Assembly (NCBI GenBank): GCA_019358895.1
Contig: JAHHIG010000031.1
Coordinates: 1 to 44,197 of the forward strand
Length of the DNA: 44,197 bases
From: Tildeniella nuda ZEHNDER 1965/U140
Lineage (GTDB): Bacteria > Cyanobacteriota > Cyanobacteriia > Leptolyngbyales > Leptolyngbyaceae
Reading direction: 5' to 3'
Part shown: piece by piece, positions 1 through 44,197 of the stretch
How positions within the stretch are numbered: position 1 is the stretch's first letter
How the letters are laid out: every line of letters begins with the position of its first letter
Position numbers and translations under genes: made by a program
The notes under the pieces: model-generated
Seen by the model: only the letters and a program-made list of their open reading frames with translations
The model's database searches: none
Told to the model about the DNA's origin: nothing

Positions 1-1
1 C

Positions 2-109
2 TTGGTCAACTTGCTGGCAGGCTTAATCGCCTATACCTACCAGGAGAAAAAGCCCTCCTTGGATTTAGAGTGCAAAGACTTGCCAGCATTGCCTCCGGCT
101 ATCTTTTGA
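2..109 (+). CDS. 3' end of a transposase-like CDS entering from the left
   Basis: The first bases are open in frame 2 and encode about 35 residues ending at TGA. The peptide includes LVNLLAGLIAYTYQEKKPSL, which resembles the hydrophobic, lysine-ending C-terminus of IS4/IS5/IS982-type transposases as I recall them. No catalytic residue is in view, so the family is a guess. It lies convergent to the transglutaminase gene, with about 65 bp between the two stops. It could instead be an unrelated gene end. Confidence 0.35.
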   Translation: MVNLLAGLIAYTYQEKKPSLDLECKDLPALPPAIF

Positions 110-174
110 CCTCGTCGAACTGACGTTGTATTAGTACAGATGCCGCGGTTGATCGAAACCGGGTTTCTCTGCTT

Positions 175-1044
175 TCACGCCAGCCCTTGAATGGTGAGCT
201 GGTAGGTCATCGTTGACTGGGCACCGTTTGCCTGCTTGAACGCGCCAGAAATGGGAGCCGCGTAGCTAGAAAGAGGGCTGGCAACCAGGGCAATATGTCG
301 ATCGGCAACCGCCAGCCCTTGAGTGGGGTCGTAGCCGCGCCAGCCACCACCGGGTAGGTAGACTTCAGCCCAGGCATGGAGATGTCGCTCATTACTGTTT
401 GGATCACCTTCCTGGTAACCGCTGACAAAACGAGCCGCTAGCCCGATCGCCCGACACACTTCCACAAACAGCACGGCAAAGTCACGGCAGGTGCCCGATC
501 GCGTTGTCCAGGTAACGCCTGCTGATAACGGATCGCCTGTTTCACGAATCATGTACTGGCAACCCTTATAAATTCGTTGATTGAGTTCACCTAAGAAACT
601 GATCGTATTGCTACCAACAGCCTGGACGATTTCTTGTGCAAGCTGGAGCGCGATCGGATCAACACTTGTCGCATAGAGCACCTGTTGACCGCTTAGATAC
701 GGCTGTAGCTGCAAGAGCAGTGACGAGGGGTAGTCGATCGGCAGTCGCGCTACCCACGCCTCTGGCACATAGTCAAAGGGATTGGTGCGGTGAGTCTCCA
801 CCTGCGACGACACTTGCACCGTAAGCGTATCCGTCTGATCAGGCTTAAACCAAAGGTTGTCCAGCGTGTTGCCATCCAAATCGGTGACCGTCGCTTCCTG
901 TGAGGGTGTTGGCGTAACCATCAGCGAGAACGATCGCACCGTCTGCGAACCATCACTGCGAGGTCGCAAGCGCACCACATGGGGCAGCAAGCTCACAGGC
1001 TGACTGTAGGAATAGTTAGTTGTATGGCTAATTTGGTAAAGCAC
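175..1044 (-). CDS. Transglutaminase-like cysteine peptidase family protein
   Basis: The protein has the bacterial transglutaminase N-terminal region (ISHTTNYSYSQPV, LRPRSDGSQ) followed by the papain-fold core. Cys is in SGTCRDFAVLF, His in HLHAWAEVYLP and Asp in GYDPTQG, which forms the expected triad. The frame stays open upstream to an ATG at 1356, but that extension is a 21-bp tandem repeat plus a G-rich tract and does not look like a domain. I therefore place the start at the GTG at 1044 (about 289 residues); an upstream start adding 104 repeat-coded residues cannot be excluded. It lies downstream of the alpha-E and ATP-grasp genes on the same strand. This gene trio is known from many bacteria and is predicted to make or modify peptides; the substrate is unknown. 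Confidence 0.85.
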   Translation of the reverse strand: MLYQISHTTNYSYSQPVSLLPHVVRLRPRSDGSQTVRSFSLMVTPTPSQEATVTDLDGNTLDNLWFKPDQTDTLTVQVSSQVETHRTNPFDYVPEAWVARLPIDYPSSLLLQLQPYLSGQQVLYATSVDPIALQLAQEIVQAVGSNTISFLGELNQRIYKGCQYMIRETGDPLSAGVTWTTRSGTCRDFAVLFVEVCRAIGLAARFVSGYQEGDPNSNERHLHAWAEVYLPGGGWRGYDPTQGLAVADRHIALVASPLSSYAAPISGAFKQANGAQSTMTYQLTIQGLA

Positions 1045-1050
1045 GAGTGA

Positions 1051-1106
1051 GGGGTGAGGGGTGAGGGGGGTAGGGGGTAGGGGGGTAAGGGGAGAGGGGA
1101 GAGGGG
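1051..1106 (+). repeat. G-run tract with G-quadruplex potential
   Basis: The plus strand carries about nine runs of four to six G separated by 1-3 bases (GGGGTGAGGGGTGAGGGG and similar). It sits at or just upstream of the likely GTG start of the transglutaminase gene. The layout resembles degenerate 7-bp STRR repeats and also meets simple G-quadruplex rules. Confidence 0.7.
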
Positions 1107-1107
1107 T

Positions 1108-1308
1108 GATGTTTAGAGATTCGTCGTTGATACTTTGAGCTTCGTTGTCGATGAGCGGAGGTTCGTCAGCCATGCTCGGAGATTCGTCGTTGATACTCGG
1201 AGATTCGTCGTTGATACTCGGAGGTTCGTCAGCCATGCTTGGAGGTTCGCGGTTGATACTCGGAGGTTCGTCGTTGATGTTCAGAAGCTCGTCGTTGATG
1301 CTCGGCGA
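1108..1308 (-). repeat. 21-bp tandem repeat (about 9-10 units)
   Basis: Read on the minus strand, the unit encodes a heptapeptide of the form PPSINDE, SPSINDE, PPSMADE or PPSINRE, repeated nine to ten times in the open frame upstream of the transglutaminase core. The DNA unit begins ATCAACGACGAA. A related 21-bp array lies at 23381-23568. It is either translated as a disordered acidic extension or is a 5' leader minisatellite. Confidence 0.8.
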
Positions 1309-1401
1309 TTCAAGGCTGAAGTCAACGATGTACTGTTTGGGCTTGCAACAACACACATCCTTACTGACTCCTCACTCCTCACTCCTCACCTCTTCACCCA
1401 C

Positions 1402-2364
1402 TCACCCAACAGGTTGCAGGGCGATAAACGTTTCAAAAATCTTCTCGCCGACATCATTCATGCGAATCTGCAAATCATCCAGCGTTTCGTGCAAGCCGTT
1501 ATCGATGATGTCCTCAATGGTGAGGTAGTCAAGGTCAGAACGGAGTCGCCCCAAAGTGCGCTCGACGGGTGTACGCCAGGTGCCAATGGGTGTACCTGTA
1601 ATTTCATGGAGCGATCGCTCTGCTTGCAACAGACAAAAGCGCACCGATCGTGGAAAGTCTCGTTCGAGCACCAAAAACTCGGCAATGGAATTGGGCGAAA
1701 GGCGATGTAAGCCCTGCTTGCGGTACATCTCATAAGCGCTGGCAGATTTCAACAGTGCCATCCACTGTAGTTCGTCTAGCGTACTGCCCACATCTTTAAC
1801 CGACGGTAGCAAAATGAAGTATTTGACATCGAGAATCCGCGCCGTTTTGTCTGCTCGTTCAAGAAACCTGCCGATTTGCCCAAAGTGCCAGCCTTCGTTA
1901 TGTGTCATCGTCGCATTCATCACGCCAATAAATTGATGGCTCGACAGCTTGACTTCTTCAAAAAAGCGGAGGACAGCAGAGAGATCGTGGAGCGATCGCG
2001 TTTGCGCCACTTCCGTCACCATGAGATAGAACGCATTCACCTGATGCCACATTTCAGAGGAAATAATTTCGCGCACCGATCGGGCGTTCTCTCGTGCGAT
2101 TCGCAAGCAGGATGCGATCGAGTTCGGGTAGTCTGGGTCAAACGTGAGAAACTGAATCACCTTTTCTGCCGTTGCCTCACCATATCGCTCTTGAAACAGC
2201 GGCAAATCGCCTGTGGTCATAATAATCGGTTCCCACTGCTGAGTAGTTCCAGCAGGAGAATCGAGCAGCAGGTTTAGGTTCACTTCCACAAAACGGGCAA
2301 CATTTTCTGCCCGCTCCACATAGCGGTTGAGCCAGTAAATTGAATCAGCAACACGACTTAGCAT
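1402..2364 (-). CDS. Alpha-E domain protein (DUF403)
   Basis: A 320-residue helical protein opening with MLSRVADSIYWLNRYVERAE, the diagnostic start of the alpha-E family. The rest (ARENARSVREIISSEMW, NATMTHNEGWHFGQIGRFLE) fits a full-length member. Alpha-E proteins are nearly always encoded with a circularly permuted ATP-grasp protein and a transglutaminase, as here. They are predicted partners in an ATP-dependent peptide-ligation system, but the biochemical role is not established. The gene lies between the ATP-grasp gene (108 bp upstream) and the transglutaminase gene. ATG at 2364 is the natural start. Confidence 0.92.
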   Translation of the reverse strand: MLSRVADSIYWLNRYVERAENVARFVEVNLNLLLDSPAGTTQQWEPIIMTTGDLPLFQERYGEATAEKVIQFLTFDPDYPNSIASCLRIARENARSVREIISSEMWHQVNAFYLMVTEVAQTRSLHDLSAVLRFFEEVKLSSHQFIGVMNATMTHNEGWHFGQIGRFLERADKTARILDVKYFILLPSVKDVGSTLDELQWMALLKSASAYEMYRKQGLHRLSPNSIAEFLVLERDFPRSVRFCLLQAERSLHEITGTPIGTWRTPVERTLGRLRSDLDYLTIEDIIDNGLHETLDDLQIRMNDVGEKIFETFIALQPVG

Positions 2365-2373
2365 TTAGAGAAG

Positions 2374-2440
2374 TTTTTAGTTTTTAGTTTTTGGTTGTTA
2401 GTGGTTAGGGTTGCTAGCGACTAAAAACTAACAACCTTAG
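2374..2440. repeat. A/T-rich 7-bp repeats with inverted arm
   Basis: Heptamers TTTTTAG, TTTTTAG, TTTTTGG, TTGTTAG, TGGTTAG run from 2374 and are followed by the partly complementary arm CTAAAAACTAACAACC at 2421-2436. The segment fills most of the 108-bp gap between the ATP-grasp and alpha-E genes and could fold as a hairpin in the transcript. Similar sequence flanks the element at 32676-32828. Confidence 0.65.
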
Positions 2441-2472
2441 CGCAGCCATGCCAAAGGCTTTATGACTAACCA

Positions 2473-3954
2473 CTATTTGCACACGACCCACGTATCTTTA
2501 CTGCCGCCACCTTGAGATGAGTTAACCACCAATGAGCCTGGACGCAACGCAACACGAGTTAGCCCCCCAGGGCTGACATAGACCTTTTTGCCATACAGAA
2601 TGTAGGGGCGCAGATCGACATGACGACCTTCAAAATGATCATTAATCAGCGTTGGCACTCGTGATAAAGAGAGCGTTGGCTGAGCAATGTAATTACGCGG
2701 TGAGGCTGCAATCCGTCCAGCAAAGTCTTCTCGCTGTTCTGGTGTGGCAGTAGGACCAATCAACATCCCATAACCACCTGACTCATCCGCCGCTTTAACC
2801 ACCAGTTTGTCCAGGTTTGTCAGCACATGCTGCTGCTGCTGCGGTTCCCAACAGAGATAGGTTGGCACGTTTGCCAAGATTGGTTCCTCATTGAGATAGT
2901 AGCGAATCATCGCTGGCACGTAGGAGTAAATCACCTTGTCGTCTGCGACACCTGTACCCAGAGCGTTTGCCAGTGCCACTTTGCCAGAACGGTACACATC
3001 CATCAAGCCGGGGATGCCCAGCAGCGAATCGGGGCGGAAGACTTTGGGGTCAATGAAAATATCGTCAATGCGGCGATAAACCACATCAACGCGCTTCAAG
3101 CCTTTGGTCGTTCGCATTTGCAGGTAGCCATCTGCCACAATCAGGTCGCGCCCTTCGACCAGTTCCACGCCCATCTGTTGAGCTAAAAAGGAATGCTCAA
3201 AGTAGGCAGAGTTGTAGATGCCAGGAGTCAGCACAACAACGGTTGGATCAATCAGGTGCGGTGGTGCAAGGTTCAGCAAAGTTTCCAGCAGGTGACTAGG
3301 ATATTCTTCCACAGGCTGAATCTGCATCGTGTTAAAGACGAGCGGAAACGTGCTTTTCATCACGCGGCGATTTTCGAGGACGTAAGAAACGCCGGATGGA
3401 CAGCGCAGATTGTCTTCTAAGACGTACCATTGCCCATCTCGATCGCGCACCAAATCAGTGCCCGTAATATGACACCAGATGCCGCCCGGTGGTTTCAACC
3501 CCATGCACGGCTTCAAAAAGCCACTGGCAGAGTAGATGATTTCAGACGGGATAATCTTGTCCCGCAAAATTTTCTGCTCGTTATAAATATCTGCCAGGAA
3601 CAAGTTGAGCGCGTAAATGCGCTGCTCCAAGCCCTTTTCCAGCGTTGCCCAGTCGTCTGCCGAAACAATGCGAGGAATAATATCGAAAGGAATAATGCGC
3701 TCTGTGCCCTGGTTATCGCTGTAGACGTTGAAGGTTACACCCATCTTAAAGAGTGCGATCTGCGCCGCCTGTTGCCGCCGCTGCACCTCTTCAGGCGAAA
3801 GGGAGTTGATGCGATCGATCAGCGGCATTGTGTCAGGACGAGGCTCTCCCTTCGCAGCAAAGAGTTCGTCGTAGAAATTCCCTGGCTCGTAATCGTCGAA
3901 TTGCACAGCGCTAGATCCAATGCATACCCCCTCATCAATAGAGGGGAGAGTCAC
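2473..3954 (-). CDS. Circularly permuted type 2 ATP-grasp protein
   Basis: 493 residues with the DUF404/DUF407 arrangement. An N-terminal lobe ([21 protein letters not shown]) is followed by a strongly conserved middle ([37 protein letters not shown]) and a C-terminal nucleotide-binding part ([32 protein letters not shown]). It probably forms peptide-like bonds with ATP, but the acceptor is unknown. It is the first gene of the group with alpha-E and transglutaminase. The start lies within a conserved-looking N-terminus, close to the next in-frame alternatives. Confidence 0.92.
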
Positions 3955-4135
3955 TGTAAACAGTAGTATCTGATACTTTTTCTGTGTCGGCGCGGACTTT
4001 AGGTACGAGGGAAACGTCGGTTTTTACTCTTTTTACTCTAAGTTGCACAGCGCATCGGCAGTTGGAACGAAGACGGCACGTGTAACCGTGGTTAAGCGCT
4101 TTTATGTTGCGATCGCATTGATAGCATCACTATCT
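3955..4135. other. Upstream region of the ATP-grasp gene
   Basis: About 180 bp with no convincing gene. It should hold the promoter of the minus-strand ATP-grasp/alpha-E/transglutaminase group, but I see no confident promoter boxes. It ends at the miniature element at 4136. Confidence 0.4.
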
Positions 4136-4271
4136 GGCGTTACTGAATGCATCCCTCATCCCCAGCCCTTCTCCTTGGGGAGAAGGGAGCCAGAAACCAT
4201 TTCCCCTCTCCTTTTGGGAGAGGGCTAGGGTGAGGGTAAAAGCAGCGATTCATCCCATGATCAGCAACGCC
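4136..4271. mobile_element. Miniature inverted-repeat element, GGCGTTGCTGA type, copy 1
   Basis: Termini are GGCGTTACTGA on the left and TCAGCAACGCC on the right. The flanks CACTATCT and CACTATTC match at six of eight positions, consistent with a decayed target duplication. The core (4153-4236) is CCCTCATCCCCAGCCC ... GGGCTAGGGTGAGGG with two smaller inner stems (CTTCTCC/GGAGAAG and CCCTCTCC/GGGAGAGGG). The same core occurs near 16.5, 32.7 and 36.5 kb. Confidence 0.75.
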
Positions 4272-4359
4272 CACTATTCTATTGAGGTGCCCGTTTGCTA
4301 GATGCACAACGCCTCTATCGCAGCAAGCAGACACGATTTCAAAAATTTGTCCTGATAAG

Positions 4360-4387
4360 TTGACAAATCTTCCGTAACAGGTAAAAG
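4360..4387 (+). promoter_or_regulatory. Possible promoter of the patX-like gene
   Basis: A perfect TTGACA at 4360-4365 is followed 16 bp later by the weak -10 candidate TAAAAG at 4382-4387, about 22 bp before the patX-like ATG. The -10 match is poor and no heterocyst-type element was recognised. Confidence 0.35.
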
Positions 4388-4409
4388 AACCTACCCGGAC
4401 TTTACCTTT

Positions 4410-4622
4410 ATGTACCTTCCTCTCACTGCCTTGCTACCAAGCTTGCTGCTAGTAGTGCTAACAGCCGATTTGCGAGATGCTAAAGCGATCGCGCATCAAA
4501 CTCTGCGATCCTTCAATCAACCTGCCTCTGTTGCTCAGCTAGCCGACGTGAACATGCAAACCTTTCACCGTGGCAGTGGTCGCCGCCAACTTTTCTGGGA
4601 GTCTACACTCTCTGAAGGCTAA
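4410..4622 (+). CDS. patX: PatX-like HetR-inhibitor precursor with HRGSGR motif
   Basis: A 70-residue protein with a hydrophobic N-terminus (LPLTALLPSLLLVVLTA, residues 3-19) that looks like an export signal, a short linker and HRGSGR at residues 53-58 (nt 4566-4583) near the C-terminus. RGSGR is the pentapeptide by which PatS and PatX derived peptides bind HetR and block its DNA binding. PatX genes characteristically lie upstream of hetR in the same direction, as here (640 bp upstream). Size, hydrophobic start, motif position and location all agree. There is no obvious Shine-Dalgarno sequence. Processing and activity are inferred. Confidence 0.85.
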   Translation: MYLPLTALLPSLLLVVLTADLRDAKAIAHQTLRSFNQPASVAQLADVNMQTFHRGSGRRQLFWESTLSEG

Positions 4623-6173
<1,551 letters not shown>

Positions 6174-6366
6174 GAAGCAGGGGAGCGGAGGAAGCAGGGG
6201 AGCGGAGGAAGCAGGGGAGCAGAAAAACCTTGAGCCTCTTCTCTTTAGTAACGCAGCATAACTCAAAATGCAAATCTCCCCCTGCTCCCTCTTGCCCCCC
6301 TGCTCCCTCTTGCCCCCCTGCCCCCTCTTGCCCCCTCTACTCCCTCTGCTCCCTCTGCTCCCCCAT
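6174..6366. repeat. Low-complexity repeats after hetR
   Basis: Three copies of a GGAAGCAGGGGAGCGGA unit begin right after the hetR stop. After about 60 bp follows a run of CCCCCTGCTCCCTCTTG-type units to 6366. The two halves are roughly complementary and could pair into a long imperfect stem between the convergent hetR and dipeptide epimerase genes. Confidence 0.75.
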
Positions 6367-6370
6367 CTTC

Positions 6371-7417
6371 TCATCTCAGCCTCACTCCTACACCCGACTG
6401 TTCCTCCGGCAACACGCGTCCATTCTGAAAGCTGGCACCGATGAACGGATCGTCGAGAAGGTTTAAGTGGCTGTCCAGATCGAGATAGTCGGCAAGGGGC
6501 GAAAGTTGAGCAAGTGCAGTGTTGAGTAACGCACTATCGGAATAGCAGCCGAACATAATTTTTAAGCCACAGGCGCGGGCTGTGTGAATCATGCGCCATG
6601 CCTCTGTGATGCCGCCCGCTTTCATGAGTTTAATGTTGATGCCATGTACGCGATCGGCGAGTGGCGGGATATCGTAGCTACTAAAACAGCTTTCATCGAT
6701 AAAGATTGGCAGAGGCGAATCTCGATAGAGCGCAGGCAAATCGCCTTCCTGACCTTTTGGCAGTGGCTGCTCAATGTAGGTAATGCCCCGATCGGTTAAC
6801 CAGTATGACATTTGCAACGCTTGTTCCAGGTTCCAACCACCATTGGCATCAATGCTGATTTGAGTGATATGAGGAGCCACACTCTGTACCGCTACCACCA
6901 TTGCCTGGTCTGCCTCAAGCCCAGTTGGACTGCCTAGCTTCAGTTTTAATGCCTGAAGGGTCGGCACTTGACCCAACCAATCTCTGACACGTTGTTGAGC
7001 CAGGTTGGATGGATTGATGCCGATCGTGATAGAGGTCGGGACGATGCGATCGCGATTCAGTCCCCATAGTTGCCACAGCGGTAGGTTTGCTTGCTTTCCT
7101 ATCCAGTCGTGTAGTGCAATATCCAGAGCCGCCCGCGCACCCGAAGGCAAACGGGCTTCTAGCATCAGTCGCTCAATACGCTGACGTTCTAGCGGGCTAA
7201 GGGCTTTGAGCAGGGGGGCAATTTTTTGCAGCGATCGCGCGATCGCCTCGGTGGTTTGGGGCTGTTCGCCGATCGAAAACGGTGACGCTTCCCCCCATCC
7301 TTCGATACCGTCATGCTCAATCACGACCCAGACGTTTGTCGTCTGCGCCGTTGTACCACGACTGATGGTAAGAGGAAAGCGTTTGTGGACAGTGAAAAGC
7401 TGAACGCGGAGTTGCAT
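6371..7417 (-). CDS. Dipeptide epimerase (enolase superfamily)
   Basis: 348 residues. The N-terminal capping domain is followed by the barrel with the muconate-lactonizing-type active site: KLK (Lys158, Lys160), metal ligands in SIDANGGW (Asp190), YIEQPL (Glu216) and FIDES (Asp241), and the opposite lysine in NIKLMKAGG (Lys263). The motif set fits L-Ala-D/L-Glu and related dipeptide epimerases used in murein peptide recycling; exact specificity cannot be read from sequence. It is convergent to hetR. The start at 7417 gives the conserved opening strand and lies next to a GC-rich repeat. Confidence 0.85.
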   Translation of the reverse strand: MQLRVQLFTVHKRFPLTISRGTTAQTTNVWVVIEHDGIEGWGEASPFSIGEQPQTTEAIARSLQKIAPLLKALSPLERQRIERLMLEARLPSGARAALDIALHDWIGKQANLPLWQLWGLNRDRIVPTSITIGINPSNLAQQRVRDWLGQVPTLQALKLKLGSPTGLEADQAMVVAVQSVAPHITQISIDANGGWNLEQALQMSYWLTDRGITYIEQPLPKGQEGDLPALYRDSPLPIFIDESCFSSYDIPPLADRVHGINIKLMKAGGITEAWRMIHTARACGLKIMFGCYSDSALLNTALAQLSPLADYLDLDSHLNLLDDPFIGASFQNGRVLPEEQSGVGVRLR

Positions 7418-7680
7418 GGGAAGAAATGGGGAGGCGGAGGGAGCTGGGGAGGCGGAGGGAGCTGGGGAGGCGGAGGGAACTGGGGAAGAGGTTCTGAGTT
7501 TTGGGTTGAGGGCATTATTAGCAATACCTTATCTTCTTCTGACTTCTGACTTCTGACTTCCAACTCTGCTTCCCCTGCCCCCTCTGCCCCCTCTGCCCCC
7601 TCTGCCCCCTCTGCCCCCTCTGCCCCCTCTGCTTCCCCTACCCTTAAACCTCTACTCCCTGTACTCCGTCCCCCCTAACG
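7418..7680. repeat. GC-rich tandem repeats upstream of the dipeptide epimerase
   Basis: Three copies of an 18-bp unit TGGGGAGGCGGAGGGAGC run from about 7427 to 7485, then CTTCTGA heptamers near 7536, then six or more copies of the 9-bp unit TGCCCCCTC at 7577-7635. They fill the divergent spacer between the epimerase and the S41 protease. Promoters must lie within or beside them. Confidence 0.8.
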
Positions 7681-7779
7681 ATTTCCTAGCCAAACAAGTC
7701 CATTGAGGGATTTGTGGAACTTTCGTGGTTCGCTTTAATTCAGTTTAGGAAGTGAAATCGTTGTCTGAACGACAGAAAA

Positions 7780-9087
7780 ATGCTGATGCTGACTAATTTC
7801 ATGCGATCGAACTTCGCGCGATCGCAGCGGCTGCCTCGTCAATGGTTGACTGTACTTTTAGCCAGTGTTCTGGTGCTTTTACTTTACTGGGCTGGTGCGC
7901 CTCTACTTTCACGCGCAGAGCCATCGCCAGCCAAGGTGTTTGAGCAGATTTGGCAGACAGTCAACGATAATTTTTACGATTCTAAGTTTAATGGTGTTGA
8001 CTGGAAGGCGATGCGGCAAAAGTACGCTTCCCAGGCGACACAGGCGCGATCGTCCGAAGCAATGGCGGTTGTAGTCAACCAGATGCTTGCTGAGCTAAAC
8101 GTGTCTCACACACGTTACTACACGTCAGCAGAACCAGAGTACTACCAGCTTGCAGGCGTATTTTGGCGACGCGGCATTCAGCGGCAGCTCAAGCCTTTTT
8201 TGCCTAACGGTAAGCTGGAGTATGTCGGCATTGGTGCCTACACCCGTGACGTTGATGGCAAGACCTTTGTCCGTGCAGTGCTGGATGGATCGCCTGCTGC
8301 TAAAGCCGGACTCAAGGTTGGGGATCAAATCTTGTCAGTCAACGGCAAGCCGTTCCAGCCAGTTGAATCGTTTGCCGAAAACGCCGATCGCCCCGTGCAA
8401 ATCCAAATTCAACGCACACCGGACGCAGGCACACAAACGATCGCCGTTACGCCCAAACGCCTTGACCCCACGACCATGTTTCTCGATGCGATGAAGGCAA
8501 GCGTACAGGTCATCGATCGCGGCGGCAAAAAAATTGGCTACATCCACATCTGGTCGTATGCCGATGATGCCTACCAGCGGCAGCTTGAGCAAGAACTGAG
8601 CGATCGTCTGAGTCAGGTCGATGGACTTGTTTGGGATCTGCGCGATGGCTGGGGCGGAGCCGAACCCAGCTACCTGAATCCCTTCACAGCACCCGCACCC
8701 AATGTGACGTTTACCAACCGCGACGGCACCAAAGGTAGCTTTAACCTGCCGTGGAAAAAGCCAGTCGTCATGCTGGTCAACCAGGGATCACGCAGCGGCA
8801 AAGAAATCCTCGCCTATGGCTTTCGGCAGTTTCGAGTCGGCAGAATTGTCGGCAGCAAAACCGCTGGAGCTGTGCTAGCTGGACGTGCCTACATCATGCA
8901 GGATGGCAGTCTGCTCTACGTTGCCGTTGCCGATGTCCTGGTAGATGGACAGCGCATCGAAGGCAAAGGCGTAGCCCCAGATATCGACGTACCGTTCACA
9001 GTGCCTTATGCACAAGGACGCGATCCGCAAAAGGAAGGGGCGATCGCCGCAGTGCTAGAGGCGATCGGGAAGCCTGTGCAGCGGTAA
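7780..9087 (+). CDS. Membrane-anchored or secreted S41 peptidase with PDZ domain
   Basis: 435 residues. A hydrophobic N-terminal segment (LTVLLASVLVLLLYWAGAPLL) acts as signal or anchor. A helical N-terminal region precedes a PDZ domain (about 150-225; DGSPAAKAGLKVGDQILSVN) and the S41 catalytic domain with Ser339 in NQGSRSGKE and Lys360 in VGSKTAG. This is the Ser/Lys dyad of C-terminal processing peptidases. It probably acts outside the cytoplasmic membrane. It is more divergent than the CtpA that matures photosystem II D1, so I do not give a symbol. It is monocistronic by position. Confidence 0.88.
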   Translation: MLMLTNFMRSNFARSQRLPRQWLTVLLASVLVLLLYWAGAPLLSRAEPSPAKVFEQIWQTVNDNFYDSKFNGVDWKAMRQKYASQATQARSSEAMAVVVNQMLAELNVSHTRYYTSAEPEYYQLAGVFWRRGIQRQLKPFLPNGKLEYVGIGAYTRDVDGKTFVRAVLDGSPAAKAGLKVGDQILSVNGKPFQPVESFAENADRPVQIQIQRTPDAGTQTIAVTPKRLDPTTMFLDAMKASVQVIDRGGKKIGYIHIWSYADDAYQRQLEQELSDRLSQVDGLVWDLRDGWGGAEPSYLNPFTAPAPNVTFTNRDGTKGSFNLPWKKPVVMLVNQGSRSGKEILAYGFRQFRVGRIVGSKTAGAVLAGRAYIMQDGSLLYVAVADVLVDGQRIEGKGVAPDIDVPFTVPYAQGRDPQKEGAIAAVLEAIGKPVQR

Positions 9088-9224
9088 GGAGTGAGAAGTC
9101 AACGTTTGAATTAAATCTCCGCGTCTCTGCGTCTCTGCGGTTGTCTCCTACTCCTACCGTCTAGCAAACCGTCCACGATCGCACCTGAATTAGCTACTGC
9201 CCTAGCCACTGCCCCACCTGGAAT

Positions 9225-9326
9225 ATGAGAATCCGGTTGATGTGGGAGAATGGCAAAACAAAGGATATTGAAATCGGCAAAGGCACGGTTGAAGCGTGGA
9301 AAACAGTGTTCAGAGCAAAGACTTGA
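9225..9326 (+). CDS. Possible 33-residue ORF
   Basis: ATG at 9225 opens a short frame reading MRIRLMWENGKTKDIEIGK and continuing to a TGA at 9324. The composition looks protein-like but there is no clear ribosome-binding site. It may be a remnant or chance frame in the spacer before the Uma2 gene. Confidence 0.2.
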   Translation: MRIRLMWENGKTKDIEIGKGTVEAWKTVFRAKT

Positions 9327-9364
9327 TTGCACGCAATTTCACATTCACAGGCTGAGAGGCAACT

Positions 9365-9967
9365 ATGACAACGCTGCTTATTCAAACGGATAATACTCCC
9401 CTGACCGTGAATTTGCCTGCGATCGCCCCCATGACTCCAGCAGAGTTCTACGCCTTCTGTTTAGCCAATCGCGATCTGCGCATTGAACGCACTGCCAGCG
9501 GAGATGTAATCATCATGCCGCCCGCTTTTGCCGATACAGGAAATCGAAACTTTAAAATCGCTCAACAACTGGCTAACTGGGCTGACCAGGATGGCACTGG
9601 CATAGGTTTTGACTCTAGCGCCGGGTTTACTCTGCCGAATGGCGCAACCCGTTCTCCTGACGCTTCCTGGATCAGACTGGAGCGCTGGCAGACCTTAACG
9701 GAAGCACAAAAAGCATCCTTTGCACCAATTTGCCCTGACTTTGTGATTGAGCTACGGTCTTCCAGCGACACGCTAACCAGTCTGCAAGACAAGCTGCAAG
9801 AATACATAGCGAATGGGGCTGTGTTGGGATTTTTGATCGATCGCAAAAACTACACGGTGCATTTGTATCGTCCCAATCAGAAACCAACCGTATTAGACAA
9901 TCCTGAAACGGTGAGTGGTGATCCAGAGTTGCCAGGGTTTATCTTACAAATGGCGAAGATTTGGTGA
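9365..9967 (+). CDS. Uma2 family protein (DUF820, PD-(D/E)XK fold)
   Basis: 200 residues with the Uma2 pattern: MTPAEFYAFCLANRDLRIER, the FDSSAGFTLPNGATRSPDASW strand pair, CPDFVIELRSSSDTL and the C-terminal KNYTVHLYRP. The acidic and basic positions expected for a restriction-endonuclease-like site (Asp in SPDASW, Glu-x-Arg in VIELRS) are present. Cyanobacteria carry many paralogs of unknown function; a second one lies at 24912-25499. It stands alone. Confidence 0.88.
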   Translation: MTTLLIQTDNTPLTVNLPAIAPMTPAEFYAFCLANRDLRIERTASGDVIIMPPAFADTGNRNFKIAQQLANWADQDGTGIGFDSSAGFTLPNGATRSPDASWIRLERWQTLTEAQKASFAPICPDFVIELRSSSDTLTSLQDKLQEYIANGAVLGFLIDRKNYTVHLYRPNQKPTVLDNPETVSGDPELPGFILQMAKIW

Positions 9968-10553
9968 TCGGCGAATGTTCAGGATGTTGTTTGTACTATC
10001 CCTGAATCAGCCCATCAAACTCACAGAGCCTTCATGTTAAGAGCGATCGCCCAGAACCTCAGCCTGGAACCGAGCCAACTTAACTGATAGGACTGACGCA
10101 AAGCTCATTTTGTGATGGTCGCTCAAAAGTTAGCAAGGTGTCAGCATGTAAAGATCCCCGACTTCTACGATGGGCTTGCTTTTATGGCTTCGGTTTAACC
10201 AGAAGTTGGGGAGCTAAAAGACCGGAGATGTGCGATCGCGTCCTCTATGGGCACCGTTGGAGTGACAATGCTCGCAGCCTTACACCCGACTATGAGCGGG
10301 TTGTCCGAACATCACGAGAGCGTGCTTTAGGTTGTCATGATTCGCTTGATGCTGCGAGGCTTGACCAGAAATCATCGCACCTGGAAGTCCAAAACGACTG
10401 AACAAGCAGTTACCATCACGTTTTAAAACCTCAAGATCAGGCTGAATTTTCAAAGGTTACGACGAAAATGTGTTGCCGATTACCTATGAATTTGTGCCTT
10501 TACCCAAAGAATGTGGACATCTTCCTCACACACTCTAGCTGTCCGAGGTCTCT
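9968..10553. other. Spacer before the fusion gene
   Basis: About 585 bp with no gene I trust. It contains the inverted repeat at 10153-10214. An 87-codon frame at 10138-10401 runs through that repeat and has no recognisable features. A GAGG-type ribosome site lies just before the fusion gene start. Confidence 0.4.
10153..10214. repeat. Inverted repeat GATCCCCGACTTCT
   Basis: GATCCCCGACTTCT at 10153-10166 pairs with AGAAGTTGGGGAGC at 10201-10214 (12 of 14 positions) across a 34-bp loop. The motif resembles hairpin repeats common in cyanobacterial spacers. Confidence 0.6.
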
Positions 10554-13500
10554 ATGCGTCAGAAAACGGTTCGCTTCATCCTCAACGTTGCACTGCTAGT
10601 CGTCTTCTCTACACCTCTGATAGTGACGCAGATAGCGATCGCTGCTCCTGCCCTCAGCCTGGATCTCCCGACCTTTCCGTTACCAACGGATGTACCGGAG
10701 CAAACTATGGTGCGAATTGACGGTGACAGCAGCATGTCGCTGATTAACCAACGCCTGAAAGAACAGTATCAGCGGGAGTTTCCTGGCACACAGGTGTCGA
10801 TCGAGGCTCAGGGCACCGATGCGGCTCTGCAATCCTTACTCAAGGACGAGATTGATTTAGCGGCGATCGGTCGGTCGCTCACCAGCGCTGAGAAAGCAAA
10901 AGGGTTAAGCGAAATTCCTCTCAGCCAGGAGCGCATTGCGGTTCTGGTCGGCAGCAACAATTCCTTTAAGGGCAATCTCACCGTTGATCAATTCGTCAAA
11001 ATGCTCCGGGGCGAGATTAGCGATTGGTCAGAAGTTGGCGGTGCGCCCGGTGCGATTCGGGTGATCGATCGCCCCCTCACCAGCGACACTCGCATTGCCC
11101 TCAGCCGCTACGGCATCTTTCAGCCAGAGGGCTTGACTATTGGAGCAAATGCTGTGCAGCTTGAGGAAGATGATACAGCATCAATGATCCGACAATTGGG
11201 CACGGACGGCATTGGGTATGCGATCGCCAGCCAGGTCGTTAACCAGAACAAAGCTCGCCTTGTCAAGCTGGTTGTCATGCACGAAGCGCTTCCCGATGAC
11301 CCACTTTACCCCTACGCTCAACCTCGCGGCTATGCCTACAAAAAAGCCCCTGACGTAGCAGCTAGTTCCTTCCTTGGTTTGGCAACCGCCGCCTCTGGAC
11401 AGGCAGCCGTTGCTGCCGCTAAGACAGCCGAAGCGACCGCTGTTGTAGATGCCTTTAAGCCTATACCCATGATTTCGGTCGTGCAGACAGCGGAACCAGA
11501 TACGTCGCCCTTTGCCCAAACGTTCAAGGCAATCCCTTGGTGGCTGCGGTTAGTGTTGCCTCTGGGCTTGCTGGGGCTACTGCTCCAGTGGGTGTTGAAG
11601 CGCTTTGAGCCACAGCCGTTGAGTCCTTCAACCCGTCCTTCTGACCCGATCGCCGATCGCCCAATCGCTCCCGTCGAGAATCGTCCCATAAGGGCGACTT
11701 TGGTGGCACCAACGGTTTCTACGCCAACAGAATCGGCACCATCAGCCGTCAACGCTGCTCAATCAACGGTTGAAGAACCAGTTCCAGACGCGCCAACATC
11801 AGACGAAACGCCAGCGCCAGCAGCAGTGCCAGCCTCGGAAGAGTCTGCTCTTAACCCAATAACCGCGATCGCGGCAGGAGCAGCGGCTATTGTCGGTCAG
11901 GTAACAGCTGCAACCCGTCGTCAGAATTATTGGACAGACGCTCAGCAAGTGTATGAGCATGGCATCGAACTGGTTGCTGCGGGGCAAGCTAGCACAGCTC
12001 TGGGTTGCTTTGATCGGGCGATCGAGCTGAATCCTAGTTTTGCCGCTGCCTGGATTGCGAAAGGCAACGCGCTGGTTAACTTGGGACAGCGTGATGAAGC
12101 AAAGAGCCATTTGGCACGGGCGGCTGAGTTGCAACCCGGTGATGAAGCCATTACCCAGCTTCTGGCAGAACTAGACGCGGAACCAGGCGTTGCTGCAACA
12201 GTCCCTACGCCCAAGATCGCTGAAGCAACGGCTGAACTGGCGGTCACTGAGTCGATTCTTGCTGATGAAACGCTCCCTGAAGCAGCCGATGAGTCAATCA
12301 ATCCTGGTCTAAATAGTGCTGAAGCAACAACAGTAGAGCTAATCATTGCGGAGACTGTTCCCGAACCGATCGCGGCTGAAGCGTTGCCGGATGCGATCGT
12401 GGCTGAACTCACGACGCTGGAAGAAACCATTGATGAGCCGCTTGTTGAAGCCACACTCTCTGAAGCAGCCAGCAAGGCGATCGCGCCTGACTCATCCGTC
12501 ACTCCCACCCCTTCTCAACCGTCTCCTCAGCCACTTGCAGCAGAGTCCCGCAGCCCAATCAGTGCAACTGCCAGCGTGATCCCCCTTGGGGATATTCGCG
12601 AAGGGTTCAGCGTCGAAGCCTTCACGCAAGCCTTCCGGGATAATTTGCTGCGCTTTCAAGGCAAGCCGTTGGAAGCGGCAACGCCTCAGGATTGCTACAC
12701 GGTGCTTGCTTACATGGTGCGCGATCGCCTGATGCAGTTTGAAACGCCAGAAGCATTTTTAACCCATCCAGACAGTCGTTGGATCGGCGAGGTGTCCGCT
12801 GAATACACACCGGGACCGCACTTGCAAAACAATTTGGTCAACCTGGGCAGTATTGACGTTGTGCGCCAGGGTATTGAGGGCTTGGGATTCAATCTTGATG
12901 AGATTTGCGATCAGGAAGCAGAACCGGGACTTGGCAAAGGTGGCTTAGGACGGTTGATGGTTTGCTACCTGGAGTCGTTGTCTACGCAGGCAATTCCGGC
13001 GATCGGCTACGGCATTCGCTACGAATACGGCATCTTCGACCAGGAAATCCGCGATGGGTGGCAGGTAGAAACACCCGACACCTGGCTGCAAGCAGGCAAC
13101 CCCTGGGAAGTTGAACGTCCTGACAGCATGGCAGAGGTGAAGTTTGGCGGACGCACCGAAGCGTCTCTGGATGAGGAAGGACGCTATCGAGTTCGTTGGG
13201 TGCCGCAAGAGGTGGTTAAAGGCATTCCCTATGACACGCCGATCTTGGGCTATCAGGTGAAAACGGTTAACCTGCTACGTCTGTGGCGGGCAGAAAGCGA
13301 CAGTCCGTTAGGCAAAGTGTTATATCCCGTCGATGTGGATTTTCAGGGACAGGAGTTGCGTCTGAAGCAACAATTCTTTTTAGTCTCCTGTGCGATGCAA
13401 GATGCAATACGCCTACATCTTGAAGCGGGCAGAGCGATCGAGACGCTCCACGAACGGGTTGCCCTACAGCTTAACGACACCGATACCACGCTGGCAGTCC

Positions 13501-15002
13501 CAGAATTAATGCGGTTGCTGGTCGATGAACACGGTCTTGAGTGGGAACAGGCGTGGGAGATTACACGCAACACGCTTTCGTACACGAATCATAGTCTGAT
13601 GCCCGAAACGTTGGACGATCGCTGGTCGATCGCCATCCTTGCAGCCATCCTGCCCCGGCACCTGGAAATCATCTTTGAAATCAACGCCCGCTTTCTCGCA
13701 GAAAGCAACATTCATGTTGGCGATGATGTTGATCACCTGCGTCGGTTGTCTCTGATTGACGAAACGGGCGATCGTCACGTCCGGCTAAACAATTTGGCGT
13801 ATGTAGGCACTCATGCCATCAACGGCGTTTCTGCCTTACACACTGAACTGCTGGAACAGACCGTTCTATCTGATTTCTATGCGCTGTATCCAGATAAATT
13901 TAGCAACAAGACCAACGGTATTTCGCCCCGACGCTTTTTGCTGCTGAGCAATCCTCGACTGGCAGCTTTGATCACTCGTCGTTTGGGCGATCGCTGGATC
14001 ACCCATTTGGATGAACTACACCCACTTGCAGCAGCCGCGGATGATGGAAATTTCCGGCAGGAGTGGCATCAGGTGAAACAAGCAACGAAGCAGGATCTGG
14101 CAGCGATCGTGTGTCAGCAGACAGGTATTGAGGTGGATGTTCACTCCCTATTTGATGTTCAGGCAATGGTGCTGCACGAATCTAAACGGCAACACTTGAA
14201 CGTTCTGCACATCCTGACGCTGTACAACCAAATTAAAGCCAATCCCGATTTGGATGTAGTGCCTCGCACCGTTATCTTCAGCGGCAAGGCAGCACCGGAC
14301 TATTTCACTGCCAAGCTCATTATTAAGTTGATTCATGCCGTTGCCGATCTGGTCAATGCCGATCCGGATGTGCGAGGACGGCTCAAAGTCGTCTTTTTGC
14401 CTGATTTCACCCTCAAGGCGGCTCAGCGGCTTTTGCCAGCAGCCGATCTCGCAGAGCATCTTTCTACCGCAGGCACAGAAGCATCAGACACAGGCAATAT
14501 GATGGCGGCGCTGAACGGTGGATTAATCATCGGCACACCGGATGGTTCCAACCTGGAGCTGTTTCAAGCGGTCGGTGCAGCAAACGCCTTCCAGTTTGGC
14601 TTAACGGTTACAGAGGCGGCAGTTTTGCGGGCAACAGGTTACAACCCCTGGGAGGTTTATCACGCCAACTCCAACTTGAAAGCAGCGATCGACCTGCTCA
14701 CTTCTGGCACGCTGTCTCACGGTGATACAGAGCTGTTTCAGCCGCTGGTGCATCTACTCTTATCCTCTGACTACTATCTGTTGCTGGCAGATTACCAGCC
14801 CTACATCGACTGTCAGGCGCAGGTGAGTCAAACCTACCGTGACTCGGATGCCTGGACGCGCAAGTCCATTCTCACAACCGCAAAAATGGGCAAGTTTTCG
14901 AGCGATCGTTCCATTCGCGAATACTGCCAAAACATCTGGAACGTAGAGCCAGTGAACGTCGAAATCGCCGATTATGTGCCGTCGAAAGCTGCTTTGATGT
15001 GA
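10554..15002 (+). CDS. PstS-like domain + TM + TPR + inactive-looking glycogen phosphorylase fusion
   Basis: 1482 residues in one frame. In order: signal/anchor (8-29); PstS/PBP-like domain (about 50-300; VRIDGDSSMSLINQRL, DLAAIGRSLTSAE); membrane helix (331-348, LRLVLPLGLLGLLLQWVL) ending in basic residues; Pro/Ala/Glu-rich linker; TPR pair (about 462-540; ALGCFDRAIELNPSFAAAW); a second acidic linker; a GT35 phosphorylase domain (680-1482). That domain is recognisable throughout (YGIRYEYGIF, GWQVETPDTWL, TNGISPRRFL, AGTEAS). The PLP lysine site normally reads GTGNMKF but here is DTGNMMA (Met1317). Other changes are GLGNGG to GLGKGG (Lys795), NDTHP to NDTDT (Asp977) and HEYKRQ to HESKRQ. It is probably not a working phosphorylase. 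The helix would place the PstS-like part outside and TPR/phosphorylase inside. Confidence 0.9.
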   Translation: MRQKTVRFILNVALLVVFSTPLIVTQIAIAAPALSLDLPTFPLPTDVPEQTMVRIDGDSSMSLINQRLKEQYQREFPGTQVSIEAQGTDAALQSLLKDEIDLAAIGRSLTSAEKAKGLSEIPLSQERIAVLVGSNNSFKGNLTVDQFVKMLRGEISDWSEVGGAPGAIRVIDRPLTSDTRIALSRYGIFQPEGLTIGANAVQLEEDDTASMIRQLGTDGIGYAIASQVVNQNKARLVKLVVMHEALPDDPLYPYAQPRGYAYKKAPDVAASSFLGLATAASGQAAVAAAKTAEATAVVDAFKPIPMISVVQTAEPDTSPFAQTFKAIPWWLRLVLPLGLLGLLLQWVLKRFEPQPLSPSTRPSDPIADRPIAPVENRPIRATLVAPTVSTPTESAPSAVNAAQSTVEEPVPDAPTSDETPAPAAVPASEESALNPITAIAAGAAAIVGQVTAATRRQNYWTDAQQVYEHGIELVAAGQASTALGCFDRAIELNPSFAAAWIAKGNALVNLGQRDEAKSHLARAAELQPGDEAITQLLAELDAEPGVAATVPTPKIAEATAELAVTESILADETLPEAADESINPGLNSAEATTVELIIAETVPEPIAAEALPDAIVAELTTLEETIDEPLVEATLSEAASKAIAPDSSVTPTPSQPSPQPLAAESRSPISATASVIPLGDIREGFSVEAFTQAFRDNLLRFQGKPLEAATPQDCYTVLAYMVRDRLMQFETPEAFLTHPDSRWIGEVSAEYTPGPHLQNNLVNLGSIDVVRQGIEGLGFNLDEICDQEAEPGLGKGGLGRLMVCYLESLSTQAIPAIGYGIRYEYGIFDQEIRDGWQVETPDTWLQAGNPWEVERPDSMAEVKFGGRTEASLDEEGRYRVRWVPQEVVKGIPYDTPILGYQVKTVNLLRLWRAESDSPLGKVLYPVDVDFQGQELRLKQQFFLVSCAMQDAIRLHLEAGRAIETLHERVALQLNDTDTTLAVPELMRLLVDEHGLEWEQAWEITRNTLSYTNHSLMPETLDDRWSIAILAAILPRHLEIIFEINARFLAESNIHVGDDVDHLRRLSLIDETGDRHVRLNNLAYVGTHAINGVSALHTELLEQTVLSDFYALYPDKFSNKTNGISPRRFLLLSNPRLAALITRRLGDRWITHLDELHPLAAAADDGNFRQEWHQVKQATKQDLAAIVCQQTGIEVDVHSLFDVQAMVLHESKRQHLNVLHILTLYNQIKANPDLDVVPRTVIFSGKAAPDYFTAKLIIKLIHAVADLVNADPDVRGRLKVVFLPDFTLKAAQRLLPAADLAEHLSTAGTEASDTGNMMAALNGGLIIGTPDGSNLELFQAVGAANAFQFGLTVTEAAVLRATGYNPWEVYHANSNLKAAIDLLTSGTLSHGDTELFQPLVHLLLSSDYYLLLADYQPYIDCQAQVSQTYRDSDAWTRKSILTTAKMGKFSSDRSIREYCQNIWNVEPVNVEIADYVPSKAALM

Positions 15003-15058
15003 AAAAGTTTTTAAGCAATCAGCGGTCAGCCGTCAGCCGTCAGCAATGAGTGCAGCAT

Positions 15059-15128
15059 TAGCTGAAAGCTGAAAGCTGATAGCTGATAGCTGATAGCCGA
15101 AAGCTGATAGCTGATAGCTGATAGCTCA
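15059..15128. repeat. 7-bp tandem repeat TAGCTGA x10
   Basis: Ten contiguous heptamers (TAGCTGA, AAGCTGA, with one TAGCCGA and a final TAGCTCA) lie between the fusion gene and transaldolase. They are preceded by CGTCAGC-type units from about 15020. This is the STRR type of filamentous cyanobacteria. A related array lies at 29635-29735. Confidence 0.9.
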
Positions 15129-15285
15129 TAAAAAGCTATTTCTCAGCTATGAATGTTACCGTCAACGTGTAGAGACGCAAGGCAATCATTTTCAGAGTCG
15201 TGCGAACTGCTTTACTACTGCGTACCCTAAGAAGGGGTCTCTAAGGCAAAATCAACAGTAACTGGACTATTAAAGGAGATTAGAG

Positions 15286-16467
15286 ATGGCTAAGACTTTG
15301 CTAGAGCAACTTCGGGACATGACGATCGTCGTTGCCGATACAGGAGACATTCAGGCGATCGAAAAATTTACGCCCCGCGATGCCACGACTAACCCGTCGC
15401 TGATCACCGCTGCTGCCCAAATGCCCCAGTATCAGAGCATTGTGGATGAAACTCTACTCCAGGCAAAGAAAGATGCGGGCGCAGGAGCCACCGAAGCGCA
15501 GATTGTGTCCCTGGCGTTCGATCGACTGGCGGTATCCTTCGGCAAAAAGATTCTGGCAATTGTGCCCAAACGGGTGTCTACTGAAGTTGATGCGCGGCTC
15601 TCTTACGACACCGATGCCACGATCGCGAAAGGGCGTTATCTCATTGCCGAATACGAAAAAGCAGGCATTTCCCGCGATCGTGTGTTGATCAAAATCGCCT
15701 CGACTTGGGAAGGCATCAAAGCCGCTGAAGTGCTGGAGCAAGAAGGCATTCACTGCAATCTGACGCTGCTGTTTGGGCTGCATCAGGCGATCGCCTGTGC
15801 CGAAGCCAAAGCCACCCTCATTTCTCCCTTTGTCGGACGGATTCTCGACTGGTACAAAAAAGATACGGGCAAAGACTACGCTGCTACCGAAGATCCAGGC
15901 GTGCTCTCTGTGACCACTATCTACAATTACTATAAAAAGTTTGGCTACAAAACCGAAGTCATGGGAGCCAGCTTCCGCAGTCTTGGCGAAATCACCGAAT
16001 TAGCAGGTTGTGATCTGCTGACCATTTCTCCAAACTTGTTAGCACAGTTGCAGGAAACCATCGCAGACCTGCCCCGCAAGCTTGATCCCGCTCAGGCAGC
16101 CGCTTTATCCATCGAAAAAATCTCAATAGATAAAGCCACCTTTGACCAGATGCACGCCGCCGATCGCATGGCAACCGAGAAGCTTGACGAAGGCATCAAA
16201 GGCTTTAGCAAAGCACTCGAAAGCCTGGAAGGACTGCTTGCCAAGCGATTGGCTTCTCTTGCTGGCACCACAGTGGTTAGTGAAGCAGCCGATCACATTT
16301 TTCATGCCTATGACTTAGACGGCGACGGGTTTATCACCCGCGAAGAATGGATGGGCGCTGATGTTGTTTTTGATGCTCTGGACGCTGACCATGACGGCAA
16401 AATCACTCCCGCCGAGATGAGCGCAGGGCTAGGAGCAGTGCTGCCACTCGCAACCGTTTCAGCATGA
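15286..16467 (+). CDS. tal: Transaldolase with C-terminal EF-hand pair
   Basis: 393 residues, preceded by a strong AAAGGAGA ribosome site. The barrel begins [17 protein letters not shown] and has [11 protein letters not shown], with the Schiff-base lysine in [11 protein letters not shown] (Lys136). It transfers a dihydroxyacetone unit in the pentose phosphate pathway. The C-terminus carries two EF-hand loops, [12 protein letters not shown] (343-354) and [12 protein letters not shown] (366-377), both with full acidic ligand sets. Transaldolases with such an extension are known in cyanobacteria and suggest calcium binding. It follows the fusion gene by 283 bp containing heptamer repeats and is probably separately transcribed. 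Confidence 0.95.
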
Positions 16468-16486
16468 GCCTGTAACAAGCAGATCG

Positions 16487-16624
16487 GGCGATGCTGCATA
16501 CGAACCCTCATCCCCAGCCCTTTTCCTCAGGGAGAAAGGAGCTAGAAGTCTTATCCCCTCTCCTTCTGGGAGAGGGCTAGGGTGAGGGGAAATTCAGGCA
16601 TTCATACATCAATTCAGCAACGCT
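16487..16624. mobile_element. Miniature inverted-repeat element, copy 2 (diverged)
   Basis: The core CCCTCATCCCCAGCCC ... GAGGGCTAGGGTGAGGG (16505-16588) matches the copy at 4136. The ends are diverged: GGCGATGCTGCAT on the left and ATTCAGCAACGCT on the right. No target duplication is evident. It lies in the transaldolase-acetate kinase spacer and could act as a transcription barrier. Confidence 0.65.
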
Positions 16625-16744
16625 GGAGCTTTCTAGAAGAGAACTACTAAGCAATTGACAAAGTGGGACGGACAGAGGTTGCCTTGGCTTTGTCAGTCTT
16701 AGAGCAGCGCATTGTGTCATCCATGCCTCTTAGAACGCTGATTC

Positions 16745-17956
16745 ATGAAAATACTGATCCTGAATGCAGGCTCTAGCAGCCAAAAAAGTTGCTTGTATGA
16801 GGTCGGCGATCGCCTTCCCGATCAGCCTCCCGCTCCACTTTGGGAAGCCAATGTCGATTGGACCCATCAACAGGGCTGTGCAGAAATTAAGGTCAAAACG
16901 GCAAACGGTGCTGTGTTGGAAGAGAACATTCCCGTTCAGCAGCGCCCCAAAGTCATTGCCCACATGCTAGAAACCCTTTGGCAAGGTGAAACTAAAGTCA
17001 TTGATCAGCCAGCCGCGATCGATCGAGTGGGGCATCGCGTCGTGCATGGCGGACAAGATTATCGAGAGAGCGTGCGAATCACACCAGACGTGAAAGCAGC
17101 GATCGCTCAACTCGCGGTACTGGCTCCTGTGCATAATCCCGCTAACCTGGAAGGCATTGAGGCGATCGAACTGGCATTGGGTAACGATGTGCCGCAAATC
17201 GCCGTCTTTGACACTGCGTTCCATAGCCAAATCCCCGATGCAGCGGCGATCTATCCGGGTCCCTATCAGTGGGTCGATCGCGGCATTCGGCGCTATGGGT
17301 TTCACGGTATCAGCCATCAATACTGCGCGCAACGGACTGCTCAACTGCTCAACCGCGATTTACAAGACCTGCGATTGATCATTTGTCATCTGGGCAATGG
17401 CTGCTCCCTTTCTGCCATTCAGCATGGGCACAGCATTGATACAACAATGGGCTTTACGCCTTTAGAAGGGTTAATGATGGGCACTCGGTCTGGCTCCGTT
17501 GATCCTAGTATTCTGATTCACCTCATGAGACAAGAAGGCTATACGGCTGACCAACTCGATCAGGAACTGAACAAAGCCTCTGGCTTGCTGGGAGTCTCTG
17601 GTGTATCCGCCGATCTGCGTCAGGTGATGGTAGCAATCGAGGCAGGTAACGCTCAAGCACAGTTAGCGTTCGATATCTATATCCATCGCCTGCGATCGTG
17701 TATGGGTGCCATGCTTGCCAGTTTAGGCGGTTTGGATGCTCTGGTTTTCACAGCAGGCGTAGGCGAAAATGCGGCGATCGTCCGCGCCCGTGCCTGCCAG
17801 AACTTTGCTTTTATAGGTTTGAAGCTCGACTCTGAAAAAAATCAAAACCATCCGGTTGATCAAGAGATTGCTACGGCTGATTCCACCGTACGCATCTTTG
17901 TCATCCACACTCAGGAGGATTGGGCGATCGCTCAGGACTGTTATCGTCTGGCTTGA
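16745..17956 (+). CDS. ackA: Acetate kinase
   Basis: 403 residues, normal length. It opens MKILILNAGSSSQKSCLYEV, the ASKHA phosphate-binding start, and contains HRVVHGG, FDTAFH, RYGFHGISHQY, HLGNGCSLSAI, FTPLEGLMMGTRSG and FTAGVGENA, all typical of AckA. It interconverts acetyl phosphate and acetate with ADP/ATP. A BioD-like/DRTGG protein at 35204 resembles the regulatory half of phosphotransacetylases, but no Pta catalytic domain is in the window. It is separated from transaldolase by a miniature element. Confidence 0.97.
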   Translation: MKILILNAGSSSQKSCLYEVGDRLPDQPPAPLWEANVDWTHQQGCAEIKVKTANGAVLEENIPVQQRPKVIAHMLETLWQGETKVIDQPAAIDRVGHRVVHGGQDYRESVRITPDVKAAIAQLAVLAPVHNPANLEGIEAIELALGNDVPQIAVFDTAFHSQIPDAAAIYPGPYQWVDRGIRRYGFHGISHQYCAQRTAQLLNRDLQDLRLIICHLGNGCSLSAIQHGHSIDTTMGFTPLEGLMMGTRSGSVDPSILIHLMRQEGYTADQLDQELNKASGLLGVSGVSADLRQVMVAIEAGNAQAQLAFDIYIHRLRSCMGAMLASLGGLDALVFTAGVGENAAIVRARACQNFAFIGLKLDSEKNQNHPVDQEIATADSTVRIFVIHTQEDWAIAQDCYRLA

Positions 17957-18116
17957 GATTGGTGCATGAGAACGTAATACTCTTTAAAGCCTCCACATAC
18001 AAGTTTCTTATTGTTTTCCTCTAGAGTGGTTAGTGTCAGGACTGTCGTCATTCTGGCAATTCAGTTGCTAAGAACACGACATCAACTTGATTGTTGCCAT
18101 CTATGAGGGTTTTGAA

Positions 18117-18584
18117 ATGACTGCAACGTATACGCCCGAAGAAGCTGGAACTGTGATCAAAGCCGTAACCACAAGCGGTTTAGCTGTTGCAATCGCCGAT
18201 ATAGGGATTGTTTCAACGGCGATCGAAGCCACCGCGATGATGAAAGAAATTGTGGGCGCAAGCAAGACGTATCCAAACAACGCGTTGATTCAAGCCGTCT
18301 TTTCTGAAGAAAGCCTGAAAAAGTCATCTCCAGGCGATCCTGGTAAAGATATCACGCCAGATAATGCGGCTGAAAAAGCGATCGTTGCGATTAATGCAGC
18401 CGTGGCGATCGTGAATGCAAAAGCATCCCCTGAAGAAGTGAACGAATACAAACAGTTCATTTACGCAACTGCCGATCGTGTGGCTAATGCCGCTGGTGAA
18501 GGTTTGTTTGGCACGGGTTCTAACAAAGTCAGCGCAAAGGAAGCTGCCACACTTGCCAAGCTTAAAACGGCATTGGGAGTTTAA
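18117..18584 (+). CDS. Hypothetical Ala-rich protein
   Basis: 155 residues from the ATG at 18117, which is preceded by GAGGG at good spacing; a TTG start at 18087 would add ten residues. The protein is Ala/Val rich with an N-terminal helix-like segment (LAVAIADIGIVSTAIEATAMM) and a C-terminal part ATLAKLKTALGV. I do not recognise a domain. It resembles short conserved hypothetical proteins of cyanobacteria, but no function can be offered. It may be followed by a hairpin at 18631. Confidence 0.75.
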   Translation: MTATYTPEEAGTVIKAVTTSGLAVAIADIGIVSTAIEATAMMKEIVGASKTYPNNALIQAVFSEESLKKSSPGDPGKDITPDNAAEKAIVAINAAVAIVNAKASPEEVNEYKQFIYATADRVANAAGEGLFGTGSNKVSAKEAATLAKLKTALGV

Positions 18585-18630
18585 CGTCACAAAAAATGAC
18601 GCGTTAATTTGACTGTCGATTGCATTGTGG

Positions 18631-18663
18631 TTGCCGTCTGTTGTCCTCATTGACAGACGGCAA
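18631..18663 (+). terminator. Perfect 11-bp stem-loop, possible terminator
   Basis: TTGCCGTCTGT and ACAGACGGCAA form a perfect 11-bp stem with an 11-base loop, 46 bp after the hypothetical gene. No T-run follows, so it may be a transcript-stabilising hairpin or factor-assisted terminator. Confidence 0.5.
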
Positions 18664-18754
18664 ATGTGCACCGGACAATTTTGACGAGACCTTGAAGCAT
18701 TCAGATGAACCAATGTTCTTTTTACAGAGTACGAGTGATTAGGAGTTTTTAGTG

Positions 18755-19378
18755 ATGATGCTCAGCCTTTCTGCCCCATTGCGTCGCCTGCTGGTTTCCC
18801 TTTCTTTTTGCTTTGTGTTGCTGCTGACGACGGCTTGTACTCCTAAAGCAACGTCTCCCTTCGCTCAAGCACAGCAAGATTCGACGCGTAGGGGCGCACC
18901 AACTGCTGTGGCTAAAACGGCTGAACAAGGTGCCTCCTTTAATAAACTATTTCCGCGTGAAGTGAAGGGCTATGAGATTATCCCGACACAGGAAAAGAAA
19001 GGGTTTGCTGAATATAAGGTGCTACAAAATAGCAAACCAGTTGCCATGCTGTCGATCAGCGATACAACCAGTCTTCCGACAGCCGCTGCTAAGTATCAGG
19101 CAACCGATTTTAAGGTGGCAAACTATCCGGCAGTCGATCAGGGTACAACAGCAACGGGCATTCTGATCAATAACCGCTATCAGGTCAAAGTACTTTCTCG
19201 TGATCCCTCGTTTACAAGAGACGATCGCCTTGCGTGGCTGCAAAAGTTTGACCTGGTACAGTTAGCAACATTCAAGCCTGCGCCTGCACCGATCGCCAAA
19301 GCCTTACCAGCGCGATCGCCTGCTGCCCCACTTTTGCCAGCTAAGCGCCCTACCCTAACACCACAACCAGCGACCTGA
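18755..19378 (+). CDS. Lipoprotein of unknown function
   Basis: 207 residues from ATG at 18755, with AGGAG about 11 bp before it. The N-terminus RRLLVSLSFCFVLLLTTAC is a lipoprotein signal with lipobox LTTAC (Cys28). The mature part (FNKLFPREVKGYEIIPTQEKKGFAEYKV, KVANYPAVDQGTTATGIL) is compact and alpha/beta-like, ending in a Pro/Ala-rich tail. I do not recognise the family. It should be membrane-anchored outside the cytoplasm. Upstream is the hypothetical gene on the same strand, 170 bp away. Confidence 0.75.
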   Translation: MMLSLSAPLRRLLVSLSFCFVLLLTTACTPKATSPFAQAQQDSTRRGAPTAVAKTAEQGASFNKLFPREVKGYEIIPTQEKKGFAEYKVLQNSKPVAMLSISDTTSLPTAAAKYQATDFKVANYPAVDQGTTATGILINNRYQVKVLSRDPSFTRDDRLAWLQKFDLVQLATFKPAPAPIAKALPARSPAAPLLPAKRPTLTPQPAT

Positions 19379-19432
19379 TGATGATTTGCTAAAGCTAAGG
19401 GCTTTGCGGTTTAATAGCCGACCAATGAATCA

Positions 19433-19485
19433 GGTTTCGACGGCGCTCAACCTTCAGTCGTAGCGGGTTGAGCGTAGCCGAAACC
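19433..19485. repeat. Inverted repeat GGTTTCG...CGAAACC
   Basis: GGTTTCGACGGCGCTCAACC is followed by GGTTGAGCGTAGCCGAAACC, an imperfect 20-bp inverted repeat with a 13-bp loop. It lies between the convergent lipoprotein and GH63-like genes and could stop transcription from both sides. I recognise it as a common cyanobacterial spacer palindrome. Confidence 0.7.
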
Positions 19486-19589
19486 CAAACCACGGGTATC
19501 TTATTTTCTTGCAATCCCCTAAGCTCGCAATCCCCTAAGCTCATGATTGGGGGCGCATTTAACCATCAGCGATCGGTCTACAACCAGTT

Positions 19590-22352
<2,763 letters not shown>

Positions 22353-22701
22353 GATGGCTTATCCTGAATTTTGGTTTGGATGCAACGCACTTAGTCTCAA
22401 TTAAACTACCAGGAGACGTTAAACCCTACAAGGGTTTAATGCTCTCGTATGATGGCATCGCTACATGGGAATTAAATTGCTCCTTGCTCCACTAGCGTGT
22501 CCGCGATCGAGTTACTTTCCGCTGTTAACGATCATTGAACGCTAGACACCATCAGTTGGTTGAAGCTCAACTTGCACGGTTCTAGATCAGGTTTCGACGC
22601 GGGTGAAGCCAGAACTTTAAGCAGCAAATATCCAGGCTGTTTTGCCTCTACACGTAGCTCTAGATCCGGCGCGCATTTGTCGATACGTTGTTTCGGTGCA
22701 A
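22353..22701. other. Upstream spacer of the GH63-like gene
   Basis: About 350 bp without a gene. It should contain the promoter of the minus-strand GH63-like gene. Short palindromic pieces such as GGTTTCGACGCGGGTGAAG near 22592 look like repeat fragments. Nothing else is recognised. Confidence 0.35.
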
Positions 22702-22738
22702 CGTAACGCACCCAACGATTATCTATTGGTGCGTTACG
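22702..22738. repeat. CGTAACGCACC stem-loop
   Basis: CGTAACGCACC and GGTGCGTTACG form an 11-bp inverted repeat with a 15-bp loop. GTGCGTTACGGC-type sequence also occurs inside the element in the mazF gene (34619-34630), suggesting a shared repeat family. Confidence 0.6.
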
Positions 22739-22756
22739 GCGATGACGCGCCCTAGC

Positions 22757-22934
22757 TTAAAGGTTGTTTGAAAAGTGTCTGGCGGTTAAAACCGCGACTA
22801 CGTAAACAAAGTCCGCCTGCGCGGACGACCGCAGAGTAAGGGTTTTATCACCTGCAACGGCAGGTTTTGCCTCTGTAGCCGCGACTTCAGTCGCCAAGGC
22901 TACAAGCATCTGGACCTTTAAAACGTCCTCTTAA
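22757..22934. mobile_element. Candidate miniature element ending at the yidD stop
   Basis: The ends look like imperfect terminal inverted repeats: TTAAAGGTTGTTTGAAAAG on the left and, read inwards from the right, TTAAGAGGACGTTTTAAAGG. The interior holds palindromes (AAGTCCGCCTGCGCGGAC; GTAGCCGCGACTTCAGTCGC) common in cyanobacterial repeats. The right end overlaps the TAA stop of yidD (22931-22933). No target duplication was confirmed. Confidence 0.45.
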
Positions 22935-23221
22935 AGCGGTATACAACAAGGAATGACAATACAGCCACTGCTTGCTTGCTGGCGTTGTAATGTTTGAGCC
23001 GCAACCTTACACGCCTGAAAGCGGCTTGGCACCAGTTTCAAGGCAGCCCTTAGATCCTGGTTGATCAGCACCTGTTTAGTGTAATCAGAACAAGATTCAT
23101 TGCCGTAGAGCAAGCGATGGGGACACGAAAAGCCTTTGCGGGGTGAGAGATGTTTCTGATAGGCATTGAGAGAGGCGATCGCAGCGTGCTTTGCAAACGA
23201 TTCCACTGTAGTTGCTGGCAT
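22931..23221 (-). CDS. yidD: Membrane protein insertion efficiency factor YidD
   Basis: 96 residues with the YidD signature: AYQKHLSPRKGFSCPHRLLY, then ESCSDYTKQVL, and a cysteine-containing C-terminus (ACKVAAQTLQRQ ... IPCC). YidD helps YidC insert membrane proteins. It is usually beside rnpA and yidC in other bacteria; here it stands alone, as often in cyanobacteria. Its stop codon overlaps the terminal repeat of a candidate mobile element, so the last residues could be altered. Confidence 0.9.
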   Translation of the reverse strand: MPATTVESFAKHAAIASLNAYQKHLSPRKGFSCPHRLLYGNESCSDYTKQVLINQDLRAALKLVPSRFQACKVAAQTLQRQQASSGCIVIPCCIPL

Positions 23222-23380
23222 AAAATGAGCCGTGATTAAATCATTTGCTCATTCTTATAGCTAAGTCTTAGCTGCGATCACTCCCTCAAAAGTATGGAGC
23301 AGACGTAAAAAAGCGATGCGAGTTGTTCCCTTCTCTTCTCACACCCGATCGCTCTCAAGTGCAGTGATATCTGCTTAGAA
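23222..23380. other. yidD upstream spacer
   Basis: No gene is seen. A segment at about 23314-23358 (CCCTTCTCTTCTCACACCCG, then CGATCGCTCTCAAG) resembles part of the ~60-bp repeat family of 23.6-26.8 kb and may be a decayed copy. Confidence 0.35.
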
Positions 23381-23568
23381 AGCAAACATCACTTGTGCAA
23401 AATCGAGAAACGTCTACGCAATATTGAAAATTGCTCATGCAAATTAACTAAAACTTATCGAAAACAAAGAAGTCTGTCTTTGGAATCAATGAATGCTTAT
23501 GCAAAATCAATGAATGTGTAGCTGAAATCAACAAACGCCTCTCTGAAATTAAGAAATTTAATCGATCA
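23381..23568. repeat. Degenerate 21-bp tandem repeat, nine units
   Basis: Nine consecutive units, eight of exactly 21 bp and one of 20 bp (23465-23484). The best units begin ATCAATGAATGCTTATGCAA and ATCAATGAATGTGTAGCTGA. In the frame of the first units, and again after the 20-bp unit, they encode heptads such as INECLCK and INKRLSE. The short unit breaks the frame, so no long protein is made. Period and start resemble the array at 1108-1308. Confidence 0.75.
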
Positions 23569-23618
23569 CCCTGTCTCACGGAGCCTGACGCTGAGTTTTG
23601 GTGAGACGGAAGAAACAA

Positions 23619-23704
23619 TCGCCCCTACATGATTGGCTGAAGGGCGATCGCCCCTTCTCTTCACAAGCAGGATCACTTCTGCATGATTGGCTCAAGGGCG
23701 ATCG
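23619..23704. repeat. HIP1-ended repeat, copies 1 and 2
   Basis: Two overlapping units. Copy 1 (23619-23652) reads ATCGCCCCTACATGATTGG ... AAGGGCGATCGC. Copy 2 (23644-23704) reads GCGATCGCCCCTTCTCTTC ... ATGATTGGCTCAAGGGCG. The ends GCGATCGCCC and GGGCGATCGC are inverted. It lies just past the decayed vapC end at 23725. Confidence 0.85.
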
Positions 23705-23724
23705 TGTCCAGATGGGCAATGTTC

Positions 23725-23803
23725 TCAGAATTCGGTGAAGGGGTTAAGGATAGAAATTTGGCAGTCTTCAAAATCGCGAGTATTGCGTGTTACCAATGTG
23801 AGG
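23725..23803 (-). pseudogene. 3' remnant of a VapC-type PIN toxin
   Basis: In the frame offset from the antitoxin, the minus strand reads LVTRNTRDFEDCQISILNPF and ends at TGA (23725-23727). This is the typical C-terminal end of a PIN/VapC toxin. The rest is absent and the remnant is fused to the end of the upstream antitoxin gene, so an internal deletion removed most of the toxin. Confidence 0.75.
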
Positions 23804-24037
23804 AGGCATTTCCAGCAGATAATTTTCTTCTATACAAAGTTCACGCAGTTCTGTAAACGCGCTGGCTAAAGCAGGTTTTTGAGATTGCTGTTGCCAGACG
23901 AGAAATTCCTGATAAACGTCAGCTTTTACGACAGCTACAACCAACTGGTTCTGATCGTAGATCAGCTGAGGCTCTTCAACAGCAGCGTGGATCAGTTCAG
24001 AGAATTTTTGTTTTGCGTCCTCAAGTTTCCAAGGCAT
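23768..24037 (-). CDS. Phd/YefM-type antitoxin with altered C-terminus
   Basis: 89 residues. The N-terminal MPWKLEDAKQKFSELIHAA is the Phd DNA-binding/dimer fold, and TELRELCIEENYLLEMPP is the usual toxin-binding tail. After MPP the reading frame passes through a deletion junction near 23800 into the end of a vapC gene read out of frame (HIGNTQYSRF). The antitoxin may still bind its operator but has lost its partner. The HIP1-ended repeat follows. Confidence 0.8.
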   Translation of the reverse strand: MPWKLEDAKQKFSELIHAAVEEPQLIYDQNQLVVAVVKADVYQEFLVWQQQSQKPALASAFTELRELCIEENYLLEMPPHIGNTQYSRF

Positions 24038-24081
24038 AGTTTTGTGAGCGAGATGTCATTGCTCTAAATTGTAGCTTTACA

Positions 24082-24142
24082 GCGATCGCCCCTTCTCTTC
24101 ACAAGCAGGATCACTTCTACATGATTAGCTCAAGGGCGATCG
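24082..24142. repeat. HIP1-ended repeat, copy 3
   Basis: GCGATCGCCCCTTCTCTTCA ... ACATGATTAGCTCAAGGGCG, nearly identical to copy 2. It lies 48 bp beyond the stop of the DUF2442 gene. Confidence 0.85.
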
Positions 24143-24189
24143 TGTTCTGTAAAAGCTCCGCTCACTGCCGATCGAGCGATTTGTTCTGG

Positions 24190-24549
24190 CTACGCGACGT
24201 TCTGTTTCTGTTTCAGCTTCTCCATCCAAGCTTTTGTGCCATAAATGCCACGTAAGAGTGAAGGAACGGTCAAATCAACGTCTAGTGCCTCCCAATGCAA
24301 CCCAATGCCTGATGGAGTTACTTCGACTGCTGCAAGCTCGTCTGGTTCGGCTCCTACTAACCCTTGTCCCAGTTCATGAGGAAACATAAAGGTAGAGCCA
24401 TCTTTTAAATTGATCACGATTTTGCCTGAGGCACGATCGTAAGCAGCAGAGAGCGCACGAGGTTCGGTTGCATCAGCAAACATTGCAGCGTCGCTTGCTT
24501 GATCCAGTTGCACTTCCAAGGTTGCATCCAATCGATCAGGCTTCTCCAT
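24190..24549 (-). CDS. DUF2442 domain protein
   Basis: 119 residues from the ATG at 24549, which has GGAGG eight bases before it; an upstream ATG at 24597 would add 16 unlikely residues. The segment ARALSAAYDRASGKIVINLKDG-like region and GIGLHWEALDVDLTVPSLLRG fit the DUF2442 family. It overlaps the end of the DUF4160 gene by 14 bp, indicating coupled translation. DUF4160/DUF2442 pairs are common in cyanobacteria and are suspected toxin-antitoxin-like modules; no activity is established. The tail is Lys/Gln-rich. Confidence 0.82.
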   Translation of the reverse strand: MEKPDRLDATLEVQLDQASDAAMFADATEPRALSAAYDRASGKIVINLKDGSTFMFPHELGQGLVGAEPDELAAVEVTPSGIGLHWEALDVDLTVPSLLRGIYGTKAWMEKLKQKQNVA

Positions 24550-24781
24550 GAATTTGCCTCCACGCTTCAAGCAAGTCGGATTGATGACTGATGACAAGCT
24601 GCAAGGCTTTCACAGCGTCTCTTCGATCGCCACGATACTCCAAAACAGTCGGCTGCTTAATCTTGCTTCCCAAATCGATTTTAACCTCACTCTCAGCGTT
24701 GAGAACATGAACATGAGATGGCAGGTGATCGTCAAAATAAATGACAACCCTGAAGCCATCTTTTCTCAACACAGTTGGCAT
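24536..24781 (-). CDS. DUF4160 domain protein
   Basis: 81 residues starting MPTVLRKDGFRVVIYFDDHL and continuing PSHVHVLNAESEVKIDLG, the DUF4160 signature with its conserved HxH. The C-terminus (HQSDLLEAWRQIHGEA) is also typical. It is the first gene of an overlapping pair with DUF2442. Its function is unknown; association suggests a small defence or addiction-type module. Confidence 0.88.
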   Translation of the reverse strand: MPTVLRKDGFRVVIYFDDHLPSHVHVLNAESEVKIDLGSKIKQPTVLEYRGDRRDAVKALQLVISHQSDLLEAWRQIHGEA

Positions 24782-24848
24782 TTACTTACTCCCGATTGCC
24801 ACATCGCATTTTACCTGGCGTGTGTATGAGGGAGTAGGTTCACCGTTA

Positions 24849-24908
24849 GCGATCAATCTTTTCTACACAAACGCGATCGCCTCCACATGATTGGCTCAAG
24901 GGCGATCA
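24849..24908. repeat. HIP1-ended repeat, copy 4
   Basis: GCGATCAATCTTTTCTACAC ... CCACATGATTGGCTCAAGGG, ending three bases before the Uma2 stop at 24912. The left half is diverged and the right half is conserved. Confidence 0.8.
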
Positions 24909-24911
24909 CGC

Positions 24912-25499
24912 CTATCTAGTTGTGCCAATCTGTCTAAAGAAGCGTTGTACGAGGCATGCAAAACCCGGCAAAATCGGCGAGGTAATAGTGTCCTGAGCGT
25001 TGTAAGTAGCGGTTCGCTTAAGGGCAGCATTTTCGCGGCGGTACATTTCAATCTGTTGTAATTCTCGGTTAACGATCCAATATTCCTCAACGCCCTGGGA
25101 TGAGTAGAGCTTAAGTTTAGCTTCACGGTCTCGTCGTTCATTGGTAGCGCCTGGGGACAGCACTTCGACGATCAGTTCGGGTGCCCCAATAAAATGCCCC
25201 GCTTCGTCTGTGAAGCGTTCCATGCGCTCAACACTGATCCAAACTGCATCTGGGATGACATTGTCAGCATCGCTGAAGATAATGCCGGGTGTTGGAAATG
25301 CTTCTCCTAACTGCGTCTTGTCTGACCAGTTGCCTAATTCGTTGCAGATATTACGAATCACGGATTGATGCCTGAGGTGGGGTGCCCTTGTCACAAAGAG
25401 TTCTCCGTCAATGATTTCGTAGCGCTTCCATTCGTCGGCTGCGAGGAGATCGAGATCGGCAGTCGTCCAACGAACTTTTTCAGATGAGGTTTGGCTCAT
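24912..25499 (-). CDS. Uma2 family protein (DUF820)
   Basis: 195 residues: WTTADLDLLAADEWKRYEII, GELFVTRAPHLRHQSVIRNI, SDADNVIPDAVWISVER, APELIVEVLSPGATNERRDR and AKLKLYSSQGVEEYWIVNRE. These hold the acidic and Glu-x-Val positions of the PD-(D/E)XK fold. It is a paralog of the protein at 9365. It stands alone between two HIP1-ended repeats. Function is unknown. Confidence 0.9.
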   Translation of the reverse strand: MSQTSSEKVRWTTADLDLLAADEWKRYEIIDGELFVTRAPHLRHQSVIRNICNELGNWSDKTQLGEAFPTPGIIFSDADNVIPDAVWISVERMERFTDEAGHFIGAPELIVEVLSPGATNERRDREAKLKLYSSQGVEEYWIVNRELQQIEMYRRENAALKRTATYNAQDTITSPILPGFACLVQRFFRQIGTTR

Positions 25500-25549
25500 G
25501 GCGTGTCTCCGCGACCTTCTTTGGTTCTATTCTCGCTTGTTTTACCGCA

Positions 25550-25610
25550 GCGATCGTCTCTTCTCTTTCCAAGGGCGATCGCTCCTACATGATGGCTCAA
25601 GGGCGATCGC
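25550..25610. repeat. HIP1-ended repeat, copy 5
   Basis: GCGATCGTCTCTTCTCTTTC ... CTACATGATGGCTCAAGGGC, nine bases before the stop of the PIN gene. It carries HIP1-like sites at both ends and in the middle. Confidence 0.85.
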
Positions 25611-25619
25611 TGTTTAGGT

Positions 25620-26030
25620 TCAAACCTGAATGATTTCAAAGGTATCTCGATCGCCAATACGATAAAACAAAAAATCCGAATCAAGCGTGAGAATTTGTCG
25701 ATAGCCAGTCTTTTCAGCCACTAGAACCAGCGTTGCGTCTGCTAAATCCATTGGGCGATCGCGGTATTTCTCCATCAACTCCAATAAACGAACATAGTCA
25801 TCTTCCTGAATCTCGAAAATGACAAGCAATTGATCTAAGAGAAGCTGCCCCAATTGCTTTTGCATCGCCCAACCGCCGCGATGGAGAGCGAGATACATAG
25901 CTTCTGTTAGACATGACCAGGTTGTGACCAGAGGTTTTGCTAAGCCAGTAACAGTCGTTCGATAAGCGTTGTGCTGAAGTTGGGTTCTATCGACTAGACA
26001 AAGCAAAACCCCAGCATCGCAAAGAATCAC
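25620..26030 (-). CDS. PIN domain toxin (VapC type)
   Basis: 136 residues from a GTG start that overlaps the antitoxin stop (GTGA). Acidic PIN residues are visible: Asp5 in MILCDAG, Glu in SCLTEAMYL, Asp in PMDLADATLV and Asp in ILTLDSDF. The family members are Mg-dependent ribonucleases. It forms a complete pair with the upstream gene and looks intact, unlike neighbouring modules. A HIP1-ended repeat follows at once. Confidence 0.88.
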   Translation of the reverse strand: MILCDAGVLLCLVDRTQLQHNAYRTTVTGLAKPLVTTWSCLTEAMYLALHRGGWAMQKQLGQLLLDQLLVIFEIQEDDYVRLLELMEKYRDRPMDLADATLVLVAEKTGYRQILTLDSDFLFYRIGDRDTFEIIQV

Positions 26031-26296
26031 AAGTTGAGACCTTGTTGCCGATATTTATTCAGCAAGCGTTGCTGATAGTCGTTGGTTGGGGTTGTTGGAG
26101 TAATTTCTAAGCTATCAGCAACCTCAAACCACTGCGCCCAAGCTTCAAAGCGATCGTCTTCAATGAGGTGATTAGCTACTTTAGCTTGATATTTGTAGGC
26201 GATGAGATCGATAAAGTCGCTGATCTCTTGCAGAAGCGGCTCTGGAAGTTGCTGTAGCTTCGCGATCGCCCTTTCTCGAATCGTCACAACTATCAC
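26027..26296 (-). CDS. Antitoxin partner of the PIN toxin (DUF2281-like)
   Basis: 89 residues. RAIAKLQQLPEPLLQEISDF and IDLIAYKYQ resemble the DUF2281 helical region of VapB-like antitoxins, followed by a Thr/Pro linker and a basic tail (YQQRLLNKYRQQG). The four-base overlap with the toxin start indicates translational coupling and antitoxin-first order. Confidence 0.75.
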   Translation of the reverse strand: MIVVTIRERAIAKLQQLPEPLLQEISDFIDLIAYKYQAKVANHLIEDDRFEAWAQWFEVADSLEITPTTPTNDYQQRLLNKYRQQGLNL

Positions 26297-26358
26297 CTCT
26301 GCTAAAATCTCTAGTCTGATCGACGTTAGAATGCTTACGCTTTCAGTTTAGCGGGTTA

Positions 26359-26418
26359 CGATCGCTCTTTCGCTTTACAAAGGCGATCGCCTCAACATGA
26401 TTGGCTTAAGGGCGATCG
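26359..26418. repeat. HIP1-ended repeat, copy 6
   Basis: CGATCGCTCTTTCGCTTTAC ... CAACATGATTGGCTTAAGGG, 16 bases beyond the frameshifted DUF104-like gene. Confidence 0.85.
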
Positions 26419-26433
26419 ACAGAAAAACCTCAG

Positions 26434-26667
26434 TCATTTTCCTGAGCAACGTCACCATACAAATAGCGATCGATATTTGCTGACCAATCGGGAGCGCCTT
26501 GTAAATGAAGAGCTTTGGCAGTTTGCAGAAACGACTCTGAGCTGGCTGGTGTTTCTGGCGATACGCTCTCGACAAGTGATTCGTACTCGTGTGCCAGCTT
26601 CCAGCTCTAGAGGCACGGTGGGATGAAGAGTGCTGCCATCAAAGACAGCTTCTACAATTTGAATCAT
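26434..26667 (-). pseudogene. Frameshifted DUF104-like antitoxin
   Basis: From ATG at 26667 the frame reads IQIVEAVFDGSTLHPTVPLE and on to GTRVRIT, the AbrB-like start of DUF104 antitoxins. The frame then degenerates, but a shifted frame carries the expected remainder: ESVSPETPASSESFLQTAK, then LHLQGAPDWSANIDRYLYGD, ending at TGA (26434). One missing base near 26567 would restore a roughly 78-residue protein. No toxin gene adjoins. A sequencing error would give the same picture. Confidence 0.78.
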
Positions 26668-26757
26668 GGCGACTCCCAGAACTGCAATACCCTTAGTATA
26701 TCCGCTCGCTTCAAACCCCAATCTACTAGCGATCGCACTCAGCAAAACCTGAAACAA

Positions 26758-26817
26758 CGATCGCCCCTTCTCTTCACCAGCGCGATCGCTCCTGCATAAT
26801 TGGTTTAAGGGCGATCG
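26758..26817. repeat. HIP1-ended repeat, copy 7
   Basis: CGATCGCCCCTTCTCTTCAC ... CTGCATAATTGGTTTAAGGG, ending four bases before the caspase-like gene stop at 26822. Confidence 0.85.
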
Positions 26818-26821
26818 TGCT

Positions 26822-28657
26822 TTATTTTACTTGAAGCTTCTGAAGCTTATTCTGTACGTTACTCATATCTGATGCCATACTTTGCATACCGTAATACTTG
26901 ATTGCACTCTGATAATCTTCGATGGCAACTTGCTTATTAGAAAGAGCATTGTGGGCATCACCTCTCCATTCATAGGCTTTTGCTAGCAAAGTATTGTCCG
27001 TTGAGAAATTGATTGCTGCCGTGTAATCCTGAATGGCATGTTGTCTATCACTAGAACTTAAATAAGCATTACCGCGAAGTAGATATAGTTCAGGGTCTTC
27101 AGTTTCGGGTCGAGCAAGCTTGATTGCCTGACTAAACTCATCGATTGCCCTCTGATAATAATTTCGAGCAATATTTGGGTTACTTTTATACCCTATCTCA
27201 TACTGATCGATACCGTTCCGCTTATGAACTCTCATTTGGCTTTGAATGATAGAAGATCCACTGGGAGCTAGAGAAGGCGAAACGGGGATCGAGTCGCTTA
27301 TGTTTGGGAAAGGGGTGGTCGAGGACGGAAAACTTTCGGCTGAATCGATACTGTTTACAGTAGATTCTTGCCTGAATTGAAATATTTGCACTAAATAAAC
27401 AGAAGTACCGAACGCTAAAACAGCAAAAAATACATAGGTTAGTATAGTAGGAAACTTGAACTGCATTAAATTCTGAATGGTCTGCATTCTTAAATAAGGA
27501 AAACCGTTGATTCGTTTTGAGACACGCTGTTCAGCAGCACTAGCGTGCTCATCTGGAATGTGCAGAGCGTGTTGTAATTCTTTCAATGCTCTGCGAGTGG
27601 AATCCTTCAGGGGCTTCTCGCGCTTTAAATAGTTAATCAATTCTTGTTCGTAGCTTTCCAGTCTTTTATAAAAATCTCGATAAGGCTGGAGTGACTCCGA
27701 TTCTAAATTGCGAATAACTTCTGGCGAGAGTCCTAATTTTTGAGAAAATGCATTCAACATTTTGCGTCGCGTAGAAGACATACGAACGTCATCTTGAAGG
27801 GGCATACTCAACCAAGCTTGTATGCTATCAATAACAGTTCGATGGGCAAAAGTAATGTCGCCCAAATAAGCCAGTCGTTCAATTTCTCGACGGTAGCGCA
27901 AGGCTGGATCGGTTGACGGAACATGCGCCAATTTAATGTTGTACCCCTCCTTTGAGGGATAAATTTCAGGTTTCATCCCTGGCACAACTTCTTGAACTTT
28001 GCGTTTAGCATATTCATGCAACTCACCGATGGCAATAAAACCATCACGGTCTTGATCTGCGTCACCCGTTTCTAATCCTTCTATTAGGTAGCGAGTGTAG
28101 ACAGAGAGTTCTGAGTCGTGTAGCTCAAATGAATACTCGATCGAGGATGAAGATGTAAGCACTGCTCCGCCTTCACTTCCCAGTTGAGACCTAAGATCAA
28201 CTGAGCCATCGTCTTTCGCCAGCATTCCTTCAGCAAAAGCACCACTAAAACAGCAATCAAGAATAATTACCTGTCGTCTCGAACGACTATTTTTCTGATT
28301 TTCCTGTACGAAGCTAGCGGATGTAGCTGTTGGACGCACCAACTCTCCACGAGCAGTTTTACGTGTTTTGCAGCTAGAGAGATAGAACTTGCCAGCACTG
28401 TCTTTGATGCCATGCCCAGAGAAGAAAAGCAGTACTAAATCATCCCGGTGTCGATCGTCGAAGAGAGCCTGAATTTCCTCTTCCATCTCTTGGCGCTCAG
28501 GATTCTTTAGCACTTTGATGTCTGACTCAGCAAAGGCACCCATTTCAGGATGCTGCAAAACCCGTTGCATTGCCTCGACATCTTTGAGCGCCCCAGGCAA
28601 AGAATTTAATCCAGGTGCGTACTCACTGATCCCAATTAGTAGTGCGATCTTTGCCAT
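26822..28657 (-). CDS. Caspase-family (metacaspase-like) membrane protein with TPRs
   Basis: 611 residues. Caspase p20 fold with His82 in LFFSGHGIKD and Cys136 in ILDCCFSGA; a calcium-binding-like loop DADQDRDGFIAIGEL (about 199-213); a helical region (250-390); one membrane helix (about 402-426, PTILTYVFFAVLAFGTSVYL); a Ser/Pro-rich spacer; and two or three TPR-like repeats (480-600; YYQRAIDEFSQAIKLARP, HAIQDYTAAINFST). Such orthocaspases cleave after basic residues. It is six bases downstream of a small acidic gene (28664-28834) and must be co-translated with it. Filamentous cyanobacteria are rich in such proteins. Confidence 0.92.
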   Translation of the reverse strand: MAKIALLIGISEYAPGLNSLPGALKDVEAMQRVLQHPEMGAFAESDIKVLKNPERQEMEEEIQALFDDRHRDDLVLLFFSGHGIKDSAGKFYLSSCKTRKTARGELVRPTATSASFVQENQKNSRSRRQVIILDCCFSGAFAEGMLAKDDGSVDLRSQLGSEGGAVLTSSSSIEYSFELHDSELSVYTRYLIEGLETGDADQDRDGFIAIGELHEYAKRKVQEVVPGMKPEIYPSKEGYNIKLAHVPSTDPALRYRREIERLAYLGDITFAHRTVIDSIQAWLSMPLQDDVRMSSTRRKMLNAFSQKLGLSPEVIRNLESESLQPYRDFYKRLESYEQELINYLKREKPLKDSTRRALKELQHALHIPDEHASAAEQRVSKRINGFPYLRMQTIQNLMQFKFPTILTYVFFAVLAFGTSVYLVQIFQFRQESTVNSIDSAESFPSSTTPFPNISDSIPVSPSLAPSGSSIIQSQMRVHKRNGIDQYEIGYKSNPNIARNYYQRAIDEFSQAIKLARPETEDPELYLLRGNAYLSSSDRQHAIQDYTAAINFSTDNTLLAKAYEWRGDAHNALSNKQVAIEDYQSAIKYYGMQSMASDMSNVQNKLQKLQVK

Positions 28658-28663
28658 TGTTAA

Positions 28664-28834
28664 TCAACTGCCCTTCAGAAACGCTTGTGCTTTCTCATAC
28701 GCATAGTCAAATTCGATTTCATCCAGCTCCCGCATTTGAGCTAGAAGATTCTGAACAGCTTCATCCGTCTCCTCCGCACTCAAATCGGAGTCGTTTAAGT
28801 CGATCGTCAGCGTAACGTTTCGTTCGCCTGCCAT
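28664..28834 (-). CDS. 56-residue acidic partner of the caspase (EACC1-like?)
   Basis: Starts at ATG 28834 with GAGG about nine bases before it and reads MAGERNVTLTIDLNDSDLSA, then EETDEAVQNLLAQMRELDEI, ending LKGS. One strand (VTLTIDL) followed by a helix with leucine spacing resembles, from memory, the small effector-associated constant component (EACC1) found with trypsin/caspase-like effectors in bacterial conflict systems. The tight coupling to the caspase supports partnership; the family name is an inference. Confidence 0.7.
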   Translation of the reverse strand: MAGERNVTLTIDLNDSDLSAEETDEAVQNLLAQMRELDEIEFDYAYEKAQAFLKGS

Positions 28835-29029
28835 GAGTGCGCCTCAGAGATTAATCGCTGTACACCACAATAATGCAAGCAACCATTATTTTCCCAGACC
28901 TGTCATCGTCGTTAGCGCTTTGTGAGCACAACGATCGCGGGGCAGAATTTGTACAATAACGGAGGGAGGCGTGTTGTAGATGTAGTGTCAGTCAGAAACC
29001 CTTACAGATGAGTGGACGATAGAGGCAGC

Positions 29030-29635
29030 ATGAGCAGTAGCAAAGAAGGAACGGCAATCGCGCAAGAGTTCAAAACCCAGGTGTGGATTTTGGGTGGCTT
29101 GATAGCAATGATGTGGGCAGTCGAGATTCTGGATCAGTTCGTGTTTCGAGCAGGGCTGCGTGAAACGCTAGATATTTATGGCATCATTCCGCGTACTGCG
29201 ATCGGGCTGCGTGGCATTCTGTTTGCACCCTTTCTGCACGGTAACTTTGCTCATCTAATTGGCAACACCGTGCCGTTTATCGCGCTGGGCTGGCTGATCA
29301 TGCTGCGCGAAACCAGCGATTTCTTTTGGGTCAGTCTCATCACCGCATTCGTCAGTGGTTTGGGTACGTGGATATTTGGCTCCTCTGGCATACACATTGG
29401 CGCAAGTGGCGTAATTTTTGGCTATCTGGGCTATCTGTTGGCGCGGGGCTATTTCGAGCGTAGTATGACGGCGATCGCCATGTCGCTTTTTGTTGGCGCA
29501 CTCTACGGCAGCCTCATCTGGGGCGTGTTACCTACGCGCATCGGTATTTCCTGGGAAGGACATCTATTTGGCTTCTTAGGTGGTGTGCTGGCAGCAAGGC
29601 TTTTGACACCGAAGCGGGAAGTGTCGAAGATATAG
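29030..29635 (+). CDS. Rhomboid family intramembrane serine protease
   Basis: 201 residues from the ATG at 29030 (a GTG at 29012 is possible). There are six hydrophobic segments. Catalytic Ser126 is in IHIGASGVIFG and His178 in SWEGHLFGFLGG. HGNFAHLIGN is the conserved L1/TM2 motif. It cleaves membrane proteins within the bilayer; the substrate is unknown. It diverges from the caspase-partner gene with about 195 bp between them. Confidence 0.93.
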   Translation: MSSSKEGTAIAQEFKTQVWILGGLIAMMWAVEILDQFVFRAGLRETLDIYGIIPRTAIGLRGILFAPFLHGNFAHLIGNTVPFIALGWLIMLRETSDFFWVSLITAFVSGLGTWIFGSSGIHIGASGVIFGYLGYLLARGYFERSMTAIAMSLFVGALYGSLIWGVLPTRIGISWEGHLFGFLGGVLAARLLTPKREVSKI

Positions 29636-29790
29636 GGAGTCGGGAGTGGGGAGTGGGGAGTAGGGAGTAGAGAGTAGGCTAAGGGCTGAAAGCTGAAAGC
29701 TGAAGGCTGAAAGCTAAAGGCTACAGGCTAAAGCCAAGTGCTGACTTCTGGCTTCTGACTCCTACTTTTATCCTTCATCTTTTATCCTTT
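29635..29790. repeat. STRR heptamers
   Basis: Six GGGAGTN heptamers (29635-29676) are followed by AAGCTGA/AGGCTGA heptamers to about 29735, then CTGACTT-like and TTTTATCCTT units. They overlap the last base of the rhomboid gene and run almost to the next gene start. Confidence 0.85.
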
Positions 29791-29812
29791 AGCCTTTTGA
29801 ATTAAATTATTG

Positions 29813-30649
29813 GTGAGTGCTTTGACGAATGTGGCGATTATTGGCTGTGGCTATGTGGGCAAAGCGGTTGCTCAACAGTGGCGACCAATGTTGACAGTGA
29901 CAGCGACGACGACAACGCCCGATCGCGTGTCCGAACTGGAATCAGTGGTGCAGAACGTACAGATCGTGAAGGGCAACGATGAGGCGGGAGTGCGATCGCT
30001 CCTCCAAAACCAAGCCGTTGTCTTGCTGAGTGTGGGTGCGCCCAATGCCAACGCGTATGAAGAGACGTATCTGCAAACGGCGAAAACATTGGTGACAGTG
30101 CTCAAGCAAGCGCCAACGGTGCAGCAGGTGATCTACACAGGTAGCTATGCGGTGTATGGCGATCGACAGGGAGATTGGGTCGATGAGAACTCAGAGGTTA
30201 CGCCTGCTAACCGTAATGGTGAAATTCTGGCAGAAACTGAGCAGGTTTTACTGAGTGCAGCAAGTGATACGCTCAAGGTCTGCGTTTTGCGGCTCGGCGG
30301 CATCTATGGGGCAGGACGCGAGCTAATCAAAATTTTTGGACGGGCAGCAGGCACAACGCGACCCGGAGCTGGAGACGATGCGGCGAATTGGGTGCATCTG
30401 GAAGACATTGTGGGCGCGATCGACTTTGCGCGACAGCACTCATTAACAGGCATCTACAATTTGGTAGGCAATGTTCCTGTCACGACGCGGGAGTTACTGG
30501 AGCGAGTGTTTGCCGCTCACAATTTGCCGAACGTTGTTTGGGATGCGTCTCAAACCAGTACTCGTCCCTACAATGCGAGAGTGTCAAATCAAAAGCTGCG
30601 CGAGGCGGGCTATCAATTGCTCTATCCAGAGATCGTAGAGACGGTGTAA
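29813..30649 (+). CDS. NAD-dependent epimerase/SDR family protein (YeeZ-like)
   Basis: 278 residues from GTG at 29813. The Rossmann start NVAIIGCGYVGKAVAQQW (GxGxxG-like) and the extended-SDR region VIYTGSYAVYGDRQGDWVDE, with VLRLGGIYGAGRE, are clear. The usual Tyr-x-x-x-Lys pair is not intact after the YGD segment, as in YeeZ-type proteins, so redox activity is uncertain. It lies upstream of bioB with a 66-bp gap and may be co-transcribed. Confidence 0.85.
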   Translation: MSALTNVAIIGCGYVGKAVAQQWRPMLTVTATTTTPDRVSELESVVQNVQIVKGNDEAGVRSLLQNQAVVLLSVGAPNANAYEETYLQTAKTLVTVLKQAPTVQQVIYTGSYAVYGDRQGDWVDENSEVTPANRNGEILAETEQVLLSAASDTLKVCVLRLGGIYGAGRELIKIFGRAAGTTRPGAGDDAANWVHLEDIVGAIDFARQHSLTGIYNLVGNVPVTTRELLERVFAAHNLPNVVWDASQTSTRPYNARVSNQKLREAGYQLLYPEIVETV

Positions 30650-30715
30650 TCTAGCGAAAGCGATCGCGCTGGAACGTTGCAATCGGCGTTTCTACAGCTA
30701 TAGATGGGATTTCTT

Positions 30716-31687
30716 ATGACGACAACGCTGCCTCAAAGATACTCTGCCCAGGAATCGCTGCGTGAACGGATCGATCGCACCTATCACCAGGCGCTACCCG
30801 ATCTATTGTTTGAGGCACAGCAGATTCACCGTCAGCATCACGACCCGCGCGCAGTGCAGCTTTGTACGTTGTGTAACATTAAAACGGGGCTGTGTCCTGA
30901 AGACTGTGCGTATTGCTCTCAAAGCGTTCATAACAAAACGTCGCTAGAGCCACAGCCATTAGCAGACATTGAGACAGTGCTGGCTGAGGCAAAAGCCGCA
31001 AAAGCGCATGGTTCCACTCGCTTTTGTATGGGTGCAGCATGGCGAGAAGTGAAAGATGGTGCCCAGTTCGATCGCGTGCTAGAAATGGTGCGTCAGGTCG
31101 CTGCGTTGGAGATGGAAGTTTGCTGCACGCTAGGAATGCTCAAGCCCCATCAGGCACAGCGGTTGAAAGAAGCGGGGCTGACCGCGTATAACCATAATCT
31201 CGACACGTCGCCTGATTACTACAGTCAAGTTATCACCACGCGCACGTATCAAGACCGTCTGGAAACCATTCAGGCAGTCAGTGATGCTGGTATCTCGGTT
31301 TGCTGTGGTGGCATCCTTGGTATGGGCGAATCGGTGGACGATCGACTATCCCTTTTGGCAGCATTGGCAGCACTCGATCCAGTACCAGAGTCGATTCCCA
31401 TCAATTGCCTTGTGCCTGTAGCCGGAACGCCGCTCAAAGATACTCCCCCTGTGGATTCCATTGAACTGGTGCGAATGGTTGCCACCACGCGTATTTTGTT
31501 TCCAGGGGCGATCGTGCGTCTCTCTGCGGGACGCTTGCAAATGAGCGATGAACTGCAAGCGCTGTGTTTACTTGCGGGAGCCAATTCCATCTTCACAGGA
31601 CCCGTTCTATTAACGACACCGAATCCTGACAGCACCCAAGATGAGCAGTTGCTGAATCGGTTAGGAATGATACCAAGAACGCTGTAG
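30716..31687 (+). CDS. bioB: Biotin synthase
   Basis: 323 residues from ATG at 30716, which has GGGA at good spacing; ATG at 30704 would add four residues. Radical-SAM cysteines Cys60, Cys64 and Cys67 are in [13 protein letters not shown]. Further family motifs are [36 protein letters not shown] and RLSAGR. It inserts sulfur into dethiobiotin using two Fe-S clusters. Full length; no biotin operon surrounds it. Confidence 0.97.
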
Positions 31688-31801
31688 CCGATCACCGTCT
31701 GTCAGTCCTTGATTGTGCATCATTCGTTTGGCTCTTTGCGATCGAACTACGGTAAAATCTAGTGCTTGAAGACTTCAGCTCTGAGGGCGTGAGGCAGCAC
31801 T

Positions 31802-32578
31802 GTGCAAAAATTCGTTCCGTTAGAAGCACCAGAGCCGTTTTCGGTCTTAGGTTTGCCTGTTCATCTGCTGGATGATTATGCAGGTTGGCTCGTTGCTCGT
31901 GCTCAACAGCAGCAAGGCTGTCATGTGGTGACGCTGAATGCTGAGATGACAATGGCGGCAGAACACAATCTCCCGTTGGCTCAGATTATTCGACAGGCAG
32001 AGCTGGTGATTCCTGACGGTGCGGGGATTGTGCTGTATTTGAAGCTGTACGGTCGATCGACGCAACGCCGTCCTGGCATTGAACTGGCAGAATCGCTGCT
32101 GCGCGAATTTGGACGAGTCCTGCAGAATGCTTCGCAAACGCCTTCTCTCGGCACTGTTGCGTTTTTTGGGGGGCAACCTGATGTGATTCAAACAGCAGCG
32201 ACAATCTGGCGGGAGCGGTTACCGGGATTGGCGATCGCGGTCACTCAACACGGCTACCTTACCCCTGAAGATACCCCAACCTTTCTGCAAGCGTTGAAAG
32301 AGACTCAACCCCAACTGATTCTCGTTGGTTTGGGTGTGCCCCGGCAGGAATTTTGGATTGCCGAACATCGTCATGTCTGTCCAAACGCTATTTGGATTGG
32401 CGTTGGCGGCAGTTTTGATATCTGGGCAGGGGTAAAAACTCGTGCTCCGGGCTGGCTGCGAGACAATCATCTGGAATGGGTTTACCGTTTGTATCAGGAA
32501 CCTTGGCGCTGGCGACGGATGCTGGCATTACCAAAGTTTGCGTGGCGATCGCTGGTGTATCGTTTGATGCAAGGGTGA
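31802..32578 (+). CDS. WecG/TagA/CpsF family glycosyltransferase
   Basis: 258 residues from a GTG start. Conserved features are VVTLNAEMTMAAEH, the IPDGAGIVL motif, VAFFGGQPDV, LILVGLGVPRQEFWI and the C-terminal GVGGSFDIWAG ... RAPGWLRDNHLEWVYRL. GT26 enzymes transfer sugars such as N-acetylmannosaminuronic acid to a lipid carrier for surface polysaccharide. A possible -10 (TAAAAT) lies about 50 bp upstream. Confidence 0.92.
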   Translation: MQKFVPLEAPEPFSVLGLPVHLLDDYAGWLVARAQQQQGCHVVTLNAEMTMAAEHNLPLAQIIRQAELVIPDGAGIVLYLKLYGRSTQRRPGIELAESLLREFGRVLQNASQTPSLGTVAFFGGQPDVIQTAATIWRERLPGLAIAVTQHGYLTPEDTPTFLQALKETQPQLILVGLGVPRQEFWIAEHRHVCPNAIWIGVGGSFDIWAGVKTRAPGWLRDNHLEWVYRLYQEPWRWRRMLALPKFAWRSLVYRLMQG

Positions 32579-32584
32579 AAGGCA

Positions 32585-32667
32585 AGAAAGATCTCTGGTT
32601 GTTAGTTGCTAGTTGTTAGAAAAAGGGATGGTTAGAAGATCAAAGGGGTAGGAAGTCAGAAATTACA
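32585..32667. repeat. GTTGTTAG-type repeats before element 3
   Basis: TTGTTAG/TTGCTAG heptamers (32596-32617) resemble those at 2374-2440. A complementary CTAACAA series lies at 32856-32888 on the other side of the element. Confidence 0.6.
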
Positions 32668-32675
32668 GGTTAGAG

Positions 32676-32828
32676 CTGATTGACTGACAAAACTCAACCG
32701 CCCTCACCCTAGCCCTCTCCCACAGGAGAGGGAACAAGCGATTGGTTTGGCTCCCCTCGCCCGCTGGGAGAGGGGTTGGGGGTGAGGGCAGTTTGGGCAA
32801 CAGTGCAAAAGATTTGTCAGTCAATCAG
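32676..32828. mobile_element. Miniature element with perfect 16-bp ends and 8-bp target duplication
   Basis: CTGATTGACTGACAAA at 32676-32691 and TTTGTCAGTCAATCAG at 32813-32828 are perfect 16-bp terminal inverted repeats. GGTTAGAG flanks on both sides (32668-32675 and 32829-32836). The interior is CCCTCACCCTAGCCCTCTCC ... GGTTGGGGGTGAGGG, the same hairpin core as the GGCGTTGCTGA elements, but the ends are different. No ORF: it would need a transposase in trans. Confidence 0.92.
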
Positions 32829-32962
32829 GGTTAGAGAGCAGACAGGTATTGCTTGTTCACTAACAACTAACAACCAAAAACTAACAACTTCTCACTCTTT
32901 GCCTTTCACTCAAAACTCCTCTTTTGTGATGTAATGGGTTGGATCGAGGTATCAACGTCTTT

Positions 32963-33697
32963 ATGACCCAGGTATTTAACGGGCAGCCTTCCAACACGAC
33001 AGATAGGGCATCACAAACGGTTGGCGCTGAGGCGATCGTGTCCTTGCGTGGAGTCAGCAAGACCTACGAGAACGGTAGCAAAGCGTTAGTGGATGTCAGC
33101 CTTGACATCCAGCGGGGTGATTTTCTCTTTATTACAGGTCCATCGGGTTCTGGTAAATCGACGCTGCTGAAGCTGCTGTACGGGGAAGAACACGCCAGTC
33201 AGGGCGAAGTGCTGGTAGATGGCTGCGACTTAGCTACTCTGAGAGGCGATCGGCTGTCTCAACTGCGCCGCCGCATTGGGATTGTCTTTCAAGATTACAA
33301 GCTGATTCCACGTCGCACGGTCATGGAAAATGTGGCATTTGTACTGTGGGCACAGGGGTTGCCACGTAAGGAAATTCACCGTCGGCTACAGCCCGCGCTC
33401 AAAATGGTGGGCTTGGTGCACAAGGCAGACTGCTTCCCCGACCAGCTTTCGGGAGGAGAACAGCAGCGGGTTGGCATTGCGAGGGCGATCGTGGGCACAC
33501 CGCCCATTTTGCTTGCCGATGAACCAACTGGCAACCTTGACCCGGATAACTCGTGGCAAGTGATCAAAATTCTCAAAAAGCTCAACTCGGTTGGCATTAC
33601 GGTCATTGTGACCACGCATGATGAAAGTCTGATTCGCCTGTCTAACCATCCGGCAGTGCAGTTACGCAATGGTTATCTCTACCGTCCCAAAGGGTAG
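32963..33697 (+). CDS. ftsE: Cell-division ATP-binding protein FtsE
   Basis: 244 residues from ATG at 32963; a TTG at 32939 is possible. Walker [10 protein letters not shown] (59-67), Q-loop [10 protein letters not shown], signature [15 protein letters not shown], Walker [13 protein letters not shown] and switch His in VTTHD are all intact. FtsE with FtsX couples the divisome to murein hydrolase activation. No ftsX follows; the next gene overlaps by one base and encodes a membrane-anchored receiver-like protein. Confidence 0.9.
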
Positions 33698-34407
33698 TGA
33701 GCGTGATGACGATCGACGATCTGACCAAACTGCTGCAAGTGCTGGTTTCACTGGTGCAAGGCGTAAGCTGGCAGTTGCTGATTCTGTTTGTTCTCATCTA
33801 CTTTGGTGCGCCGCTGCGGAATTTTGTCAACAACCTGGGCGAGTTTAGCTTCAGGGCAGGCGCATCGGGGCTAGAGGCTACAGCAAAGCGGCGCATTGAG
33901 GCAGGCGTACTTCTGGGATCAGCCTCAGCAATCAAGTCTGGTGATGCCACAAACGGCAGTCCCCAGTTGCCCGGTGCGGAAGAGGCAAAGGAAATTGCGA
34001 CCGTGGTCAGCCAAACGCTGAAGCCTAAAGTAGCGCAACAGCTTGCCAAAGCGTCAGTGCTTTGGATCGATGACCATGCAGTGGATAATGCTCACGCTAT
34101 TCGATCGCTCGAAGCGTTGGGCATCGGCTTTACCATCAGTCCCTCGACCCCGGATGCACTCGAAAAAATTCGCATCAATGCCTACGACGCGATCGTCTCG
34201 GACATGCGGCAATCGGGTAATCCTACAGCAGGATACGAATTGCTCCGAGAGTTGCAGAGATTGGGCGTGAATACACCCGTTATCATTTACGGCAGTTCCA
34301 ACGAACCACGCTTTAAGGTCGAAGCGCGCTCCCAAGGAGCATTTGGAGACACGGGCAATCCGCAAGAGTTGTTTAGCCTCGTGACAATGGCAGTGCAGAA
34401 GGGCTGA
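33697..34407 (+). CDS. Membrane-anchored receiver-like protein
   Basis: 236 residues from a GTG overlapping the ftsE stop by one base; ATG at 33706 is a three-codon-shorter alternative. A membrane helix (about 23-38, WQLLILFVLIYFGAP) is followed by a linker and a receiver-like fold (119-236). The acidic pair Asp125-Asp126 and a phospho-acceptor candidate Asp169 (DAIVSDM) are present, and the Ser/Thr position is VIIYGSS. The conserved lysine near GAFGDTGNPQELF is missing, so phosphotransfer may be altered. No output domain is present. The overlap with ftsE suggests linked function in division or envelope sensing; I do not recognise a named family. Confidence 0.75.
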   Translation: MSVMTIDDLTKLLQVLVSLVQGVSWQLLILFVLIYFGAPLRNFVNNLGEFSFRAGASGLEATAKRRIEAGVLLGSASAIKSGDATNGSPQLPGAEEAKEIATVVSQTLKPKVAQQLAKASVLWIDDHAVDNAHAIRSLEALGIGFTISPSTPDALEKIRINAYDAIVSDMRQSGNPTAGYELLRELQRLGVNTPVIIYGSSNEPRFKVEARSQGAFGDTGNPQELFSLVTMAVQKG

Positions 34408-34449
34408 GGGGAAAGTTACACAGACAACCCACCTAATACAAAGACTACT

Positions 34450-34518
34450 TTACTCTTCGTCTTCTTCAGTCATGTTCTCTTCAAACCCCAGCCAAAAGCG
34501 CAATACCTTCTCAACTTC
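34450..34518 (-). pseudogene. Separated 3' end of the mazF-like gene
   Basis: Minus strand reads EVEKVLRFWLGFEENMTEED and E, then TAA at 34450, the C-terminal helix expected of MazF/PemK toxins. It is cut off from the main gene by the element at 34521-34670. With the element and one TA removed, the frame joins exactly. Confidence 0.8.
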
Positions 34519-34520
34519 TA

Positions 34521-34670
34521 AGTAGGAAGGCTCAATTAAATATAAAATCTGCGTAGGATGGGTATAGCCTTCGGCATTCAAGAAAAGTGAAGCGTAACCC
34601 ATGCTGCTAAAGGTTTTGATGCGTTACGGCAATGCCTAACACATCCTACGTTTAATTCTACATAGCTACT
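34521..34670. mobile_element. TA-flanked miniature element inserted in mazF
   Basis: 150 bp between two TA dinucleotides (34519-34520, 34671-34672). Ends are AGTAG ... CTACT, with further imperfect inverted pairs: AATTAAA and CGTAGGATGGGTATAGCC against GGCAATGCCTAACACATCCTACG-like sequence at 34628-34650. TA target duplication is the habit of IS630/Tc1-mariner-type elements. No ORF for a transposase. Confidence 0.85.
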
Positions 34671-34946
34671 TACCATTTGCTCAGGTGTCAGCGTTCCCAA
34701 TTTGCGTAAAAGTTTTGCGTAAGGAACTGTGATGATGTTTTGTATGTCAAAGACTCCTTCTCGAAGAAATCTAGCTTTGACTTGCACTTCAAATCTTGAA
34801 CCACGTGAACTTGTCGTATGAGGAATCAGCGTCGTTAACGCGCGGTCTTGATTGAGAGCAGGGATACTGATGACCAAGCATGGTCTGACTTTCGCTACAT
34901 AACCCAAATCGACTAGCCATACTTCACCGCGAACAGGGCTAACCAT
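34578..34946 (-). CDS. MazF/PemK toxin with element-encoded C-terminus
   Basis: The 122-residue frame opens VSPVRGEVWLVDLGYVAKVR, PCLVISIPALNQDRALTTLI and PHTTSSRG, typical MazF/PemK ribonuclease core. From Val after TPEQM the sequence leaves the family and reads the inserted element to a TAG at 34578. Core active-site strands are intact, but the C-terminal helix is replaced, so toxicity is doubtful. It starts two bases after the antitoxin stop. Confidence 0.88.
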   Translation of the reverse strand: MVSPVRGEVWLVDLGYVAKVRPCLVISIPALNQDRALTTLIPHTTSSRGSRFEVQVKARFLREGVFDIQNIITVPYAKLLRKLGTLTPEQMVSSYVELNVGCVRHCRNASKPLAAWVTLHFS

Positions 34947-34948
34947 AG

Positions 34949-35143
34949 CTATTCATACAGAGCTTCTTGCTGATCTAATTCCAAGAAAAGTTCTTCTGCA
35001 TTCAAGACTAAGACTTCATCAGATAAGGGTGGAAAATCTAAGCAAACTGTTCGCTTTAGAATCTCTAACGCCAAATCTAGCTGTTCTGAATCTGTCAAAC
35101 GATCGAAGTTATTCAAAAGTTCTTGTACTAAGGCAGTCATCAT
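34949..35143 (-). CDS. Antitoxin of the MazF/PemK pair
   Basis: 64 residues: ALVQELLNNFDRLTDSEQLD followed by LALEILKRTVCLDFPPLSDE and an acidic C-terminus (ELFLELDQQEALYE). A short helical N-terminal part and an acidic tail two bases before the toxin start are what antitoxins look like. The exact family is not recognised. The 5' neighbour is the DRTGG protein, 60 bp away in the same direction. Confidence 0.8.
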   Translation of the reverse strand: MMTALVQELLNNFDRLTDSEQLDLALEILKRTVCLDFPPLSDEVLVLNAEELFLELDQQEALYE

Positions 35144-35203
35144 TTTTTCCGATACCTACTGACAGGACACTATTGATGCCTTACCGATCAGTTATACGCA
35201 GAA

Positions 35204-36292
35204 CTACGCCGTCACCGCAGGTTCTAGCCCTAATTCTGCTATCAGCCGATCGGCATCGAAATTTTCTGCCATTGAGTTGCAGATGTACTCAACTTTGACG
35301 GGTTCGTTGACGCGGACTTGACCAAAGGCGCGATCGACGATGGCAACGGTTGATAGTGTGTCTAAATCCACAGAGAGAATGGGGATTTCCAGATCATCAG
35401 CACGGCTGAGAATATCGGGAGAAGGGGGCATCTGTCCCGTCAGAATCAAGCATTGCGTTGACGTTTCCAGGGCAGCCAGTTGAATATCGGTGCGATCGCC
35501 GCCCGTTACCACTGCCATGTTGCGACCTTTGCGGAAATACTTCAGCGCTGAGTTGACGTTCATTGCGCCGATGCTGAGGCTTTCGACCATCAAATCCAGG
35601 CGATCGGGGCGGCAGAGTACTTCTGCTTTCAGTTGTTTCACCAGTTCGTTCACGCTGACGCTGCGTAAAAGCGCACTGCGGGCGAGTAAGCCAAAAATCG
35701 GAATGCCCCGTTTCTCCAGATAAGGCTGCACCGTCGTTTTGACTTCCTCTAGCCGTTCTTCGGGAATGTCATTGATCAGAACACCCAGGAGGCGATCGCC
35801 CAAGCGTCGTCGTGCCGAAATCAGCGCGCCCACAATCAGCAATGAGTTGAAGCGTGCCACCAGCAGAATCCTGGCATTCACGCCTTCTGCGACCTGCCGC
35901 AATGAGAGGTCAAACAAACTTCCTTCTTCTAGGTTGGCTGGACCTTCTAGCAGCACCAGATCAGGACCGCGCATTTGGAGATATTTTTTGAGCGCCTGGG
36001 GATAATCGATGCGATCGTCACCCAGAATGCGTTTTTGAATCGTTGGTTCATCCAATGCCAGGATCGTGGGCTGGAGGCGATCGGCGGGTAGGTGCAACAC
36101 CTTGCCCACAAACTGCACGTCTTCTTCAACATCAGTCGTTTCTGAGCCACTCCAGCAGGTTCCGAGGGGCTTCCCGTAGGCGAGATCCAGACCTTTCGCT
36201 TTCAACTGGTGAGCAATGCCAAGCACCGTTGCCGACTTCCCACTGTAAGCTTCGGTCGATCCAACTAACAAATATCTCGCGGTTTTCGGCAC
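35204..36292 (-). CDS. BioD-like P-loop / DRTGG domain protein (phosphotransacetylase family)
   Basis: 362 residues from GTG at 36292, chosen because GGGAG lies about nine bases before it and PKTARYLLVGSTEAYSGKSA is the family start; 29 further codons are open upstream. The P-loop-like STEAYSGKSAT, DLVLLEGPANLEEG and ILLVARF mark a dethiobiotin-synthetase-like domain. The DRTGG domain (about 205-320) includes AVVTGGDRTDIQLAALET. Such proteins equal the N-terminal regulatory part of long phosphotransacetylases but lack the catalytic domain. Role unknown; acetyl-phosphate sensing is conceivable. Confidence 0.88.
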   Translation of the reverse strand: MPKTARYLLVGSTEAYSGKSATVLGIAHQLKAKGLDLAYGKPLGTCWSGSETTDVEEDVQFVGKVLHLPADRLQPTILALDEPTIQKRILGDDRIDYPQALKKYLQMRGPDLVLLEGPANLEEGSLFDLSLRQVAEGVNARILLVARFNSLLIVGALISARRRLGDRLLGVLINDIPEERLEEVKTTVQPYLEKRGIPIFGLLARSALLRSVSVNELVKQLKAEVLCRPDRLDLMVESLSIGAMNVNSALKYFRKGRNMAVVTGGDRTDIQLAALETSTQCLILTGQMPPSPDILSRADDLEIPILSVDLDTLSTVAIVDRAFGQVRVNEPVKVEYICNSMAENFDADRLIAELGLEPAVTA

Positions 36293-36488
36293 GCTTTCAC
36301 TCCCTACAATGACCTCTACTGCTGCCCTTGCGCGTCGATCGACAAGGCAATGGATCAACTTTGATCGACTGCACTGCATTAAGCAGCTCGTCCTCTCATT
36401 GACGCATAGTCACCATTGTAAGTGATGCTCTTCATGGCAAACGTTTGTCAAGGCAGAGAGACGGCTGGACTTAGCGCGGTTGCAAATT
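36293..36488. other. Spacer between DRTGG gene and element 4
   Basis: Should contain the promoter of the DRTGG gene (minus strand). No gene is supported. Confidence 0.35.
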
Positions 36489-36496
36489 CTATAGAC

Positions 36497-36641
36497 GGCG
36501 TTGCTGAATGCAAGTATGATTTCCCTCATCCCCAGCCCTTCTCCCCAAGGAGAAGGGAGCTAGAATCGAGTTCCCTCGCCCGTTGGGAGAGGGTTAGGGT
36601 GAGGGCAGATTTGACAATTCATATTTTTGTTCAGCAACGCC
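36497..36641. mobile_element. Miniature element, GGCGTTGCTGAA type, with perfect 8-bp duplication
   Basis: GGCGTTGCTGAA on the left and TTCAGCAACGCC on the right are perfect 12-bp ends. CTATAGAC flanks on both sides (36489-36496 and 36642-36649). The core is CCCTCATCCCCAGCCC ... GAGGGTTAGGGTGAGGG. The right-hand duplication contains the stop codon of the GT2 gene (36642-36644). Confidence 0.93.
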
Positions 36642-37652
36642 CTATAGACTTCTCCGGCGCGTTTCTGAAAAAGGCTCCCTGATCGCGTTCACAGGCGCTC
36701 CTTGGCGAACGTTGCCGATCTCAAAGCCGTTGACTTCTCCTAAAACATACACAGGACGATTTTTCACTTCTTCGTAAATGCGCCCAATGTATTCGCCCAA
36801 AATGCCGATACTGAAGAGCTGCACAGCCCCCAGAAAAAAGATAGCTACCGCGATCGTGGCATAGCCAGTAAGCGGTGAAACAGGCGAGAAAAAACGCCAG
36901 TAGATGACTAGAATTGCCATCACGATCGCGATCACAGCCGCAAACAGCCCGACATACGTTGAGATGCGGAGCGGCACTCTAGAGAACGAGACCAAGCCGT
37001 CGATCGCCAATGCCAGCGACTTGCGGAATGTATATTTCACGTCACCTGCAAACCGGGAGTCGCGTTCAAAGGGAATGGCAATTTGCCGAAAGCCCAGCCA
37101 CGATCGCAGCCCTCGAATGTAGCGGTTCCGCTCTGGCATGGCGTTAAGCGTATCGACAACGCGTCGATCCATCAAGCAAAAGTCGCCTGTATCCGTCGGA
37201 ATGTCTACATCGGCAAGCTGGCGCAGTAGACGATAGAACACATACGCTGTCAAGCGCTTAAACCAGCCTTCTTGATGACGCTGTACTCGCTGAGCATAGA
37301 TCACGTCATAGCCTTGTCGCCATTTGTCTGCCAGGTCAGGAATGAGTTCGGGTGGATCTTGTAAATCGGCATCCAGCACAACGATCGCCTGTCCACGTAC
37401 AAAATTCAGCCCAGCAGTCACGGCAACTTGATGCCCAAAGTTGCGTGTAAAGCTGAGGTAGCAAATGCGGTGATCGCGCTCGTGCAGTTCACGCATCAAT
37501 GCTAGGGAGCGATCGTGGCTCCCATCATCCACTAAAACGACTTCAACTGAGCCGTCCATACAATCCATCACTGCACTCAGGCGACGATAGAGTTCTGGAA
37601 GCGTGGCTTCCTCGTTAAACACGGGCACGATGAAGGAGTAGGTTGGCTGCAT
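36642..37652 (-). CDS. GT2 family glycosyltransferase with two C-terminal membrane helices
   Basis: 336 residues. The start [20 protein letters not shown] and [17 protein letters not shown] (DxD) mark a GT2 of the polyprenyl-phosphate type. Conserved [13 protein letters not shown], then two membrane helices ([40 protein letters not shown]) and a cytoplasmic tail with the typical [16 protein letters not shown]. It likely attaches sugar to undecaprenyl phosphate. The start is four bases from the TVP38-like gene stop. Its TAG lies in the target duplication of an element yet the frame is undamaged. Confidence 0.92.
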
Positions 37653-37655
37653 GGG

Positions 37656-38354
37656 TTATTTGTCCTGCGGATCAAAGCACTCTGACGGTGTAGGCGGACG
37701 GATGCTGTCGCGTTGGGATCGCTGACGACGATACCAGGTCGAGCCTGCAATCAGAATACCAGTCAGTGTCAGTGCCCCTACCAATGGCAGCAAATCGCCT
37801 GTCTGAAGCGCTCTCAAACCAGAGCTACCCAGCAAAACATACGGCAGAATACCGGGAGTCGTGCCTAAGAGTGTGCCGAGAATATAGTCCCGGTAGCTTA
37901 CCGAGGTTAGCCCTGCCGCAAAATTGAGCAACCCATAGGGCATAAATGGTACAAGCCGAATGGCAATCATATAGGGTAAACCGCCGCGACGCACTTCAGC
38001 ATCCAGTGTTTGCCACCGTCCAGAGAGCTTACGGGCGATCGCCTCACGTCCAATCGTCCGGGTGAAAGCAAAAGTGACAATTGCGGCTATCATTGCCCCT
38101 GCACTCGTCCACAGCGTTCCTAACCAGGGACCGAAGAGTGCGCCTCCCAGTAGGTTCAGCGGAGTCGATGGCATGACTAGAATGGTGGCGATCGTGTACA
38201 GCAGGATATAAAGAACGGGTGCCCACACGCCCGTCGATCGTAACCATCCCTGTAGCTGTGCCGACTCGATCGTTCCCAGTCGAGACGTTACTACAGCCGT
38301 TACTGCTACACAGACGATGGTCACCAGAAAAAGGCTGAGCTTGACGTACCGCAC
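37656..38354 (-). CDS. TVP38/TMEM64 family membrane protein
   Basis: 232 residues. VLYILLYTIATILVMPSTPL, LNLLGGALFGPWLGTLWTS and RLVPFMPYGLLNFAAGLTSV are the SNARE-associated/VTT (DedA-like) core. About six membrane segments. Members act in lipid or ion handling in membranes. It is translationally close to the GT2 gene, suggesting a shared role in lipid-linked sugar or envelope work. Confidence 0.92.
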   Translation of the reverse strand: MRYVKLSLFLVTIVCVAVTAVVTSRLGTIESAQLQGWLRSTGVWAPVLYILLYTIATILVMPSTPLNLLGGALFGPWLGTLWTSAGAMIAAIVTFAFTRTIGREAIARKLSGRWQTLDAEVRRGGLPYMIAIRLVPFMPYGLLNFAAGLTSVSYRDYILGTLLGTTPGILPYVLLGSSGLRALQTGDLLPLVGALTLTGILIAGSTWYRRQRSQRDSIRPPTPSECFDPQDK

Positions 38355-38380
38355 AAAGTGAGCCTTGAGATCATGGACTT

Positions 38381-39685
38381 CTACCGCTCTAACTGATTCG
38401 GAATCCCTTCACAGCCGCCAGGAATCGAACTACGTGTTTTGCTGCCGCCCCAGGCACAGCAATATTCCCGCTGTTCCTCAGACAGATTCACTGCACCCGT
38501 TAAATCAGCATTTTCCACAACAGCCCCAGTATAGGCACCCGTGCGGTAATCAGGGTGTTCTGTTTTGCTGCGAGGACTGGCAGTTCTAGCCTTGCCGTAA
38601 AACAAGCGAGTGCCGTTCAAGTCCGAGCCGCGCAAGCTTGCCTGACAAAGAATTGTGCCAGAAAGATTAGTCCTGACGAGATCACAATTGCTTAAATTGG
38701 CACGAATCAGGTTGATTTCACTCAGGTCAGTCCAACGGAGATCGGAATTAGACAGATCGGCTCCAGCCAGCATGACACCCAGGTCAATGACGCGCACGCC
38801 GTAAACGCGGTCTTCTTCATACCCACCAGTGCCATCCAGAATGGCTCGTCCCAGCCGTTGATCGCGCTTGAGCGGACTGAGCAGACGGGCACGGCTGAGA
38901 AAGCGAATGATTTTGGCTTTGCCGCCGCCATCAACGCTGCTCAGAATTGCCGCCGTGCGCCCTTCTGCGATCGCCCGTTCCTGGGGCCAATCTTCCAGTA
39001 AGCCATCATCATCCAGCACCAAGTCAGAAATACCCTGGAAAAAGCTGTCGATCGTCTGCTGCTGGGTGATCAGGTTCTGCTGAGTCGTCAAATCCTTTTC
39101 AATTACATACTGCCGCCATGCAATGTAGACCGCCAGCAGCGCAATCAAAATCTGTCCGACTGCGCCAAAAACTTCACCCAGAGCACCGATCGCATCCCAG
39201 TTTGCCTGAGCAAATAAACCGCTGAACCAGCGATCGACTCCAATCAGCTTCAGCAAGGCAACGACAGCAACAAAACCACCCACAAAGGCGATCGGTACCG
39301 CTGCCTCCTGACTAGAGACCAGCTCTCTTAAAAAGGGGCGCAGAAAGGGCACCCAAAGAATACTCACAGAGGCGGCAAGTGCGATCGCGGCACCAAACAG
39401 CCCCAGCCAGCTCAGGTTTAGTACAAAACCTGCCACCATGATGGCTGTCGCTCCCAGCACGATCGTCGTCGCAGACAAACCACGGGGCGCATCAAACTGA
39501 TTAAGTTGGGCGATCGGTCCAGGTGTTGTAGACGACAGTGGTGTCTGACCCAGTGGAGCAGCCGCCTGAGACGAAGCGCTACCGCTCGCCCCATGACCGT
39601 TGCTGCTGGTTAACCCATCTTCTACAGAATGAGTAGTACTACTTGCTGCCGATGAAGAACTCGAACCTGAGGCATTGGGATTCAT
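38381..39685 (-). CDS. Pentapeptide-repeat membrane protein
   Basis: 434 residues from ATG at 39685 (ATG at 39700 adds five). A Ser/Ala-rich N-terminus is followed by three or four membrane helices (TTIVLGATAIMVAGFVLNL; LGLFGAAIALAASVSILWV; AVPIAFVGGFVAVVALLKLI; GAVGQILIALLAVYIAW). A helical linker then leads to a short pentapeptide tract (GADLSNSDLRWTDLSEINLI, RANLSNCDLVRTNLSG). Function unknown. It is the first gene of the minus-strand run, 26 bp upstream of the TVP38-like gene. Confidence 0.85.
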   Translation of the reverse strand: MNPNASGSSSSSAASSTTHSVEDGLTSSNGHGASGSASSQAAAPLGQTPLSSTTPGPIAQLNQFDAPRGLSATTIVLGATAIMVAGFVLNLSWLGLFGAAIALAASVSILWVPFLRPFLRELVSSQEAAVPIAFVGGFVAVVALLKLIGVDRWFSGLFAQANWDAIGALGEVFGAVGQILIALLAVYIAWRQYVIEKDLTTQQNLITQQQTIDSFFQGISDLVLDDDGLLEDWPQERAIAEGRTAAILSSVDGGGKAKIIRFLSRARLLSPLKRDQRLGRAILDGTGGYEEDRVYGVRVIDLGVMLAGADLSNSDLRWTDLSEINLIRANLSNCDLVRTNLSGTILCQASLRGSDLNGTRLFYGKARTASPRSKTEHPDYRTGAYTGAVVENADLTGAVNLSEEQREYCCAWGGSKTRSSIPGGCEGIPNQLER

Positions 39686-39789
39686 CGTCACGCGTCTCAA
39701 CGTCAGGCAAATTGCCAGTGAACTACTCTCTATTGAATCACTTCAATTCTATCTGCCGCCGCCAACCTCACAACTTTCTCTCCACAGGC

Positions 39790-42700
39790 TTAGAGCACAA
39801 ACAGTTCTTCACCCGTAGTGCCATTGATTTGTGTAAAGACTGCGGGGTTGTTGAGCGGATCAGGGATGATCAGCACACTAGTAGTCGTTTCGGCTGTAAA
39901 GAAGAGACGACTGCCAACGGCTGTGAAATTGTGAGGCGTAACGCCAGTAAAGCTCGCGCTCACAGAAACCGTACCAGCGTTAGTACCGTCACTCTTCCAG
40001 ATGCGAGTGCTGCCATCGTTCGCTGTGAAGAATAGACTACCATTCACATTGGTCAGCGAAGCAACTGCATCATTGCCACTGACGTTAATTGCCTTGACCA
40101 GGCTGGCGTTGGTACCGTCGCTCTGCCAAAGCTGGAGATCGGGTGTGCTGCTAGTGCCTGCATCTGCCACAAAGAACAGCTTTGATCCTACAACCGTGAG
40201 GCTCGTAGGCGCTTGCCCGACTGATGGGAGTGTGCCCACTGAGGAAACAACCCCAGCCGCTGTGCTCTGCCATAGCTTGTAGACATTCGACTCATCTTTT
40301 GCAAAGAAGTACAGCGTACCGTTGAGATTCACCAGACTGCTGGGGTTTGCGTCACCCACTCCTGAATTGATATTAGAAATGCGAGTGGTGCCAGCCGTAG
40401 TGCCATCGCTGCGCCATAGTTCCATGCCATTGCTACTATCAGTGGCGGTAAAGAAGAGGGTATTACCGATCGCCACCAGATTGGTAATGCCAGCACCTGA
40501 TCCAATGTCCTGTAGCAATGTGGTCTGCGTGCCTTCGCTGTTGATCCGCCAAAGCTGATTGCCGTTGCTTGCGGTGAAGTAGAGTGTGTTGCCCGCTGCG
40601 ACCAGCAGCCCAGGTTGACTATAGCCCACTGTCGTCTCGACTTTGACGGTGTTAGCGGTTGTGCCATCGGTCTTCCACAATACCAGTCCGCTACCGTCAT
40701 CCGCCTCGAAGTAGAGCGTGCCGTTAAAGTTCACCAAGTTGCGAGGATTGGAGCTGCCGGAACCCGATCGAATGTCCCTGACGATCGACGGGCTTGTTGC
40801 GCCCGTCAGATCAGCCTTCCACAGTTCCGTACCTCTAAAGCTATTGTTGGCAGTAAAGTACAGCGTGTTGCCGATGACTGTTAGATTGCTGGGGTTTGAG
40901 GAACCACTGGTGTCGGGGGTTGCATTGAGGTCAGCAACCTGGCTGGTGCCTGTATCGGTGCCATCGCTCCGCCATAGCTCGACCCCACTCACCCCATCAT
41001 TCGCTGAGAAGAAAAGTGTACTGCCAACCGCCGTCAGGTTGTTGGGTGTGGCACTGTTAGTACCCGTAGCAGTCGCGTTTTGAGTGGGGTTGATGTCTTT
41101 AACCAGCGCTGGTCCGTTGGTGACATTGACGCTGATGGTCGCGTTTGTCGTTTGAGCGCCGCCTGTGCCTGTAAAGCCTTGGTCGTTGACCGCGATCGTA
41201 ATCTGGTCAGATCCCGTGAAACCAGCATTCACAGGACGATAGGTGAGGTTAGCTAACGCGGCATTAATATCAACAATGCTGCCAGTAAAAGCGACCGTTT
41301 GCATGCCGTTACCGCTTACAGCCAGGTTGGTAGTTGTGTTCAGCGTCAGGTTGCCACTATTGGCTGCCAGCGTCACAGCAACCGCATTGGCACCCGCATC
41401 TGGATCGCCAATGCTGAGACCAGAAATGACCAGATCGGTGTTACGGAAGACGACCTGACTTCCCGGAGCGGTAATCACAGGTGACTGATTCGCACCACCG
41501 ATCGTCAGCGAAACGGTTGCTGGACTGAGCGAATTGGAGATACCATCGTTCGCAAAATAGGTGAAGTTATCGGTGCCCGTGTAACCAGCAGTAGGGGTGT
41601 AGACAAAGGAACCATCGCTATTCAGGGCAACTGTACCGTGACTAGGCGCACTGCCACTGACCGCCCTGAGTGCGTCACCTTCAGGGTCAGTGTCGTTTTG
41701 CAACACTCCGTTTGGCACTGTGACAGTGAGGGTTCCGTTCGCATTGACGGTATAGCCTGTGTCATCGACTGGCGTTGGTGGTGAGCTAGTGTCCTTGATC
41801 GTGACTGTGACAGTCGCGTTAGCGCTAAGGCTACCATCGCTTGCCCTGTAGACAAACGTGTCTGTGGTGTTGGTCACCCCAGCGTTCGGTGTGTAAGTGA
41901 ATGCCCCGTCGCTGTTGATAGTGAGGCTACCTTGTAAGGGGTTTGTGACGACGCTAGCAGTGAGAGGTTCAATGTCTGTATCATTTTTCAGCACTCCATT
42001 CGCCGCATTGATGATGAGGGTGTTGTTTTTGTTAACGCTGTAGGTGTCGGCATTGGCGATCGGAGCCGCGTTGGTGGCGATCGATAGCGATACCGTACCC
42101 AGGCTGGTTGAGTCTTGGATGCCATCGTTGGCGCTGTAAGTGAACGTATCAACACCGAGGTAACCCTGATCTGGGGTATAGACAAAGGAGCCGTCTGCCC
42201 GTAGCAGCAAGTTGCCATGACTGGGTTGACTCACTAGCTGTGCTTTCAGCGTTTGACCCACATCACTATCGGTATCATTTGCCAGTATGCCCTGTGCATT
42301 AACGGTCAGGGGGCTGTTAGTGACGACTGCATAGCTATCGTTACTGACAACTGGGCGAGCATTGCTGGCGATCGTAAGCGTGACTGTAGCAGGGCTGGAG
42401 TTGAGAACACCGTCATTCACCTGGTAGACAAACGTATCAGTGCCACTGGCGACTCCTGCATTAGGCGTATAGGTAAAGGTACCATCGCCGCTGAGAACAA
42501 CTGTTCCTTGGCTGGCAGGGGTCACAAGCTGGGCAGTGAGTGTGGCTCCATTGGTATTGCTATCGTTGTTGAGAATGCTGGATGTTTGCCCGACGCTGAG
42601 TGTCGTCCCTGCAACGACTTGATAAGCATCATTCTGGGCGATCGGAGCCGTTGCGCTGGTGACATTAAGCGTGACGGTTGCAGAAGCGGTTAATGCCCCA

Positions 42701-44197
42701 TCGCCTGCCTGATAAACAAAGGTATCGATACCGCTGGTAAACGAGGCGTTGGGTCTGTAAGTGAAGGAGCCGTTGCTGTTGAGCGTGAGACTACCATTCG
42801 TAGTATCGCTCACAAGGCTAACCGTCAGTGGCTGAGCGTCCGTGTCATTGGCAAGTATGCCAGAGAGTTCGTTGACCGTTAAAGTGTTACCAGCAGAGGC
42901 AGTATACGTATCGTTTTGGGCGATCGGAGCGGCATTGGCACCAATACTCAAAGTGACTGTTGCTGGAGCAGAGTTCACAAAGCCATCGTTGACCTGATAC
43001 ACAAACGTATCGGTGCCGATCGTGACACCTGCGTTGGGTGCATAGGTAAACGTACCGTTACTGTTGAAGGTAAGACTACCGTTGCTAGAAGTCACCAGGT
43101 TGGCAGTTAAAGTATCGCCTTCTGTATCACTATCATTTCTCAACACACCAGAGAGTTGATCGATCGTGAGAGGCACACCAGCAGCAACGGTATACGTATC
43201 CGCATTAGCAGTTGGAGCCGTGTTACCCAACACAGTAAGCGTCACAGTAGCGGAATTTGAATCCGCATTACCATCGTTCGCCTTGTAGACAAACGTGTCT
43301 GTGCCACTGAAGTTGGTTGTTGGCGTATAGACAAAAGCACCATTGCTATTCAAAGCGAGACTACCGTTACTGGGCGCAGTGACTAAAAGAGCTGTCAGCG
43401 TTGAACTATCAGCATCAGTATCATTCCGCAGCACTCCATTTGCCGCTGAGACTGTTAAGGGCGTACTAGTGACAGCTCTAAAGGACTCCCCAACTGCGAC
43501 AGGTGCTTGATTCACGGGCACAGGGGCAGTGACGCTCAAGCTCACCGTTGCCGTGTTGGAGTTGGCACCCAGCGCATCTTGCGTGACGTAAGTGAAGTTG
43601 TCAAGACCCGTGAAGTTGGCGGTCGGGATGTAGGTGAAGCTGCCGTTGCTGTTGAGCGTCAGACTGCCCTGTGTGACATCGGCAACCAGTTGCGCGGTGA
43701 AGGGCAGGTTGTTGTCGGGGTCACTGTCGTTGCTCAGGACATTCCCGGTGGTGAATGTCGTGTTCTGGCTCAGGGTGAAGGCATCCGGGGTCGCCACGGG
43801 TGCTTGATTCACGGGCACAGGGGCAGTGACGCTCAAACTCACTGTCGCCGTGTTGGAGGTGGCACCCAGCGCATCTTGCGTGACGTAAGTGAAGTTGTCA
43901 GTACCCGTGAAGTTGGTGGTGGGGATGTAGGTGAAACTGCCGTTGCTGTTGAGCGTCAGACTGCCCTGCGTGACATCGGCAACCAGTTGCGCGGTGAAGG
44001 GCAGGTTGTTGTCGGGGTCACTGTCGTTGCTCAGGACATTCCCGGTGGTGAATGTCGTGTTCTGGCTCAGGGTGAAGGCATCCGGGGTCGCCACGGGTGC
44101 TTGATTCACGGGCACAGGGGCAGTGACGCTCAAACTCACTGTCGCCGTGTTGGAGTTGGCACCCAGCGCATCTTGCGTGACGTAAGTGAAGCTATCA
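39790..44197 (-). CDS. Giant Ig-like/cadherin-like repeat protein with ELWxSDGT repeats (5' end outside window)
   Basis: At least 1469 codons with the start beyond the right edge. The N-terminal part in view is a series of about 100-residue VCBS/cadherin-like modules (TPDAFTLSQNTTFTTGNVLS, NDTDADSSTLTA, GSLTLNSNGSFTYIP, DNFTYVTQDALG). The C-terminal third has ELW-SDGT repeats (GVELWRSDGTDTGTS, GTELWKADLTG, LVLWKTDGTT). It should be secreted and surface-associated, with the beta-modules as a stalk. No anchor is seen at the C-terminus (EELFVL). The 99-residue units at the right edge are almost identical. Confidence 0.93.
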   Translation of the reverse strand, partial: DSFTYVTQDALGANSNTATVSLSVTAPVPVNQAPVATPDAFTLSQNTTFTTGNVLSNDSDPDNNLPFTAQLVADVTQGSLTLNSNGSFTYIPTTNFTGTDNFTYVTQDALGATSNTATVSLSVTAPVPVNQAPVATPDAFTLSQNTTFTTGNVLSNDSDPDNNLPFTAQLVADVTQGSLTLNSNGSFTYIPTANFTGLDNFTYVTQDALGANSNTATVSLSVTAPVPVNQAPVAVGESFRAVTSTPLTVSAANGVLRNDTDADSSTLTALLVTAPSNGSLALNSNGAFVYTPTTNFSGTDTFVYKANDGNADSNSATVTLTVLGNTAPTANADTYTVAAGVPLTIDQLSGVLRNDSDTEGDTLTANLVTSSNGSLTFNSNGTFTYAPNAGVTIGTDTFVYQVNDGFVNSAPATVTLSIGANAAPIAQNDTYTASAGNTLTVNELSGILANDTDAQPLTVSLVSDTTNGSLTLNSNGSFTYRPNASFTSGIDTFVYQAGDGALTASATVTLNVTSATAPIAQNDAYQVVAGTTLSVGQTSSILNNDSNTNGATLTAQLVTPASQGTVVLSGDGTFTYTPNAGVASGTDTFVYQVNDGVLNSSPATVTLTIASNARPVVSNDSYAVVTNSPLTVNAQGILANDTDSDVGQTLKAQLVSQPSHGNLLLRADGSFVYTPDQGYLGVDTFTYSANDGIQDSTSLGTVSLSIATNAAPIANADTYSVNKNNTLIINAANGVLKNDTDIEPLTASVVTNPLQGSLTINSDGAFTYTPNAGVTNTTDTFVYRASDGSLSANATVTVTIKDTSSPPTPVDDTGYTVNANGTLTVTVPNGVLQNDTDPEGDALRAVSGSAPSHGTVALNSDGSFVYTPTAGYTGTDNFTYFANDGISNSLSPATVSLTIGGANQSPVITAPGSQVVFRNTDLVISGLSIGDPDAGANAVAVTLAANSGNLTLNTTTNLAVSGNGMQTVAFTGSIVDINAALANLTYRPVNAGFTGSDQITIAVNDQGFTGTGGAQTTNATISVNVTNGPALVKDINPTQNATATGTNSATPNNLTAVGSTLFFSANDGVSGVELWRSDGTDTGTSQVADLNATPDTSGSSNPSNLTVIGNTLYFTANNSFRGTELWKADLTGATSPSIVRDIRSGSGSSNPRNLVNFNGTLYFEADDGSGLVLWKTDGTTANTVKVETTVGYSQPGLLVAAGNTLYFTASNGNQLWRINSEGTQTTLLQDIGSGAGITNLVAIGNTLFFTATDSSNGMELWRSDGTTAGTTRISNINSGVGDANPSSLVNLNGTLYFFAKDESNVYKLWQSTAAGVVSSVGTLPSVGQAPTSLTVVGSKLFFVADAGTSSTPDLQLWQSDGTNASLVKAINVSGNDAVASLTNVNGSLFFTANDGSTRIWKSDGTNAGTVSVSASFTGVTPHNFTAVGSRLFFTAETTTSVLIIPDPLNNPAVFTQINGTTGEELFVL
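43499..44197 (-). repeat. Near-identical 297-bp tandem repeats in the giant gene
   Basis: Copies at 43499-43795 and 43796-44092 and the start of a third from 44093. They encode 99-residue modules that differ at only a few positions (for example TTNFTGTD versus TANFTGLD). Exact spacing is 297 bp, keeping the frame. The recency points to ongoing expansion or gene conversion, and assembly collapse is a risk. Confidence 0.92.

Follow-up and report, generated by a model that had tools for sequence, protein, structure and literature searches.

BvgS is a single-pass receptor with a Venus-flytrap domain outside the membrane, and GT35 is a textbook enzyme family. In PstS proteins, we take the R..SGT loop and the Ser of an SSR motif to be the phosphate-binding sites. 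For GT35 phosphorylases, residue numbers (N133, H377, N484, K568, R569, G612, E672 and K680) follow the rabbit muscle enzyme, with K680 the Schiff-base lysine for pyridoxal phosphate (PLP) in that enzyme, N484 and E672 sugar contacts, and a segment of ~24 residues called the "tower". The MalP residues K534 and K540 presumably correspond to the two Lys of the KRIHEYKRQ motif. According to a study of MalP, K646 is the PLP Schiff-base lysine and K534, K540 and K554 hold the PLP phosphate (PMC11046441). One gene of the window (the whole 44,197-nucleotide stretch of DNA that was analyzed) joins a PstS-like domain to a GT35 domain. Its product resembles BvgS-type receptors in its predicted layout, with a PBP-like domain outside and an effector inside, but it contains neither a kinase nor another known signalling domain.

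Layout and recurrence of the fusion

Analysis of the ORFs in the window identified one unbroken frame (Table 1) and recovered in it every part named in a preliminary description of the gene: a signal sequence, a PstS-like domain, a membrane helix, TPRs and a GT35 domain within a single frame of 1482 codons. Hydropathy placed hydrophobic segments at residues 12-30 and 326-344, the second one followed by K/R and close enough to the helix proposed previously at residues 331-348. From hydropathy and charge, we infer a topology with a signal sequence, an outside PBP domain, one helix and an inside GT35 domain; further, each of the 13 fusion PBPs examined is followed by a second hydrophobic segment. 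The PBP_like_2 (PF12849) match scored 85 bits, and the PstS model TIGR02136 (NCBIfam) reached 64.4 bits, below its cut-off of 206.6. The Phosphorylase model (PF00343) scored 933 bits over the whole protein, making a chance match impossible, and TIGR02093 (NCBIfam) passed its cut-off of 552.9 with 965 bits.

Table 1. Positions in the window of the fusion gene, its domains and the altered sites of its GT35 part
Feature	Position	Strand	Evidence
Whole fusion gene (1482 aa)	10554..15002	+	Open frame and domain matches
Signal sequence, residues 1-30, AxA at end	10554..10643	+	Hydropathy; cleavage inferred
PBP_like_2 domain, residues 50-274	10701..11375	+	Pfam; closest solved relative Sll0540 (9l8j)
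Membrane helix, residues 326-344, then K/R	11529..11585	+	Hydropathy; C-terminus predicted cytoplasmic
TPR pair, residues 467-540, low-complexity linkers on both sides	11952..12173	+	Pfam
GT35 phosphorylase-fold domain, residues 687-1464	12612..14945	+	Pfam, NCBIfam, predicted fold
Lys795 replacing Asn133 (GLGNGG to GLGKGG)	12936..12938	+	K, R or C in 16/16 fusions showing the site
Junction where normal GlgP has ~24 further residues (tower segment)	13296..13301	+	Deleted in 15/15 fusions showing the site
Asp977 replacing His377	13482..13484	+	Asp in 15/15 fusions
Met1205-Val1206 replacing Lys568-Arg569 (KR of QAKRIHEYKRQ)	14166..14171	+	Alignment of fusions
Asp1249 replacing Gly612 (GKAAPG to GKAAPD)	14298..14300	+	Asp in 15/15 fusions
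Met1317 at PLP lysine position	14502..14504	+	Never Lys in 15/15 fusions

Among 388 sampled genomes of the class, at least 16, from two families (f1 and f24), carry the layout or, where a contig ends, its GT35 half; the fusion occupies one open frame in 11 genomes. Scoring in the class surveys was capped at 5, 2 or 11 candidates per genome, so that their counts are lower bounds; the fusion of genome G168, missed by the survey of two candidates per genome, came to light only later, and 40 loci were chosen from the matches listed by the survey of 11 candidates per genome, mostly for long frames. The homologs recovered in other genomes are fused rather than separate genes, which rules out an assembly chimera. 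The PBP is shortened in the fusion of G124 and TPRs were not detected in some fusions.

Catalytic residues, fold and selection in the GT35 domain

Sequence and alignment bear out Lys795, Asp977 and Met1317 as first reported and add losses beyond that list (Met1205-Val1206, Asp1249 and the ~24-residue deletion). The absence of the PLP lysine extends to the homologs: the position is M, I or A in the 15 copies that cover the catalytic region and Lys in none, ruling out a sequencing error at this codon. Lys568 is missing from the same 15 copies; within KRIHEYKRQ, the first Lys is lost in 15 of 15 and the second is kept in 13 of 15. The His of NDTHP has become Asp in all 15, and the equivalent of G675 varies among fusions (D, G, A or S). 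Asn484 and Glu672 are kept in 14 of 14 aligned fusions, and Glu672 (Glu1309 of the fusion) also in G168. The deletion falls where normal GlgPs read FNxGDYxxAVxxK. As the normal GlgP of Bacillus also lacks part of this segment (10 of 17 positions present), tower deletion alone is no proof of lost function.

Whether a separate glgP exists elsewhere in the genome, a point raised in the preliminary description, was answered by a second GT35 gene of normal length (G000:C34). Two GT35 matches were found in 12 of the 14 genomes with a scored fusion, and one each in G124 and G294. The GlgP and Xfp loci of the fusion's own genome sit on other contigs, with no PBP-type ORF in 16 kb around each. The fusion has the full GT35 fold of cyanobacterial GlgP (solved relative 9wvu) and 59% identity to its own GlgP, but differs in lacking the PLP lysine, Lys568 and the tower segment, in the replacement of His377 and Gly612 by Asp, and in being joined to a PBP and a membrane helix. 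With a TM of 0.95 to 9wvu, the predicted model of the GT35 part suggests that the fold has been kept, as supposed earlier.

The GT35 parts of the fusions form one clade with support of 100/100 in a tree that excludes four partial fusion rows, two G009 repeats and G003 (seven rows in all) and also G168. Four pairs gave dN/dS values of 0.095, 0.111, 0.119 and 0.103 for the GT35 part, and the value for ackA was 0.104; the PBP core gave 0.14 and 0.17, and the TPR/linker region 0.32, which indicates fast evolution. The 34 normal GlgP rows have 255 invariant positions when a single exception is allowed; all 13 fusions examined retain 141 of these, and all 13 have lost another 20. Six residues, including Asp977 and Asp1249, are invariant in these 13 fusions and absent from the 34 normal rows (count made without G168, G040 and G021). 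A regular expression requiring GT.NMK had picked 23 of the normal rows ("can_"), so that their Lys is there by selection; the Lys is also kept in the 11 normal rows picked otherwise (own glgP, G032, G009, G013, G036b, G044, G054, Shewanella, Acidobacteriaceae, Actinoplanes and Bacillus) and in the partial row G003.

The domain is thus an enzyme homolog with lost catalytic residues and a constrained sequence (alignment, tree and dN/dS), which makes it a pseudo-enzyme. Given the shared residue losses, the single clade, the purifying selection and the separate normal glgP, the GT35 part is, as read from its sequence, an ancient and maintained pseudo-phosphorylase. The earlier pseudo-enzyme claim thereby gains from losses that all 15 copies share and from a dN/dS of ~0.1, a value that also rules out a relaxed pseudogene. 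Decay or faulty assembly would suit individual copies: the fusion is interrupted in G040, split by contig ends and accompanied by a broken small ORF in G021, and reduced in G044 to the PBP and membrane helix, the pseudo-phosphorylase having seemingly been deleted. However, the open frames in 11 genomes, the single clade, the low dN/dS and the substitutions common to all refute both decay and faulty assembly for the branch as a whole and leave such a reading next to no probability. The same constraint could reflect a new enzyme, its cleft rebuilt (Asp977, Asp1249 and Glu1309) as a PLP-free site for another glucan or sugar-phosphate reaction. Strong purifying selection, the retention of Glu672 in 14 of 14 fusions and G168, and the six fusion-only invariant residues (13 fusions versus 34 normal rows), including two acidic ones in cleft motifs, speak for such a conversion. 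Yet the lysine position (M, I or A) and its G675 neighbor vary in a manner unlike a new catalytic center, and we regard this reading as quite unlikely.

The predicted outside domain, its siblings and the gene neighborhood

A PDB search returned Sll0540 (9l8j; E 1.2e-50) as the closest solved relative of the PBP domain, which together with the PBP_like_2 score confirms that the N-terminal part is PBP-like. The likeness to Sll0540 and PstS lies in the PBP_like_2 fold; the fusion differs in its SDT loop, membrane anchor, large cytoplasmic part and score under the PstS cut-off. Among 25 aligned modular PBPs, 23 carry SDT in place of the SGT oxyanion loop (the other two SET and SDA), and 21 have Gly for the Ser that precedes the Arg of "SSR"; the fusion's own PBP has SDT and IGR at the phosphate-loop positions. 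SGT and SR are kept in two true PstS proteins as well as in Sll0540 and 4q8r. The altered loop argues against phosphate as the ligand and thus against the "phosphate receptor" of the preliminary description. Coupling of such a receptor to the glycogen state would fit the nearness of Sll0540, whose Nodularia relative one study names among proteins that potentially bind Pi with high affinity (PMC3610870), and the two true PstS genes adjoining the G124 fusion. We consider it very unlikely, however, in view of the sub-threshold TIGR02136 score, the change of SGT to SDT and of SSR to mostly GR across the PBP group, the loss of Lys568 on the phosphorylase side in 15 of 15 fusions, and the lack of a pst gene among the scanned window proteins neighboring the fusion.

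The PBP-membrane module is joined elsewhere to DUF4912, TPR, WD40 plus TPR, coiled coil or Acs. The pseudo-phosphorylase is thus one of several inside domains of this module, a fact out of reach of the preliminary description. Most sampled siblings carry DUF4912. These proteins belong to the same PBP group and have a similar membrane segment (missed by hydropathy in several of them at the threshold used), with 1-3 DUF4912 domains inside, often plus a small-ORF domain, in place of GT35. A literature search found no published description of PBP-membrane-DUF4912 proteins, and DUF4912 matched in the PDB only two designed proteins and, weakly, 1wj3 (E 0.27). In family f11, the same PBP module is carried on a metabolic enzyme, acetyl-CoA synthetase, which passes the curated AcsA cut-off of 725 with 999 bits and hence is probably active, whereas the GT35 part of the fusion has lost its catalytic residues. 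In the Acs-type siblings, acidic residues rather than K/R prevail after the membrane segment. The protein-binding repeats of several siblings (TPR, WD40 plus TPR, coiled coil), the fusions with no detected TPRs and the fast divergence of the linkers could also point to a plain anchor or scaffold that senses no ligand, its PBP gripping the envelope as the inside part gathers proteins. But the PBP core is conserved (dN/dS of 0.14 and 0.17), altered ligand loop included, which suggests that a ligand matters and makes this option unlikely.

Among the neighborhoods compared, Tal and AckA, taken earlier as a functional clue, adjoin the fusion only in G000, and AckA alone in G004; the clue loses its force. 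A conserved link to Tal, AckA or Xfp was rejected: these genes or related ones were seen at G000, at G004, at the remnant in G044 and at G064, and nowhere else. In G064, a debranching-enzyme-like gene lies 1.7 kb from the PBP-DUF4912 gene. Searches with blastp for Tal, AckA, Xfp, GlgP, debranching enzyme, LdhD and Gpm returned none besides the fusion itself in the stretches examined around the loci of G215, G209, G113, G124, G022, G040 and G156. What recurs beside the fusion is a small ORF together with a PBP-DUF4912 gene; in 7 fusion genomes, the PBP-membrane-DUF4912 gene is the second gene along from the fusion. This partner is absent at the locus in five fusion genomes (G294 covered for ~1.5 kb downstream), and these loci and the shortened G124 PBP indicate that PBP and partner each seem dispensable. 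The small downstream ORF was also considered as a LecA/PA-IL lectin and rejected, Pfam (E 0.5) and PDB profile searches giving nothing relevant.

A possible role at the membrane

On balance, we lean toward a modular membrane receptor or scaffold in which the dead phosphorylase is a binding module. The fusion would belong to a modular cyanobacterial family with a Sll0540/PstS-like domain outside, one helix and an exchangeable domain inside. Its GT35 fold would have lost phosphorolysis and bind something in or around the cleft, the likeliest candidates being a sugar phosphate, an alpha-glucan chain or a partner protein, with glucan binding a guess. With the outside domain in control, the protein may thus tether glycogen or its enzymes to the membrane or relay their state; the outside ligand and the transfer of a signal between the two ends are guesses as well. 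That the domain binds a ligand or a protein on the cytoplasmic side of an anchor, as first proposed, is on this sequence evidence probable. More tentatively, the fusion could represent an undescribed class of cyanobacterial receptors, in which an altered Sll0540-like sensor sits on exchangeable modules and the dead GlgP senses the glucan or sugar-phosphate state, coupling an envelope signal to carbon storage.

The case for glucan binding rests on the fold plus a small number of retained residues. Loss of this binding would also be compatible with the missing tower and with the changes at Asn133, His377 and Gly612.

We found no described pseudo-enzyme branch of GT35 in the open-licence PMC literature. 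The fusion is an annotation trap, for it passes a curated phosphorylase model yet appears to be no phosphorylase of known kind. Because the catalytic residues are gone and evolution nevertheless preserves the domain, the results suggest that a GT35 enzyme fold has found a new use in sensing or docking. A conserved dead GT35 inside a PBP-type membrane protein would give a handle on a link between the envelope and glycogen, and the wider PBP-membrane family, including its acetyl-CoA synthetase members, suggests an uncharacterized wiring of metabolic folds to the membrane.

A pseudo-enzyme on a PBP-type membrane protein

The fusion is a pseudo-enzyme carried on a PBP-type membrane protein, in which a Sll0540/PstS-like binding domain (PBP) and a glycogen phosphorylase (GlgP) family domain (GT35) share one frame. 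Among solved structures, the N-terminal part is closest by sequence to Sll0540 (9l8j) and the C-terminal part to the GlgP 9wvu; the closest named relative is encoded on a metagenome contig of Leptolyngbya sp. ES-bin-22 (77% identity over residues 337-1480). The genome has one other GT35 gene, a normal glgP of 845 residues on contig 34.

Parts of the fusion protein and coordinates of neighboring and related genes
Feature	Location	Strand	Basis or remark
Fusion gene, single open frame, 1482 codons	window 10554-15002	+	
Signal sequence	N-terminus of fusion protein	+	hydropathy
PBP_like_2 domain	residues 50-274	+	domain search
Membrane helix, positive charge after	residues 326-344	+	hydropathy and charge
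TPR pair, low-complexity linkers on both sides	residues 467-540	+	
Complete GT35 domain	residues 687-1464	+	profile matches
HetR	window 5262-6173	+	NCBIfam equivalog, above its cut-off
Transaldolase with C-terminal EF-hands	window 15286-16467	+	
Caspase-domain (Peptidase_C14) protein with TPRs	window 26822-28657	-	
AAA_26 and DRTGG protein	window 35204-36379	-	
Peptidase and kinase-like genes, G040	L077:981-2333, 2782-3693	+, +	names by eye
Peptidase and kinase-like genes, G156	L108:10150-11445, 11453-12340	+, +	names by eye
Two true PstS genes, G124	L151:12261-13328, 13754-14797	-, +	above curated cut-off
Stand-alone GT35 pseudo-enzyme, G036	L041:5822-8344	+	
PBP-membrane protein, 1693 aa, G064	L179:731-5809	+	
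Acs fusions	L098:380-4567	-	
	L153:9138-13340	+	
	L154:9299-13087	+	
	L143/L144		

Loss of catalytic residues was observed in the 15 fusion copies that cover the catalytic region (all 16 except that of G021); residues are numbered as in the rabbit enzyme, and the deleted segment is called the 'tower'. The PLP lysine is replaced by Ile in 11 copies, Met in three and Ala in one. All 15 carry Asp in place of both His377 and Gly612, lack Lys568 and keep at most two of the 17 positions of the tower-like segment, which is itself not fully constant among real enzymes, as only 10 of the 17 are present in a normal row from Bacillus. Arg569 is retained in two copies (G215 and G209) and Lys574 in 13, and none of the 16 fusions keeps Asn133, which has become Lys, Arg or Cys. 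Among 255 positions invariant (with at most one exception) in 34 ordinary GlgP rows, 23 of which were chosen for GT.NMK, 141 are retained and 20 lost in every one of 13 fusion rows; six fusion-invariant residues (Glu854, Asp977, Ser1014, Asp1021, Ser1093 and Asp1249) are missing from the normal rows. According to a review (PMC11046441), PLP is attached to the lysine (K646 in MalP) and its phosphate is held by three lysines. Judged by its residues, the GT35 part is almost certainly incapable of phosphorolysis in all 15 copies.

The phosphorylase fold is predicted by modeling to be retained: an AlphaFold2 model (mean pLDDT 83.5, pTM 0.84) matched 9wvu with a TM of 0.95 and an rmsd of 1.9, and is biased towards the normal fold because eight of the ten alignment rows behind it were other GlgPs.

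Recurrence, descent and neighborhood of the fusion

We searched with the whole fusion protein (39 genomes), with the PBP part (42 family genomes, then 388 class genomes) and, in the same 388, with a profile built from seven pseudo-GT35 domains. At least 16 of the 388 class genomes have the PBP-membrane-GT35 layout or, where a contig ends, its GT35 half. The layout lies in one open frame in 11, namely G000 (the organism's own) and G022 of family f1 and G064, G239, G245, G156, G215, G209, G113, G124 and G168 of f24, but with a truncated PBP in G124. The remaining f1 copies are interrupted by a contig break whose two ends overlap (G004), split by contig ends (G021) or broken in frame (G040); in G279 and G294 (f24) the GT35 half sits at a contig end, beyond which the PBP part would fall. 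G044 encodes a PBP and membrane helix of the fusion branch (71% identity) that ends in residues matching the end of a small ORF that adjoins the fusion in several genomes. A PBP-DUF4912 gene follows it, and phosphoketolase, an EF-hand protein, D-2-hydroxyacid dehydrogenase and a normal glgP surround it. This remnant probably derives from a fusion protein by deletion of the GT35 part.

The GT35 branch has a single origin and is old and maintained. A maximum-likelihood tree built from 46 rows placed all 13 fusion domains in one clade (support 100/100), nested in a GlgP set (91/97) that is cyanobacterial except for one Acidobacteriaceae row; the tree leaves the sister unresolved. Selection was evident in pairwise dN/dS (our own Nei-Gojobori script), with GT35 values of 0.095 (G000/G004), 0.111 (G064/G239), 0.119 (G156/G279) and 0.103 (G113/G124), compared with 0.104 for ackA of G000/G004; the PBP part gave 0.14 and 0.17 and the TPR/linker region 0.32. 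Outside this clade, G036 carries an independent, stand-alone GT35 pseudo-enzyme gene located near a normal glgP, with Cys for the PLP lysine, EPFEGCRRQ for KRIHEYKRQ and the tower segment retained.

The small ORF (131-218 codons), whose domain is also C-terminal in many PBP-DUF4912 proteins, lies directly 3' of the fusion in nine genomes (G022, G040, G064, G239, G215, G209, G245, G156 and G168), is cut by the contig end in G279 and is broken in G021. In seven of these genomes (G022, G040, G021, G064, G239, G215 and G209) it is followed by a PBP-DUF4912 gene; in G168 the PBP gene that follows runs beyond the fetched stretch in its C-terminal part, and none was found within the stretches fetched for G245 and G156. 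Neither gene adjoins the fusion in G113, G124, G000, G004 or, over about 1.5 kb downstream, G294. Transaldolase and AckA are 3' of the fusion only in G000, and AckA in G004; the transaldolase of the window has C-terminal EF-hands, and an EF-hand protein also adjoins the PBP gene in G044. Two true PstS genes lie directly downstream of the G124 fusion. M16-type peptidase and fructosamine-kinase-like genes near the cluster in both G040 and G156 (62% and 60% identity) hint at a locus ancestry common to f1 and f24. The window also encodes HetR, a caspase-domain protein and, about 17 kb from ackA, an AAA_26 and DRTGG protein that resembles the N-terminal part of phosphotransacetylase.

The PBP module and its partners

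We aligned 25 modular PBPs (13 fusion, the G044 remnant, three acetyl-CoA synthetase (Acs) types and eight DUF4912 types) against Sll0540, 4q8r and the two true PstS proteins encoded in G124, and compared the phosphate-loop (SGT) and SSR residues. Unlike these references, in which SGT and SR are intact, 23 of the 25 have SDT in the R..SGT loop; the exceptions are the fusions of G209 (SET) and G124 (SDA). At the Ser that precedes the SSR Arg, 21 have Gly, G064 and G239 have Ala and G209 retains Ser; G124 is unaligned there. A negative residue in the oxyanion loop makes phosphate an unlikely ligand, which argues against the phosphate receptor of the preliminary description. A relative of Sll0540 is listed among potential high-affinity Pi-binding proteins in PMC3610870. 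All 13 fusions and all three Acs types have a second hydrophobic segment after the PBP; four of the eight DUF4912 types reach the threshold of 1.6 in their first 480 residues, and a second look added two more, at 1.6 and 1.53. The PBP is likely outside and the GT35 part inside, as predicted from sequence.

A profile of ten PBP modules (E 1e-70) matched 74 of 194 class genomes. Of 40 loci fetched from the matches, chosen mostly for long frames, 30 have DUF4912 by blastp and one, the G168 fusion at L171, has GT35; the remaining nine have neither domain. Pfam, run on five of these nine, revealed WD40 and TPRs in two (L173 and L176, with the membrane segment C-terminal to the WD40 part), TPRs in one (plus the small-ORF domain, by blastp), a coiled coil with HHH in one and no second domain in one; the other four have TPRs by blastp. 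TPR-bearing PBP proteins of f13 and its relatives are at L173, L175, L176, L177, L181 and L183, and the G064 protein at L179 combines a long coiled coil with helix-hairpin-helix domains. In f11, three of six genomes searched have the module joined to a complete Acs in one frame, and a fourth has the two in split frames; the one fusion tested scored above the curated AcsA cut-off. A second PBP gene lies immediately upstream of the Acs fusion at L153 and L154.

Among open-licence PMC papers we found nothing relevant on the PBP-GT35 fusion, GT35 pseudo-enzymes, DUF4912 or the Acs fusion, which is weak evidence of absence. The GT35 part would bind glucan, sugar phosphate or a protein without turnover, and the PBP part would give ligand control or envelope anchoring. 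We put binding of glucan or sugar phosphate at even chances, and signalling driven by ligand at somewhat less than even. Joined as it is to many domains, the PBP module seems to be an adaptor of general use at the membrane, with the dead phosphorylase as one of its heads.
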